A DNA stretch of 61,168 nucleotides from NCBI GenBank assembly GCA_903834145.1, contig CAILHY010000007.1:1-61168 (forward strand), read 5' to 3'. A program made the translations under genes and the position numbers. Every line of letters begins with the position of its first letter. The stretch's first letter is position 1. Below are positions 1 through 61,168 of this stretch, in pieces. Source of the DNA: an uncultured Actinomycetes bacterium (GTDB lineage: Bacteria > Actinomycetota > Actinomycetes > Nanopelagicales > Nanopelagicaceae). Under the pieces are notes generated by a model. That model searched no databases. It was not told the origin of the DNA and was given only the letters and a program-made list of their open reading frames with translations.

Positions 1-474
1 ATGTTCTAGTTCCTCTACATGATTTTTCTTGAAGGCGCTATATGCAAGTAAGTTGTATCGAACGAGTGCAATTATGGGAAGCCAGATACTGCCAAGAATC
101 GTGCCATCGATGATCCTGACCCACATAGGCAGCGCATCGACAAGGCCAAAAGGTCTCATAAGCAATGATGACGATATGCCCTGTAGCACTCCGCCAATGC
201 CGGTAATCAAGATCGTTTCTCCAGCGAGTAAGGGCCTTGAAGTTAGGTATTTTCGTATACCAAGTAGGCCCCACACTGTTAATCCAAAGACAAAGAAACT
301 TAGTGCAAATGTCGAAATTAACGCTACGGCATCTACCCAATGCAATACTGATTCTTTATTGGCTAGAAGTGCATACGGAATAGCGATAACGAAGAATGTG
401 ATGAATGAACCTTTATCGGCCGTCCACTTACTCGTGAGGGCTTGATAAAAGAGTCTGTCATCGACATCTTTCAC
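1..474 (-). CDS. Membrane protein, N-terminal part (probable two-component sensor), cut by window edge
   Basis: An open frame runs leftward from a GTG at 474 to the window edge (158 codons) without a stop. The GTG lies 4 bp after the stop of the response regulator gene, with an AAAGGAAT-type ribosome site just ahead. The product starts with about 20 polar residues (MKDVDDRLFYQALTSK) and then shows four hydrophobic segments, roughly at residues 23-41, 47-72, 80-102 and 117-135. No kinase motif is visible because the C-terminal part lies outside the window. The operon position directly after a LuxR-type regulator suggests a sensor kinase with a multi-pass N-terminal sensor. That role is inference; it could also be an unrelated membrane protein. 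Confidence 0.6.
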   Translation of the reverse strand, partial: MKDVDDRLFYQALTSKWTADKGSFITFFVIAIPYALLANKESVLHWVDAVALISTFALSFFVFGLTVWGLLGIRKYLTSRPLLAGETILITGIGGVLQGISSSLLMRPFGLVDALPMWVRIIDGTILGSIWLPIIALVRYNLLAYSAFKKNHVEELEH

Positions 475-478
475 GAAC

Positions 479-1147
479 CTATATTCCTTTAATCAATCTG
501 AAATAAGTGCGCGCAATCTGGACACGTTGATTGATTGTCTCATCTTGTTCCAGATGAAGAATCTTGGCAAGGCGTGCTATTGAGTTTTCCGTTGACTTAA
601 CGGTTGTAAAACGACGCTTTGATATTTCCGTATTAGAAAGTCCCAATGCGATCAATCGCATAAGTTCTATTTGAGTATCGGTAAAAGGAGTTTGATGTTG
701 CGCACCATTATTCCTGGAAGCCTTCTTATCGCCAGGATTTGCAATTGCTTGAATCGCTTCGTGAATACTTCGCATGAGAGCTTCCGGGGTGTCCACTTTA
801 GATTTCTGTTGGTAAATCACATGAGGCGGTACGGGACGCAGGTTAGGACGAAGCAATCGTGGATCAGGAAGGGATGAAAGAATAACGATTCCTACACTTG
901 AATCTTTTTCGCGCATCGCGTAAGCGATATCAATTCCTGTTGGTCCATCCCCAAGATCAAGATCAAGGGTTACAACATCAGGGTGATGGAGTTGAAAGAG
1001 CTTCATTGCCGCCTGAGCATTTGATGCACTACCTACGACACGAAGTCCACCGGCAACCAAAGACTCGGAAAGTATTGTCCGAGAGAAGTTTTCATCCTCG
1101 ACCACGAGTACTCCGAGAGCGAGTGCAGCTTCGGTTGCAATTTTCAT
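479..1147 (-). CDS. Response regulator with LuxR-type DNA-binding domain
   Basis: This is a 222-residue two-domain regulator. The receiver domain shows the acidic pair E17/D18 in VVEDE, the phospho-acceptor D62 in VVTLD, and K115. The C-terminal helix-turn-helix (about 155-200, SNTEISKRRF..KSTENSI) is of the LuxR/FixJ type. It is expected to bind DNA after phosphorylation by a partner kinase, probably the membrane protein that follows 4 bp downstream. The ATG at 1147 was chosen because the receiver beta-1 strand begins about 12 residues later. In-frame GTG codons at 1183 and 1171 would add up to 12 residues and cannot be excluded. Divergent orientation from the signal peptidase/TasA-like genes makes that module a plausible target. 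Confidence 0.85.
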   Translation of the reverse strand: MKIATEAALALGVLVVEDENFSRTILSESLVAGGLRVVGSASNAQAAMKLFQLHHPDVVTLDLDLGDGPTGIDIAYAMREKDSSVGIVILSSLPDPRLLRPNLRPVPPHVIYQQKSKVDTPEALMRSIHEAIQAIANPGDKKASRNNGAQHQTPFTDTQIELMRLIALGLSNTEISKRRFTTVKSTENSIARLAKILHLEQDETINQRVQIARTYFRLIKGI

Positions 1148-1507
1148 TGGGAAAATATACGAGACAATCACCCCAAAAATCACCCTTTTTATGTGGGGAT
1201 AACCTTATGGCTGGTCAAAACGAGGAGTCTAGAAGTATCAATGTCGAGTCTTTCTGGCAGATCAGTGGAGCAAAAGAAAGAGCTATCGATGACGTTCAGT
1301 CTAAGGATTCCCCTACACCAATAAGTTGAGTAAACAATTGGTCTAGGGGGTAACTCCCCAGTTTCGTGAAAATCCGTGGGTGATATTGCCCTGCATATTC
1401 ACGTACTTCTATCTTTCCGCAACGGATTTGCACATGACATGCAACGAACCGCGTACCAAATCTTTTTCATTGCGACATCCAAGTACCACTAACGAAAGGT
1501 GAGTGAG
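1148..1507. other. Divergent intergenic region between response regulator and signal peptidase
   Basis: About 360 bp lie between two divergently transcribed genes and should hold both promoters. It contains a strong inverted repeat (1310-1349) and an adjacent G5/C4 hairpin (1346-1359). A 40-codon open frame (1207-1329, MAGQNEESRS...) ends inside the loop of the first repeat. It has no clear ribosome site and no recognisable family, so I do not call it a gene. No tRNA or known riboswitch form is visible. Confidence 0.5.
1310..1349. promoter_or_regulatory. 13-bp inverted repeat upstream of the signal peptidase gene
   Basis: CCCCTACACCAAT (1310-1322) pairs with ATTGGTCTAGGGG (1337-1349), 12 of 13 positions, around a 14-nt loop. 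The right arm overlaps a second possible stem, GGGGG (1346-1350) with CCCC (1356-1359), so the two structures cannot form together. No T-tract follows. It could be a regulator operator or a leader-RNA switch for the genes starting at 1508. Confidence 0.45.
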
Positions 1508-2140
1508 ATGGCAACACATACTGTTTCACGCAGGAGTGTAAATAGAGGTACTGCACGATTTAACGTTGCGTTTTTGTTTAGCCTTGTCTTAGTACTTGTG
1601 GCTCCCGCTCTTATCACTGCCTATTTCGGAATCACTATTCACACGGTCATGTCCGGCAGCATGCAGCCGACCATGAATCCTGGGGATGAACTTATAGCCG
1701 ACGTTATCCCGGCCAACCACGTCCAGGTGGGCGATGTCATTTTGTATCTCAACCCAGATAACTGGGAGATGACGGCTCACAGAGTTGTCAAGAAGACACA
1801 AGATGGTCAAGGAATCAAACTTGTCATGCAAGGCGATGCAAACCCAACTCCCGATCCTGAAGTTGCCTACAGCGGGCTCCAGCCAATCCGTCAAGTGGTT
1901 TACACGATTCCCAAAATTGGTTACGTATTGGATCTCCTTTCTTCCACAGTCGTGAAGACACTTGGCGGAGTTCTGTTGATCCTGATCAACATCTTTTTCT
2001 TTATGAAGATGCGGCGCAAAGAGTTAGCCGTAGCTATCGCCCCCACTGGGCGAATTATGTCTAGGGATGGATTGCGTGAGGCTCCCCGCCTGTCTGAGGA
2101 AGAGCGCTACCAACAACTAGAGAAATTTACAAATAACTAA
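1508..2140 (+). CDS. sipW: Signal peptidase I, ER/SipW type
   Basis: This 210-residue membrane serine protease removes signal peptides from exported proteins. A transmembrane segment (about 19-41) is followed by the catalytic serine region SGSMQPTMNPGDE (S51), then TAHRV with H91 in place of the bacterial general-base lysine, which marks the archaeal/ER/SipW (S26B) class. GDAN (109-112) is a further family box. A second membrane segment (about 150-168) precedes a basic cytoplasmic tail. The ATG at 1508 follows AAAGGTGAG at good spacing; a GTG at 1499 overlaps that ribosome site. SipW enzymes are usually dedicated to TasA/camelysin-type substrates, and two such genes follow directly. Confidence 0.9.
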   Translation: MATHTVSRRSVNRGTARFNVAFLFSLVLVLVAPALITAYFGITIHTVMSGSMQPTMNPGDELIADVIPANHVQVGDVILYLNPDNWEMTAHRVVKKTQDGQGIKLVMQGDANPTPDPEVAYSGLQPIRQVVYTIPKIGYVLDLLSSTVVKTLGGVLLILINIFFFMKMRRKELAVAIAPTGRIMSRDGLREAPRLSEEERYQQLEKFTNN

Positions 2141-2180
2141 AGATGCTTTTTCTAGCCTGCCCCTCAGGCACAGCAATAGA

Positions 2181-2228
2181 ACCAACTACTAGCACCACCA
2201 ACTACTAGCACCACCAACTACTAGCAAG
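2181..2228 (+). repeat. Tandem 16-bp repeat, three copies
   Basis: ACCAACTACTAGCACC occurs at 2181 and 2197, and a third copy with a changed end at 2213-2228. The array sits in the gap between the signal peptidase stop (2140) and the first TasA-like gene, just ahead of its ribosome site. A small GCCTG/CAGGC hairpin (2155-2169) precedes it. Confidence 0.85.
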
Positions 2229-2243
2229 TGAGGAATACACACT

Positions 2244-2957
2244 ATGTCGATATCAACAGCAGCTCTGAGAAGCTCGTTATTTAGTTTCAATGGGAGCGCT
2301 TCTAGCTTGATAGGTAAAGGCGCACTTTTGGTCGTTGCCGGTGTCATTGGTACCGCAGGTATCACTGAAGGTGCATCCGCAACTTTGGATGCTGTCGCAT
2401 TCAACACAAGCCCGCAAGGCATATCTGGCGGTATCTTGAAATTAGAAGCAACCGAACGTGGAGACGGCTTCACTCAACCAATTCAGAAGATTGCTCCTGG
2501 TGACACAGTTAATCGATTTGTTGAATACAAGAACAGTGGCGACTTGGCTGGAAAGAGTCTTTCTGTTTCTGCACTCGACACATCTTTGACCTCTACTTTG
2601 CTCACCTCTAGTGCAGTAAAAGGTCTTCAGGTAACCATCACCCGTTGCTCCAATGTTGGAGGAACTGCGGCATGGACATCGGCTGGAGTATGTGAAACAG
2701 CGGCGCATGTTGCCGGTACGACAACAGATGTTCTCGTATCCACTCCAATCACCAGCGTAATTGCAAGTGCACAGTCCTTGATTTCAACGATGGCCGTCGA
2801 TGAGGTTGCCTCTTTGAAGTTCTCAATCGTGCTACCTGATCAAGCAGAAACTACAACAAATGGCGTGTTGCCATCACCAACAGTTCAGGGAGCTGCAGCT
2901 CTGTTGCAATTCAAGCTTCGTGAAATCCAACGTGACGCATCAACAACCAACTCCTAA
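2244..2957 (+). CDS. TasA/camelysin-like exported protein 1
   Basis: The 237-residue protein has a hydrophobic export segment (about 22-40) and a likely cleavage site after EGASA (46). The mature start TLDAVAFNTSPQGISGGILKL resembles the N-terminus of SipW-processed TasA/camelysin-family proteins, which build extracellular fibres or surface layers in other bacteria. Two cysteines in RGLQ-type context (KGLQ..C..C) may form a disulfide. The C-terminus LRE.Q..A.TTNS is shared with the next gene product. It follows the SipW-type peptidase on the same strand. The family assignment rests on the N-terminal pattern and gene context; the actual assembly is unknown. The stop codon lies at the start of a decamer repeat array. 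Confidence 0.75.
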   Translation: MSISTAALRSSLFSFNGSASSLIGKGALLVVAGVIGTAGITEGASATLDAVAFNTSPQGISGGILKLEATERGDGFTQPIQKIAPGDTVNRFVEYKNSGDLAGKSLSVSALDTSLTSTLLTSSAVKGLQVTITRCSNVGGTAAWTSAGVCETAAHVAGTTTDVLVSTPITSVIASAQSLISTMAVDEVASLKFSIVLPDQAETTTNGVLPSPTVQGAAALLQFKLREIQRDASTTNS

Positions 2958-3008
2958 TAAATCCTAATAAATCCTAATAAATCCTAATAAATCCTAATAA
3001 ATCCTAAT
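2952..3008 (+). repeat. Decamer tandem array with TCCTAA core, starting at a stop codon
   Basis: TCCTAATAAA is repeated with an exact 10-bp period, five full copies plus TCCTAAT. The first copy contains the last serine codon and stop codon of the TasA-like gene. Because 10 is not a multiple of three, the repeated TAA falls into all reading frames. Confidence 0.95.
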
Positions 3009-3047
3009 TAATAGGAACGAGACTAAAAAGAAATAGAGGTTCGAGAT

Positions 3048-3079
3048 GGGATTTCATGCCGGTGCAGGTGTGAAATCCC
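3048..3079 (+). terminator. Hairpin between the two TasA-like genes (possible attenuator or terminator)
   Basis: GGGATTTCA (3048-3056) and TGAAATCCC (3071-3079) form a perfect 9-bp stem with a 14-nt loop. Only CTTTC follows, so termination would be weak. It lies 40 bp before a strong ribosome site and could limit read-through or protect one transcript end to set the ratio of the two proteins. Confidence 0.45.
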
Positions 3080-3119
3080 TTTCGGACAACATCCACTACT
3101 AATCAAAGGAGGAAGTGAA

Positions 3120-3854
3120 ATGGGTCTACGCACTAATGGGCTATTACAAGGAAAAATCAGTTCTTCAGTCTTATTAAAAACCTCAATTCTCGTTGTTGCA
3201 GCGCTCATTGGCACTGGCGCGGTAACTGAAGGAGCATCCGCTACTTTGGACGCTGTTGCTTATAACGCGACACCTCAAACAATTAGTTCTGGCACATTGA
3301 AATTTGATACACCCACAGCCGTATCTGGAAGCACTGGCTTCTCCGCAACATTCGCCAACATGAATCCAGGTGATACTCGAACCGTAGGAATCGAATACAC
3401 GAACTCGGGCACAAGTGGTGGAGTCGGAATGGCTCTTTCTGCAGGTGTCGCTGCATCGAATAATCTTTCAAGTGATGCTTCGCGCGGTTTACAGGTAGTT
3501 GTATCGGCTTGTTCAGTCGCTTGGTCCTATCCTGCAGGATCTTGTGGTGGCACGACAACTGTTGTGGTCGCCACAAGCCTCAGTGCGCTCGTTGCCGCGA
3601 GCGCTAATGGAGTTGCTTTAACCGGAATTACGACTTTGGCATCTGCCGCGGTGCTGCATCTGCAATTCGCTGTTGGTTTGCCAAATGCTACGAATAACGA
3701 AGTATGGGTAAATGGGGCTGCGCCAACGGGTCAATCCATTCCGGGATACGGAACAGCGACTGCCATTTCTGGCGGAACGATTACTGGACTAAGTGCATCT
3801 GTCACTTGGGTTCTACGTGAGCGTCAAGCTACGGGTGCAACAACGAACTCCTAA
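3120..3854 (+). CDS. TasA/camelysin-like exported protein 2
   Basis: This 244-residue paralogue of the preceding protein has an export segment at about 18-36 and a likely cleavage after EGASA (41). The mature start TLDAVAYNATPQTISSGTLKF is almost the same as in protein 1. It keeps the GLQ..C..C cysteine pair and ends in LRERQATGATTNS. The start ATG follows AAAGGAGGAAG, the strongest ribosome site in this module, which suggests high expression. The central region is rich in A, G, S, T and V, as expected for a beta-rich surface subunit. It is probably the main SipW substrate here; that ranking is inference from the ribosome site. Confidence 0.75.
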   Translation: MGLRTNGLLQGKISSSVLLKTSILVVAALIGTGAVTEGASATLDAVAYNATPQTISSGTLKFDTPTAVSGSTGFSATFANMNPGDTRTVGIEYTNSGTSGGVGMALSAGVAASNNLSSDASRGLQVVVSACSVAWSYPAGSCGGTTTVVVATSLSALVAASANGVALTGITTLASAAVLHLQFAVGLPNATNNEVWVNGAAPTGQSIPGYGTATAISGGTITGLSASVTWVLRERQATGATTNS

Positions 3855-3891
3855 TACATATGAGTTTGTAGTTTAGGGAAAGGCAAAAGCT

Positions 3892-4683
3892 GTGAAGAGA
3901 TTGGTCTGTGCTGTACTGAGCGCACTGTTTGTGCTGCTTGGTGCAACGCAGGCCAATCTCGCTTTTGCTGGATTAGTGACAATTGCAAGCCAATCTTCGC
4001 CGCAAGCAATGAGTTCTGGCAGGCCTGTGGTGTTTCCGGCAGCGAGTTCTACAACATCAAATCTTGCCTCGTACACTTTGCCGACATTTACTGCGGTGGG
4101 AAGTTGTGTGTCGGGATTTACGCTAGTGACGTCCGCATCGACCCCGTCAGGTTCAACGGTAATAACGCTAACAACCGCACCGCCGGCCTACACGGTCGGG
4201 ATGACAGCGGCCCGCACTGGAATCCCTTCCAACACAAAAGTTACCGCAATCTCCGCCGTTGTTCCTTATTCAATAACTATTTCTAATGCAACAACTGCGA
4301 CAATCAACATCGGACGTAACGTCACATTTACGGGCTGTCCCTACCAGCAGTATTTCAGTATTAATAACACTGGCAATTTGGCTGTCACAAGTATCGGTAT
4401 TGCACAAACGGTTACAGTCTCCAGTACCGACACGATGGCTCTTCAATGGTGCACCACGGGTTGGACTAACGAAGCATCAGCAACATGCGCGGGTTCAATC
4501 AATACGATCATGACAACCAGTGGAACAACCGGCAGTCAGTATGTAAATGCATCTATACCAATTCCAGCTACAAATGGCACTGCCAGAATCAGGGCATTTA
4601 CAAATGTCAGCGGAAACACCACCACTATTAATATCATCATGTCCACCGCGCTAAATCTCGCGCAAGAAACGACTCACCTCTAG
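3892..4683 (+). CDS. Secreted protein, distant relative of the TasA-like pair
   Basis: A classical signal peptide (basic MKRLV, hydrophobic to about 22, AFA at 24-26) leads a 263-residue protein rich in T, S, A and N. The mature start carries SSPQAMSSG, matching TPQTISSG and SPQGISGG of the two TasA-like proteins, and LQWC...C matches their cysteine pair. A segment with YTVGM..TGIPSNTKVTAIS resembles a common beta-repeat of surface proteins. It lacks the C-terminal TTNS. The GTG start at 3892 follows GGGAAAGG. Its signal peptide looks suited to the ordinary signal peptidase instead of SipW. It may be an accessory or capping subunit; that is inference. Confidence 0.6.
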   Translation: MKRLVCAVLSALFVLLGATQANLAFAGLVTIASQSSPQAMSSGRPVVFPAASSTTSNLASYTLPTFTAVGSCVSGFTLVTSASTPSGSTVITLTTAPPAYTVGMTAARTGIPSNTKVTAISAVVPYSITISNATTATINIGRNVTFTGCPYQQYFSINNTGNLAVTSIGIAQTVTVSSTDTMALQWCTTGWTNEASATCAGSINTIMTTSGTTGSQYVNASIPIPATNGTARIRAFTNVSGNTTTINIIMSTALNLAQETTHL

Positions 4684-4717
4684 CAGGTTTTGCAACGGGC
4701 GCAGGTATGCTCGCGCT

Positions 4718-5314
4718 ATGCGTCGAATAATTGCACTCGTGCTTTCCTCAGTTACTTTATTAATAACTCTTCCTCAGAGCGCCAAAGCAGCTCCTATTTA
4801 TGCATTCCCTATTGTTGGATGCACGTATACATACGCTCACTCGCACCATAACTATCCGGCTACCGATATCTTGACTAAAAAGGGATGCAAGTTTGTTGCC
4901 ACCACGGCCGGCACCGTTGATGAAGTTAATCGTGTAGATAAGTGGAGCGGAAAGACAAATCTCGGCGCTGATCGCGGTGGCTTATTTGTTTCCATCCTTG
5001 GCGATGATGGCGTGCGCTACTACGGATCGCACTTGAGCAAAGTTGCCGTAGGGATTGAACCGGGAGTACGTGTTGCTGCTGGGGATTTGCTGGGTTTAGT
5101 TGGAACATCAGGAGATGCCCGAGGGACTGCCTCTCATGTTCACTACGGAATTTCTTGGCCAACACCGCCAGCTATTTGGTGGGTACGGCGCGGAGAGTTA
5201 TATCCATGGAAATATCTCGATGCGTGGAAAGTCGGAAAAGATCTTTCTCCTGCAAAATCAGTGGCCGCACTTGAGAAGAAAGTGGGAACCGTTCCCAAAC
5301 AGATCGGTTACTAA
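4718..5314 (+). CDS. Secreted M23-family (LytM-like) metallopeptidase
   Basis: This 198-residue protein has a signal peptide that ends near SAKA (24). Zinc-site features of M23 peptidases are present: HHNYPATD (H43/H44 and D50), H105 in GSHLS, and the HVH pair at 140-142. GTSGDARGTASHVHYG is the typical M23 signature region. Such enzymes cut peptidoglycan cross-links, though several family members are inactive scaffolds. The gene closes the exported-protein module and ends just before a strong terminator. It may adjust the wall for export or surface assembly. Confidence 0.8.
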   Translation: MRRIIALVLSSVTLLITLPQSAKAAPIYAFPIVGCTYTYAHSHHNYPATDILTKKGCKFVATTAGTVDEVNRVDKWSGKTNLGADRGGLFVSILGDDGVRYYGSHLSKVAVGIEPGVRVAAGDLLGLVGTSGDARGTASHVHYGISWPTPPAIWWVRRGELYPWKYLDAWKVGKDLSPAKSVAALEKKVGTVPKQIGY

Positions 5315-5320
5315 ATTAAG

Positions 5321-5350
5321 AAAGGCCCCTCGATTTCTCGAGGGGCCTTT
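5321..5350. terminator. Bidirectional intrinsic terminator
   Basis: AAAGGCCCCTCGA (5321-5333) and TCGAGGGGCCTTT (5338-5350) form a perfect 13-bp stem with a TTTC loop and flanking A and T tracts. It serves the M23 gene from the left and cspA from the right. Confidence 0.95.
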
Positions 5351-5370
5351 CTCTTTAAAAGTGGTGAGTA

Positions 5371-5574
5371 TTAGTTAGCGTTCACTGCATCGGCCTGAGG
5401 ACCCTTTGGACCCTGTACGACCTCGAATGAAACTGACTGACCCTCTTCAAGGGACTTGTAACCGTTTCCTTGGATTGCTGAGTAGTGAACGAATACATCT
5501 TGTCCGCCACCATCAACTGCAATGAAACCGAAACCCTTTTCAGAGTTGAACCACTTAACTGTGCCTGTTGCCAT
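5371..5574 (-). CDS. cspA: Cold-shock protein, CspA family
   Basis: This 67-residue single cold-shock domain binds single-stranded RNA and [13 protein letters not shown], the RNP1 motif KGFGFI and the RNP2 motif VFVHYSAI are intact, and the C-terminal QGPKGPQA is typical. A longer in-frame start at 5631 adds 19 residues unlike the family, whereas the ATG at 5574 has GAAGGAAAAG ahead of it. The spacer above it (5575-5909) leaves room for a long leader, as is common for cold-shock mRNAs, and holds a hairpin close to the ribosome site. Confidence 0.95.
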
Positions 5575-5909
5575 GTTTTTACTTTTCCTTCGATATGTGG
5601 GGTGAATGAGAAATCCTCGTTCACCAGTCATCCTCTTGCGCCAGCGATACCGAGCAAAGCTTTAGGCCATGAAACGGGTACTGATTAAGCGTCCGACTAG
5701 GGAAAAGAGTACTAGGTCACACTCATATTGCCTAAAGGTCTTTTTGGCTCCGAACCATCTGCTGGCGCAATCTCTCCAAATGCGGTAAAAATAGGCCTCT
5801 CTTTTGCGAAGCCGTGAGGGCTCGTGAGGCGAAATAAGGCAGCTGTGGTGGACCGGGGAAGGTCAAACCAACGCGTAATGACCTAATTCGACCGCAAAAA
5901 GGGAGAGTC
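5575..5909. other. Divergent spacer between cspA and the DUF3145 gene
   Basis: This is a 335-bp region with no convincing gene on either strand. It should contain the cspA leader and promoter and the promoter of the gene at 5910. Apart from the hairpin at 5601-5625 I see no repeat or known RNA element. Confidence 0.5.
5601..5625 (-). promoter_or_regulatory. Hairpin in the cspA leader
   Basis: GGTGAATGAG (5601-5610) and CTCGTTCACC (5616-5625) pair at 9 of 10 positions around a 5-nt loop. On the cspA transcript it ends about 26 nt before the start codon, just ahead of GAAGGAAAAG. It could act as a temperature-sensitive or protective leader structure. Confidence 0.4.
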
Positions 5910-6446
5910 ATGGACCGTATTAACACGCCTGCACCCAAAGGCAGATCTACCATTTCATCTATGGGATCACATGCCCTTTCTAGGGGTTATCTCGTCATTC
6001 ATTCTGCGCCAGCCGCGCTGACCAAACATGTCGAATGGGCGATCCAGAACCTTTTAGGTAAAACCACGGTGATTGATTGGGAGCCACAATCTCTCGTTGC
6101 AGGTACCCATAAGAGCACCCTGGAATGGCGCGATCGCCTGGGGGTAGGGGCGGAGCTCGCAAGCGCGCTACGAGGGTGGCACTACTTGAGATTCGAAATC
6201 CGCGAAGAATCTGTAACGGAGAACGTTCTTTATCGTTTTACTCCAGAGTTAGGCATTCATCGCGCCTTGATTGATGGCGCGGGAAGTGTCTTGATCACCG
6301 AACATCAAGTGATGGGAGCGATGGATCAAGATGAAGATTCATTGCGACAAACCCTTGCCAATGCAATGGGAACTGCATGGGACCTAGAGCTCGAACAATT
6401 TCGTCGCGCTGACTTGGATACAATATCACAATCAAAAGCAATCTAA
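5910..6446 (+). CDS. DUF3145 family protein
   Basis: The 178-residue protein matches the actinobacterial DUF3145 family: RGYLVIHSAPAALTKHVEWAI near the N-terminus, SALRGWHYLRFE in the centre, RFTPELGIHRA, and WDLELEQFR near the C-terminus. The molecular function is unknown. In other actinobacteria this gene sits beside the type II fatty-acid operon, as it does here, though on the opposite strand. The ATG at 5910 follows AAAAAGGGAGAG. An internal ATG at 5961 would give a length closer to some relatives. Confidence 0.85.
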   Translation: MDRINTPAPKGRSTISSMGSHALSRGYLVIHSAPAALTKHVEWAIQNLLGKTTVIDWEPQSLVAGTHKSTLEWRDRLGVGAELASALRGWHYLRFEIREESVTENVLYRFTPELGIHRALIDGAGSVLITEHQVMGAMDQDEDSLRQTLANAMGTAWDLELEQFRRADLDTISQSKAI

Positions 6447-6476
6447 TTCGTAGAATCAGAAAGTAGAATCCTTTAC

Positions 6477-7238
6477 ATGAGTCAACTAAATGAAAGTCCA
6501 ATTATCACGATCGAACGACGCAAAGCAGTCACGATCATCATCTCCTCTGTCATTGTTTCCCTAGCGCTCGCTGGTGGGTTAATGAAAGTTGGCTCAGGAT
6601 TTGCAGCACGGAGCGCGAACGGAATTACTGTCACCGGTTCTGCGAAGGTTTCTGCGGTTGCCGATAATGCTGTCTGGACTCTCAATGTGCAAGCATCGAT
6701 GTCAAAGGTTTCCGATGCCATTGCCAAAGTTGGTTCCGATGTCGATGCGGTGAAGGTATATCTCACAACTGGCGGAGTACCTGCAGATGCGTTGACTCTC
6801 GGTGCTGTCTCCACGTATGCGAATGCTGAATACATCAATGGCAATCCAACGGGTCGCATCTTGTCCCACAATGCCTCACGCGATGTAGTTGTACGAAGTA
6901 AAGATGTTCAATTGCTTTCTAAATTGAGCCAAGGAATAGGTAACTTGTTACAAACTGGTGTGAACGTCAACACGGGTGGCCCTCAATATTATGTTTCCAC
7001 TTTGCCAACCTTACGTCCACAATTACTGGAAGAGGCAATGAAAGATGCGAAGATCCGCGCCGTTGCTCTTACAAAAGCAGTCGGCGGAACCATTGGCGCA
7101 GTTGTCAGTGTTACGACCGGACCTTTTCAAGTGACGACGCCTGATTCAACTATGACCGATGCTGGTGGGGCTTATGACACGACCACGATCAACAAGACAG
7201 TGACATCTACGGTTTCGGTGACCTTTAAAACCAAGTAG
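6477..7238 (+). CDS. SIMPL domain (DUF541) exported protein
   Basis: This 253-residue protein has an N-terminal membrane anchor or signal segment (about 18-40) followed by a SIMPL/DUF541 domain. ANGITVTGSAKVSAVADNAVWTLNV, the central DVVVRSKD and the late KDAKIRAVALTKAVGGTIG are family hallmarks. Members are periplasmic or surface proteins related to BP26/OMP26, and some form ring-shaped oligomers; the role is not settled. It ends 13 bp before the convergent accD gene. Confidence 0.8.
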   Translation: MSQLNESPIITIERRKAVTIIISSVIVSLALAGGLMKVGSGFAARSANGITVTGSAKVSAVADNAVWTLNVQASMSKVSDAIAKVGSDVDAVKVYLTTGGVPADALTLGAVSTYANAEYINGNPTGRILSHNASRDVVVRSKDVQLLSKLSQGIGNLLQTGVNVNTGGPQYYVSTLPTLRPQLLEEAMKDAKIRAVALTKAVGGTIGAVVSVTTGPFQVTTPDSTMTDAGGAYDTTTINKTVTSTVSVTFKTK

Positions 7239-7251
7239 TTCTGACTGAGTT

Positions 7252-8643
7252 CTATAGAGGAATATTGCCGTGGCTACCACGGCGATAGGGAGCGCTTGCA
7301 ATTGCTTGGGCTAGAGCCGAGCGCGTCGTCTTGGGATCGATAATTTCATCGACGGCTCCGATCTCAATAGCACGTTCTACTCCACCTGAAATTTTGTCGT
7401 GCTCTGCCGCCAATTCAAGTTCCATTGTTTCTCGCTGATCCTCTGGAATATCTGCAAGTAAGCGGCGGTGCAATACGCGCACTGCGGCAACGGCGCCCAT
7501 CACGGAGACTTCAGCAGTTGGCCATGCAAATACTTTCGTCGCACCGAGGGATTTGGAGTTCATAGCAACGTAAGCACCGCCATAGGCACGGCGTGTCACA
7601 AGAGTGACACGGGGGACTACGGATTCACCAAATGCGTGAAGCAATTTTGCACCTCGCCTGACTGCGCCTTCCCATTCCTGGCCAGCACCTGGAAGAAATC
7701 CAGGTACATCGGCAATAACAATCAGTGGAATTCCAAAAGCATCGCAGGTGCGAACAAAGCGTGCCGCTTTCTCAGCGGCCGATGAATCAAGAACGCCGCC
7801 TAAATGTTGAGGATTATTAGCAACAACGCCCACCGTTCGCCCACCTAACCTTCCGATAGCGATGAGTATGTTCTCGGCCCAATGCGGATGCAACTCCAGG
7901 ACTTCACCTTCGGTATCCAATATCGCGCGCACCAGCGGGTGTACTTCGTAGGCACGCTTGGTTGGAGGTGGCACTAGGGCTGCAAAATCAAAGTCAGGCA
8001 GATCGGTGGCCATATGTCCTTGATTGGCAAAGAGCGCGGTGACATCGCGAATCTCATCAAAGGCTTCTTGCTCTGTATGTGCAATCACATGAGCGACGCC
8101 GCTATTTTTCTTATGCGCATCCGGTCCGCCGAGCGTTGCAATGTCAATCTTTTCACCCGTCACACTTTTTACTACATCCGGACCCGTAACAAAGATTCGA
8201 CCTTCTGGTGCAAGAACGACAACGTCGGTCAGTGCTGGTCCGTATGCACCGCCACCTGCAGTTGGTCCAAGGACTAATGAGAGCTGTGGAATCTTTCCGC
8301 TGGCCGTGATCATCGCTTGAAAAACTTCGCCGAATGCATGCAGAGATGAAACACCATCGCGCAATCGTGCGCCGCCTGAGTGCCAGATACCGATGATCGG
8401 CAATTGCGTAGCCATCGCTTCTTTGTAAGCGGTCAGAATTACATGAGCGCCGTCAACGCCCAGGGCACCACCATGAAATGTTGCATCGGAGGCAAAGAGA
8501 ACAACTTTATTTCCTTTAACTAATCCCGTTGCCGCCAACATTCCAGATTTATCAATCGGAGAAATAAGTTGAACGGTGCCGGGATCACATAGGCGCGCTA
8601 AACGAAGTTGCGGATCGCGCGGGTCAATCTCAGGTGTGTCCAT
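7252..8643 (-). CDS. accD: Acyl-CoA carboxylase carboxyltransferase subunit (AccD/PccB type)
   Basis: This 463-residue protein contains both crotonase-fold halves of a biotin-dependent carboxyltransferase. IGIWHSGGARLRDGVSSLHAFGE and LGPTAGGGAYGPALTD are the N-half acyl-CoA loops; VIADVPGFLPGAGQEW and RRAYGGAYVAMNSK are the C-half carboxybiotin loops. It makes malonyl-CoA (or methylmalonyl-CoA) from acyl-CoA and carboxybiotin. It is the last gene of the fab operon, 3 bp after fabF, which favours a role in fatty-acid synthesis. The biotinylated alpha subunit is not in the window. Length is somewhat short of the usual 500-530. Confidence 0.93.
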   Translation of the reverse strand: MDTPEIDPRDPQLRLARLCDPGTVQLISPIDKSGMLAATGLVKGNKVVLFASDATFHGGALGVDGAHVILTAYKEAMATQLPIIGIWHSGGARLRDGVSSLHAFGEVFQAMITASGKIPQLSLVLGPTAGGGAYGPALTDVVVLAPEGRIFVTGPDVVKSVTGEKIDIATLGGPDAHKKNSGVAHVIAHTEQEAFDEIRDVTALFANQGHMATDLPDFDFAALVPPPTKRAYEVHPLVRAILDTEGEVLELHPHWAENILIAIGRLGGRTVGVVANNPQHLGGVLDSSAAEKAARFVRTCDAFGIPLIVIADVPGFLPGAGQEWEGAVRRGAKLLHAFGESVVPRVTLVTRRAYGGAYVAMNSKSLGATKVFAWPTAEVSVMGAVAAVRVLHRRLLADIPEDQRETMELELAAEHDKISGGVERAIEIGAVDEIIDPKTTRSALAQAIASAPYRRGSHGNIPL

Positions 8644-8646
8644 TTT

Positions 8647-9882
8647 TTAGAGTGTACGAAAAGCCAATACAACGTTGTGTCCACCAAAGCCGAATGAATC
8701 ATTGAGCGCGGCGATGTCACCGGCAGGCAGGGCTCGAGGTATATCGCGCACAACATCAATAGTGACTGCTGGGTCAAGGTTTTCGATGTTGATTGTGGGT
8801 GGAGCCATTCGCTCTTGTAGCGCCTTGACGATAAAGACAGATTCAATAGCGCCCGCTCCACCGAGTAGGTGACCTGTGCTGGATTTCGTTGCGGATACTG
8901 CAACGTGATCGGCTTCTTTGCCCAGTGCTAATCGAAGTGCGTTGGCTTCTGCAACATCGCCGACAGGAGTAGATGTGGCGTGCGCGTTCAAGTGAACAAT
9001 GTCGCGAGTAGTTAAACCTGAGTCACGAAGTGCAAATGCAATAGCGCGCTGAACTCCGCTTCCATCTGGATCTGGCGCAGCAATGTGATAACCATCAGAA
9101 GTTAATCCTTGTCCTGCAATTTCAGCATAAATAGTTGCACCACGTGCTTTTGCGTGTTCATACTCTTCAAGCACCAAAATGCCTCCGCCTTCACCCAAAA
9201 CAAAACCATCGCGGTCTATGTCGTAGGGACGAGATGCGCGAGTGGGGTCATCGTTGCGAGTAGAGAGTGCTTTCATTGCAGCAAAAGCGGCCATCGGAAG
9301 TGCATGGCATGCTGCTTCAACTCCGCCGGTGACAATAATGTCAGCGCGATCAAAGCGGATCATTTCCATGGCATAACCGATAGCTTCAGCGCCCGATGCG
9401 CAGGCACTTACAGGTGTGTGTACTCCCGCTTTTGCTTTGAGTTCAAGACCTACATTTGCAGCTGGTCCATTAGGCATCAACATCGGGACGGTGTGTGGGC
9501 TAACAAAACGTGCGCCCTTAGTTTTCAAGATGTCATATTGATCTAGGAGTGTTGTAACTCCACCGATGCCTGAGGCGATTACCACGCCCAGGCGCTCGAG
9601 ATCTACATCTGGAGATCCTGCGTCTTTCCAGGCTTCGCGAGCGGCAATGAGTGCAAACTGTTCGGAGCGATCCAAACGACGCATTTCAACGCGCTCCATC
9701 GCCTCACTTGGTTCCATAGCAACGCGGCCGGCAATAGTTACTGGAATTGTCGATGCCCACTCATCGGTAAGAGTGCGCACACCACTTTTGCCAGCAAGGA
9801 GCGCTGACCAAGAGCTTGCGACATCTCCACCCAGGGGAGTGGTTGCACCTAATCCAGTAACTACGACGCGACGACGTGACAT
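8647..9882 (-). CDS. fabF: 3-oxoacyl-ACP synthase II
   Basis: This 411-residue condensing enzyme elongates acyl-ACP with malonyl-ACP in the cytoplasm. The catalytic triad is visible: C161 in VSACASGAE, H301 in NAHATSTPVGD and H338 in KSSTGHLLGGAGA, with K333. The glycine-rich C-terminus FGFGGHNVVL is intact. A strong ribosome site (AAGGAG) precedes the ATG. The gene lies 16 bp downstream of acpP in the leftward operon fabD-fabH-acpP-fabF-accD. Confidence 0.97.
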   Translation of the reverse strand: MSRRRVVVTGLGATTPLGGDVASSWSALLAGKSGVRTLTDEWASTIPVTIAGRVAMEPSEAMERVEMRRLDRSEQFALIAAREAWKDAGSPDVDLERLGVVIASGIGGVTTLLDQYDILKTKGARFVSPHTVPMLMPNGPAANVGLELKAKAGVHTPVSACASGAEAIGYAMEMIRFDRADIIVTGGVEAACHALPMAAFAAMKALSTRNDDPTRASRPYDIDRDGFVLGEGGGILVLEEYEHAKARGATIYAEIAGQGLTSDGYHIAAPDPDGSGVQRAIAFALRDSGLTTRDIVHLNAHATSTPVGDVAEANALRLALGKEADHVAVSATKSSTGHLLGGAGAIESVFIVKALQERMAPPTINIENLDPAVTIDVVRDIPRALPAGDIAALNDSFGFGGHNVVLAFRTL

Positions 9883-9898
9883 GTGTTGTTCTCCTTAG

Positions 9899-10147
9899 TT
9901 AAGCAGATGCCTTAACGATGAAATTTACAGCGTCGCCAACAGTGGCCAACTCTGAAACCTGATCATCAGGAATTTTCACGCCAAAGCGCTCTTCTGCGGC
10001 AACAACAACTTCAACCATGCTCAATGAGTCAACATCAAGATCATCGGTGAAGCTCTTATCTAGTTCGATCGATGCCGCAGGGATTCCTGCAACTTCTTCA
10101 ACGATCTCTTTAAGTCCCGCGAGAACGTCTGCTGGTGAAAGTGCCAT
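9899..10147 (-). CDS. acpP: Acyl carrier protein
   Basis: This 82-residue acidic protein carries the growing acyl chain on phosphopantetheine. The attachment serine is S41 in DLDVDSLSMVE. The flanking helices (GLKEIVEEVAGIP and FGVKIPDDQVSELATVGDAV) fit the four-helix fold. AAGGAAGG lies upstream of the start. It sits between fabH and fabF, the usual actinobacterial order. Confidence 0.97.
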   Translation of the reverse strand: MALSPADVLAGLKEIVEEVAGIPAASIELDKSFTDDLDVDSLSMVEVVVAAEERFGVKIPDDQVSELATVGDAVNFIVKASA

Positions 10148-10176
10148 AGCGGTAGTGCCTTCCTTGTTGGTGAGTG

Positions 10177-11196
10177 TTAGTTGCTGTGAACTGTTGGTAA
10201 CGGTGGTAGCTGAACTACCTGACCTGCATAGACCAATCCTGCGCCATAACCGATCAGTAGCGCCAATCCGCCATGCAATTCTGGGTGATCTTCGAGCAAC
10301 GCGGCCATTGCCAGTGGCACGGATGCCGCTGAGGTGTTTCCTGAGGTGCGAATATCTTGGGCAATGATGACTTCTTCAGGCAATTTCATTTCTTTTGCCA
10401 TCGTTTCGATGATGCGCACATTTGCTTGATGTGGAATAAAGGCATCGAGTTGATCCACGCTCATTCCTGCAGCTTCAAGTGCGCGAAGTCCGGCTTTTGC
10501 CATGGAGTAGACAGCCCAACGGAAAACCACTTGCCCTTGTTGTGAAATAACTGGCCAAGGAACATCCATCGCGTTGTTTCTAAATTCATTCCAGGAAGGA
10601 TTCATTAAGATGGCATCGCGAGAATCTGCATCCGATCCCCAAATTGTTGGTCCGATGCCAGGATGATCTGACGGACCAACTAACACAGCACCTGCTCCAT
10701 CGGCGAAGATGAATGCAGTTGCACGGTCATTAGGATCGATAAAGTCTGTGAGTTTTTCTACTCCGATAACAAGCACATATTTTGACGTGCCGCTGCGTAT
10801 GAAGTCACTGGCCATTCCTAGCCCGTAACAAAAACCTGCGCATGCTGCGTTGATATCAAATGCCGCTGCTTTTGGATTTCCTAACCTGGCAATAAGGGCT
10901 GTTGCAGCACTTGGTGCCTGGAAAGGGTATGTAATGGTGGCAACAATGACAGTATCTACATCTTCCATAGTTTTACCTGCGCGCGATAGGGCTTGGCGAC
11001 ATGCTGCCTCTGCCATATCCAGAACGCTTTCATCGGCGGCGGCAAAGCGGCGCTCTTCAATTCCGGTGCGTTGGCGAATCCATTCATCCGTGGATTCAAT
11101 ACGTTCGACGATTTCAGAGTTAGGAACAACTCGTGATGGCTGATATCCGCCCACACTTAAGATTTGGCTATCGGTGCCCTTGCGAACCTGAATCAT
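10177..11196 (-). CDS. fabH: 3-oxoacyl-ACP synthase III
   Basis: This 339-residue initiating ketosynthase condenses acyl-CoA with malonyl-ACP. The catalytic residues are C119 in NAACAGFCYGL, H256 in FIPHQANVRI and N287 in TSGNTSAASVP. TDEWIRQRTGIEERR is the CoA-binding start region. Its start overlaps the fabD stop by 4 bp, which points to translational coupling. It sets the starter unit and so the straight or branched character of the fatty acids. Confidence 0.97.
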   Translation of the reverse strand: MIQVRKGTDSQILSVGGYQPSRVVPNSEIVERIESTDEWIRQRTGIEERRFAAADESVLDMAEAACRQALSRAGKTMEDVDTVIVATITYPFQAPSAATALIARLGNPKAAAFDINAACAGFCYGLGMASDFIRSGTSKYVLVIGVEKLTDFIDPNDRATAFIFADGAGAVLVGPSDHPGIGPTIWGSDADSRDAILMNPSWNEFRNNAMDVPWPVISQQGQVVFRWAVYSMAKAGLRALEAAGMSVDQLDAFIPHQANVRIIETMAKEMKLPEEVIIAQDIRTSGNTSAASVPLAMAALLEDHPELHGGLALLIGYGAGLVYAGQVVQLPPLPTVHSN

Positions 11197-12128
11197 TGCG
11201 CTGCCTTTGCGTTAGGTCCTGCGTGACGGGCAATCAGATCTCTTGCTGCATCTAGATCATCCGGAGTTTTAAGCGCCAGAGTTTCCACTCCTGGCATTGA
11301 CCGCTTAATCAATCCAACCAGAGTGCCCGCTGGTGGCAACTCCAACACCGCGGTAACACCGAGGGCAACCATCGTTGCCATGCACATATCCCAGCGCACT
11401 GGATTGGCGATCTGCGAAACGATGCGGGACATGACTTCCTCGCCGTTTGTGATGCGCGCACCATCTTTATTAGAAACGATTGCGTGAGTGGAATCTTGCG
11501 GGTGCAACGTTGTTGCAAATTCTTTGAGGTGGCCAACGGCCGGTGCCATGAAATGAGTATGAAAGGCGCCTGACACGGCCAGTGCGCGTACTCGGGCGTT
11601 GGATGGAATCGAATCCGCCAGCGCGGTCAGCGCAACCAGGTCCCCGGCGGCAACAATTTGACCAGCGCCATTGTCATTGGCGGCAACGAGCCCAAGGTGA
11701 GCGATTAATGCAAGGATTTCATCGCGGTCCCCGCCCAGTACCGCCGACATTCCAGTTGTGGAGTGGGCGGCAGCAACTGCCATAGCAAGACCGCGCTCGC
11801 GCACAAGTCTCATCGCATCAAGGTCACTAATAACGCCTGCGATAGATGCCGCAGTTAATTCGCCAACCGAGTGCCCTGTCGTGAGATCAAAAGGTGCATC
11901 AACTCCGAGCGCCTTGGCACCGAGCAAGCCTGCAGAAACGATCAGCGGTTGGGCGTTGGCGGTATCGCGGATTTCATCGGGTCCAGATTCAGTGCCGAGA
12001 ATTGCAAGGTTAAGCCCGATCGCATCGGAATATGTGGCGAGTGAATCTTTAAGGTCGGAAATTTCCAACCATGGAGCAAGAAAGCCCGGAGTTTGTGAAC
12101 CTTGACCTGGAGCAACGATTGCGAGCAC
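11193..12128 (-). CDS. fabD: Malonyl-CoA:ACP acyltransferase
   Basis: This 311-residue enzyme loads malonate onto acyl carrier protein. The nucleophile is S87 in GHSVGEL; APGQGSQTPG at the start and GAFHTHFMAPA (catalytic His) are present. The start is a GTG at 12128 with only a weak AAGGGG site about 13 nt upstream. It is the first fab gene, 39 bp after the stop of glgX, so read-through from glgX is possible. Confidence 0.95.
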   Translation of the reverse strand: MLAIVAPGQGSQTPGFLAPWLEISDLKDSLATYSDAIGLNLAILGTESGPDEIRDTANAQPLIVSAGLLGAKALGVDAPFDLTTGHSVGELTAASIAGVISDLDAMRLVRERGLAMAVAAAHSTTGMSAVLGGDRDEILALIAHLGLVAANDNGAGQIVAAGDLVALTALADSIPSNARVRALAVSGAFHTHFMAPAVGHLKEFATTLHPQDSTHAIVSNKDGARITNGEEVMSRIVSQIANPVRWDMCMATMVALGVTAVLELPPAGTLVGLIKRSMPGVETLALKTPDDLDAARDLIARHAGPNAKAAQ

Positions 12129-12167
12129 TGGCAGATTTTAAGCCCCTTGCGCCCTTACTCACGAGTA

Positions 12168-14252
12168 TCAGCGCGAAAGCAGCCAAACCTGAGCGCTATG
12201 GGGTGCAACTTTAATTTTCGCGCGAGGTGATGCAATGGCTGGTTCGTATGTTGAACTTTCATGAGAGGCATCAAAGATGCAACGGAAAGTTTCTCCCCAT
12301 TTTTCATCGGGCAATGTAAAGACAGTTTCTGATTGCGATGAGTTGAGAAGTAACAGCAATCCACGATTGGATCCAGCTTCAAAGAAAACAGTAATGCTTC
12401 GTTTATCTCCATCGCTCCAATGGGTGTCGGTCATTTCGCGACCACCCAAACTAAACCAAGCAATGTCTTTTCGTTGAGTGCCCAGATCGATAGCGCCGGT
12501 GAAGAATTCGGAAGCAACATCGGCAAGGTAAGTATTTCGGATACTTACCAGTGCCGAAACAGAATCGAGCATGTCTTGCTCCTGATCGTTGAGATCCCAA
12601 TTGAGCGCCCAACCCTCTCCACGAATATCGGAAGTTGGCAGCGAGTAAGCATTGTTGGATCCATTTTGCGTACGGCTTACTTCATCGCCCATGGAGAACA
12701 TCGGTACTCCAGATGAAAGAGCCAGCGTTGCGAGCATGGATTTTTGTAGCCAATGCCGAATTGTTGCAATACCTGCATCCTGTGTTGGCCCTTCAGCGCC
12801 AACATTCCAGGATCGGTTGGAGGATCCACCATCGTGATTGTTTTCGGCATTCTGTTCATTATGTTTTTCTTGATAACTCACAAGGTCATTGAGAGTGAAT
12901 CCATCATGAGCGGTCACAAAGTTAATAGATGAGGTAGGTCCGCGGTAATAGAAGATGTCGCTAGAACCACTAATGCGCGAGGCGATATCTGCCACACCTT
13001 CACCATATCCGCGCTCTAAGTCACCAAGCCAAAACTGGCGCACGGAATCTCGATAGTGGTCATTCCATTCGCGCCATGGATAGGCGAAATCTCCCAAGCT
13101 ATACCGCGTGACATCCCATGGTTCTGAAATCAATTTGAGATTGCGCAAGACTGGGTCAGCGGCAATTGCGGTGAATAAAGAAGAATCCGTTGCGGAGTCA
13201 TTTCTGTATAACGCCGTTGCTAAATCAAAACGAAAACCATCCACGCCAATGACATCGCTCCACCAACGAAGGGAATCGAGAATTTGGCGTACCGCGTGTG
13301 GCTGGCCTGCGTTGACGGTATTTCCACAACCTGTCACATCGATGTACTGATCATCACCTTGATGTCGATACCAACTCTTGTTATCGATTCCTCGATACGA
13401 AAGAGTCGGGCCGCCGACCCCACCTTCTCCGGTGTGGTTGTAGACAACATCCAAAATAACCTCGATGCCAGCGATGTGCAGTTGGTCTATCGACCACTGC
13501 AATTCTGCAATGGGATCTTTTGTTGCTGCGTAGGCATTGTGTGGTGCGCTAAAAGCGATGGGGTTGTACCCCCAGTAATTTCTGCGCCCTCGTAAATGAA
13601 TCGCAGGTTCGGTGATGGAGAAATGAATGGGGAGTAGCTCAAGGGCAGTGATACCCATCTTCTTTAAGTGGGCAATCGTGCTGGGGTGACCCAGGCCTTT
13701 GTACGTGCCACGTTCGCCATCATCGATCGCTGAATTCTTTGCCGTCAGACCTTGCACATGTGCCTCATAGATCACGGTTTTAGCCCATGGCGTATTGAGG
13801 CGATGTATGGACCGCGGATGGTGATCGGTAACCACCGAGTACGGCACTTTTCCTGCACTATCTCGTGGATCGCGTAGTCCAAGTTCTCCTGCACCCGATG
13901 CATCGATGCTCACATGACCATAAATCTCGGGCGCATACTGCAAATCGCCATCGAGTTGATGTGCATAGGGATCGAGCAATAATTTTGCCGCGTTGAAGCG
14001 CAAACCACGTTCGGGTTGCCACGGCCCGTAGACCCGGAAACCGTATCTCTGGCCAGCCCGAACACCGGCAAGATATCCGTGCCAGATAGGACCCGTGCGA
14101 TGTGCCAGGGCGAAGCGAGTCTCGACAAGGTGGCCATTGATCTCGTTGAAGAGGCATAACTCCACGGCATCGGCGGCGTCAGACCAGAGAGCAAAATTGC
14201 AGCCCTCGTGAGTGAGCGTTGCACCTAGGTAGCGCGCGTCAGCCGATTGCAT
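12168..14252 (-). CDS. glgX: Glycogen debranching enzyme GlgX (GH13)
   Basis: This 694-residue protein has an N-terminal CBM48-like beta domain (FALWSDAADAVELCLF) and a GH13 barrel. EVILDVVYNHTGEG is conserved region I, GVDGFRFDLA carries the nucleophile aspartate, LISEPWD the acid glutamate and NFVTAHDGFTL the third aspartate. It cuts alpha-1,6 branches of glycogen or limit dextrins. The C-terminal beta domain ends SAQVWLLSR. Length and motifs match the GlgX/TreX family closely. Other glycogen genes are not in the window. Confidence 0.95.
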   Translation of the reverse strand: MQSADARYLGATLTHEGCNFALWSDAADAVELCLFNEINGHLVETRFALAHRTGPIWHGYLAGVRAGQRYGFRVYGPWQPERGLRFNAAKLLLDPYAHQLDGDLQYAPEIYGHVSIDASGAGELGLRDPRDSAGKVPYSVVTDHHPRSIHRLNTPWAKTVIYEAHVQGLTAKNSAIDDGERGTYKGLGHPSTIAHLKKMGITALELLPIHFSITEPAIHLRGRRNYWGYNPIAFSAPHNAYAATKDPIAELQWSIDQLHIAGIEVILDVVYNHTGEGGVGGPTLSYRGIDNKSWYRHQGDDQYIDVTGCGNTVNAGQPHAVRQILDSLRWWSDVIGVDGFRFDLATALYRNDSATDSSLFTAIAADPVLRNLKLISEPWDVTRYSLGDFAYPWREWNDHYRDSVRQFWLGDLERGYGEGVADIASRISGSSDIFYYRGPTSSINFVTAHDGFTLNDLVSYQEKHNEQNAENNHDGGSSNRSWNVGAEGPTQDAGIATIRHWLQKSMLATLALSSGVPMFSMGDEVSRTQNGSNNAYSLPTSDIRGEGWALNWDLNDQEQDMLDSVSALVSIRNTYLADVASEFFTGAIDLGTQRKDIAWFSLGGREMTDTHWSDGDKRSITVFFEAGSNRGLLLLLNSSQSETVFTLPDEKWGETFRCIFDASHESSTYEPAIASPRAKIKVAPHSAQVWLLSR

Positions 14253-14297
14253 CTGGCTATCTTGCCGTGAAATGAGGGTTTTCGCTTAATTCCTCAC

Positions 14298-14347
14298 CCT
14301 TTAGGACCCTTTAGGACCCCTTAGGACCTTTAGGACTTTTTAGGAGG
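14298..14347 (-). repeat. Near-decamer tandem array with TCCTAA core, starting at a stop codon
   Basis: On the minus strand TCCTAA recurs five times at 10, 9, 10 and 10 bp: TCCTAAAAAG, TCCTAAAGG, TCCTAAGGGG, TCCTAAAGGG and TCCTAAAGGG. The first TCC-TAA is the last serine codon and stop of the SGNH hydrolase gene. This is the same core and placement as the array at 2952-3008. Confidence 0.9.
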
Positions 14348-15188
14348 CGAGAAGTTGCGCCTCCTGAGCGCGAAATTGACGAACGATTTCGAGTTCGAAA
14401 CTTTCCTCATGATTGCGACCTGTGATCATGCGGATTCCCTCGCAGATGCTCAAGTAAAACGCGGCAGGCAAGAGATCGATGCTTCTTTTGAGAAACCACG
14501 GAGTTCCATGTCGCATCATCCAGATCAACGATTTCATTCGTGAAGTTGGTCGGCGCGTTTCAACAACCACGGGCGCAAGTTTCCATCTTCGCTCAACGAG
14601 CAGTTCTCGAAAATGTGCAGCCAACATTTGGTGACCTATTTTGCTGGGGTGCATTCGGTCTACGTGCCAATTGGAACCTTCGTAGACATTTTCGATCTCT
14701 CGCGTTTCAAGCATGATTGCATTGAACTCGTTAGCGATGGAGAGTGTGATGGCATTGAGCGCATTGATACGGCGCCGTAGAACTCGCGCTAGCAACTTTG
14801 GCAATGGAACAATCTGTGTTGGATCGTGAAGTTGTAGGAGCAAAACTTCAGAGTGGGCGCTCTTGAGTATTTGAGTTGTTTCCCGAAGGTGATGATAAAT
14901 GGCTTGTGGATCGAAACCATTTCTTAGGACATCGTTTCCGCCCACGATCACGGCGGTAATGTCTGGGGAGCTAGCGAGAATCCTTTCTAGCTGCACATGG
15001 CGAACTTCGGCAGATTTTGCACCTGGCCGAGAAACATTGATATAGGTCAATGGTTGATGAAAAGCATTAGCGAGATAAAAAGACCAACCACGATTTACCC
15101 CTTCACGGTCTGAATCGCCAACTCCAGATGCAGCGCTGTCACCAAGAACTGCGAAAGTGATAGTTGGAGAAATTGTGCGAAAAGACAT
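14340..15188 (-). CDS. SGNH/GDSL-family hydrolase
   Basis: The 282-residue protein has the SGNH blocks: LGDSAASG with nucleophile S18, VGGNDV with the block III asparagine, and DRMHPSKIGH with the catalytic Asp-His pair. Such enzymes are esterases, lipases or carbohydrate deacetylases. The C-terminal 80 residues (VVVETRRPTSRMKSLIWMM) are basic and amphipathic with no known motif. No signal peptide is seen, so it is probably cytoplasmic or membrane-attached. Its start directly abuts the stop of a GT4 glycosyltransferase gene, which suggests a shared role in glycolipid or surface glycan metabolism (inference). Confidence 0.8.
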   Translation of the reverse strand: MSFRTISPTITFAVLGDSAASGVGDSDREGVNRGWSFYLANAFHQPLTYINVSRPGAKSAEVRHVQLERILASSPDITAVIVGGNDVLRNGFDPQAIYHHLRETTQILKSAHSEVLLLQLHDPTQIVPLPKLLARVLRRRINALNAITLSIANEFNAIMLETREIENVYEGSNWHVDRMHPSKIGHQMLAAHFRELLVERRWKLAPVVVETRRPTSRMKSLIWMMRHGTPWFLKRSIDLLPAAFYLSICEGIRMITGRNHEESFELEIVRQFRAQEAQLLAS

Positions 15189-16343
15189 TTACGCCACCCG
15201 CAATTTTGGTGGAGTGGGAAAGAGGTCCGTTTCCTTTGCACCTATCGCGAGAAGAAGTTCGATTGTGCGATCCCAGGGAAACCGCTCTGCCTGTTCACGA
15301 CATGCAATCGTGATTTCTGATAGATCCGATTCAAGAAGTTTTTCAATCCCATCAGCGAATGCCAACGCATTGTTTGCAACGGTCAGACCGGCCGGGTGCT
15401 CCGAGTCGATGGCTAGAAATTCTCCAACCGCACTTGTTTGCGAGGCGACAACAGGTGTCCCGGATGCGATCGATTCCAAGGCCGCAAGACAGAAAGTTTC
15501 AATTGGACCAGGTGCGAGCGAGATATCAGAGGAGGCCAATATCGCCGCAACGCGATTTCGATCTGCGATATACCCCAAGAAAGTGACCGGGAGATCTTTT
15601 GCTGCTTCTCTGAGTTGATTCCACATGGGCCCGATCCCAATGAAAACAAGGTGAGCATTGATACCACGACGTTGAAGTTCGGCCATGGTTTCAATGGAGC
15701 GCATTGGTTTCTTTTCAGGTGACATGCGGCCTACATGAACGATAAGAATATCTCCACCTTTGACTAGATCATTATGCATCCGTTTGTCGCGAGCATGGGG
15801 TGTGAACGTCACCAGATCTACCCCCAGGGGAACCTGAAGAACATTTTGCGTGTTGATTTCGAGAAATTCTTTGGCGGCAAAATTTGTGGTGGTAATTACG
15901 TATTCAAATCGGCTAGAAAGACGGCGATTATGCCAATTCACGAAACGTTGAACGGAGAATGGAAAGTAGTTACTTGCAAGTCCCGTTAAGGATTCGTGAC
16001 TAAAAACCACCGCAGGGATTTTTCGATTTCGAGCCCAAACCCCAATGGATGACAGAGTGAATCGATCCGATATCTCTATTCGATGTGGTTGAAGAGTTGT
16101 CAGTAATTTACGAAGGTCGCGATTGCTTCGAATGATGCGATAACCGCCGCTAAAAGGCAATCTGATACTGGGAACTGTTATCCGCCGGCCTGCCGGAGTA
16201 TCTTCACAATAGAAACCGTTACCAGGCACGATGTAGGTAAATTCATGTCCCAATGATTGATACCCACGACCCAAATGATGAAGAGTGGTTCGAATGCCAC
16301 CGGATTTGGGTCCATAGAAGTTTGCAACATGGACGATCTTCAC
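15189..16343 (-). CDS. GT4-family glycosyltransferase
   Basis: This 384-residue GT-B fold enzyme has a glycine-rich N-terminal domain (FYGPKSGGIRTTLHHLGRGY) and a C-terminal nucleotide-sugar domain. VHVGRMSPEKKP is the donor-domain entry and GPIETFCLAALESIASGTPVV holds the E-x7-E motif. The acceptor is unknown; GT4 enzymes in actinobacteria often build phosphatidylinositol mannosides or other glycolipids. It starts with GTG and overlaps the upstream glycosyltransferase by 4 bp. Confidence 0.88.
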   Translation of the reverse strand: MKIVHVANFYGPKSGGIRTTLHHLGRGYQSLGHEFTYIVPGNGFYCEDTPAGRRITVPSIRLPFSGGYRIIRSNRDLRKLLTTLQPHRIEISDRFTLSSIGVWARNRKIPAVVFSHESLTGLASNYFPFSVQRFVNWHNRRLSSRFEYVITTTNFAAKEFLEINTQNVLQVPLGVDLVTFTPHARDKRMHNDLVKGGDILIVHVGRMSPEKKPMRSIETMAELQRRGINAHLVFIGIGPMWNQLREAAKDLPVTFLGYIADRNRVAAILASSDISLAPGPIETFCLAALESIASGTPVVASQTSAVGEFLAIDSEHPAGLTVANNALAFADGIEKLLESDLSEITIACREQAERFPWDRTIELLLAIGAKETDLFPTPPKLRVA

Positions 16344-17494
16344 GCTACGAGTTCCCTTCTCATGTGACTCAAGGATGGATTCTTACGTTCTTTTTCCAGC
16401 GCAATGAGTTCGGTGTAGTGGTTGAGTAATTGATTATTGACACTTTCCCAAGTTCGCGAAATTACCGAAGCACGAGCAATCTCTCGCATCTGCTCAAAAT
16501 CCGAACGCGCAATCATTGAGGTAAAAGCGCTAAGCATCTCCAATGGCTGGGCCGTATCAATGAGGTAGCCAGCATTTCCCTGTGCTACTAAATCAGTAGG
16601 CCCGCCAGTATTTGGGGCGATGACCGGTATGCCTGATGCGAGAGCTTCTTGAATGGATTGGCAAAATGTTTCGTGCTTGCCTGTATGCACAAAGATATCC
16701 AGCGATGCGTAGACCCTGGAGAGATCTTCTCCACCTTGAAAGCCTAGGAATATTGCGTTGGGAAGTTCGCGTTCTAGTTTTGAACGAGCTGGTCCTTCCC
16801 CAACAATTACCAATTGAACATCGGGGCGTTTATCAAGAACTGCTAAATCATCGATACGTTTTTCATTTGCTAATCTTCCGACGTATCCAACGATCTTCTT
16901 TTCAGAGTTCCCCTGCGTCCATTGTTTACGAAGTTCTTCGTTTCTGTGTGCCGGATTGAATCTCTCTGAATTTACACCGCGTTGCCATAAGTGCACATTT
17001 TTAACACCGCTTGATTCAAGATCGCGACATGACCATGAAGATGGGGCCAGTGTTCGGGAGGTTTGCATATGAATCTTGGCAACCCATTTTCTTAATTGCG
17101 AATGCGCAATAGTTAATCCGTAATGTCGAGCAAAACCGGCAATATCGGTTTGATAAACGGAGAGAGTTGGAATATCCATTCGCTTTGCGATCTTGGCAAC
17201 GTAGGATCCCAGAAAGATTGGAGAGGCCAAGTGAATTACATCGGGGCAAAAACCTTCAAGGAGCGGCTCGAGGGTTTTTTGGGGAAGTGCTACTGGAATG
17301 AGCCCCTTCATCGCCAGGCTTGGAATTCTTTTTATGCGAAAACCCGCATACCGTGAAGGGCCATCCGTACTCTCTGGTGCAATAACAAGTGCTTCATGAC
17401 CCTGGGCAGATAAGTATTCAAGTATGCGCAGTACAGAATTAGTGACCCCATTGACTTGGGGAAGAAACGATTCGGTAACGATCGCAACCTTCAT
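16340..17494 (-). CDS. GT4-family glycosyltransferase, MgtA/PimB-like
   Basis: The 384-residue protein begins MKVAIVTESFLPQVNGVTNSV, the pattern typical of actinobacterial alpha-mannosyltransferases acting on lipid acceptors. The donor domain shows GYVGRLANEKRIDDL, VIVGEGPARSKLE and the E-x7-E motif in HETFCQSIQEALASGIPVIAP. It is the first gene of a three-gene leftward unit with a second GT4 and the SGNH hydrolase. GDP-mannose as donor is probable from the family but is not proven by the sequence. Confidence 0.85.
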   Translation of the reverse strand: MKVAIVTESFLPQVNGVTNSVLRILEYLSAQGHEALVIAPESTDGPSRYAGFRIKRIPSLAMKGLIPVALPQKTLEPLLEGFCPDVIHLASPIFLGSYVAKIAKRMDIPTLSVYQTDIAGFARHYGLTIAHSQLRKWVAKIHMQTSRTLAPSSWSCRDLESSGVKNVHLWQRGVNSERFNPAHRNEELRKQWTQGNSEKKIVGYVGRLANEKRIDDLAVLDKRPDVQLVIVGEGPARSKLERELPNAIFLGFQGGEDLSRVYASLDIFVHTGKHETFCQSIQEALASGIPVIAPNTGGPTDLVAQGNAGYLIDTAQPLEMLSAFTSMIARSDFEQMREIARASVISRTWESVNNQLLNHYTELIALEKERKNPSLSHMRRELVA

Positions 17495-17518
17495 GGCTGG
17501 AGAGTGAAGTATCCAAGA

Positions 17519-17541
17519 AACCTCAATGGGAGGTTGAGGTT
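17519..17541. promoter_or_regulatory. 8-bp inverted repeat in a divergent promoter region
   Basis: AACCTCAA (17519-17526) and TTGAGGTT (17534-17541) are perfect inverted arms with a 7-nt spacer. They lie in the 122-bp gap between the leftward glycosyltransferase unit and rightward etfB, so an operator role is possible. Confidence 0.4.
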
Positions 17542-17616
17542 ACGTGTCGGCAAAGCAGAGATGAAGATCCGACGAGGCGCTTTGTTCCATGCGGTACCGA
17601 GAAGTAACATCTGAGC

Positions 17617-18402
17617 ATGAAGATTGCGGTCTGTGTAAAGCAAGTGCCCGACTCTTGGGCCCAAAAAACGATGATCAACGGATTGCTCGATCGAGAAGGT
17701 GTCGACGCGGTTCTCAATGATCTAGATGAGTACGCCGTAGAGGAAGCTCTGCGCATCGTTGAAGCTCACGGTGGCAATGGAGAAGGTGGCGCTCACACCA
17801 TCACCTTGATTTCAATGGGACCCGCGCGCGCAACTGATGCGGTTCGCAAAGGACTTTCCATGGGAGCCGATAGCGCAATCATCATCACCGATGATGCACT
17901 CATTGGAAGCGATGCACTCGGTACATCAAAAGTTTTAGCCACAGTAATTGCCGATCAAAAGTTTGACTTAGTTCTGTGTGGCACCGAATCAACGGATGCA
18001 CGCATGAGCGTCGTGCCTGCAATGTTGGCGCAACGATTGGGCTGGGCACAATTAACTTTTGCTGGTTCCGTAATCGTTACTCCCGATGATTCAACTGTGA
18101 CGATCACTCGGGAAACGGAAGCAGGAGTTGACACTATGAAGGCGCAATTTCCATGTGTGATCAGCGTGATCGAAAAGATTAATGAACCCCGCTACCCCTC
18201 ATTCAAGGGAATTATGGCGGCGAAGAAAAAGCCGATGGCAGTGCATTCACTTTCAGAAATTGGCTTAGGCAAACAAGATTCATGGAGCGCGGTGGTTGAT
18301 GCCACGCCACGTGCAGCCAAAGCGGCGGGAGTTAAAGTTGTTGACGATGGAGCCGGCGGAGAAGCCCTCCTGAATTTCCTAGTAGAAAAGAAATTCGCAT
18401 GA
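17617..18402 (+). CDS. etfB: Electron transfer flavoprotein beta subunit
   Basis: This 261-residue protein starts MKIAVCVKQVPD, the family signature. LNDLDEYAVEEALR, LISMGPARATDAVRKGLSMGADSA and LCGTESTDARMSVVPAMLAQRLG follow in order. With the alpha subunit it accepts electrons from acyl-CoA or other dehydrogenases and passes them to the quinone pool. It overlaps etfA by 4 bp. The matching ETF:quinone oxidoreductase is not in the window. Confidence 0.95.
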   Translation: MKIAVCVKQVPDSWAQKTMINGLLDREGVDAVLNDLDEYAVEEALRIVEAHGGNGEGGAHTITLISMGPARATDAVRKGLSMGADSAIIITDDALIGSDALGTSKVLATVIADQKFDLVLCGTESTDARMSVVPAMLAQRLGWAQLTFAGSVIVTPDDSTVTITRETEAGVDTMKAQFPCVISVIEKINEPRYPSFKGIMAAKKKPMAVHSLSEIGLGKQDSWSAVVDATPRAAKAAGVKVVDDGAGGEALLNFLVEKKFA

Positions 18403-19352
18403 GTCAGGTATTGATACTCGCAGAATTTTCCGCCGATGGCGTGGCAAAGACTGTTGCTGAACTCGCCACCGCTGGTGCACGTGTCGGATCCGTTACCGCA
18501 CTTGTCCTTGCGGCCCCGGGCAAAGGCGGCGCGCTCGCCGGGCTTATTACCAGTGGGCCCATTGCAGAAGTGGTTGTCATCGAAAGTGATGCTTTTGAAA
18601 AGTATTCGGTTGCTGCCGCCTCTGACGCAGTTGCGCAAGTTATTACTGCAAGAGCGGCCGATGCATTTCTCGTTGCTTCCAGTGCTTACGGCAAGGAAGT
18701 TGCTGCACGTGTTGCTGTGCAGATTGAGTCAGGTCTTATTACTGATGCAGTAGATGTTGGCGCAGATCTCACTGCAACTCAATTAGTTTTTGGTGGATCA
18801 ACAACGGTGCATTCTCGCGTCAGTCACGGTTGCGCAGTCATAACGCTTCGACCAAATTCAATAACTCCAGATCTTGTTGCGGCTTCACCATCCATAACAA
18901 CTGGCGCTTTTGAAATGAGCGCGAGTGCACAATTGGCACAGGTAATTTCACGCGCCCCTTATGTAAAAGGCGGTCGACCAGAGCTGACGGAAGCCCAAAT
19001 CATTGTTTCAGGGGGCCGTGGCACTGATGGCAATTTTGCCGTTGTTGAAGCGTTCGCGGACTCCTTAGGCGCCGCGGTCGGTGCTTCACGTGCAGCCACA
19101 GATGCAGGTTGGTATCCACACTCACTTCAAGTCGGCCAAACTGGAAAAACGGTGAGCCCTCAGCTCTATGTCGCATGCGGAATTTCAGGGGCCATTCAAC
19201 ATCGCGCCGGAATGCAAACGAGCAAGTTGATTGTGGCAATCAATAAAGATCCTGACGCGCCGATCTTTGAAATCGCAGATTTTGGCGTAATAGGAGACCT
19301 TTTTGCCGTGCTACCCAAGGCCACGGAAGGCGTGCAAGCGCGCAAGTCCTAG
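18399..19352 (+). CDS. etfA: Electron transfer flavoprotein alpha subunit
   Basis: This 317-residue FAD-binding subunit has the C-terminal FAD domain [63 protein letters not shown] and [22 protein letters not shown]. The N-terminal half pairs with EtfB. It forms an operon with etfB by ATGA overlap. The cysteine desulfurase gene starts 10 bp after its stop. Confidence 0.95.
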
Positions 19353-19362
19353 ACTTGGCTCC

Positions 19363-20501
19363 ATGGCCATCTATCTCGATCACGCAGCAACCACTCCAAT
19401 GGTTGATGCGGCTATCGCTGCAATGACGGCTCAAATGGCTCAGTTGGGCAACCCATCAAGTCTTCACGCCCCTGGGCGAGCATCACGAAAAGCCATTGAG
19501 CAAGCCCGCGAGTCATTAGCGTTGCATATCGGATGCGTTCCCAGTGAAATCATTTTTACAGCATCTGGAACAGAGGCAAACAACACCGCATTAAAAGGTT
19601 TGTATTGGAAAGGCAAAAGTGTTGGCCGCAATGTGATCGTGATATCTGCGATCGAGCACCATGCGATTCTTGATCCTGCGCAATGGTTGGCAGAACACGA
19701 AGGCGCCGAGATTGTTTCGATTGGCGTGACAAGTAATGGTGTACTTGATTTTTCTCAATTGGAGCAACTTCTTAAAGATCGCGCAGATGAAATTGCAGTA
19801 ATTTCTGTAATGCACTCAAATAATGAAACAGGCGCGCTCCAGCCCATCACTGAAATAGTGGCCTTGGCAAGTGCGCATTCGATCCCTGTCCACTCTGACG
19901 CGGTACAAAGTTTTAAAAAGGTGCCCTTATCTTTCTCAACTCTTGGACTCACGGCACTCTCACTCAGTGCACACAAGATAGGTGGCCCGCTCGGAATCGG
20001 AATTCTTGTTCTCAAACGTGGACTTGAAATTCCGGCGCTTTTGCATGGCGGGGGACAAGAGCGCGAAATTCGTAGCGGAACTCTGAACGCGCCAGCCATT
20101 GTGGGATGTGCCGCAGCCGCAGATGGCGACTACCCAGGTGAACACGTTCGTGAAATGCGCAACCTGCTGGCTCAGGGAATAGTTCACGTAATTCCAGATG
20201 CGTACATAAACGGAGCATCGGAAACACTTCCGGGCATCGTCAATGCTACTTTTCCTGGTACAGAAAGTGACACGCTACTTTTGCTTTTGGATGCGCAAGG
20301 CATTGCAGCATCAACGGGGTCGGCATGCAGCGCGGGAGTGCAACGTCCAAGTCATGTGCTCCTTGCCATGGGTCATAGCGATAAGAGCGCACGTTCAAGT
20401 TTGCGCTTTTCGTTAGGGTCAACAACATCGACCAGTGATGTGACCTCAGTGTTAAACGCACTTCCAGGAGTAATAGAGCGCGCTAGAGCGGCCAATCTTC
20501 G

Positions 20502-20505
<4 letters not shown>
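19363..20505 (+). CDS. Cysteine desulfurase (NifS/IscS family)
   Basis: This 380-residue PLP enzyme removes sulfur from cysteine for thiolation and Fe-S assembly. YLDHAATTPMV is the typical start, SLSAHKIGGPLGIG holds the PLP lysine, and STGSACSAGVQ carries the catalytic loop cysteine. The ATG at 19363 is preferred; a longer in-frame start at 19303 would overlap etfA by 50 bp and adds residues unlike the family. It overlaps mnmA by 4 bp, so it probably supplies the sulfur for tRNA thiolation. Confidence 0.95.
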
Positions 20506-23596
<3,091 letters not shown>

Positions 23597-23610
23597 GGTA
23601 GGCTCTGCAC

Positions 23611-23733
23611 ATGATTTCCATCGCCGGTGAAGTAGTTCGCAAGTTACCTGCCCCTCCAGTTTTCTTTGGATTATTCGCATTCGGACTGCTCAGCGTCCTG
23701 TTGTACGTGGTTCTGCGACTCGACCGGGATTAA
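23611..23733 (+). CDS. Small membrane protein, 40 residues
   Basis: An ATG at 23611 opens a 40-codon frame: MISIAGEVVRKLPAPPVFFG, then a hydrophobic span FGLFAFGLLSVLLYVVL and the charged end RLDRD. GAGGTAGG lies about 8 nt upstream. It fills the gap between ligA and nadD exactly. One transmembrane helix with the N-terminal stretch outside or inside is expected. Small membrane proteins with a proline-rich start and a charged end occur beside nadD in other actinobacteria as far as I recall, but I assign no function. Confidence 0.7.
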   Translation: MISIAGEVVRKLPAPPVFFGLFAFGLLSVLLYVVLRLDRD

Positions 23734-23757
23734 TTGTCTGATCATTTGTCGGCGCAT

Positions 23758-24312
23758 ATGAGGCTCGGTTTATTTGGTGGGACTTTTGACCCAATTCACC
23801 AGGGCCATATCCACCTTATTCAACAAATTCTTGATCGAAATATGGTTGATGAAGTACTTGTTGTGCCGGCCGGCAACCCGTGGATGAGAAGTGATGGTCC
23901 CATTGCCTCGGCTATGGATCGTTTAGCAATGGTTGAACTGGCTCTTTCCGATTTACCGGCGCGGGTGAAATCACGAGTAGGGGTGTGTGAATGTGAGGTC
24001 CGCCGATCTGGACCCACCTACACGATTGATACCGTGGAGGAGTTGTACGGTTCTCGGCCAGATGTAGCAATTGTCATAATTCTCGGCAGCGATGCCGCGG
24101 CACAAATAGATAAGTGGCATCGAAGTGCAGAACTTCGAAATCTTGTCGAAGTATTGATTATCGCGCGCGATGGGGAGGGTCTAGATATCGATGCACTGGA
24201 TCTTTCTTCAACGAAAGTACGACAAGAATTACTCACCCATCACAGCGTTACCGGCGATATTCCTGCCAACGTTTTGACCTATATCAAGGAGCACAACTTA
24301 TATGCCAGCTAG
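23758..24312 (+). CDS. nadD: Nicotinate-nucleotide adenylyltransferase
   Basis: This 184-residue enzyme makes deamido-NAD from nicotinate mononucleotide and ATP. GLFGGTFDPIHQGHIHL is the nucleotidyltransferase GxFxPxHxGH motif and DLSSTKVRQEL the C-terminal SSTxIR motif. The ATG at 23758 fits the family start; a TTG at 23734 immediately after the small membrane gene would add 8 residues. It overlaps rsfS by 11 bp. Confidence 0.94.
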   Translation: MRLGLFGGTFDPIHQGHIHLIQQILDRNMVDEVLVVPAGNPWMRSDGPIASAMDRLAMVELALSDLPARVKSRVGVCECEVRRSGPTYTIDTVEELYGSRPDVAIVIILGSDAAAQIDKWHRSAELRNLVEVLIIARDGEGLDIDALDLSSTKVRQELLTHHSVTGDIPANVLTYIKEHNLYAS

Positions 24313-24676
24313 CAAAGCAGTTATCGCAAGTACTCAAATTGCCGCACGAGCAGTGTTGGAGAAAATGGGGCGCGATCTCATTGCCATTGATCTCTCTGAT
24401 CAGTTAGTGCTCTCTGAGGTCTTCTTGATCGCAAGCGGCGCCAATGTTCCCCAGGTCAGCGCAATCGCCGATGAGGTGGAGCGTCAAATGACACTCGCTG
24501 GTCAAAAGCCAACGCGCCGCGAAAATGGTGCCGAGTGGGTCCTGATCGATTACAGCGACCTCGTTGTACATATTCAAAGTGATGAATTGCGTCGTTATTA
24601 CATGTTGGATCGTCTCTGGAATGATTGCCCTACCATCGCACTCGATGCCGTAGCGGAAGAGAAAGCACGTGGCTAA
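24302..24676 (+). CDS. rsfS: Ribosomal silencing factor RsfS
   Basis: This 124-residue protein binds uL14 of the large subunit and blocks subunit joining when nutrients are short. DLSDQLVLSEVFLIASGANVPQVSAIADEVE, GAEWVLIDYSDLVVHIQ and YMLDRLWNDCP are the family blocks in order. The placement between nadD and a histidine phosphatase gene, with overlaps on both sides, is the usual actinobacterial arrangement. Confidence 0.95.
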   Translation: MPASKAVIASTQIAARAVLEKMGRDLIAIDLSDQLVLSEVFLIASGANVPQVSAIADEVERQMTLAGQKPTRRENGAEWVLIDYSDLVVHIQSDELRRYYMLDRLWNDCPTIALDAVAEEKARG

Positions 24677-25331
24677 TACACAACGCATTGTCCTTTGGCG
24701 TCATGGTCAAACAGATTGGAACGTGATCAACCGATTCCAGGGCCACTCAGATATTCCCCTCAACGAAGTTGGTGTCTATCAGGCACAACGCGCCGCCCAA
24801 CTCTTGGCAGGAATGAAACCCACGGCAATTATTTCTAGTGATCTCTCTCGTGCACGTGACACTGCGCAATCACTTGCTGATCTTGTTCACTTACCTGTCT
24901 CCACCGATATCGATTTGCGTGAAACGAACGGTGGCATGTGGGAGGGTAAAACCGGTAAAGAAAATCGTGCAGAGGATTTCGCAAACTTTGTTCGCTGGAT
25001 TGATGGAGATGACAATCCCGCAGGAACAATCGGGGAGCGACGCACCGAAGTTGCCGATCGCGCTGTGGGTGCAATTAATCGCGCACTGGCACAAGGCGGG
25101 GAAAATCAATTATTAATCGTGGCAACACATGGCGGCACTGCCCGATGTGTTTTAGGAAAATTGCTAGAGCTACCGCAATCACATTGGGGAGTACTGGGCG
25201 GTCTTTCTAACGCGGCTTGGTCTGTTTTGGCACTGGGGCCACGGGGTTGGCATTTGGTCGAACACAATGCCGGATCTATCCCAGAGCCGATTTACGGAGA
25301 GGAAAGTGGGGCTGAGCCCAACCTTCGATGA
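24669..25331 (+). CDS. Histidine phosphatase family protein (phosphoglycerate mutase-like)
   Basis: This 220-residue protein begins with LWRHGQTDWNVINRFQGHSDIPLN; the RHG histidine is the phospho-acceptor. SSDLSRARDTAQ, LRETNGGMWEG and VATHGGTARCVLG (second catalytic histidine) complete the active site. In mycobacteria the gene at this place encodes glucosyl-3-phosphoglycerate phosphatase (GpgP). That role is possible here but not shown. It overlaps rsfS by 8 bp and kup by 4 bp. Confidence 0.88.
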   Translation: MANTQRIVLWRHGQTDWNVINRFQGHSDIPLNEVGVYQAQRAAQLLAGMKPTAIISSDLSRARDTAQSLADLVHLPVSTDIDLRETNGGMWEGKTGKENRAEDFANFVRWIDGDDNPAGTIGERRTEVADRAVGAINRALAQGGENQLLIVATHGGTARCVLGKLLELPQSHWGVLGGLSNAAWSVLALGPRGWHLVEHNAGSIPEPIYGEESGAEPNLR

Positions 25332-27190
25332 AGAAATCAAAGAGCCCCGCAGCTTTTGCAGCACTCACAATAGGATCGCTCGGTGTGGTCTTTGGCGACA
25401 TCGGTACTAGCCCTATTTATGCATTTCGCCAGTCGCTAGATTCCTCGGGGACTACGGCCTACGACATTTTTGGAGTTGTATCGCTGATTTTTTGGTCCTT
25501 GATGCTTGTTGTATCGCTGAAGTATTTAACTTTCGTACTCAGAGCCGATAACAATGGCGAAGGTGGGATCTTGGCGCTTTTTGCCTTGTTGCCCTGGAGA
25601 ATCAAGAACGCGCAAACTGGCGCACGGTATGGATTCCTTATTTTGCTTATGCTTGGAACTGCACTTCTATTTGGTGATGGAATTTTAACTCCCGCGATAT
25701 CTGTTCTTTCTGCGACGGAGGGTTTAGGAACAATCGATCCACGATTTATTCATTTATCAGTACCTATCACGGTTGCAATTTTGGTGGTTTTATTTGGGGC
25801 TCAATACAAGGGCTCGGGAAGCATTGGCCGACTCTTTGGACCGATCATCTTGGTCTGGTTCGCAACGATTGGATATTTAGGATTTCGAAAAGTTCAGGAG
25901 ATGCCACATGTCGTTAAGGCGCTCTCACCTTATTACGCAGCGGAGTATGTCGGCCATCATGGCCTCCACACTTTTGTTATTTTATCGTCGGTAATTCTGG
26001 CAATTACTGGCGCAGAAGCGCTCTACGCCGACCTTGGTCACTTTGGAAAGACACCGATTCGAGTGAGCTGGTATCTGGTAGTGGCGCCGACATTGATTCT
26101 CAATTACTTAGGGCAAGCTGTCGTTGCACTTCAGAATCCAGATACCAAGGGTAATCTTTTCTTTGACCTTGCTCCGACAAAATCTTGGACATTATTCCTC
26201 GTCCTCATAGCAACTGCAGCGACAGTCATTGCCTCGCAAGCCCTGATAACCGGTGTTGCATCGCTTTCGCGCCAAGCAGTAAAACTTGGGCTCTTTCCGC
26301 GTTTGAAGATCGTTCACACCAGTGAAGATTTAGAAGGTCAGATTTATGTCCCGGCGATCAATCTTCTCGTTGGCATTGGATCTATTTTTCTCGTCATTAA
26401 CTTTAGAAGTTCGAATGCGCTAGCAAATGCCTATTCGTTCGCTATATCGGGCACGATGCTTGTTACAACCCTTGCCTTTGGATTCGTGGCCAAAGAGAAG
26501 CTCAAATGGAATAAGGGCGCACTCATTATTACGTTGCCTTTGCTTCTTGCAATCGATCTTGCTTTCTTTTTAGCCACCGTAACGAAAATTATTAAGGGCG
26601 CCTGGGTTCCACTCGTAATTGCTCTCGCTATTACTTATTTAATGTGGACCTGGCGCAGAGGACAAAGAGCCCTCTCGGTGGCACTTTCAGATTCTGTATT
26701 GGGATGGGAAGAGGTGGAAGCTTTAATCGAAAGTAATTCCATCTCCGTAATTCCTGATACCGGCGTATACCTTTCCTCCACGGCTCATCAAGTACCTCAA
26801 GCACTTGCATCGCAGATTCATAATTTACATTCAATTCCCTCCAACATCGTTGTCGTGGAAGTAATTACGGGTGACATTCCTTTCGTGAGCGCACCGCCAC
26901 GGGTGAAACAAATAAATTCTCGAGTTATAGAGGTAATTATTTGGGTCGGATTCAAACAAGAGCTCAAGGTTTCTAAGATTCTGGCAGAGAAGGTTTTGAC
27001 TCCAGAAATTGAAGCTCGTTGCACCTACTACCTTTCAGATAGAAAGTTCGTTGAATCTCATGGTGGGGCTTTGAGAGGTCTCTCTGAGCGAACTTTTGCA
27101 CTCTTGCATCGTAATTCTGCGACAGCCTCTGATTACTTTGGTTTGCCGGATAACCGCGTGATTTCCCTAGGCACTCGGATGGATGTTTAG
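25328..27190 (+). CDS. kup: KUP-family potassium transporter
   Basis: This 620-residue membrane protein has about twelve transmembrane helices in the first 440 residues and a cytoplasmic C-terminal part. GVVFGDIGTSPIYAFRQS is the KUP signature, with YADLGHFGKTPIR, NYLGQAVVALQNPDTKGN and SLSRQAVKLGLFPRLKIVHTSEDLEGQIYVP further on. It imports K+ with protons. The ATG overlaps the phosphatase stop by 4 bp, and the gene ends about 100 bp before tRNA-Ala. Confidence 0.95.
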   Translation: MKKSKSPAAFAALTIGSLGVVFGDIGTSPIYAFRQSLDSSGTTAYDIFGVVSLIFWSLMLVVSLKYLTFVLRADNNGEGGILALFALLPWRIKNAQTGARYGFLILLMLGTALLFGDGILTPAISVLSATEGLGTIDPRFIHLSVPITVAILVVLFGAQYKGSGSIGRLFGPIILVWFATIGYLGFRKVQEMPHVVKALSPYYAAEYVGHHGLHTFVILSSVILAITGAEALYADLGHFGKTPIRVSWYLVVAPTLILNYLGQAVVALQNPDTKGNLFFDLAPTKSWTLFLVLIATAATVIASQALITGVASLSRQAVKLGLFPRLKIVHTSEDLEGQIYVPAINLLVGIGSIFLVINFRSSNALANAYSFAISGTMLVTTLAFGFVAKEKLKWNKGALIITLPLLLAIDLAFFLATVTKIIKGAWVPLVIALAITYLMWTWRRGQRALSVALSDSVLGWEEVEALIESNSISVIPDTGVYLSSTAHQVPQALASQIHNLHSIPSNIVVVEVITGDIPFVSAPPRVKQINSRVIEVIIWVGFKQELKVSKILAEKVLTPEIEARCTYYLSDRKFVESHGGALRGLSERTFALLHRNSATASDYFGLPDNRVISLGTRMDV

Positions 27191-27289
27191 CCCCCATCAC
27201 TCTGCCCGAGCCCTCTGGAAATTGTGTCCGAAGTACCGTGATGGGGTAATCTCTCGCTGAAGATTCCCACCATGGGTTTTTGAAAGTTC

Positions 27290-27362
27290 GGGGCTGTGGC
27301 GCAGCTGGTAGCGCACCTGCATGGCATGCAGGGGGTCAGGGGTTCAAATCCCCTCAGCTCCA
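27290..27362 (+). tRNA. tRNA-Ala (GGC)
   Basis: The full cloverleaf can be drawn. The acceptor GGGGCTG pairs with CAGCTCC (one G-T), the D stem is GCGC/GCGC, the anticodon stem CCTGC/GCAGG with loop ATGGCAT gives anticodon GGC, and the T arm is AGGGG-TTCAAAT-CCCCT. The discriminator base is A and CCA is not encoded. The leuS start codon follows after one base. Confidence 0.97.
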
Positions 27363-27363
27363 C

Positions 27364-29844
27364 GTGGAAAATGAGCGTGAACATGCGGCGTACGACATTG
27401 TCCATGTGCAGGAAAAATGGCTCCCAATCTGGGATGAGATAGCCCCGTTCAAAAGTGGTCGAGCCGATGATCCCCGCCCTAAGAAATATGTCCTGGATAT
27501 GTTTCCCTATCCTTCCGGTGATTTACATATGGGCCATGCCGAGGCATACGCACTCGGTGATGTGATTGCTCGATATTGGGTTCAAAAAGGTTTCAATGTC
27601 ATGCACCCCATTGGTTGGGATGCATTTGGTTTGCCAGCAGAGAACGCTGCGATCAAACGCAATATCGATCCTGCGATCTGGACCTATGAAAATATCGCTG
27701 TACAAAAAGCATCGATGCGCCGATATGCATGTTCCTTTGATTGGGATCGCACATTCAATACCTGCGATCCAGAGTATTACCGGTGGAATCAGTGGCTCTT
27801 CATTCAAATGTTCGAGCGCGGTCTTGCCTATCGCAAAGCCTCCAAAGTTAATTGGTGTCCTTCTTGCCAAACTGTTTTAGCAAACGAGCAAGTAGTTGCA
27901 GGTCTATGCGAGCGTTGCGATACAGCAGTCACAAAGAAGAAATTGACGCAGTGGTATTTCAAGATCACTGACTATGCAGATCGCTTGCTTGATGACATGT
28001 CCGAACTCGAAGGCCAGTGGCCAGAGAAAGTTTTGACAATGCAGCGCAACTGGATCGGCCGATCAACCGGTGCCAACGTTGATTTCCAAATTGAAGGCCG
28101 CGATGAGCCCGTCACTATTTACACCACACGCCCTGACACTTTATATGGCGCAACATTCTTTGTTGTTGCAGCAGATAGCGACTTAGCTGCCGAACTGGCA
28201 CAAGGAACAGCAGTGGAATCCCAGTTCAATACCTACCTTGAAAAGATTAAGGCCGATAGCGATATTGATCGCATGGCAACGGATCGACCCAAAAGCGGCG
28301 TCTTCCTAGAGCGCTATGCGATTAATCCAGTCAATGGCGAGAAGTTACAAATTTGGGCAAGTGATTATGTCTTGGCCGATTACGGAACGGGTGCCATCAT
28401 GGCGGTGCCTGCTCATGATCAGCGCGATCTAGATTTCGCGATTGCAATGCAATTGCCTGTGCGCGTTGTTGTTGAGACGGGCGAGGAAGATCCTGCGGTG
28501 AGTGGGATTGCAACCGCAGGAGATGGCGCGCTTATTAACTCTGGCCCACTCAATGGCAAATCAAAAACAGATGCTATTGCATTCATTAGCGCCCAACTCG
28601 AAAAAGATGGCCTAGGAAAAGCCGCTCGCAACTATCGCCTGCGCGATTGGCTTATTTCTCGCCAACGTTATTGGGGCACTCCAATTCCAATTATTCATTG
28701 CCCATCCTGTGGCGATGTTGCTGCTCCCCTTGATACTTTGCCGGTGAAATTGCCTGATGCTGCAGGGCTTGATCTCAAACCTAAAGGAACTTCGCCCCTT
28801 GGCGCTGCAACCGATTGGGTAAATGTCCCATGTCCAAAGTGCGGGGCACCATCCCTTCGCGATACAGACACTATGGATACATTTGTGGATTCATCCTGGT
28901 ATTTCTTGCGCTATCCCAACAACACCGATCACACCCAAGCCTTTAGTCGCGAAAGCGTAGATACATGGTTGCCTGTTGACCAGTACGTTGGCGGAGTAAC
29001 CCACGCGATTTTGCACCTTCTTTATAGTCGCTTCTTCACCAAGGTTTTGTTCGATATGCAGATGCTCTCTTTTAACGAACCATTTACGCGTTTACTCAAT
29101 CAAGGCATGGTCGTCATGGATGGCTCAGCAATGAGTAAGAGTCGTGGAAATTTGGTTCGCCTCTCCGACGAATTAGCAGTGCATGGAGTCGATGCGATTC
29201 GCCTGTCGATGGTTTTCTCCGGCCCACCTGAGGATGATGTGGATTGGTCGGATGTTTCACCTTCGGGTTCAGTCAAGTTCTTGTCGCGCGCATGGCGTCT
29301 CTCAGGAGACATCACTAGCGCTCCCGGCGTTGATTTTTCACAAGGTGAGATCAGTCTTCGCAAAGTGACTCATAAAGCCCTTCACGATGCTGGGGTTGCA
29401 GTTGAAACATTCCGTTTCAATGTTGCTGTTGCTCGAATTATGGAATTAGTTAATGCCACTCGCAAAGCAATTGATTCAGGGTGTGGCCCGGCAGATCCTG
29501 CTGCGCGCGAGGCCGTAGAGGCGATTGCCATCATGCTCTCACTCGTTGCCCCGTACACCGCCGAGGAAATGTGGGAGCGCTTGGGACATCAACCTGCCAT
29601 TGCACTTGCTGGTTGGCCAGTGGTTGATGAAGCACTCCTTGTTGCTGATTCGGTAATTGCCATTGTGCAGATCAACGGAAAGATCAAAGAGCGCCTTGAA
29701 GTTTCGCCAACTATTTCTGATGCAGATCTTGAAGCGATGGCAATGTCTCACTCAACAATCGTCGCTGATCTGACAGGTACAACAATTGCCAAGATCATTA
29801 CTCGTGCCCCCAAGCTCGTTAACATCGTTGTAGCTGGGCAGTAG
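27364..29844 (+). CDS. leuS: Leucyl-tRNA synthetase
   Basis: This 826-residue class I synthetase charges tRNA-Leu. [17 protein letters not shown] holds the HIGH-type motif, [12 protein letters not shown] the KMSKS-type motif, and the CP1 editing domain ([29 protein letters not shown]) is complete. [14 protein letters not shown] and C..C pairs form the zinc domain. The GTG at 27364 is the first possible start after the tRNA; the reading frame is open further upstream through the tRNA gene. The ribosome site would fall inside the tRNA 3' half, so translation may depend on tRNA processing. Confidence 0.95.
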
Positions 29845-30028
29845 CTTTCCTAATTTTCGACGTTGAACGTATTCGCAATCAATTCCGATCTCCCGTAGAG
29901 GCGTTGTCATTCAATCGGAGAAGAGCGCCGAAGTGATCCTCTGATTGCTCGTATCAACAGATATACGGCGTAAACAGAAGCTTGGGTGAATGTAGAACCC
30001 CTAGTCCGTATGCCTTTTCAATGGGTGC

Positions 30029-30667
30029 ATGAATCAACTTCTGCAAGGCTATAAAGAGCAAATCCAAGATTGGTTATCTGACCTACATTTCGAGAGCGCC
30101 CAAAAACGAGCACTCCTGATCCTCGCTCTCATTGCTGTCGTCGTATCCGCAGGTGTTGTTTTCCGCGGACATTCGCAACCCGTAGAGATTGCGCTACCGG
30201 CTCCATCTGCCCCATCTACCCTGTCAATGATTGCGCCCCCACTGGTCACGGTTGATGTTGCCGGGGGAGTCAATACACCTGGAGTTTATGAACTTCCCGT
30301 GAGTTCAAGAGTGATCGATGCGATTACCGCTGCTGGTGGTGTGAAAAAAGGAAGCGATGTCAGCGATGTCAATCTGGCTCGCATCATTAAAGATGGTGAA
30401 CAAATCTATGTGCAACCAATAGCAAGTAATTCCGTTGGCACTTCGTCGACAACCCGTGTGGTCATTAAGCACACGGGGCCAATCAATATTAATCGCGCCA
30501 CTATTTCTGAATTCGATTCGCTTCCCGGCGTTGGCCCGGTGATCGCAGCCCGAATTGTGGCCTATCGAAAAGTGAATGGCCCTTTCATGAGTGTGGATGA
30601 TCTTCAGAAAGTTTCTGGGATTGGTGCTTCGAAATTCGCGGAATTCAAGAGCAAGATCACCGTGTAG
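30029..30667 (+). CDS. comEA: Competence protein ComEA (SLBB plus helix-hairpin-helix)
   Basis: This 212-residue protein has one transmembrane anchor (about 26-46), a SLBB domain (VDVAGGVNTPGVYELPVSSRVIDAITAAGG) and a C-terminal helix-hairpin-helix pair (INRATISEFDSLPGVGPVIAARIVAYRK and FMSVDDLQKVSGIGASKFAEFKSKI). It binds incoming double-stranded DNA at the cell surface during natural transformation. comEC follows. The 184-bp gap after leuS shows no clear terminator. Confidence 0.93.
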   Translation: MNQLLQGYKEQIQDWLSDLHFESAQKRALLILALIAVVVSAGVVFRGHSQPVEIALPAPSAPSTLSMIAPPLVTVDVAGGVNTPGVYELPVSSRVIDAITAAGGVKKGSDVSDVNLARIIKDGEQIYVQPIASNSVGTSSTTRVVIKHTGPININRATISEFDSLPGVGPVIAARIVAYRKVNGPFMSVDDLQKVSGIGASKFAEFKSKITV

Positions 30668-30840
30668 GTGATTACCGAGCCCTGGTCCTAGGTGGTGCCA
30701 TCTGGGTAGGTGCGCTTACACAAAGTTGGATCTCGCCTTGGTGGTCGTGCACATTCTTTGCATTCATTGCGCTTTTTGGCCTGGTTCGACATAAAACGCT
30801 CATAGTTGTCTTAGCGTGCGCTTTACTTCTTGGCGCCTCG

Positions 30841-32973
30841 ATGATGTCACTTCGCCAAGCAAGTCTAGAAAAGAGCGCAGTTCGAGAGTTCTTAGGTAAG
30901 AACGCACTCTTGCAGATGCAAGTGATGACGGATCCGAATCAAACAAAACCCAAAGTCTTTGGTTCAACGTTGGCGCCGCCAAGTTATAGCTTCCTAGCAA
31001 CCGCCCTAAATATCGGTAGCGATATTCCTGAATACCGTCTTCGAGTTCCTGTACGCGTAATTTCCTCAGATGCATCCGTTCTTGGTTTATTGCCCGGGCA
31101 GATTTTCCACGCAACAGGTTCAGTCCGTTTGAGCAAGGAAGCGCGAGTAGCAGCGCTTTTTATAGTGCGCGGAGATATTCATGGAGTAACGCCTGCTTCG
31201 CGATGGGCACGAAGTTTGGGCTCAATCCGCACCCATTTGCGAGATCTCAGCCACCGCGTTGACGCCGGCGATGGAGGAGCGCTAATTCCTGGAATGGTTT
31301 TAGGCGATACCTCGTTGCAAGATCAGTCCTTTAGAGATGCCATGAGAAGGTCTGGATTGACGCACTTAACGGCCGTCAGCGGGGCGAATTTCGCAATCAT
31401 TTCGCTCTTTGTTTTATGGTGCATGCAATGGTTTGTACGATCGATCCGTTTGCGTTTGATCTTTACAACAATCGCTCTGATGGGCTTTATCGCACTGGTG
31501 CGTCCATCTCCGTCAGTGCTTCGCGCCGCAGCGATGGCCAGCGTTGTGATTTTCGCTCGCGGAGTCGGAAAGAAAAGTGATTCCTTACCTGCCTTGGGAT
31601 TTGCCGTCGCGACCGTCGTGGTAGGTGATCCATGGCAAGCCCGCGATCCAGGTTTCGCACTTTCAGTATTGGCAACCGCGGGTCTGTTGCTTCTTGCACC
31701 TCACATAGCCAATCGACTTTCACGATTTATGCATCGCAAGATTGCTGGTGCGCTCAGTCCTCCGATTGCAGCGGTTGTGATGTGTGCTCCGATCTTGGTT
31801 GCGCTCTCGGGATACATCGGCCCCATGACCGTGATCGCTAACTTACTTGCCGCTCCCATGGTTGCCCCTATTACAGTGTTGGGATTTATTGCAGCTCTTG
31901 CCGCGCCTTTCGCGCCAGGGGTGAGTATCTTCCTTCTGTATCTGATTCGATTTCCCGCAGATGCGATTGCCGGAATTGCGCGTTGGTCTGCGAATTTCCC
32001 TGTTGTGCAATTTACTACGGGGCTCGTGGGATTTGCGACGGCACTCGCAATCATGATCACCATCATCGCAGCGCTGCTTTTTCTGAAAACGCGAATGCGA
32101 TATGTGATTGTCATAGCGCTGATTTCGGCGATCACATTCTCGTGGGTGACACGTTGGCCTGCAGGGGATTGGCAGATCGCGCAATGCGATGTTGGTCAAG
32201 GCGACTCCTTGGTTATTAACTTAGGCAGCCATCGCGCAATCGTGATTGATACCGGACCTGATGCGGGTCTTGAAGACAAATGCCTGCGAAATCTGGACAT
32301 TAAAGAAGTGTCACTTCTTGTGCTCACGCATTTTCATGCCGATCACGTTGAGGGTGTTGCCGGGCTTATTAACCATCGCAAAGTTGATCAGGTGTGGGTG
32401 AGCAATAACAACGAACCGCTCTTTGAGAGTGCTCGAGTACATCAATGGTTAGCTGGCGTTTCCCAAGTCAGCGTTGTGGCCGGGAGCTTGGCAACTATTG
32501 CCAGCAATCGCGGATGGATCACGCTAAAAGTCTTATGGCCCGATGATGGTTCGCACACCTTTGCCCTCATGCCAGGTGATGGTTCGGCCATTAATAATTC
32601 GAGCATTGCATTGCTGATTAGCGCCCCTGATTTCACGCTATTTACTGCGGGGGACCTAGAACCACCCGTGCAAGCGCAGTTGGTGGATGCTATGGCGCAC
32701 GTGGATATTTACAAAGTCAGCCATCATGGATCCCTCTACCAAGACCCCGCCTTGATAGCGCGACTTTCGCCAACGTTGGCTGTGATCAGTGTCGGCACGG
32801 GAAACTCGTATGGCCACCCCGCGCCTCAAACGTTGGCCCTGCTGGATAGACTTCGAAGCCGGGTTTACCGGACGGACAAAAGCGGAGCCATTGCCATTTC
32901 GGCAAGAGCGCATCGTTTTCACATCCGAACAAGCATGGCAAGTGCATGGTGGCAGAAAGTGAGGTTGGGATGA
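30841..32973 (+). CDS. comEC: Competence DNA-uptake channel ComEC/Rec2
   Basis: The 710 residues from the first ATG at 30841 contain the Competence membrane domain (MRRSGLTHLTAVSGANFAII; multiple helices to about 430) and a C-terminal beta-lactamase-like domain (DVGQGDSLVINLG, LTHFHADHVEG, KVSHHGS). It passes single-stranded DNA through the membrane. The same frame is open upstream to 30601 and encodes DYRALVLGGAIWVG and a further hydrophobic stretch typical of a ComEC N-terminus, but no ATG, GTG or TTG lies in it. Real starts could be a CTG at 30682, or a GTG at 30668 if one base is missing from the sequence. Confidence 0.9.
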   Translation: MMSLRQASLEKSAVREFLGKNALLQMQVMTDPNQTKPKVFGSTLAPPSYSFLATALNIGSDIPEYRLRVPVRVISSDASVLGLLPGQIFHATGSVRLSKEARVAALFIVRGDIHGVTPASRWARSLGSIRTHLRDLSHRVDAGDGGALIPGMVLGDTSLQDQSFRDAMRRSGLTHLTAVSGANFAIISLFVLWCMQWFVRSIRLRLIFTTIALMGFIALVRPSPSVLRAAAMASVVIFARGVGKKSDSLPALGFAVATVVVGDPWQARDPGFALSVLATAGLLLLAPHIANRLSRFMHRKIAGALSPPIAAVVMCAPILVALSGYIGPMTVIANLLAAPMVAPITVLGFIAALAAPFAPGVSIFLLYLIRFPADAIAGIARWSANFPVVQFTTGLVGFATALAIMITIIAALLFLKTRMRYVIVIALISAITFSWVTRWPAGDWQIAQCDVGQGDSLVINLGSHRAIVIDTGPDAGLEDKCLRNLDIKEVSLLVLTHFHADHVEGVAGLINHRKVDQVWVSNNNEPLFESARVHQWLAGVSQVSVVAGSLATIASNRGWITLKVLWPDDGSHTFALMPGDGSAINNSSIALLISAPDFTLFTAGDLEPPVQAQLVDAMAHVDIYKVSHHGSLYQDPALIARLSPTLAVISVGTGNSYGHPAPQTLALLDRLRSRVYRTDKSGAIAISARAHRFHIRTSMASAWWQKVRLG

Positions 32974-33908
32974 GCAATTATCTTTTGCTCGGTTCTGAAT
33001 CCGCACTCGCCGACCGAGCAATGGGTAAGTTGATGGCGCAATTTAAAGAAGCGAGCGCCGAGATCACCACTATCTTTAGCGCAGATGCAATTGTTGGCGA
33101 TATTGCCGATGCGCTTTCGCCTTCCCTCTTTAGCGAAAAGCGCGTATTGATTATTCGCGATCTACAAGATTTATTGATGGAAGTTCAGGATGAGGTCACA
33201 CGGTATCTGGATGATATGGATCCAACTATTACCGTGGTTTTTATTCATAAAGGCGGAGTCAAAGGCAAGGCTCTGCTCGACACCATTAAGAAGACAAAGC
33301 CAGAAATAATTACCTGCGAGCCTCTTAAGAAGGAGAGCGAGAAGCAAGATTTCGTTAAGAACATGATGTTGGACCTGGGGCGCAAAATCACACCGAGCGC
33401 AGTTGCCGCTTTGGTAAGCGCCGTTGGAAACGAATTGCGCGAACTCAGCGCCGCATGTTCACAGATTGCCTCCGATACAACGGGGGTCATCGATGAATCC
33501 ATGATTGATAAATACCATCAAGGCCGCATTGAAACGACAGGTTTCGATGTCGCTGATGCGACCCTTGAAGGAGATACAACTAAAGCGCTCCTGGCACTTC
33601 GCAGCGCCATTGCTACAGGCACCGATCCGGTTATGGTGACCAGCGCGATCGCCTCCGCACTTCGAGCATTGGCAAAAGTTTCCGGTGCCAATCGCGGATC
33701 GAAATCTTTTGAATTGGCTGGAGTATTGGGCATGGCTCCGTGGCAGATCGATAAAGCTCGTCGCCAGTTATCTTCATGGACTCCACGGGGCATCGCCACC
33801 GCTGTAGCCGCTATTGCTCAAGCAGACGCCGCTGTTAAAGGCGCTTCCGTGGACCCGATTTACGCTCTGGAACGGGCTGTTTCCGAGATTGCCCGAGCCC
33901 GCTCCTAG
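32970..33908 (+). CDS. holA: DNA polymerase III delta subunit
   Basis: This 312-residue clamp-loader subunit opens the beta sliding clamp. SNYLLLGSESALADRAM, the central DLGRKITPSAVAALVSAVGNELRELSAACSQI and the C-terminal WQIDKARRQLSSWT..AIAQADAAVKG match actinobacterial HolA. The ATG overlaps the comEC stop by 4 bp. The comEA-comEC-holA-rpsT order is standard in the phylum. Confidence 0.93.
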   Translation: MSNYLLLGSESALADRAMGKLMAQFKEASAEITTIFSADAIVGDIADALSPSLFSEKRVLIIRDLQDLLMEVQDEVTRYLDDMDPTITVVFIHKGGVKGKALLDTIKKTKPEIITCEPLKKESEKQDFVKNMMLDLGRKITPSAVAALVSAVGNELRELSAACSQIASDTTGVIDESMIDKYHQGRIETTGFDVADATLEGDTTKALLALRSAIATGTDPVMVTSAIASALRALAKVSGANRGSKSFELAGVLGMAPWQIDKARRQLSSWTPRGIATAVAAIAQADAAVKGASVDPIYALERAVSEIARARS

Positions 33909-34017
33909 CGGGGCCCAACCAATTTGAGGCTAATGGCACCTCGCTGGTAGCCTTCACCCTCTTGGGCAAGACCTATCAGGGTCGGCCATCTTAAGAAATA
34001 GGACAGGACAAGCGCAC

Positions 34018-34287
34018 GTGGCAAATATCAAGTCGCAGATTAAGCGGATCAAGACCAATGAGAAGGCACGCCTTCGTAACAAGGCAGTGAGCTCATCCAT
34101 CAAGACCGCTGTTCGCAAGTTCCGCGACGCAGTTACTGCCGGAGATAGCGCAAAGATCACCGCTGAACTTCGTAGCGCTTCGCAAGCTCTCGACGTTGCA
34201 GTTGCTAAGGGTGTTCTTCACAAGAATGCAGCCGCCAACAAGAAGTCCAAAATGGCTAAGTCAGCGACCAAAGCTGGCGTTCGTTAA
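34018..34287 (+). CDS. rpsT: 30S ribosomal protein S20
   Basis: This 89-residue basic protein begins [34 protein letters not shown], the S20 signature, and ends with [19 protein letters not shown]. It binds 16S rRNA in the body of the small subunit. The start is GTG at 34018 with AGGACAGGAC ahead. Confidence 0.97.
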
Positions 34288-34319
34288 TTTTCTCTTCACT
34301 CTAAAGCGAGGCTAGGTTC

Positions 34320-36191
34320 ATGCCTGCAATTTCACTTGCTAAGGCACCGCAACCAGCATCAACGGATCCGGCTCAGATTCGCAATTTTGCGATCATTGCC
34401 CACATCGACCATGGAAAATCCACCCTGGCTGACCGCATGCTCGGAATCACCGAAGTAGTTGACCCTCGCAATATGCGTGCCCAATATCTGGATCGCATGG
34501 ATATCGAACGCGAACGTGGCATCACGATTAAATCTCAAGCAGTTCGTCTGCCATGGCGATCAGGCATTGATGGCAAGGAATACATCCTGAACATGATCGA
34601 CACACCTGGTCACGTGGACTTCACCTATGAAGTCTCGCGCTCGCTTGCGGCAAGTGAAGGTGCAATCTTGCTCGTAGATTGTGCGCAAGGCATTGAAGCC
34701 CAAACACTTGCCAACTTGTACCTGGCGATGGAGAACAATCTCAAGATTATTCCTGTACTCAATAAAATTGATTTACCTGCTGCTCAACCTGAAAAGTTTG
34801 CCGCTGAATTAGCAAAGCTCATTGGATGTGAACCTAGTGATTGCCTTCTGGTCTCTGGAAAAACTGGCGCAGGTGTTGCCGAATTACTAGATCAAATTAT
34901 TGAACAAATTCCAGCACCGCAAGGTGATGCAAATGCCCCCGCACGCGCGTTGATCTTCGATTCCGTTTATGACGTCTACCGTGGCGTGGTGACCTACGTA
35001 CGAGTTATTGATGGACATCTTTCTTCGCGCGATCAAATCCAAATGTTTTCAACGGGGGTTCGTCACGAAATGCTCGAAGTCGGAGTCATCTCGCCAGAGC
35101 CCGTTGCAAGTAAGGGACTCGGTGTAGGCGAAGTTGGTTATTTAATCACCGGCGTGAAAGATGTTCGCCAGTCACGTGTGGGCGATACTGTTACGAATTT
35201 CAACAATCCAACAAAGACTCCACTGGCCGGATATAAGGATCCAAAGCCTATGGTTTTCTCTGGTCTGTACCCGCTCGATGGCGCCGACTATCCCTTGCTT
35301 CGCGAAGCTCTAGATAAGTTGCAACTCAATGATGCTGCATTGGTATACGAGCCAGAATCATCAGCCGCACTTGGCTTTGGCTTCCGATGTGGTTTTCTTG
35401 GCCTACTCCACATGGAAATTGTTCGCGAGCGTCTAGAGCGCGAATCAAACCTGAGCCTTATTTCTACGGCGCCTAACGTGGTCTATAACGTCAAGTTAGA
35501 TGATGGTAAATCCATGATTGTTACCAACCCCAGCGAATTTCCTGATGGCAAGATCCAGAGCGTTGAAGAACCGATCGTTCGTTCAACCATTCTTGCTCCA
35601 GCAGAATTCATCGGCGCAATCATGGAACTTTGCCAACAACGGCGTGGAACCTTGCTCGGTATGGATTATCTCTCAGAGGATCGCGTAGAAATTCGTTACA
35701 CACTTCCACTTGCTGAAATTGTTTTCGACTTCTTCGATAAATTGAAATCCAGCACTCGTGGCTACGCCTCCCTAGATTACGAAGCAATCGGGGATGCCGA
35801 AGGCGACCTCGTAAAGGTCGATATTTTGCTTCAAGGTGAGGCAGTAGATGCTTTTAGCGCCATTGTCCACAGAGATAAGGCCTATGCCTACGGTTTGATG
35901 ATGACCGGCAAATTGCGCCAACTCATTCCGCGCCAACAATTTGAAGTTCCTATTCAGGCAGCTATTGGATCACGCATCATTGCTCGCGAGAACATCAGCG
36001 CTATTCGCAAAGATGTTCTTGCCAAGTGTTATGGCGGTGACATCTCTCGTAAGCGCAAACTTCTGGAGAAGCAGAAGGAAGGCAAGAAGCGCATGAAGAT
36101 GGTGGGACGTGTTGAGGTTCCACAAGAAGCCTTTATTGCAGCTCTTGCAACGGATGCCGACATCGAAAAGGCGAAAGCCGCCCGAAAGTAA
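34320..36191 (+). CDS. lepA: Elongation factor 4 (LepA)
   Basis: This 623-residue translational GTPase acts on stalled or mis-translocated ribosomes. The G1 motif [15 protein letters not shown], the G3 motif [16 protein letters not shown] and the G4 motif NKIDLP are intact, followed by domain II, the EF-G-like domains III and V, and the LepA-specific C-terminus ([26 protein letters not shown]). It is the first gene of lepA-hemW-hrcA-dnaJ. Confidence 0.97.
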
Positions 36192-36194
36192 CGC

Positions 36195-37340
36195 ATGACT
36201 GCACAACTCTCTTTCTATGTGCATATTCCCTATTGCGTGAAGCGATGCGGATATTGTGATTTCAATACGTACACACCTTCACAATTACTCGATGGCGGAA
36301 CACTCGAAGCGGTGTCGGGTGATTACATTGATGCGGTTCTGCGCGAAGTTGAAATTGCTAAAGTCTCATCGCCCGGCTCAGTGCCAACAATCTTTTTCGG
36401 TGGAGGTACTCCAAGTCTTTTGCCAGCCAATGATTTAGGCAGAGTCATCACTGCCATCAAATCTGGATGGGATGTCACCGAAGATTGCGAAATAACGCTT
36501 GAAGCAAATCCCGATTCAGTCGATGCTTCCAAGCTCATGCAATTTCGGGGAGCGGGGTTTAATCGCGTCTCCTTTGGCATGCAATCGGCGGTACCTCATG
36601 TTTTAGCAACGTTGGATCGAACTCACAACCCAGAGAATGTATTACGCGCCGTCGAAGGTGCGCGTGCTGCTGGATTTTCTAGCGTGAGCGTTGACTTGAT
36701 TTACGGAACTCCGGGGGAGTCGCTGGCGGATTGGCGCACAAGTGTTGAAAGTGCTCTCTCCCTGGGCGTGGATCACATCAGTGCATATGCACTCATTGTT
36801 GAATCTGGAACGAAGCTGGCTAATCAGATTAAGCGCGGCGAATTAACGATGCCTGATGATGATTTGATGGCCGATATGTATTTACTGGTCGATCAATTAG
36901 CGCAAGAGGCTGGCTTGTCTTGGTATGAATTAAGTAATTGGTCAAAGCCTGGACATGATTCCAGGCATAACGTTGCCTATTGGAAAAATGCTAATTGGTG
37001 GGGACTTGGACCTGGCGCTCACTCACATAAAGATGGTGTTCGCTGGTGGAATATTAAACATCCCACTGCGTATAAGTCTGCGCTTTTTGCTGGCACAACT
37101 GTGGTTGCTGAAAGTGAAACCTTAACCCCAGAACAATTGTCAGATGAAGCAATCATGTTGCAAATTAGAATGCGAGAAGGCATCGAACTCTCAAAACTTT
37201 CGGCAGATCAAATACTTCGCATTGAGCCGTATTCACAATCTGGTCACTTGGATCATCAGCACTGGGCAAATGGAATCCTGCAACTCACGCCAACGGGAAG
37301 GTTGATTGCAGACCGAATCGTGCGCGAATTGGTTGTGTAG
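36195..37340 (+). CDS. hemW: Radical SAM protein HemW (heme chaperone family)
   Basis: This 381-residue protein has the radical-SAM cysteine motif in YCVKRCGYCDF, followed by FFGGGTPSLL, ITLEANPDSV and RVSFGMQSA. It lacks the N-terminal extension of true coproporphyrinogen dehydrogenase HemN. The position between lepA and hrcA is that of HemW, a heme-binding protein thought to deliver heme to respiratory enzymes. Confidence 0.93.
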   Translation: MTAQLSFYVHIPYCVKRCGYCDFNTYTPSQLLDGGTLEAVSGDYIDAVLREVEIAKVSSPGSVPTIFFGGGTPSLLPANDLGRVITAIKSGWDVTEDCEITLEANPDSVDASKLMQFRGAGFNRVSFGMQSAVPHVLATLDRTHNPENVLRAVEGARAAGFSSVSVDLIYGTPGESLADWRTSVESALSLGVDHISAYALIVESGTKLANQIKRGELTMPDDDLMADMYLLVDQLAQEAGLSWYELSNWSKPGHDSRHNVAYWKNANWWGLGPGAHSHKDGVRWWNIKHPTAYKSALFAGTTVVAESETLTPEQLSDEAIMLQIRMREGIELSKLSADQILRIEPYSQSGHLDHQHWANGILQLTPTGRLIADRIVRELVV

Positions 37341-37401
37341 TAACCTTGGCTACCATGCAAAAGTTGACCAATATCAGCGCTGTGACGGCGTAAGCACTTC
37401 C

Positions 37402-38415
37402 ATGTCCTCCCGTCGCCTTGAAATCCTTCGCGCCATCGTCGATGAATATGTGACGACGCAAGAACCTGTTGGATCAAAATCCATTGCCGATCGCGCAGGA
37501 CTTGGTATTTCCCCTGCAACTATTCGCAATGAGATGGCAGTTCTCGAAGAAGAAGGACTCATCACCCACCCGCACACCAGTGCAGGGCGCATTCCTACTG
37601 ACCTGGGTTACCGAGTCTTTGTAGATAAATTGGCCACGATTAAGCCACTCTCAAGTGCCGAGCGTCGCGCGATTGAAACCTTTCTAGAGGGTGCCCTTGA
37701 TCTTGATGATGTCGTGATGCGCACTGTTCGGTTGCTTGCCGATGTCACGAAGCAAGTGGCGGTTGTGCAATATCCATCGATCGTGAAGTCAAGCGTGCGC
37801 CACGTAGAACTTGTCTTGCTCACCCCGACGCGTTTGATGATTATCTTCATTACCGATGCAGGTCGTATCGAACAGCGCATCATGGAATTCATGCATGACC
37901 TTCCAGAGAATTTCCTAGCGAATCTTCGTACGCAGCTCAATCAAGTAATTACTGGAGCTCGCTTACTTGATGTTGCAGAACGTTTATCGGGTTTACTAGA
38001 TAGTTATAGCGTCAGTGATCGCCGCGACGTGGGCAGGATTATTTCCACGATTATTGAAATGTCTATGGAAAAGCCAGAAGAGAAAGTGGTATTGGCTGGA
38101 ACCGCCAACCTGGCTCGTTTCCGTGAAGATTTCACCGCGCAGATTCATCCCATCCTTGAAGCCCTTGAAGAGCAGGTAGTTTTACTTCGGTTGCTCGGCG
38201 ATGTTACCGACACAGTCCAAGTGCGCATCGGTACTGAACAAAATGAACAAAATCTTCGCCAAACAAGTTTGGTTACAGTGGGTTATGGCACAGGAGAGAG
38301 CGCACTTGGTGCCCTCGGGGTCATTGGACCTACACGTATGGATTACGCAGGATCGATCGCAGCAGTATCTGCTGTTGCGCGTTATGTCGGGCATTACTTA
38401 AATGAGGGCGCATAG
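37402..38415 (+). CDS. hrcA: Heat-inducible transcription repressor HrcA
   Basis: This 337-residue protein has an N-terminal winged helix (RLEILRAIVDEYVTTQEPVGSKSIADR..LGISPATIRNEMAVLEEEG) and the HrcA ligand domain ending SYVGTGE-like (VTVGYGTGESALGALGVIGPTRMDYAGSIAAV). It represses chaperone genes through CIRCE operators. The ATG at 37402 fits the family; a longer frame from 37306 overlaps hemW. I find no CIRCE-like repeat upstream, so its targets lie elsewhere. The stop overlaps the dnaJ GTG by one base. Confidence 0.95.
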   Translation: MSSRRLEILRAIVDEYVTTQEPVGSKSIADRAGLGISPATIRNEMAVLEEEGLITHPHTSAGRIPTDLGYRVFVDKLATIKPLSSAERRAIETFLEGALDLDDVVMRTVRLLADVTKQVAVVQYPSIVKSSVRHVELVLLTPTRLMIIFITDAGRIEQRIMEFMHDLPENFLANLRTQLNQVITGARLLDVAERLSGLLDSYSVSDRRDVGRIISTIIEMSMEKPEEKVVLAGTANLARFREDFTAQIHPILEALEEQVVLLRLLGDVTDTVQVRIGTEQNEQNLRQTSLVTVGYGTGESALGALGVIGPTRMDYAGSIAAVSAVARYVGHYLNEGA

Positions 38416-39503
38416 TGTCAGATCATTATTCAGTTTTAGGTGTTGAACGAGATGCAAACCAGGACGATATTAAGAAGGCTTATCGAAAATTGGCGCGCGA
38501 ACTTCATCCTGATGTAAATCCTGATCCACATACGCAGGAGCGCTTTAAAGAGGTTACTGCCGCATATGAGGTACTTGGTGATCCGCAAAAACGTCAGAAC
38601 TATGACATGGGTGGAAACTCACAATTTGGTGGCCAAGGATTTGGCTTTGGCGACATTATGGATGCGTTCTTTGGTGGTGGCGGAAATCGTGGACCGCGTC
38701 CTCGTATGCGAGCAGGACAAGATGCTCTCATTCGCATCGAAGTGGATCTCAACGAAGCATGTTTTGGAACCGAACGCGAGATTGGCGTTGAGAGCGCCGT
38801 TCTGTGCACGAAGTGCCACGGAACAGGTTGCGCCGATGATGCGAAACCTCAGGTGTGCCAAACATGTAAAGGTCGCGGAGAAACTCAACAAGTAACGCGC
38901 TCTTTCATCGGGCAAGTAATGACAAGTCGCCCGTGTGCCAATTGCCAGGGGTATGGAAGTGTTATCGCCAATCCATGCCGCGAATGCGCTGGAGATGGCC
39001 GAGTACGTTCTCGCCAAAATATTTCCGTCAAGATCCCCGCTGGTGTTGAAACAGGTAATCGCATTCAAATGTCTGGCCGTGGCGAAGTAGGCCCAGGCGG
39101 AGGGCCGGCCGGCGACCTCTATGTAGAAATTGTTCAATCACCTCACGAGTTCCTGGTCCGCGAAGGCAATACCTTGCACGTGGCGCTTGGTATCACCATG
39201 AGCGCAGCAGCTCTTGGAACAACGCTCAATGTTGAAACTTTGGATGGGCCGATGCCCGTTGTCATCAAGCCTGGTACTCAAAGCGGAGCAACAGTTCCTA
39301 TAAAAGGCAAAGGCGTTACTCATTTACGTGGCGGGGGACGAGGTGATCTGATCGTTCACGTTGAAGTTCATACGCCAACAAAACTCAATAAAGAGCAAGA
39401 AGAATTATTAGCAGCCTTTGCAAAATCGCGTGGAGAAAAAGATGGGGAATCACAGATGCAAAGACATGATGGCGGTTTCTTCAGTAAGTTATTTGGGCGC
39501 TAA
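38415..39503 (+). CDS. dnaJ: Chaperone DnaJ
   Basis: This 362-residue co-chaperone of DnaK has a J domain with the HPD motif (ELHPDVN), a Gly/Phe-rich linker (GGQGFGFGD) and four CxxCxGxG-type zinc repeats (CTKCHGTG, CQTCKGRG, CANCQGYG, CRECAGDG). Two C-terminal substrate domains follow. The gene location after hrcA indicates the second actinobacterial DnaJ (DnaJ2). It starts with GTG inside TAGTG and overlaps rsmE by one base. Confidence 0.96.
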   Translation: MSDHYSVLGVERDANQDDIKKAYRKLARELHPDVNPDPHTQERFKEVTAAYEVLGDPQKRQNYDMGGNSQFGGQGFGFGDIMDAFFGGGGNRGPRPRMRAGQDALIRIEVDLNEACFGTEREIGVESAVLCTKCHGTGCADDAKPQVCQTCKGRGETQQVTRSFIGQVMTSRPCANCQGYGSVIANPCRECAGDGRVRSRQNISVKIPAGVETGNRIQMSGRGEVGPGGGPAGDLYVEIVQSPHEFLVREGNTLHVALGITMSAAALGTTLNVETLDGPMPVVIKPGTQSGATVPIKGKGVTHLRGGGRGDLIVHVEVHTPTKLNKEQEELLAAFAKSRGEKDGESQMQRHDGGFFSKLFGR

Positions 39504-40225
39504 TGCTTACTCTCTTTCATGTGGAAAATTTACCGATTGATATCGGGCAACACTTCGTGATCGACGGAGATAACGGGCATCACGCATCTCGTGTATTGCG
39601 CCTAGAGCAAGGAGAAGAATTACTTCTCTCAGATGGTCGAGGTTCTTGGTCACGCGTCACGGTTTCAGCAGTAGATAAGAAATCCGTGTCGGTTACCGTG
39701 TTAGAGACTGGATCACAACGAGCGTTGTCCACGACAATCACCGTTATTCAAGCACTTACTAAAGGCGACCGCGCTAAAGAGGCAGTGGAACTCCTCACTG
39801 AGGCTGGAGTTGATGTAATTATTCCTTGGCAGTCATCACGGTCTATTGGCAAAGCAGAAGCAGGAGTGGAGCGGTTGCGAACTACTGCCCGAGAATCCAG
39901 CAAACAATCACGCCGTTTTTGGATTCCCGAAGTTCGTGATGTGGCATCCACGAAAGATGTCCTAGCGACAATCTCCACCTCAGATTTAGCGCTGGTTTTG
40001 CATGAGAGTGCGCTAACAAAGATTTCAGATGCACTTGCTGGTTTAACTTTAGTTTCAAAAGTTGCCATCGTCGTAGGCCCCGAAGGCGGACTTACCGATG
40101 AAGAACTAGAACTGATGCACGAGGCTGGCGCTAAAATTGTCCTTTTGGGCCGCCCCATTTTGCGATCTGCTCATGCCGGGATTGCCGCAATTTCAGCTGT
40201 TTGCGCTGCTTTACAGATATGGTGA
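39503..40225 (+). CDS. rsmE: 16S rRNA (uracil-1498-N3)-methyltransferase RsmE
   Basis: This 240-residue SPOUT methyltransferase has an N-terminal PUA-like domain (HHASRVLRLEQGEELLLSDG) and a knotted C-terminal domain. VVGPEGGLTDEELELM and LGRPILRSAHAGIAAISAV are the SAM-binding knot motifs. ALTKGDRAKEAVELLTEAGVD is also typical. It methylates U1498 of 16S rRNA. Confidence 0.94.
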   Translation: MLTLFHVENLPIDIGQHFVIDGDNGHHASRVLRLEQGEELLLSDGRGSWSRVTVSAVDKKSVSVTVLETGSQRALSTTITVIQALTKGDRAKEAVELLTEAGVDVIIPWQSSRSIGKAEAGVERLRTTARESSKQSRRFWIPEVRDVASTKDVLATISTSDLALVLHESALTKISDALAGLTLVSKVAIVVGPEGGLTDEELELMHEAGAKIVLLGRPILRSAHAGIAAISAVCAALQIW

Positions 40226-40229
40226 AGCC

Positions 40230-40577
40230 ATGCCGTTAGACCCCACTTGTCTCTTTTGTAAAATCATCACGGGAGATATTCCCGCTGACATTATTTATCG
40301 CACCGAAAATGTTGTCGCTTTTCGCGACATCACACCGCAGGCGCCAACACATGTTCTTTTGGTTCCAACAGTTCACGTTGAAAATGCCGCTGATTTGGCC
40401 ACCATGTCTTCGGTGATTACCGCCGCGCTCTTTAGCGCGGCTGACGAAATTGCCACATCAGAAGGTTTGGATGGATATCGAACGGTTTTTAATACTGGAG
40501 CATCGGCGGGACAGAGCGTTTTTCACGCTCACTTGCATCTCTTAGGTGGTCGCTCTTTCACTTGGCCTCCGGGTTAG
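40230..40577 (+). CDS. HIT-family nucleotide hydrolase (HinT-like)
   Basis: This 115-residue protein begins PTCLFCKIITGDIPADIIYRTENVVAFRDI, the HinT pattern, and carries the histidine triad HAHLHLLGG near the C-terminus. Such enzymes hydrolyse adenosine phosphoramidates. The ATG at 40230, 4 bp after rsmE, is preferred to longer starts inside rsmE. The C-terminus RSFTWPPG is typical. Confidence 0.94.
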   Translation: MPLDPTCLFCKIITGDIPADIIYRTENVVAFRDITPQAPTHVLLVPTVHVENAADLATMSSVITAALFSAADEIATSEGLDGYRTVFNTGASAGQSVFHAHLHLLGGRSFTWPPG

Positions 40578-40594
40578 CCACCTAATCATCTAGA

Positions 40595-41602
40595 ATGAGC
40601 TCAATGGATAGAACACTTTTTGCGGTGCCCAGCGCCATTCCTATGGTTGCGCTCTTGGGCCCGGCAGATGCACATTTACGTGTTATTGAAGAGGCTTTTC
40701 CAACTCTGACAATCACCGTACGCGGAAACGAAATCACATTTGCTGGAGATACCGAACAAGGTATTCGACTAGAAGCGCTGCTCAATGAATTACTTGTCGT
40801 GATTCGATCTGGTCAAAACTTGACGATTGATCTTGCCGAGCGTGCAATCTCGATGCTCAAGCAAGAACCACAAGATCATCCTGCAGAAGTACTTTCACTG
40901 AATATCTTGAGTAACCGTGGACGCAGTATTCGCCCTAAGACTGCAAATCAGAAACATTATGTCGATGCTATCGATGAATCCACTATTACTTTCGGAATAG
41001 GGCCAGCAGGTACAGGTAAAACGTATTTGGCAATGGCCAAGGCTGTTGCCGCATTGCAGGCAAAAGAAGTCAACCGAATCATTTTGACTCGCCCAGCGGT
41101 GGAAGCAGGCGAGCATCTTGGATTCTTGCCAGGAACTCTTTCTGAAAAGATCGATCCATACTTACGTCCACTCTTTGACGCGCTCCACGACATGATCGAT
41201 CAAGATTCCATTCCACGCCTTATGCAGACAGGGGTCATCGAAGTTGCCCCCCTTGCTTATATGCGCGGTCGCACACTCAATGACGCATTCATTATTTTGG
41301 ATGAAGCCCAGAACACCACGCCCGAACAGATGAAAATGTTTCTGACTCGTTTAGGTTTTGGTTCAAAGATGGTTGTTACCGGAGATGTCACGCAGATCGA
41401 TTTACCTAACGGCGCAAAATCCGGGCTTAAAGTTATTCGCGAAATCTTGGGCGATATTGCTGACATATCCTTTATCGAACTCACTCCGACCGACGTCATT
41501 CGCAACTCACTCGTTGGGGAGATCGTTGAGGCATACGGAAAATTTGATGATGATCGTTTGACAAAATTGCAAGAGCCACGCCAGCTTCGTCCAGGCGGCT
41601 AA
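40595..41602 (+). CDS. phoH: PhoH-family ATPase
   Basis: This 335-residue protein has a KH-like N-terminal domain and a helicase-type P-loop ATPase domain. GPAGTGKTYLAMAKAVAAL is Walker A, FIILDEAQNTTPEQMKMFLTR is Walker B, and TGDVTQIDLP is a conserved motif. The biochemical role is thought to be RNA processing with YbeY, whose gene follows after 3 bp. Confidence 0.95.
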   Translation: MSSMDRTLFAVPSAIPMVALLGPADAHLRVIEEAFPTLTITVRGNEITFAGDTEQGIRLEALLNELLVVIRSGQNLTIDLAERAISMLKQEPQDHPAEVLSLNILSNRGRSIRPKTANQKHYVDAIDESTITFGIGPAGTGKTYLAMAKAVAALQAKEVNRIILTRPAVEAGEHLGFLPGTLSEKIDPYLRPLFDALHDMIDQDSIPRLMQTGVIEVAPLAYMRGRTLNDAFIILDEAQNTTPEQMKMFLTRLGFGSKMVVTGDVTQIDLPNGAKSGLKVIREILGDIADISFIELTPTDVIRNSLVGEIVEAYGKFDDDRLTKLQEPRQLRPGG

Positions 41603-41605
41603 CCT

Positions 41606-42040
41606 ATGAGTATCGACATTCTCAATCGCTCAGGTGTGGATTGCAAACAAGCGGGCCTTGAATCACTTCTTGCCTTTGCGATGGAACAATTGGGACTTCA
41701 CGATGAATGCGAACTCAATGTCCTCTTGGTCGATGAAAAAGAGATGACAGAGCTTCACATTAAATGGATGGAGGAGTCAGGACCAACGGACGTTCTATCT
41801 TTCCCCATGGATGAAATCCGCCCTCATCATGTGGGTCCAGCGATTCTCGGGGATATAGTTTTATGCCCCACTATTGCACAAAGCCAAGCAGGTGACGTGG
41901 GTCATGAATTTGAATTTGAACTCGCAATCTTGAGCGTTCATGGCTTATTGCATCTTTTAGGATATGACCACGCGATTGCACACGAGGAGACAGAAATGTT
42001 CGCCCTACAAGAAGAACTCGTGGCAAGGTGGCGCGCATGA
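41606..42040 (+). CDS. ybeY: Endoribonuclease YbeY
   Basis: This 144-residue metal-dependent RNase acts in 16S rRNA maturation and ribosome quality control. The zinc motif HGLLHLLGYDH is present, along with LHIKWMEESGPTDVLSFPMDE and LGDIVLCPTIA. It overlaps the following CorC-type gene by 4 bp. Confidence 0.96.
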   Translation: MSIDILNRSGVDCKQAGLESLLAFAMEQLGLHDECELNVLLVDEKEMTELHIKWMEESGPTDVLSFPMDEIRPHHVGPAILGDIVLCPTIAQSQAGDVGHEFEFELAILSVHGLLHLLGYDHAIAHEETEMFALQEELVARWRA

Positions 42041-43326
42041 CCTTTCTCATCGTTCTTGCCATAGTGGGGCTCTTGGCTTTTGCGGGATTCCTTGCTGGTA
42101 GTGAAGCTGCACTGACTTCTATTTCACGGATCATTGTTGAGGAGTTAGAAAATCGCAAAGGCGGAAAACTACTCCGTAAGGTAAGTCAAGATCCTGCTCG
42201 CTATCTCAATGTTGTTCTTTTAGTGCGCAAAGCAGCTGAACTCACCGCAACGGTCTTGCTTGCCGTCATCATGCTCGATCATTTTGATACGGGTCAGGCG
42301 CTCTTTCTCACCGTTGTCATCATGGTTGTTATTTCCTATGTCATCGTCGGGGTAGGACCTCGCACGCTAGGAAAACAGAATCCATATTCATGGGCGCGAA
42401 GTGGCGCAGTGGTTGCCTATTACTTGGCAACATTCTTAGCGCCGATCACGATGTTGCTCATCGCGATCGGGAATGCAATCACGCCAGGCAAGGGCTTCAG
42501 GCAAGGACCCTTTGCTAATGAAGCAGAACTTCGTGATTTGATGGACCAAGCCCACGAGCGAGGTCTCGTGGAATCTGATGAACACGAAATGATTCACTCA
42601 GTATTCGAACTTGGTGACACCTTAGTTCGAGAACTTATGGTTCCGCGGACCGATATGGTCTGGATCGAAAAAGATAAGTCGCTTCGTCAAGCCCTCTCGC
42701 TAGCACTGCGGTCAGGGTTTTCCCGAATCCCCGTTGTCGGTGAAGATATCGATAACATCATTGGGCTGGCATATGTAAAAGACTTGGCTAAGCGCACACT
42801 GGATCATCACGATGCTGAACAGAACGAGCGCGTTGAACAACATATGCGCGCTGCAACATTTGTCCCCGAAATTAAGATGGCTGCCGAATTATTAAAAGAG
42901 ATGCAGCGCGATCAAATTCACCTAGCAATTGTTGTTGATGAATACGGCGGCACTGCCGGCATCATCACGATTGAAGATATTCTCGAGGAAATTGTTGGCG
43001 AAATCGAAGATGAATTCGACGACGGCGAAGAACCATTTACATGGCTGACCGATGATAAAGCGCGAGCACAAGCGGGGATTCACGTGGAGGATCTTGCAGA
43101 AGAGCTCGGTATTACCGTGGCTGAAAGTGATTACCACGATGTAGATACGATCGGCGGAATGATGGCGAAGAAATTAGGTCGCGTACCAATTCCTGGAAGC
43201 ACCATTTCCTTACAGGGTTGGAGCATTACCGCTGAGCGTCCTATTGGCCGGCGCAGAAGAATTAGTAGCGTTCTTGTAGTGCGAGAAGTTGCGACCCTAG
43301 ATAATGGTGAAATTAGCGCGCTCTAA
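42037..43326 (+). CDS. CNNM/CorC-family membrane protein with CBS domains
   Basis: This 432-residue protein has an N-terminal CNNM (DUF21) domain with about four membrane helices ([24 protein letters not shown] is the first), a CBS pair beginning [22 protein letters not shown], and a CorC/HlyC C-terminal domain ([21 protein letters not shown]). Members are linked to Mg2+ or Co2+ export. In other actinobacteria era often follows; here a fumarylacetoacetase-like gene does. Confidence 0.9.
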
Positions 43327-43345
43327 GGCACGATATCCTTTCCCG

Positions 43346-44143
43346 ATGCGCATCGTTCGATTTTCCCCTGGTGGAAGTGACCCAGCTTTAGGTCTTGGTA
43401 GTGACCCATTATTTGGCCTCATCAATGAGGACAACCAGATCGCCGTCCTTGTGGGAGACCCTCTCTATGCCGGTATTACTCCAAACGGAAAAAGCGTTTC
43501 CCTAGACCAGGTGCGCCTACTTGCACCTGTGCTTCCACGTAGCAAGGTTGTCTGCATCGGAAAGAATTACGCAGACCATGCCAAGGAAATGGGCGGGGAT
43601 GTTCCCGCTGAACCCATTATTTTTCTTAAACCCAACACATCCGTTGTAGGACCTGGGGACACTATTGCCTGGCCGGCAATGAGTGATCGTGTCGATCACG
43701 AGGCCGAACTTGCCATCGTGATTGGACGCATTTGCAAAGATGTTCCTAAGGAGCGCTTCAACGATGTCATCTTTGGGTACACATTGGCCAACGATGTGAC
43801 AGCGCGAGATCTACAGAAGAAAGATGGACAGTGGACTCGGGCAAAAGGCTTCGACACATTCTGCCCACTTGGACCGTGGATCGATACGGATTTCGTTCCA
43901 GGAGATCAGGCGATCACAGCGACACTTAATGGAGAAATTAAACAGTCTGCACAATTATCCGACATGATTTTTGATATTCCAACAATTATCAATTTTGTTT
44001 CCCAAGTCATGACACTCCTTCCTGGAGATGTCATTTTGACTGGAACCCCAGCAGGCATTGGACCCATGCCTGAGCGCTCAGTAATCACTGTTGCCATCGA
44101 AGGCCTTGGCGAATTAACGAATAAGGTGAGCGTTCATGGCTAG
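43346..44143 (+). CDS. Fumarylacetoacetate hydrolase family protein
   Basis: This 265-residue protein shows the family order VCIGKNYADHAKEMGG, IFLKPNTSVVGPGD, HEAELAIVIGR, GYTLANDVTARDLQ, KGFDTFCPLGPW and LTGTPAGIGPM, including the acidic metal ligands. Members act as acylpyruvases, oxaloacetate decarboxylases or isomerases of aromatic catabolism; the substrate here cannot be told. The ATG at 43346 fits best. It overlaps gltX by 8 bp. Confidence 0.9.
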   Translation: MRIVRFSPGGSDPALGLGSDPLFGLINEDNQIAVLVGDPLYAGITPNGKSVSLDQVRLLAPVLPRSKVVCIGKNYADHAKEMGGDVPAEPIIFLKPNTSVVGPGDTIAWPAMSDRVDHEAELAIVIGRICKDVPKERFNDVIFGYTLANDVTARDLQKKDGQWTRAKGFDTFCPLGPWIDTDFVPGDQAITATLNGEIKQSAQLSDMIFDIPTIINFVSQVMTLLPGDVILTGTPAGIGPMPERSVITVAIEGLGELTNKVSVHG

Positions 44144-45593
44144 AGATATTCGTGTTCGCTTTGCACCATCGCCAACTGGCGACCTGCATGTAGGAAATAT
44201 CCGTACCGCACTTTTTGATTGGGCCTATGCCCGTCACACCGGCGGAAAATTTATATTCCGCATCGAAGATACCGATACTGCTCGAGTTACTGATGAATAC
44301 ATTGCGGCAGCTCTCGATACTTTGCGCTGGCTGGGTCTTGAATGGGATGAAGGCCCTGAAGTAGGTGGCGACTATGGTCCCTACCTGCAATCCCAGCGTT
44401 TAGATATTTACGCGGAATGGGCGCAGAAGTTTCTCGAACAAGGCGATGCTTATCACTGCTATTGCACATCGGCTGAACTAGAAGCGCGCCGGGAAGCACA
44501 ACGCGCGGCAAATGAAGCACCAGGCTATGACGGTCAATGTCGCAACCTCACTCCAGAGCAAGTTGCTTCCTACAAAGCAGAAGGGCGCGAAGCTGTTGTG
44601 CGTATGCGCATGCCAGATGGCAGTACAACATTTGTTGATGCTATCCGCGGCGAAGTTTCCTTCGAACATAAGTTTGTTCCAGATTTTGTTCTCGTACGCG
44701 GGGATGGTTCACCGCTCTATACATTGGCCGTTGCTGTTGATGACATCATGATGAAGGTCAGCCACGTATTGCGCGGTGAGGATCTACTTTCATCAACTCC
44801 TCGCCAGATTCGCGTATATCAAGCAATGGGCGTAGCTCTTGAGGACTACCCAACATTTGCCCACCTGCCTTTTGTTATGGGCCAAGATAATGCCAAGTTG
44901 TCCAAGAGAAATGGCGAAGTTTCCATTGCGTGGTATCGCGATGCGGGATTCTTGCCCGAAGCAATCTGTAACTATCTTGTTTTGTTGGGCTGGTCGCCAG
45001 GGGATGATCGTGAAAACATCACGATGAAAGAACTCACTGAATTATTTACGGTAGAGCGCGTTAACAGTTCTCCGGCTCGCTTTGATATGAAGAAATTAGA
45101 AGCAATCAACGGGGATAAAATTCGTGCACTCACGATTGATGAATTCCTAATGTGGGCCTTGCCGTTCTTGATGAGGGCAAAGGTAATCACCGGCACGGAT
45201 GCCGAGATTGCACTTGTGAAATCAGCGCTTCCGATCATTCAAGAGCGCATTACTCGCCTGAGTGAAGTTCCCGCAATGTTGAAGTTTCTCTTCGCCACCA
45301 ACTTCTCGGTCGAGGCAGAGTCATTACCAAAGGTCGTTGACGCCGCATCTAAAGATGTCCTCAAGAGATCCCTTGCCGAGCTCACGCCGTTGACAACTTG
45401 GACTCACGACACGATTGAGGCGGCTCTGCGGGCCTCTCTGATCGAAGAACTTGGACTCAAGCCGCGGATTGCATTCGGATCAGTCCGAATCGCAGTCACC
45501 GGCAGCACTGTTTCGCCACCCTTGTTTGAGTCCATGGAATTACTCGGTAAAGAGGCATCTCTACAGCGTATTTCTGCGGCGCTCGCGCTCTAA
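44136..45593 (+). CDS. gltX: Glutamyl-tRNA synthetase
   Basis: This 485-residue class I enzyme charges tRNA-Glu and, as in most bacteria with GatCAB, probably tRNA-Gln too. RFAPSPTGDLHVGNIRTALF holds the HIGH-type motif and KLSKRNGEVS the KMSKS-type motif. HYCYCTSAELEARREAQ lies in the zinc-like region. tRNA-Gln and tRNA-Glu genes follow within 700 bp, a link also seen in relatives. Confidence 0.96.
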   Translation: MARDIRVRFAPSPTGDLHVGNIRTALFDWAYARHTGGKFIFRIEDTDTARVTDEYIAAALDTLRWLGLEWDEGPEVGGDYGPYLQSQRLDIYAEWAQKFLEQGDAYHCYCTSAELEARREAQRAANEAPGYDGQCRNLTPEQVASYKAEGREAVVRMRMPDGSTTFVDAIRGEVSFEHKFVPDFVLVRGDGSPLYTLAVAVDDIMMKVSHVLRGEDLLSSTPRQIRVYQAMGVALEDYPTFAHLPFVMGQDNAKLSKRNGEVSIAWYRDAGFLPEAICNYLVLLGWSPGDDRENITMKELTELFTVERVNSSPARFDMKKLEAINGDKIRALTIDEFLMWALPFLMRAKVITGTDAEIALVKSALPIIQERITRLSEVPAMLKFLFATNFSVEAESLPKVVDAASKDVLKRSLAELTPLTTWTHDTIEAALRASLIEELGLKPRIAFGSVRIAVTGSTVSPPLFESMELLGKEASLQRISAALAL

Positions 45594-45622
45594 TTTCTCC
45601 TGTATCGTTGCGCCTGCCTAAT

Positions 45623-45694
45623 TGGGGTATGGGGTAATTGGCAGCCCTGCTGATTCTGGTTCAGTAAGTCTAGGTTCGAGTCCTGGTACCCCAG
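45623..45694 (+). tRNA. tRNA-Gln (CTG)
   Basis: The acceptor TGGGGTA pairs with TACCCCA, the anticodon stem GCTGA/TCAGT with loop TTCTGGT gives anticodon CTG, and the T arm is CTAGG-TTCGAGT-CCTGG. The discriminator base is G and CCA is not fully encoded. It lies 29 bp after gltX. Confidence 0.95.
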
Positions 45695-45828
45695 CAATAA
45701 TTTCCCCCCTGCTCTAGGGCTAATTCCCAAAAAAACAACGATTAACTCTTGACGAGGTATTTCTCGCCTCTTACTTTGACCGTGCGGACTTTGCAATTAC
45801 CGTGCAACGCCGCAACAAAGGAGAGAAA

Positions 45829-46113
45829 ATGAAAAAGTTTATGTTTATTTACAATGCCAGCAATGACGTCGATTCCAATGACGCGTGGATGAGTTGGTTC
45901 ACGGCAATCACGCCACATATTGCGGATATGGGCAGTGAATTCAATGGAGGAAAGATTGTGACCTCTGAAGGCGCAAGGGATATCACTGAATGGTCTGACT
46001 TCGTTGGTGGCTACACCTTGATTAGCGCACCTGATATGGATGCCGCAGTCGAGCTCGCCAAGGGATGTCCAAATAAGGCCGGTGTCCGAGTTTTTGAATC
46101 GATGAATATGTAA
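45829..46113 (+). CDS. YCII/DGPF-domain-like small protein
   Basis: This 94-residue protein begins MKKFMFIYNASND and has the ferredoxin-like pattern of the YCII-related family (FVGGYTLISAPDMDAAVELAKGCPN..GVRVFE). Family members are small dimeric alpha-beta proteins, mostly of unknown function. AAAGGAGAG precedes the ATG at 45829. It stands alone between two tRNA genes. Confidence 0.8.
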   Translation: MKKFMFIYNASNDVDSNDAWMSWFTAITPHIADMGSEFNGGKIVTSEGARDITEWSDFVGGYTLISAPDMDAAVELAKGCPNKAGVRVFESMNM

Positions 46114-46212
46114 TCCGCGCTCGCACGCAAGGGATTCGGCACGCTTTTTTGGTCTCGTGGAGGCGTGGGGCTTATGATTCACCGTGCTCTACAGGGGCAT
46201 GTACTTCACTAG

Positions 46213-46285
46213 GGCCCCGTCGTCTAGCGGCCTAGGACTCTGGCTTCTCAAGCCAGCTACGAGGGTTCGAATCCCTTCGGGGCTA
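46213..46285 (+). tRNA. tRNA-Glu (CTC)
   Basis: The acceptor GGCCCCG pairs with CGGGGCT (one G-T), the D arm is GTCTAGCGGCCTAGGAC, the anticodon stem CTGGC/GCCAG with loop TTCTCAA gives anticodon CTC, and the T arm is GAGGG-TTCGAAT-CCCTT. The discriminator is A; CCA is not encoded. Confidence 0.96.
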
Positions 46286-46324
46286 CGTACGGATAATTAT
46301 GTATTTTTCTCATAGAGTTGCCGC

Positions 46325-46792
46325 ATGGAAATTATCGATTACGCCAATGAATACCAAGCGGCTACCAAATATTTCACCGATCTTGTCGCCAAACTATCTC
46401 CCGCTGACCTGGATAAGAGTGCGCTCGATGAGTGGACACCTCGCCAAGTAATTCATCACTTGGCAGATAGCGAAGCGCAGTCCTATGCACGCCTTCGCCG
46501 CCTTGTTGCAGAGCCGTTGGGATCTGCGATCCAGGGTTACGACGAGGGCGCATGGTCGGAGAATGCGATCTTGGGCTACACCGAACTTCCTATTGAGAAT
46601 TCATTAGCGGTCTACAACGCAGTCCGTGCTGGATCACTCGACATCATTAAGCGCTTGAGTTTGGCTGACCTTGATCGATACGGTGAGCATTCCGAGGTAG
46701 GAAAGTTCACTATTGCCCGATGGATTAAGGGCTACACCAATCACCCTAAAGATCATTCAGGTCAGATCGAAAAGGTTATTGCCGCGCTTTAG
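46325..46792 (+). CDS. DinB-like four-helix protein
   Basis: The 155-residue helical protein matches the DinB/YfiT-like superfamily. TPRQVIHHLADSEAQSYARL provides the first metal histidine region and NHPKDHSGQIEKVI the C-terminal histidines. Members are metal-binding proteins, some of them thiol transferases; no substrate can be named. It follows tRNA-Glu and converges on the prepilin genes. Confidence 0.75.
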   Translation: MEIIDYANEYQAATKYFTDLVAKLSPADLDKSALDEWTPRQVIHHLADSEAQSYARLRRLVAEPLGSAIQGYDEGAWSENAILGYTELPIENSLAVYNAVRAGSLDIIKRLSLADLDRYGEHSEVGKFTIARWIKGYTNHPKDHSGQIEKVIAAL

Positions 46793-46798
46793 TTATTT

Positions 46799-46825
46799 CC
46801 TTGAAGTGCGTGAATAACTCCAAGG
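46799..46825. terminator. Possible bidirectional terminator between convergent genes
   Basis: CCTTGAAGT (46799-46807) and ACTCCAAGG (46817-46825) pair at 8 of 9 positions around a 9-nt loop. It lies in the 42-bp gap between two convergent genes. There is no good T-tract on either side. Confidence 0.3.
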
Positions 46826-46834
46826 TAATGGGAA

Positions 46835-47758
46835 CTAAGAAAGACTCGTAGCGCCCATCAAAACTTCTTGTTGGTAAACTGCTGAATGCTGTTGATAGAG
46901 AGGCGACGAGGCAGGAACCGTTGCTGGGATGGTGAAGGTAATCCCTGATTCTGCGTTGGCATTTGTAGCAGTGAGAAGGATGTCTTGCAGACAGGTATAG
47001 GTGGCCATTGTCGAAGCTGTGCACTTGATGGCATTTGTCCAATCGATGTTGGGATCGAAGCCTGCGCGCAAGATTTCTGCGTTGGCATCAGGGGTTTCGC
47101 CTTGTCGTGAACATTGAACGCGCCAAAGATCAGTGGTTCCAGTCGATGCATTGGGATGCAATTCATAACCAACCCATTTGTAGGCAATAGCTGAGGCCCC
47201 GAATGACTCAGTCTCTGAGCCCGTGCCAAAGAGAGTAGATGTAGCCGCTGGATAAAGAAGAGTAAAAGTATTTGCTCCAGAGGAAACCAACATCAGGCCA
47301 GTGGCATTTAAGAGTGTCTCGCTCATGCCCGCAATATCTACAAGTTGGCCAACGGTCAGCGCAATTTGAGGACCGGTGTAGGTGAAAGTCGCGCTACTTG
47401 CTGTTGAATCCCAACTTGCGAAGGTGGGTGAGATGTTGGACTGAGTACTCAGAGTCAGAAGTGGCTTCACCAAAGTATTGCTGAGAGTCATGCAGACGTT
47501 TGAATTTACAAAGTTTGACGATGGGACAACGATCGCGTTGGTTTCGGCTAGATCGTGATTGAAGATTGAATGGAGTGATGCAGAATTTGCTCCGGCAATC
47601 GCTGTTGTCTCTGTGTACGCCATAGCAGTCAAACTTGCGCTTGCAATGCGAGTGAGACCAATGGCCAAGAATGCTGTGAGAACCATGGCGATGATGACTT
47701 CAATGAGAGTGACACCGGCGTCATCGCTGACCGAGTTGCTCTTAATCATTTTTATCAT
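46835..47758 (-). CDS. Prepilin-type N-methylation protein 2
   Basis: The 307-residue protein has a short basic leader and the prepilin motif DDAG/VTLIEVIIAMVLTAFLAIGL, with glycine before the cut and glutamate at +5. The rest is a Ser/Thr/Ala-rich extracellular domain with single cysteines (NVCMTLS, RVQCSRQ, AIKCTAS, YTCLQD), and is large for a pseudopilin. It overlaps the preceding prepilin gene by 4 bp. PilW/minor-pilin function is possible. No prepilin peptidase or assembly ATPase is in the window. Confidence 0.75.
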   Translation of the reverse strand: MIKMIKSNSVSDDAGVTLIEVIIAMVLTAFLAIGLTRIASASLTAMAYTETTAIAGANSASLHSIFNHDLAETNAIVVPSSNFVNSNVCMTLSNTLVKPLLTLSTQSNISPTFASWDSTASSATFTYTGPQIALTVGQLVDIAGMSETLLNATGLMLVSSGANTFTLLYPAATSTLFGTGSETESFGASAIAYKWVGYELHPNASTGTTDLWRVQCSRQGETPDANAEILRAGFDPNIDWTNAIKCTASTMATYTCLQDILLTATNANAESGITFTIPATVPASSPLYQQHSAVYQQEVLMGATSLS

Positions 47759-48447
47759 GATGACTTCATAACTGTGAGGGTTTTCTGTGAGGTTCCAACC
47801 ATTGTGGTCAGAGTGATTTGTTGAGTCGTGGATGCAAGAAGTCCCGCAGGATCACCATTTGCCCGTAGATCGCTGCAGTTGTTCCACACTGCAGTTGCAG
47901 TTGCACCAGTTCCGGTGATGCTGGGAACATCAATTCTCGCGGTGATAGTGCTGAGATTGATGGACTTTGAAACTTTCAAGCTTGCATCACTATTTGAAAT
48001 GGTGAACCGGTACGCCTTAGTTACTTCGACCGTTGGTGTTCCACTTATGACCCCCGTAGATGAATTCAACGCAAGACCTGTTGGTAGGGCTGGAACTACG
48101 TTCCAGTTGCTCCAACCCGAAGGTCCGACTAATTGTGCGCTATACGAGGTGCCAACTTGGCCTAGTGGAAGATCGCCATTGGCAATCAGGTTGGTAGATG
48201 GCGCGGCTGGAGTGACACCTAATGTGAATGGGTAAGAAGGAGTATTTATTGCTGTGCAGTCTTTGAAAGTTGCCATCTGAATCTGTTGCGCGGCCGTGCT
48301 CAACTTGGTGAGGGCAATTCCTGTTTGGTTGAAACGTTCAGAGAGAGGTTGCGACATAGCGATAGAACCGACAATCACCGAGCCAAGCAGCGCCATGATC
48401 ACACTGGCGATGATGACTTCTACGAGCGAGTCTCCGCGATCGGACAT
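47755..48447 (-). CDS. Prepilin-type protein 1 with Ig-like (He_PIG) repeat
   Basis: The 230-residue protein starts MSDRG/DSLVEVIIASVIMALLG, with glycine at -1 and glutamate at +5; aspartate at +1 is unusual. The extracellular part contains GLALNSSTGVISGTPT, the signature of putative Ig domains (He_PIG type) found in surface proteins. The ATG at 48447 was chosen over a start at 48510 because the latter overlaps the upstream gene. It overlaps prepilin 2 by 4 bp. Confidence 0.75.
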   Translation of the reverse strand: MSDRGDSLVEVIIASVIMALLGSVIVGSIAMSQPLSERFNQTGIALTKLSTAAQQIQMATFKDCTAINTPSYPFTLGVTPAAPSTNLIANGDLPLGQVGTSYSAQLVGPSGWSNWNVVPALPTGLALNSSTGVISGTPTVEVTKAYRFTISNSDASLKVSKSINLSTITARIDVPSITGTGATATAVWNNCSDLRANGDPAGLLASTTQQITLTTMVGTSQKTLTVMKSS

Positions 48448-48448
48448 A

Positions 48449-49510
48449 TTAGAAAGAAGCTTTCGAATTTGCAGCGGCTTTTGCCTTGGTTGTTGTTGCC
48501 CAACGAACATCCTTGGAGATAATCAGATCAAAGGCGGACATCGAAGTTGGTGGGGTCATGGCAACCTGAATCAAAGTGCGCTCTTGAATGGGGTTGATCG
48601 ATCCGCGATACAACTCAAGTTGATCGACAAAGTGAGCAACCCATGGAGCCATAAGTTGATCAACAGTTTGACCACTATCAATCGCACTTGCAAAACTCGA
48701 GTAGATATTTTTTGCATTGAGTTTAATCTTTGCTAGGTACGCAGCTTGCGCTTCTGATTCTGACAAGGTGAGTAGCGAATCGATAAAAGTAAAACGTTGG
48801 GTGATTTGAGCTAGCGATGGATTTGAGAAGTTAACCCAGTAATTATGATCAACGGCGTCTGCGTAGGCTCTGAGCGTTTCTGATTTCGCAAGAAGTGCAT
48901 CAAAGAGGACCTGGCTTGCTGGGGTTGAACCAGTTCCGAGTGCCAAGAGAAAACCTTCTCCCACTTGATTAAAGCTTTCGGTAGGCAAGAAACGTGCATT
49001 GGCAAGTTGAGTTGCCCAAGGAGTGACTACATCGTGCACGCTGCGCTCTTTGGTGATGAGATCGGCAAAACCAGGAAATGATTTCTTTGACATCGTCACA
49101 AGCAGGCTTATGAAGGCATCAAATTCAAGATCAGAAGTGATCATTCCTTCATACATCTGTTGTTCGGCTTTACTGCTAAAGGTGCGGTTGTAGGCAACAA
49201 GTGAATTGCTTACAAGTGTATGAACGATGTTTTTATCTGCATAAAGGGATGACCAGCGGTATTGAATACTGCTGCCTTTATATTGACCGAGGTTTGTAAA
49301 GGGAGCGCATGTCAGCGTCGCTGCTGAAGTAGGGGCCACCATGGTTGTTCCTGCCTTGGTGCACATGCCCTGTACCTGATTGGCTTTGAGATTCGAGCTG
49401 GCGGCCATTGCACTTTGAGGGGCCATGATGGAGAGTCCAAAGACCGCTACACAAGCAATAAGAACACCTAGAGCCATTCGGCTGGTGCGGCCCATGTTGT
49501 GACTTCTCAT
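48449..49510 (-). CDS. Secreted protein of unknown function, first gene of the prepilin unit
   Basis: About 353 residues with a signal peptide (MGRTSRMALGVLIACVAVFGLS..APQSAMA). The mature protein is mostly helical, with two early cysteines (GMCTK, LTCAP) and a lysine/alanine-rich end (TTKAKAAANSKASF). I recognise no family. The start is uncertain: in-frame ATGs lie at 49597, 49531, 49510 and 49495, none with a convincing ribosome site. Only one base separates its stop from the next gene, so it is co-transcribed with the two prepilin genes and may be a pilus-associated or tip protein (inference). Confidence 0.65.
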   Translation of the reverse strand: MRSHNMGRTSRMALGVLIACVAVFGLSIMAPQSAMAASSNLKANQVQGMCTKAGTTMVAPTSAATLTCAPFTNLGQYKGSSIQYRWSSLYADKNIVHTLVSNSLVAYNRTFSSKAEQQMYEGMITSDLEFDAFISLLVTMSKKSFPGFADLITKERSVHDVVTPWATQLANARFLPTESFNQVGEGFLLALGTGSTPASQVLFDALLAKSETLRAYADAVDHNYWVNFSNPSLAQITQRFTFIDSLLTLSESEAQAAYLAKIKLNAKNIYSSFASAIDSGQTVDQLMAPWVAHFVDQLELYRGSINPIQERTLIQVAMTPPTSMSAFDLIISKDVRWATTTKAKAAANSKASF

Positions 49511-49690
49511 GAGGTGAAGGTAGGTCGGCATCTTCACGCCAACCTCACAGACCGCACGCGCCAGGTACACATCTCCTACACGCTTGATACACCTCATTTC
49601 GCCAAAATTCTTGCTTTTTTACGCACGAGTACAGGATTAGTGGGTTAAATTAACGGCATTCTTCTTGCCGATAGTGAGGGTTTAAAAGGT

Positions 49691-50071
49691 ATGACGCGAA
49701 AGATCATCTTGGTTGTCGATGACAATGAAGATATTCGTGGACTTCTCGTGCTGGTACTTCAAAAAGAAGGATATGAAGTACATACAGCAGTCGACGGTGA
49801 AGATGCACTCGAAAAAGCATATGCGCTCAAACCTGATCTCATTTTGCTTGATGTAATGATGCCCAAATTATCCGGTTTAGACGTGCTTTCGATTATCAGG
49901 GGACATGTTGAGCCACAGATTAACCAAGTGCCTGTCATGATGATTACTGCGAAATCCGCTATGGCTGATATTGATCAAGCAGGAATTTGGGGGGCAACTT
50001 CCTACATCGTCAAACCTTTTCGCCCACTAGATTTGCGGCTGAAAGTTCTGGCTATACTCGGCGTTCACTAA
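49691..50071 (+). CDS. Single-domain response regulator (CheY-like)
   Basis: This 126-residue receiver domain has acidic residues D10/D11 in VVDDNED, phospho-acceptor D54 in LILLDVMMP, T87 in MITAKSA and K108 in YIVKPF. It has no output domain, so it probably acts in a phosphorelay or through protein contacts. It directly precedes a histidine kinase gene. An AAAAGG site precedes the ATG. Confidence 0.92.
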   Translation: MTRKIILVVDDNEDIRGLLVLVLQKEGYEVHTAVDGEDALEKAYALKPDLILLDVMMPKLSGLDVLSIIRGHVEPQINQVPVMMITAKSAMADIDQAGIWGATSYIVKPFRPLDLRLKVLAILGVH

Positions 50072-50104
50072 CTCTCGAAGACGCTCTAGTGAAAGAGGCA
50101 GACC

Positions 50105-51838
50105 ATTTCACCTAAGTCTCGAGGCAATCCCAGTCCAGTCAGTTTCTCTGTAGGTCAAAAGATACTTTTTCTGGTTCTAGTAGCCAATCTTGTCCTTCTC
50201 GCATATTTAGTAAATTCTAATTCAGGATTTGCCGATATCCAGGTTCAGAAATTTAGTTCAAGTCAATCTGAATCAGCATCGATTGTTTACACCGAACACG
50301 AAACCTTAATTTATTCGCTGGTGTACGCGCAGTGGAGTGGCGGGGAAGCACCTAAACATGACGTGCAAATTGCGCGCGCTCTCTTGACGCAGCGCCTGGC
50401 GGTGAAAAACCAAAATGGGCTTTCTATGGAACACGAAGTTACGCCGGAATATTTGGCTGCGCTCAAACAGACAGATCACATTTTGGCTTCGGCGCCCGAT
50501 GGCATATTGCCAGAGGATTGGCACAGCAGAATTAAGGCGCTTTCAACGCAACCGCTCAATCAAATTGTGAATCAAACGCGGCTCATGATCGTTCAGTATC
50601 AGCAGAGCATTGATATAACTGCCCTCAACGATGCAAGAAATCGAAGCAATCGAACTTCCTTGGACCTGACATTTCTACTCACCTCAATTCTTCTGGGTGC
50701 CGTATTCTTCTTATGGGTGGGGGTTTCCATTCGGAAGCAACAAATTATTTCTCGGAAAGCTTGGCAAGAGGAAGCTGAAGTTATGCAGAAGTTTGAAGGT
50801 GACCTGAAAGAAGCCGAACTTATTGTTGAATCGCTGAAGGAATTGAATCTCGCGAAGAATGATTTTATTGCGACAATTAACCACGAGTTGCGTACACCAC
50901 TGACGTCAATTGTCGGATATATCGATCTTTTGAAAGAGTATGCCTTGCAAGATCCCACGGGCGAGATGGAAAATATTATTAAGGTTATCGAGCGCAATTC
51001 AGATTCGCTCTTGTCCATAGTCGAAAGCATTCTTTCCTTATCGAAACTCGATTCTAAAGAAACGAGTCTTGATGTCGAAGAGATCTTCTTACCCGAAATA
51101 ATCGAGAAGAATATTTTTATCCTCTCACCTCTCACGAAGGCACAATCCATCACGATCGATTTCAGTGCCGAATCCGGCGTGGAATTTGCCTTAAAGGGAA
51201 GTGCTAGTCAAATATCGCAGGTGGTTTTGAATTTGCTTTCCAATGCCGTGAAATTTAGTCCTGAAAATTCTCATGTTGAGGTCTTTCTCCGAGCAACAAG
51301 AAACGCAAATGGTGAGAATCTCATCAGCCTAGAGATACGAGATCACGGAATTGGAATCCCTGCTGAAGATATCCCTAAGCTGTTCAGCCGGTTTTATCGC
51401 GCCGGGAACGCGGTTTCCAGTCAAATTCCTGGAACTGGCCTTGGTCTTTCAATCGTCTCGAGAGTTCTGGAACTTCATGGGGCCACTGTCTCCATCGAAT
51501 CGGCAATAAATGAGGGCACTACTTTTATTGTGGAGTTTCCTCGGCACATTACAGATGTCGATCGCCTTGTATCGTCGCAGCGTCAAAATGTTCTGAAAAA
51601 GGCGATCGTTGCGTTGACCACGGCATCACCGAGCGATCTGATCGCCGTGAGTCATAAAATGAGTGGTGCTTTGGGTTTCTATGCCTTAGATGCGGAGATG
51701 TACTTAATCGATACTTTTCAGAAGTGGCTAGAAGCCAACCCCGAAGCAAAAATCCTAGATGTCCAAATTAAGAGGGAAGCATTGGTCGTTGTTTTACAAA
51801 AAGCTCTTGTTGGTTTGAGCGATTCACAGGAGGCATAG
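50105..51838 (+). CDS. Membrane sensor histidine kinase with HPt-like C-terminus; non-canonical start
   Basis: The first standard start (GTG 50321) would give 505 residues without the first membrane helix. The same frame extends 72 codons upstream and encodes SPKSRGNPSPVSFSVGQK followed by a hydrophobic helix. The only start-like codon with a ribosome site (AGAGG, 6-nt spacer) is ATT at 50105. The extended protein (577 residues) has helices at about 20-40 and 190-209, an outside domain between, a coiled coil, HisKA with H260 in NHELRTPLTS, an HATPase with N boxes, DHGIGIP and GTGLGLSIV, and an HPt-like tail with H517 in AVSHKMSGALGFYAL. A one-base indel near 50106 joining a GTG at 50089 is the alternative. 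Confidence 0.85.
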   Translation: MSPKSRGNPSPVSFSVGQKILFLVLVANLVLLAYLVNSNSGFADIQVQKFSSSQSESASIVYTEHETLIYSLVYAQWSGGEAPKHDVQIARALLTQRLAVKNQNGLSMEHEVTPEYLAALKQTDHILASAPDGILPEDWHSRIKALSTQPLNQIVNQTRLMIVQYQQSIDITALNDARNRSNRTSLDLTFLLTSILLGAVFFLWVGVSIRKQQIISRKAWQEEAEVMQKFEGDLKEAELIVESLKELNLAKNDFIATINHELRTPLTSIVGYIDLLKEYALQDPTGEMENIIKVIERNSDSLLSIVESILSLSKLDSKETSLDVEEIFLPEIIEKNIFILSPLTKAQSITIDFSAESGVEFALKGSASQISQVVLNLLSNAVKFSPENSHVEVFLRATRNANGENLISLEIRDHGIGIPAEDIPKLFSRFYRAGNAVSSQIPGTGLGLSIVSRVLELHGATVSIESAINEGTTFIVEFPRHITDVDRLVSSQRQNVLKKAIVALTTASPSDLIAVSHKMSGALGFYALDAEMYLIDTFQKWLEANPEAKILDVQIKREALVVVLQKALVGLSDSQEA

Positions 51839-52530
51839 TGACTGACACCATTTTGATCGTTGATGACAATGAAGATATTCGGACCTTTGTCAAAACCGCG
51901 CTCGAATCCGAGGGGTATCTAGTAATTGAAGCTGGCGATGGCAATGCAGCAGTGCTTTCATTCACCAGTGAGCGACCCTCACTGGTAGTTCTGGATATCG
52001 GCATCGGTCAACCTGATGGGTTTGAGGTCTGCCGAACAATCCGAACCACTTCCAGTGTGCCGATCATCATGTTGACCAGTCGCGCCGATGAAGTCGATGA
52101 AGCGATGTGTCTTGCGGCAGGGGCTGATGATTACATTAGAAAGCCCGTATCTCCTCGAATACTTGGCTTGCGCGTTGCTAATCAGCTGCGCAGGCGCGCT
52201 CCACTGGAAAGCGCAGAAGCGAGTTTGCTACACGCGGGAGAGTTAACGTTAGATTTATTATCCCGAGAACTTCGAGTGGGTGATGCGGTTGTACCTCTGA
52301 CTCGTATCGAATTTGATTTCATTGAATTGCTGATGCAACAGCCAAAGCGTGTTTTTACTCGCGAACAAGTATTGAACGCTATTGGGGGATCTAGCGAATT
52401 CTCCAGCGATCACTTACTAGATACCCATGCATCGCGAATGCGCATGAAGATTAAGAGCGCTGGCGGTCCGAAAGTTATTTCAGCAGTTCGCGCTGTTGGC
52501 TATCGCTTGCTTTATCCAGATTCTGAATAA
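51838..52530 (+). CDS. Response regulator, OmpR/PhoB type
   Basis: This 230-residue regulator has a receiver domain (D9/D10, D53 in VVLDIGIG, T80, K102 in YIRKP) and a winged-helix DNA-binding domain (LTRIEFDFIELLMQQPKRVFTREQVL, HASRMRMKIKSAGGPKVISAVRAVGYRL). It starts with GTG and overlaps the kinase stop by one base. It is the likely output of the kinase; targets are unknown, but the prepilin unit is the nearest candidate. Confidence 0.93.
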   Translation: MTDTILIVDDNEDIRTFVKTALESEGYLVIEAGDGNAAVLSFTSERPSLVVLDIGIGQPDGFEVCRTIRTTSSVPIIMLTSRADEVDEAMCLAAGADDYIRKPVSPRILGLRVANQLRRRAPLESAEASLLHAGELTLDLLSRELRVGDAVVPLTRIEFDFIELLMQQPKRVFTREQVLNAIGGSSEFSSDHLLDTHASRMRMKIKSAGGPKVISAVRAVGYRLLYPDSE

Positions 52531-52532
52531 TT

Positions 52533-53249
52533 TTACGAATTAGCAATATGTTCTGAAAGTCTGGCCGCCGTTGCAGCTACTGCAGCAGCATGAAGCCGTC
52601 CAGGTTGACGACCAAGACGTTCCATCGGACCACTGATACCAACGGCAGCAATGACTTTATTGTTGGGGCCACGTACTGGAGCAGAAACAGATGCAACACC
52701 AGCTTCGCGCTCTCCGACACTTTGTGCCCAACCACGACGACGCACTGCGGCCAACTGTGCAGCAGTAAAGCGTGCATTAGTGAGTCCTTTGTGAATGCGT
52801 TCTGAGTCCTCCCATGCAAGAAGAATCTGCGCACCAGAACCTGCCTGCATCGTGAGCGCTGATCCAACAGGCACGGAATCGCGAAGTCCTGACAAACGCT
52901 CAGCAACGGCAACACAAATGCGCACATCACCTTGCCGGCGATACAACTGAGCGCTCTCACCGGTGGCATCGCGAAGAGCGGCAAGGGCAGGGGCCGCAAC
53001 TGCAAGGAGTCGATCCTCACCGGCAGCTGCTGCTAATTCTCCCGAGCGCAGTCCTAATACGAAACGGCCATGGAGATCGCGAGTAACAAGGCGGTGAAAT
53101 TCGAGCGCCACTGCAAGGCGATGCGCCGTGGGGCGAGCAATTCCTGTGGCGGCTACGAGTTCAGCAAGTGAGTGCGGCCCCGATTCCAGGGTAGATAAAA
53201 TCGCGACGGCTTTGTCTAATACGCCAACTCCGCTATTCTTCTTGTCCAC
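52533..53249 (-). CDS. ndgR: IclR-family transcription regulator (NdgR/LtbR type)
   Basis: This 238-residue regulator has an N-terminal winged helix (LDKAVAILSTLESGPHSLAELVAATGIARPTAHRLAVALE) and a C-terminal IclR effector domain (VGSALTMQAGSGAQILLAWE, VGEREAGVASVSAPVRGPNNKVIAAVGISGP). In actinobacteria the IclR gene divergent from leuCD controls leucine and amino-acid biosynthesis; the arrangement here is the same. Start is GTG at 53249. A perfect inverted repeat lies in the 54-bp gap to leuC. Confidence 0.9.
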   Translation of the reverse strand: MDKKNSGVGVLDKAVAILSTLESGPHSLAELVAATGIARPTAHRLAVALEFHRLVTRDLHGRFVLGLRSGELAAAAGEDRLLAVAAPALAALRDATGESAQLYRRQGDVRICVAVAERLSGLRDSVPVGSALTMQAGSGAQILLAWEDSERIHKGLTNARFTAAQLAAVRRRGWAQSVGEREAGVASVSAPVRGPNNKVIAAVGISGPMERLGRQPGRLHAAAVAATAARLSEHIANS

Positions 53250-53262
53250 GATGCAATACTAA

Positions 53263-53281
53263 CATCTCAACAAGTGAGATG
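53263..53281. promoter_or_regulatory. Probable operator between ndgR and leuC
   Basis: CATCTCA (53263-53269) and TGAGATG (53275-53281) form a perfect inverted repeat with a 5-bp spacer in the short divergent promoter region. The half-site size and spacing suit an IclR-type dimer. It probably controls leuCD and ndgR itself. Confidence 0.6.
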
Positions 53282-53303
53282 GTCAAATTGAGCAGGAGTG
53301 ATG

Positions 53304-54695
53304 ATGGGAAAGACGCTAGCTGAGAAGATCTGGCAAGAACATGTTGTTCGATCCGCTGCAGGTGAACCAGATTTGGTTTATATCGATCTGCATCTCATCC
53401 ATGAAGTCACGAGCCCGCAAGCCTTTGATGGCCTGCGCCTAGCTGGCCGCCCCGTTCGGCGCCCAGATTTAACGATTGCCACAGAAGATCACAACACTCC
53501 AACCCAGAACATTGATCAACCGATTGCCGATCCCGTGTCGAAATTGCAAGTAGATACCTTACGCGCAAATTGCGCAGAATTTGGCGTTCGCATTCACTCA
53601 CTGGGCGATATCGACCAAGGCATCGTTCACGTTGTAGGACCACAACTTGGTCTGACACAACCTGGCATGACCATTATTTGCGGAGATTCACATACATCCA
53701 CACATGGCGCTTTTGGTGCGCTCGCTTTTGGTGTTGGTACCAGCGAAGTAGAACACGTCCTTGCAACACAGACTTTGCCGCTTATTCGACCAAAAATGAT
53801 GGCGGTTAATGTCGAAGGCGAATTAGCGCCAGGTGTCACATCCAAAGATGTCATCTTGGCCATCATTGCAAAGATTGGTACTGGCGGGGGAGTTGGCTAC
53901 ATCGTCGAATACCGCGGTAGCGCAATCCGTGCCATGACTATGGAATCTCGCTTGACGATCTGTAACATGTCTATCGAAGCCGGTGCTCGTGCAGGTCTTA
54001 TTGCACCTGATGAAACAACTTTTGCCTACATTAAGGGCAAGCCACATGCTCCCCAGGATTGGGACGCCGCGGTTGCCTATTGGAAAACTCTGACAACAGA
54101 TGCTGATGCAAAATTTGATCATGAAGTCACTCTTCGCGCCGAGGAGATTGCTCCCTTTGTTACATGGGGAACAAACCCAGCTCAAGGAGCACCTCTATCG
54201 GGCAATGTGCCTGATCCTGCATCGATTACGGATGCGGAAGAGCGAGGAGCAGCCGAACGTGCCCTTGTATATATGGGGTTAGAAGCAGGAGCGCCTCTTA
54301 AAAAGATAGCCGTTGACACTGTTTTCTTGGGCTCTTGCACGAATGGTCGCATTGAGGATCTCCGTAGCGCTGCAGCGATTTTGGATGGCAAGAAGATTGC
54401 ATCCACTCTTCGCATGCTGGTTGTTCCAGGATCCGCACGTGTACGTTTGCAAGCAGAAGCTGAAGGCCTGGATAAGATCTTTATCGATGCCGGTGCCGAA
54501 TGGCGAAATGCAGGATGCTCTATGTGTCTTGGAATGAACCCGGATCAACTAGCAGTGGGGGAACGTTCAGCCTCCACAAGTAATCGCAACTTTGAGGGCC
54601 GCCAAGGAAAAGGCGGACGCACTCACTTGGTGAGCCCACTCGTTGCTGCAGCAACAGCCCTTCGCGGCACACTTTCATCACCAGCGGATTTGTAA
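53304..54695 (+). CDS. leuC: 3-isopropylmalate dehydratase large subunit
   Basis: This 463-residue aconitase-family protein isomerises 2- and 3-isopropylmalate in leucine synthesis. The 4Fe-4S cysteines are in [13 protein letters not shown] and [41 protein letters not shown] is conserved. Three start codons in a row (GTG 53298, ATG 53301, ATG 53304) follow AGGAG; the last has the best spacing. leuD follows after 11 bp. Confidence 0.95.
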
Positions 54696-54706
54696 GGGAG
54701 ACGATC

Positions 54707-55303
54707 ATGGATAAATTTGTAACACTTGTTGGAACTGCGGTTCCACTACGTCGAAGCAATGTTGATACCGATCAGATCATCCCCGCTGTTTACCTCAAAA
54801 GAGTGACGCGTTCTGGATTTGAAGATGGTCTTTTCTCTGCATGGCGCAACGATCCAGAATTTGAACTCAATCAAGAAAAGTACAAGAACGCCACGATTCT
54901 TGTTGCCGGTATTGATTTCGGAACGGGATCCTCTCGCGAGCACGCAGTATGGGCGTTGCAAAACTACGGTTTTAAAGTTGTCATCGCTCCACGCTTTGGA
55001 GACATCTTCCGTGGCAATTCAGGAAAAGCGGGTTTGCTCACAATCACACTTTCACAACACGATGTCGAAGCCCTATGGACGGCAATCGAGGCAAAGAGCG
55101 ATCTTGCGATCACTGTTGATTTGGAAGCTCGCACCGTCTCCTACGGCCACTCCAGCGTCGGCTTCATCATTGACGATTACACCCGCTGGCGTTTGATGGA
55201 GGGCCTGGACGACATCGGATTGACGTTGCAACAGACTGATTCCATTGACTCTTTTGAAAAAACGCGCCCGGCCTTTAAACCGCAAACAATTCCAGCGAGA
55301 TAG
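54707..55303 (+). CDS. leuD: 3-isopropylmalate dehydratase small subunit
   Basis: This 198-residue subunit completes the isomerase active site. [52 protein letters not shown] and the C-terminal [17 protein letters not shown] match the LeuD family. AAGGGAG precedes the ATG. It forms an operon with leuC. Confidence 0.95.
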
Positions 55304-55370
55304 GCTCATTTTTCGACCGAAATGTGAAACTCTCAACTCTTGCTTGAGGGATGCACTGCGAATTATCAGC

Positions 55371-55428
55371 GTGAAATAAGGGTTTTTTGCACGTGCATTT
55401 CCACGTGTGAAATAAAAGTGTGAAATAA
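55371..55428 (+). repeat. Three direct GTGAAATAA repeats upstream of hup
   Basis: GTGAAATAA occurs at 55371, 55407 and 55420, with a GTGAAAC relative at 55324. An 8-bp palindrome GCACGTGC (55389-55396) lies between the first two. The spacing (36 and 13 bp) is irregular. The region is the 234-bp gap after leuD and likely includes the hup promoter. Confidence 0.6.
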
Positions 55429-55510
55429 AACTGCGCGACACGCAATGAAATTGATGGATTATGCGCTTTTTACCGCGTAAATTTCTTACCAGGTAGGCAA
55501 ATGCCTAACT

Positions 55511-55522
55511 TTTACGCGTAAA
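55511..55522. promoter_or_regulatory. TTTACGCGTAAA palindrome upstream of hup
   Basis: This perfect 12-bp palindrome lies 15 bp before the hup ATG. A copy with one extra base (TTTACCGCGTAAA) is at 55469-55481, and TAGGCA-AA-TGCCTA (55494-55507) sits between. The same palindrome, extended to 14 bp, occurs upstream of cydA at 60531-60544. Confidence 0.55.
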
Positions 55523-55537
55523 TATAAGGGGATTTTC

Positions 55538-55996
55538 ATGAACAAGGCCCAATTCATTGCCGCGTTGGCCCCACACTTCAACGACAGCAAAAAAGAAGCA
55601 GCTCACGCTGTAGATATCGTCTTCGACACAATCACTCGCACAATCGCCAAGGGCGAAGATGTGATGATCAATGATTTCGGTAAATTCAAGAAGGTGGATC
55701 GCAAGGCACGTAAGGGTCGTAACCCTTTCACTGGCGAGACCATCCAGATCAAGGCAAGTAAGAAGCCACGCTTCCTCCCAGCAAAGGGTCTTAAGGAAGT
55801 TATCTCTGGCGCACGCAAGCTCGAGCCAGCCCCAAAGCCCGCTCCTAAGGTTGTTGCAAAGCAAGTAGTAAAGGCACCTGCTAAGAAAGTTGTAGCCAAG
55901 AAGGCTCCAGCCAAGAAGGCACCTGCTAAGAAAGTTGTAGCCAAGAAGGCTCCAGCCAAGAAGGCACCTGCTAAGAAGGTTGCAAAGAAGAAGTAA
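55538..55996 (+). CDS. hup: HU-type nucleoid protein with Lys/Ala/Pro-rich tail
   Basis: This 152-residue protein has a complete HU domain (MNKAQFIAALAPHF, INDFGKFKKVDRKARKGRNPFTGETIQIKASKKPRFLPAKGLKEVI, about 1-90) and a C-terminal tail of KKAPAKKAPAKKV repeats. The tail is typical of actinobacterial HupB/HU and resembles histone H1; it binds DNA and compacts the nucleoid. The tail is encoded by an exact 45-bp repeat. A strong terminator follows. Confidence 0.95.
   Translation: MNKAQFIAALAPHFNDSKKEAAHAVDIVFDTITRTIAKGEDVMINDFGKFKKVDRKARKGRNPFTGETIQIKASKKPRFLPAKGLKEVISGARKLEPAPKPAPKVVAKQVVKAPAKKVVAKKAPAKKAPAKKVVAKKAPAKKAPAKKVAKKK
55871..55981 (+). repeat. 45-bp exact tandem repeat in the hup tail
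   Basis: A 45-bp unit starting AAGGCACCTGCTAAG is repeated exactly at 55871-55915 and 55916-55960, with a third partial copy of about 20 bp. It encodes KAPAKKVVAKKAPAK. Exact nucleotide identity points to recent duplication and likely length variation. Confidence 0.9.
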
Positions 55997-56006
55997 TTTC
56001 TTTAGT

Positions 56007-56041
56007 AAAACGGGGTCGGCCATTACGGTCGGCCCCGTTTT
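56007..56041 (+). terminator. Intrinsic terminator after hup
   Basis: AAAACGGGGTCGGCC (56007-56021) and GGTCGGCCCCGTTTT (56027-56041) form a 15-bp stem with two G-T pairs and a 5-nt loop, followed by TTCTTTTC. Confidence 0.92.
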
Positions 56042-56079
56042 TCTTTTCATCCTGAGCGCTCACCGAGTATCCTAGGCAC

Positions 56080-56865
56080 ATGAGCGGGATCACGTATGAA
56101 CCGCCTTCAGGGCGACCGCTAGGAACCAATCGAACATTTAGTATCTGCGCGAAAATCGTGATTCCACTTTTGCGTCTTTTTACAAAACGCCAATGGTCTG
56201 GAATGGAGAACATTCCTAGAAGCGGGCCGGCAATTGTGGCGAGCAATCATGTCTCCTACTCCGACGTCATCTTTTTCGCTCAATACTTGTACAAGAATGG
56301 TCGAGCCCCGCGCTTCATTGGTAAGAGATCTGTATTCGATACCCCCATCGTGGGGCGCATTGTTTTGGCGGCTGGCCAGATCCCTGTAGATCGCGAAAGC
56401 GGCAACGCTAACAAAGCTCTCGATCACGCCGTTGCTGCCCTCAAGGCTGGACACCTCATCGGCATTTATCCCGAAGGTACTCTCACTCGTGATGAGAATT
56501 TATGGCCGATGGCGGCAAAGACGGGTTTGGCTCGACTGGCGATCATCACTCAGAACCCCATCATTCCTGTGGCGGCGTGGGGTCCATCCACGGTCCTGCC
56601 GCGATACGGAAAAGTGCCACATTTATTTCCGCGGACAACAGTTACCTATGTTGCTGGAAAACCTATTGATATGTCGCCTTGGTATGGTCGCGAAGGCGAT
56701 CCGGGCGCCCTTGTGGAAGCTACCGCCCACGTCATGAAGATTCTTACGACGATGCTGGAGGAGATTCGTGGAGAAAAGGCGCCCGTGAGCGTTTTTGACC
56801 CACATACATCCGACCTACCTCGAACAGGTAATTTCAACAAGGCAAATAAGGCAAACAAGCAATGA
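56080..56865 (+). CDS. 1-acyl-sn-glycerol-3-phosphate acyltransferase (PlsC-like)
   Basis: This 261-residue protein has the acyltransferase motif I in VASNHVSYSDVIFF (H-x4-D), FIGKRSVFDTPIVGRIV, motif III in IGIYPEGTLTRD and PIIPVAAWGPSTVLP. It adds the second acyl chain to lysophosphatidate or a related lipid at the membrane. It overlaps gpsA by 4 bp, so the two likely work in the same phospholipid pathway. Confidence 0.92.
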   Translation: MSGITYEPPSGRPLGTNRTFSICAKIVIPLLRLFTKRQWSGMENIPRSGPAIVASNHVSYSDVIFFAQYLYKNGRAPRFIGKRSVFDTPIVGRIVLAAGQIPVDRESGNANKALDHAVAALKAGHLIGIYPEGTLTRDENLWPMAAKTGLARLAIITQNPIIPVAAWGPSTVLPRYGKVPHLFPRTTVTYVAGKPIDMSPWYGREGDPGALVEATAHVMKILTTMLEEIRGEKAPVSVFDPHTSDLPRTGNFNKANKANKQ

Positions 56866-57869
56866 GCCCCGTGACCGTTTTAGGGTCGGGTGCTTGGGGA
56901 ACCACCCTGGCTCAAGTTCTCTGCGATGGCGGAAACGATGTACTTATTTGGGGTCGTAATCAAGAAGTAATTGATGAGATCAATCAATCGCATACCAATG
57001 CCAAGTATTTACCTGAGATCGAATTGCCTCATAATCTTCGCGCAACGAGTGACATCACCGAAGCTTTCTCTCACGCTAGCATTTATGTTTTGGCAGTTCC
57101 GGCTCAGGTCTTACGCGAAAATTTAGAGAGCTGGAAGCCCTTCATCAATAAAGATGCAATCTACGTGAGTACACTAAAAGGCATTGAGGTCTCTACGCAC
57201 TTTCGCATGAGCGAAGTGATCCACGATGTTCTCGAAGTCGATGAAGCGCATATTGCGATTATCACCGGGCCAAATTTGGCAATGGAATTAGCTAAACGCC
57301 AACCAGCGGGTGCCGTCGCTGCCGCGGTTTCTGAAGATTTGGCTCATCGTCTACAAAAACTTTTCACGACTCCTTACTACCGCGTCTATGCATCGATTGA
57401 TATTTTGGGATGCGAGATGGCGGGTGCAGTAAAGAGCGTGATCGCACTGGGTGTTGGTATGGCAGCGGGTATGGATCTTGGCGAAAACACGCAGTCCATG
57501 TTAATTACTCGAGGTCTCAATGAGGTTGCCAGGTTAGGCGCCGCCCATGGCGCAGATCCGTTAAGTACTGCAGGCCTTGCCGGCATGGGAGATCTCGTGG
57601 CAAGTTGCTCGTCGCCACTTTCTCGCAATCGAAGTTTTGGCGAAGCGCTGGCCCGAGGAGGTTCTATGGAATACGCCCGGGCCCATGTTGGCGCTACCGT
57701 CGAAGGCGTGGCCTCTGCGGCGGCAGTTGTTGAGTTAGCTCACCGCGTGGGGGTAGAGGTCCCGGTGATAGAGGCGGTTGCTGATGTCGTAGCAGGTCTG
57801 ATCACACCTCAAGAGGCTTTAATTCGTCTTATGGGAATTAGTACTCGTTCAGAGGATTTCATCGAATGA
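56862..57869 (+). CDS. gpsA: Glycerol-3-phosphate dehydrogenase [NAD(P)+]
   Basis: This 335-residue enzyme makes glycerol-3-phosphate for phospholipids. TVLGSGAWGTTLAQVLCDGGNDVLIWGRN is the Rossmann start, YVSTLKGIEV and ITGPNLAMELA are conserved, and AGAVKSVIALGVGMAAGMDLG holds the catalytic lysine. It overlaps plsC upstream and ddl downstream by 4 bp each. Confidence 0.96.
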   Translation: MSPVTVLGSGAWGTTLAQVLCDGGNDVLIWGRNQEVIDEINQSHTNAKYLPEIELPHNLRATSDITEAFSHASIYVLAVPAQVLRENLESWKPFINKDAIYVSTLKGIEVSTHFRMSEVIHDVLEVDEAHIAIITGPNLAMELAKRQPAGAVAAAVSEDLAHRLQKLFTTPYYRVYASIDILGCEMAGAVKSVIALGVGMAAGMDLGENTQSMLITRGLNEVARLGAAHGADPLSTAGLAGMGDLVASCSSPLSRNRSFGEALARGGSMEYARAHVGATVEGVASAAAVVELAHRVGVEVPVIEAVADVVAGLITPQEALIRLMGISTRSEDFIE

Positions 57870-58939
57870 GCAAAATCCATGTGGCAATTCTCTGCGGTGG
57901 ACGCAGTAGTGAACATGAGATTTCTTGCGTCTCTGCCGGAGGAATTCTTAGCGCTATTGATCGCAATCGCTACCAACCAATATTGATTGGGATAACGCGC
58001 ACCTCGGGACGTTGGGTTTTAATGCCTGAGGGCTATCCGTTGGAAATCGTTGATGGAGTCCTTCCATCGGTGCCCGAGGATGCCCCGGAAGTAAATACAG
58101 ATATCCATGGTTTTAGTGTGGGCGGAAAATCTTTAGGTGTCGATTTAGTTTTCCCAATATTGCACGGACCCTATGGCGAAGATGGAACCATTCAAGGTTT
58201 CTGCGAAATCGCGAATATTCCCTACGTGGGTAGTGGCGTCCTGGCTTCGGCCGCAGCGATGGATAAATCATTTGCGAAATCGATATTCGCATCTCATGCA
58301 ATGAAGGTTGCCGAAGGAATTGTTATTACCGCAGAAAAATGGGAGAGCTCTCGTGCAACGTGTGAGGCGCTTATTGGAGTCTTGGCATATCCACTCTTTG
58401 TAAAGCCTGCTCGCGGTGGATCAAGTCGCGGGACATCCAAAGTACACAACCCTTCTGAATTATCTGATGCAATCCTCGAAGCGCATCGATTTGATCGTAA
58501 GGCCCTTGTGGAAGAGGGAGTAAAGGGCCGTGAAATAGAAGTTGCGGTTCTCGAAGTCGATGGCTCCCTGGTCATATCTCAACCAGGTGAGGTAATCATT
58601 GATGAGAAATTTGAGTTCTATAACTTTGAAGCAAAGTATTTGGATGATGCAACAACGGCTGCTATCCCAGCTCCATTACCGAGTGATGTGATCACCGAAA
58701 TCCGCGCAGAAGCAGCGACTGCATTTACCGCTTTAGGTTGCTCCGGACTCGCGCGCGTGGATTTCATTTATAGTGATGAAGGTCAGATTATTATCAATGA
58801 AATTAATACAATGCCCGGCTTTACTTCATCGTCGATGTATCCGACTTTGATGGCGGCAAGTGGAATCACGTATTCGCAGGTGATAGATGAACTCATGAAG
58901 TGCGCGCTCACGCGCCGAAATTCAGTGCTGGGAAATTAG
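57866..58939 (+). CDS. ddl: D-alanine-D-alanine ligase
   Basis: This 357-residue ATP-grasp enzyme joins two D-alanines for peptidoglycan. LCGGRSSEHEISCVSA is the N-terminal motif, PILHGPYGEDGTIQGFCE and VKPARGGSSRGTSKV form the ATP and substrate loops, and INEINTMPGFTSSSMYP is the C-terminal metal site. Length fits DdlA. Its stop shares bases with the convergent RAM-domain gene. Confidence 0.96.
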   Translation: MSKIHVAILCGGRSSEHEISCVSAGGILSAIDRNRYQPILIGITRTSGRWVLMPEGYPLEIVDGVLPSVPEDAPEVNTDIHGFSVGGKSLGVDLVFPILHGPYGEDGTIQGFCEIANIPYVGSGVLASAAAMDKSFAKSIFASHAMKVAEGIVITAEKWESSRATCEALIGVLAYPLFVKPARGGSSRGTSKVHNPSELSDAILEAHRFDRKALVEEGVKGREIEVAVLEVDGSLVISQPGEVIIDEKFEFYNFEAKYLDDATTAAIPAPLPSDVITEIRAEAATAFTALGCSGLARVDFIYSDEGQIIINEINTMPGFTSSSMYPTLMAASGITYSQVIDELMKCALTRRNSVLGN

Positions 58940-59172
58940 TAGGTAGTTACAGGGCAGGTCAATGTGCGAGTAATCCCGGCAACGGCTTGAACTTTGGACA
59001 AAATTACGCGTCCAAAATCTTCCATGCTGGTTGCCTCTGCACGCATGATGACATCGTATGGGCCGGTTACACCTTCGGCTAAAGTCACTCCAGCAATGGC
59101 AGAGACAGCATGTGCAACGCTCGATGCTTTTCCGACCTCAGTTTGGATCAAGATGTAGGCCTGTACTGACAT
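58936..59172 (-). CDS. Stand-alone Lrp/AsnC RAM-domain protein
   Basis: This 78-residue protein contains only the ligand-binding RAM domain of Lrp/AsnC regulators (AYILIQTEVGKASSVAHAVSAIAGVTLAEGVTGPYDVIMRAEA). The helix-turn-helix is absent. Such proteins assemble as rings that bind amino acids and may modulate full-length Lrp proteins. Its stop overlaps that of ddl by 4 bp on the opposite strand. Location between ddl and thiL is conserved in actinobacteria. Confidence 0.9.
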   Translation of the reverse strand: MSVQAYILIQTEVGKASSVAHAVSAIAGVTLAEGVTGPYDVIMRAEATSMEDFGRVILSKVQAVAGITRTLTCPVTTY

Positions 59173-59212
59173 GGCATTTCCTCTCTCGATATTGCTTGTA
59201 CGGGGCGACGTT

Positions 59213-59228
59213 AGCGCATTTTTGCGCT
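59213..59228. promoter_or_regulatory. Inverted repeat in the RAM-gene/thiL divergent region
   Basis: AGCGCA (59213-59218) and TGCGCT (59223-59228) are perfect arms around TTTT. They lie in the 94-bp gap between divergent genes and may be an operator. Confidence 0.35.
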
Positions 59229-59266
59229 TCGGGGCAGTAGCTTTTTATCCCGCGTAAGGTATGGCC

Positions 59267-60214
59267 ATGGCATTTTCCGAATCCGAGGTCATCGCTGAAC
59301 TGGCGAGTATTTTCTCCTCAACCGATTCCAGGATCCGTGTAGGGATTGGTGACGACGCTGCTGTGGTTGCCCCCGCCGTGCACGATGCAGTGATTACAAC
59401 AGATATGGCTATTGAGAACGTTCACTTTAAGCGAAGTTGGTCGAGTGCTTTCGAGATTGGCGCAAAGGTCACCGCCGCCAACCTTGCAGATATCTATGCG
59501 ATGGGTGCAACCCCTCGCCATTTAGTGGCGGCAGTTTCCTTAACGGGAAATGAAAGTATGAATTGGATTCGTGAACTCGCACAGGGCATGAAATCCGAGG
59601 CTGATAAATGTGCGGTCAGCATTATCGGGGGAGACATTGTTCGCGGGCCTTTTGTTTCAATTTCAATGACCGCCGTTGGTGATGTTGTCCATCCCATACT
59701 TCGCTCGGGCGCACAGGTGGGCGATGCAATTTATCTCTCGGCATTGGCTGGATATTCTGCAGCAGGACTTTATTTATTAGGTAACCCATTAGGTAAAGAA
59801 ATAGTTGTGAGCGCACTTTCGCAAAGCGCCGTTGCAGAGAGAGCATTGGCGCAATTTCGTGCACCAGATGTGGATTATCAAGCAGGCGTTGCGTTTTCCA
59901 ATGCTCATTCCCTATGCGATGTTAGCGATGGATTATTGACGCAGGGCAATCAAATTGCTCGTGCCTCTGGAGTGCGGTTGGAGTTTTCATCCGAGTTAAT
60001 TTCCAAGGCACCAGGATTTCAGGGGCTCAGCGATTTAGCCGACGAAGTCGGTGCCTACATATGGGATTGGATCGGTTGCGGAGGAGAGGATCACGTATTT
60101 CTTGCCACCGGAGTTGGCCTACCTGGCTTGGAAATCGGCGCAGTAGTAGAGGGAAGTGATTGCGAAATTCTTGGACTGAGCAAAAACCCTGAAGGATTTG
60201 CTCACTTTAATTAA
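59267..60214 (+). CDS. thiL: Thiamine-monophosphate kinase
   Basis: This 315-residue enzyme phosphorylates thiamine monophosphate to the active diphosphate. GIGDDAAVV is the N-terminal metal motif; TTDMAIENVHFKRSW, ANLADIYAMGATPRHLVAAVSL and CDVSDGLLTQGNQIARASGV follow the family order. The ATG at 59267 has AAGG at 7 nt; an ATG at 59261 is too close to it. Its stop overlaps that of convergent rpmB. No thiamine riboswitch is visible upstream. Confidence 0.94.
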   Translation: MAFSESEVIAELASIFSSTDSRIRVGIGDDAAVVAPAVHDAVITTDMAIENVHFKRSWSSAFEIGAKVTAANLADIYAMGATPRHLVAAVSLTGNESMNWIRELAQGMKSEADKCAVSIIGGDIVRGPFVSISMTAVGDVVHPILRSGAQVGDAIYLSALAGYSAAGLYLLGNPLGKEIVVSALSQSAVAERALAQFRAPDVDYQAGVAFSNAHSLCDVSDGLLTQGNQIARASGVRLEFSSELISKAPGFQGLSDLADEVGAYIWDWIGCGGEDHVFLATGVGLPGLEIGAVVEGSDCEILGLSKNPEGFAHFN

Positions 60215-60396
60215 CGGGAAACTTTGCCAGCTTTCAGGCATGAAGTGCAGACGTTCTGACGCTTGGAGGTTCCGTTGATGAAGGTACGCACGCGCTGAAT
60301 ATTTGGATTCCAGCGACGACGGGTCTTTACCTGGGAGTGCGAGACGTTATTGCCAAAGCTGGGGCCTTTGCCGCAGATATCGCATGTTGCTGCCAT
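60211..60396 (-). CDS. rpmB: 50S ribosomal protein L28
   Basis: This 61-residue protein begins AATCDICGKGPSFGNNVSHSQ and has RRRWNPNIQRV in the centre. Two CxxC pairs (CDIC and CTSC) show it is the zinc-binding C+ form. AAGGAG lies ahead of the ATG. It overlaps thiL by 4 bp at the stops. Confidence 0.96.
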   Translation of the reverse strand: MAATCDICGKGPSFGNNVSHSQVKTRRRWNPNIQRVRTFINGTSKRQNVCTSCLKAGKVSR

Positions 60397-60454
60397 CGTC
60401 GTACTCCTTCAAGAAACTGTGCGGATTTGTCCTTTTGAACGGGCGTAAGGGTAG

Positions 60455-60491
60455 CGCCTAGGCGGGGGTGAAGGCTAATTGGCTCGAGCCA
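60455..60491. promoter_or_regulatory. Two palindromes in the rpmB-cydA divergent region
   Basis: CGCCTAGGCG (60455-60464) and TGGCTCGAGCCA (60480-60491) are perfect palindromes 15 bp apart. They lie about 60-95 bp upstream of the rpmB start in the 282-bp divergent spacer, where promoters for both genes are expected. Confidence 0.4.
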
Positions 60492-60530
60492 GGTCCAATG
60501 TGGTGCAAAAGAGGTGGTGCCCCTCATGAT

Positions 60531-60544
60531 ATTTACGCGTAAAT
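60531..60544. promoter_or_regulatory. ATTTACGCGTAAAT palindrome upstream of cydA
   Basis: This perfect 14-bp palindrome lies 135 bp before the cydA ATG. Its 12-bp core equals the palindrome 15 bp ahead of hup. A further inverted repeat, TTAATC-CA-GATTAA (60640-60653), sits 25 bp before the start of cydA. Confidence 0.55.
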
Positions 60545-60678
60545 GAGCGTGAGTGAGGAGCGCAACAGGCAAATGTGAGGATTTGCAATGTGAGCAGGCT
60601 GAGAATTGGGAATGAGTTAGCAGCATTGCTGATTCAGAGTTAATCCAGATTAATTCACAGATGTAAAGAGGAGAGATT

Positions 60679-61168
60679 ATGCATGCATTAGATCTTGCTC
60701 GTTGGCAGTTCGCCATAACCACGGTCTACCACTTCTTGTTCGTCCCCATCACGATTGGCATGGCGTTCTTAGTAGCTGGATTACAGACGGCTTGGTTTAG
60801 AACCAACAAGTTGAAGTATCTGCGGGCAACAAAGTTTTTTGGAAAGCTCTTCCTGATCAACTTCGCTATCGGTGTCGTCACTGGCATCGTTCAGGAATTT
60901 CAGTTCGGAATGAACTGGTCCTCCTATAGCCGATTCGTCGGAGATATTTTCGGAGCGCCACTTGCCATGGAAGGCCTCTTGGCATTCTTCCTGGAGAGCA
61001 CATTCCTGGGTCTTTGGATATTTGGTTGGGATCGTCTACCTAAGAAGATTCACTTGGCATCGATCTGGTTAGCTGCGACAGGAACTTTATTGTCGGCCTA
61101 CTTTATTCTCGCTGCGAACTCGTGGATGCAACATCCAGTGGGTTACATCCTTAATGCAACTAAAGGTC
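60679..61168 (+). CDS. cydA: Cytochrome bd oxidase subunit I, N-terminal part (cut by window edge)
   Basis: The open frame from the ATG at 60679 runs to the window end (163 codons). [25 protein letters not shown] contains H18, the heme b595 ligand, and [48 protein letters not shown] includes the conserved membrane glutamates. The enzyme reduces oxygen with quinol at low oxygen tension. AAAGAGGAGA precedes the start. The rest of the gene and cydB lie outside. Confidence 0.95.

Follow-up and report, generated by a model that had tools for sequence, protein, structure and literature searches.

A putative TasA-type surface fibre cassette with a linked two-component pair in a freshwater actinobacterium of the Nanopelagicaceae

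Results and Discussion

Gene Content of the Window

Positions 1–4683 of the window contain six genes in two divergent arms. One arm encodes a histidine kinase, incomplete here, and a response regulator of LuxR type; the other encodes a signal peptidase of the SipW class, two TasA/camelysin-like proteins and a third exported protein. The results suggested that these six genes are likely to form a self-contained fibre cassette, of the TasA type and with two-component control of its own. The cassette would probably let a small freshwater actinobacterium export a TasA-like protein and assemble it into a surface fibre.

The window, that is, the whole stretch of 61,168 nucleotides analysed, is contig C7 of a 33-contig, 1.75 Mb genome (G000), and the contig start falls inside a gene. 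The first, second and third exported proteins were named TasA1, TasA2 and Tas3 (Table 1). Nanopelagicaceae of fresh water are regarded as free-living streamlined plankton, and streamlined freshwater plankton would be a fair description of the host. Every gene named in the original prediction, which was made from the letters of the window, was present; its "membrane protein" was the incomplete sensor kinase, and the strong terminator that it placed at the end of the gene run was found as a hairpin.

Table 1. Features at the start of the window.
Feature	Position	Strand	Evidence or remark
Sensor histidine kinase, N-terminal 158 aa, multi-TM, cut by contig start	1–474	-	Complete 590-aa homologues in L033, L034
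LuxR-type response regulator	479–1147 (longest ORF to 1183)	-	PF00072; ATG 1147 indicated by homologues
Divergent intergenic region, presumed control region of both arms	1148–1498	.	Conserved stretches
SipW-class signal peptidase	1499–2140 (possible start ATG 1508)	+	TIGR02228; Ser54/His94/Asp113, no Lys dyad
16-bp tandem repeat, 2.9 copies, between sipW and tasA1	2181–2226	.	
TasA/camelysin-like exported protein 1 (TasA1)	2244–2957	+	
10-bp tandem repeat, 6.1 copies	2952–3012	.	One copy fewer in G020
RNA hairpin upstream of tasA2	3039–3087	+	-33.1 kcal/mol (whole stretch folded), z -4.8; conserved in G020
TasA/camelysin-like exported protein 2 (TasA2)	3120–3854	+	Modelled fold matches TasA
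Tas3, distant TasA relative with inserted ~70-aa β domain (aa 75–147)	3892–4683	+	
M23-family peptidase, core gene flanking the insertion, outside the module	4718–5314	+	PF01551, 2e-9
Intrinsic terminator hairpin 3' of the M23 gene	5319–5352	+	-29.2 kcal/mol, z -6.4

The start of the response regulator is more likely at 1147 than at 1183, judging by its homologues. Stretches of the divergent region were conserved among G000 and its sister genomes G019 and G020, and partly in G013. A sigma-70 promoter scan gave no match in this region, and an Rfam scan of positions 1–7500 gave no RNA family match. The 10-bp repeat and the strong hairpin lie directly before tasA2, and they may set the subunit ratio or vary expression.

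Signal Peptidase and TasA-Type Proteins

The signal peptidase scored 77.3 bits with TIGR02228, the archaeal/SipW-type model (cut-off 51.85), and 58 bits with the stricter Bacillus SipW equivalog NF046067, which needs 190. Ser54, His94 and Asp113 were invariant in 10 peptidase homologues, with spacings of 40 and 19 that we take to be equal to those of B. subtilis SipW; Ser-His-Asp thus replaces Ser-Lys. The proposed SipW class was supported by the TIGR02228 score and these residues.

TasA1 and TasA2 were related to each other in an alignment with a 20-protein family. Singly, neither matched Pfam PF12389 or passed any TasA/camelysin cut-off in Pfam and NCBIfam; the TasA model NF046066 gave TasA1 an E-value of 0.068 (12.6 of 450 bits). 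Whereas the window proteins alone did not reach the M73 camelysin profile (PF12389), 4 of the 20 close homologues matched it, with a best E-value of 4.6e-8. The homologues in L050 (4.6e-8) and L043 (3.8e-6) were above the cut-off and, in one alignment, had 40% and 35% identity to window TasA2 or its close kin, so the window proteins are tied to PF12389 by close relatives that score above its threshold. A profile built from the 20 actinobacterial proteins scored B. subtilis TasA (a sequence identical to PDB 8aur across the mature part) at 19.1 bits, and the best of 2000 shuffles reached 6.4 bits. A PDB sequence search with this profile returned only weak unrelated repeats, TasA being absent.

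The AlphaFold model of TasA2 had a modest mean pLDDT of 59, with a disordered N-terminus and a β-sandwich from residue 72. Foldseek placed TasA structures 5of1 and 5of2 first (probability 1.00, E 0.007–0.008). VIA also placed 5of2 and 5of1 first (Z 10.3 and 10.0, 132–133 residues, rmsd 3.3–3.4), and the fibre form of TasA (8aur) gave Z 7.9. The predicted fold of TasA2, at this modest model confidence, is the TasA jelly-roll. The PF12389 matches of the homologues and the modelled fold thus bore out the claim of two TasA/camelysin-like proteins; a lack of any profile match to TasA/camelysin families, the outcome that would speak against it, was not what was found.

The fold and the conserved interface residues suggest that TasA1 and TasA2 are fibre formers. 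The earliest description of camelysin was as a surface metalloprotease, and that of TasA as an antimicrobial spore-coat protein. The TasA relatives might instead act as a coat, an S-layer-like layer or a monomeric surface or secreted protein with no filament, which is considered unlikely. Several roles have been reported for members of the camelysin/TasA family (PMC9674648, PMC13082335), and fold similarity by itself does not show polymerisation. However, a strand-like segment precedes the jelly-roll in the mature N-termini of TasA1 and TasA2, and the Pro-Gly aligned to TasA P62-G63 was invariant in all 20 actinobacterial proteins. The "proline box" at P62 was reported to be the most conserved part of the TasA protomer interface (PMC10151520). 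Several co-encoded TasA-type subunits together with a third protein also recall the filament operons of Bacillus. These points argue for a fibre.

In another locus (L049:7980–8617), a TasA gene was found in two overlapping frames, a 164-aa ORF and a second TasA-matching frame. This is probably a frameshift or an assembly error.

Tas3, the Third Exported Protein

Most such modules encoded a Tas3-type protein, which usually began with a Sec signal peptide of ordinary appearance. In Rhodoluna, Arthrobacter and Frankiaceae, too, it adjoined sipW-tasA. By profile–profile comparison, compact Tas3 forms matched the TasA set (95.6% probability, E 1.2e-8), and window Tas3 matched a compact form (E 4e-21). 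The third secreted protein, proposed earlier as a TasA relative, is therefore a remote homologue.

The Tas3 insert (residues 75–147) was modelled mostly at pLDDT 70–93. Phage tail tubes, a phage particle protein and a capsule lyase contain small β domains that it resembled (Z 7.5–8.8). The Arthrobacter phage particle protein 8eci had 35% identity to it over 74 residues. The insert is possibly a binding domain common to phages and the cell surface. A fold search with the Tas3 model, whose core was of low confidence and which was matched mainly at the insert, listed neither TasA nor TapA. The gene position suggests that Tas3 may serve as a tip, cap or chaperone in the manner of TapA or CapP.

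Kinase and Response Regulator

The kinase fragment in the window ends before the H-, N- and G-boxes, and these motifs were read from homologues. Full-length homologues in sister genomes G019 and G020 had 590 aa, multiple hydrophobic segments, a conserved His (H419), the motifs EEAINNALQHG and GIGSS and a weak HATPase match. H419 (H-box), EExxxNAxxHG (N-box) and GxG (G-box) were seen in L034 and L042. Because complete homologues carry the HATPase match and the residues of all three boxes, the product of the first gene was identified as a sensor kinase. The response regulator had a PF00072 receiver (1.2e-12), and its LuxR-type C-terminus matched GerE at 0.01, below the Pfam cut-off. The receiver phospho-Asp D61 was invariant among regulator homologues. 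The features of a two-component pair were thus found in both proteins, those of the kinase via its homologues. A much shorter kinase of only 260 aa was encoded in L035:464–1246; in G013, whose kinase has 260 aa, the alignment showed that both hydrophobic blocks were gone and that the catalytic part was kept.

Eight genomes had a full-length match to the kinase above 350 bits, and in six of them (G007, G008, G016, G019, G020 and G025) a sipW gene lay no more than 6 kb from this kinase subfamily. The window-type kinase of G011 was on a different contig from sipW, and no sipW was found near that of the incomplete genome G001. A SipW cluster with unfamiliar exported proteins (L052:4365–13542) carried the kinase-regulator subfamily of the window, which indicates that the pair accompanies SipW clusters of differing cargo.

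Insertion Site and Regulator Adjacency

In 14 genomes from four genera, 23–196 bp separated the M23 gene from a divergent homocysteine-methyltransferase-like gene. In G020, the gap between them was 6,039 bp and contained the kinase, regulator, SipW, TasA1, TasA2 and Tas3 genes, with no other gene of note. G019 and G013 agreed with G020 at the kinase-side junction; in the window strain this junction lies beyond the contig end, and the insertion on both sides was read from G020. Because the block fills this gap, the six genes behave as a unit that was gained, or lost elsewhere, as a whole. Since it lies exactly between the two flanking genes, regulators and exported genes constitute one insertion. 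A kinase match in G009 (C67:62063–62626) adjoined the same methyltransferase-like gene. Gene content at the M23–methyltransferase junction differed among many genomes of the family (e.g., L178, L183, L186, G151 and G070), and M23 was often at contig ends; the junction is a probable variable site.

A response-regulator gene was found within 2.5 kb in 23 of 26 non-redundant SipW + TasA loci of the family, which share ancestry and are non-independent. The corresponding numbers were 8 of 20 for SipW + TasA loci of other taxa and 3 of 50 for SipW loci without TasA, these controls coming mostly from other taxa. The expected background was about 7% (14 receiver domains in 1.75 Mb). The adjoining regulators were of LuxR type (window and L176), OmpR type (L060, L061, L163, Nocardioides L066 and Arthrobacter L072), stand-alone CheY-like receivers and tandem degenerate LuxR types, at least three classes overall.

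The kinase-regulator pair could be a bystander that controls other genes and travels with the module by chance, which is improbable. The modules L043, L172, L174, L083 and L131 are among those with no response regulator nearby; such modules number 3 within the family and 12 of 20 in other taxa, and a regulator is thus dispensable. However, the six genes together make up a single insertion flanked by two conserved genes, different regulator classes recur beside separate module copies, and the kinase subfamily also adjoins other sipW clusters. A putative link of the regulator to the export genes is thus supported by co-insertion and repeated adjacency in relatives. The original prediction drew this link from position in one genome; it is now strengthened by G020 and by the family loci, across which regulator and exported genes were repeatedly, rather than never, adjacent.

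Of 151 family genomes, 111 had the M23 gene, and TasA was absent from most of these; the gene order was commonly SIMPL–DUF3145–cold shock–M23. A functional part of the M23 peptidase in the module, remodelling the wall for fibre passage, is very improbable: the gene shares the strand of tas3 across a 34 bp gap and has copies near modules in L057 and L176, but its wide distribution, its recurring setting and the insertion in G020 mark it as a family-wide core gene at the insertion site, and its earlier inclusion in the export module was rejected.

Paralogous Module

A second module was found in G000 at 6857–14421 of L036 (C32:64000–78557), with SipW, two TasA proteins and Tas3. L036 also encoded a GGDEF-EAL protein, a lipoprotein that weakly matched molybdopterin oxidoreductases and, in tandem, two degenerate regulators of LuxR type in which the receiver acidic pocket is missing. 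The 733-aa membrane protein of L036 was a kinase candidate by position and by the label of a profile made here; this was rejected, as Pfam identified it as GGDEF-EAL. A comparable GGDEF-EAL arrangement was found in genus g7 (L169). The two arrangements suggest that such fibres may be under c-di-GMP control.

Proposed Mechanism

In the proposed cassette, the membrane sensor kinase would phosphorylate the LuxR-type regulator. The phosphorylated regulator would act at the shared region 1148–1498 and switch the sipW-tasA1-tasA2-tas3 operon. Cleavage of both TasA precursors by SipW, a membrane signal peptidase of the Ser/His type, would take place behind ...ASA or close to it and would free the N-terminal strand TLDAVAYN... 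Each jelly-roll subunit could donate its strand to the following one, so that a mixed TasA1/TasA2 filament would form outside the cell. Tas3, with its ordinary-looking signal peptide and inserted β domain, may start, cap or tip the filament, in the position of TapA in B. subtilis and CapP in B. cereus.

A wider reading is tentative, its chance being put somewhat below even. It holds that free-living freshwater actinobacteria carry a self-regulated, insertable fibre cassette in which a dedicated kinase and regulator (with GGDEF-EAL too in the paralogous copy) switch a heteromeric donor-strand fibre, and that Tas3 represents a novel family of tip or assembly proteins, derived from TasA and with exchangeable binding domains.

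Comparison with Known Systems

The tapA-sipW-tasA operon of B. subtilis, like the window, combines a SipW-class peptidase with a jelly-roll subunit of TasA type and has a single accessory protein that is exported. The window differs in having two TasA-type subunits with only remote sequence similarity to TasA. Its accessory protein Tas3 is a distant TasA relative, while TapA has an Ig-fold; a two-component pair is linked to the window genes, while the B. subtilis operon is under SinR control. The sipW-tasA/calY/capP region of B. cereus also has two TasA-type subunits and a third protein, and its regulator and lineage differ from those of the window. TasA and CalY of B. cereus form heterofilaments, and the third protein acts in assembly (PMC13082335). 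CalY/SipW-exported proteins of Actinomycetota, such as an Arthrobacter plasmid CalY family protein, belong to the same protein family as the window TasAs, and the Arthrobacter relatives have the same SipW neighbourhood; unlike the window, most CalY/SipW loci outside the family (the 12 of 20 above) had no response regulator within 2.5 kb. We know of no two-component pair for the archaeal bundling pili (AbpA). AbpA, a TasA-related donor-strand fibre of archaea as cited in PMC9674648, was absent among the listed fold matches.

TasA-type genes were found in 23 of 151 family genomes, and also in Arthrobacter, Nocardioides, Rhodoluna and Frankiaceae. TasA homologues had already been noted in various bacteria and archaea (PMC10151520). 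This published spread, the several Actinomycetota and the Arthrobacter plasmid CalY annotation do not agree with the earlier view of TasA outside Bacillus as exceptional. In a literature search with most subscription papers outside its scope, no study of TasA/camelysin in Actinobacteria or Nanopelagicales was found. The parts of the cassette are of known kinds; the co-inserted regulator–fibre cassette and the Tas3 family look new, and both are concrete, testable targets. If the proposal is true, Nanopelagicaceae would have, in an adhesive or matrix fibre that can be switched, a regulated means of attachment, aggregation or surface shielding, and the TasA filament system would extend to a lineage for which no study of such a fibre came up in the search.

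The genus also has SipW loci of a second kind. SipW-like peptidases with a long N-terminal extension were encoded in L044, L045, L047 and L051, where TasA was absent. In L045 and L051, the extended peptidase adjoined collagen-like proteins with Gly-X-Y repeats.
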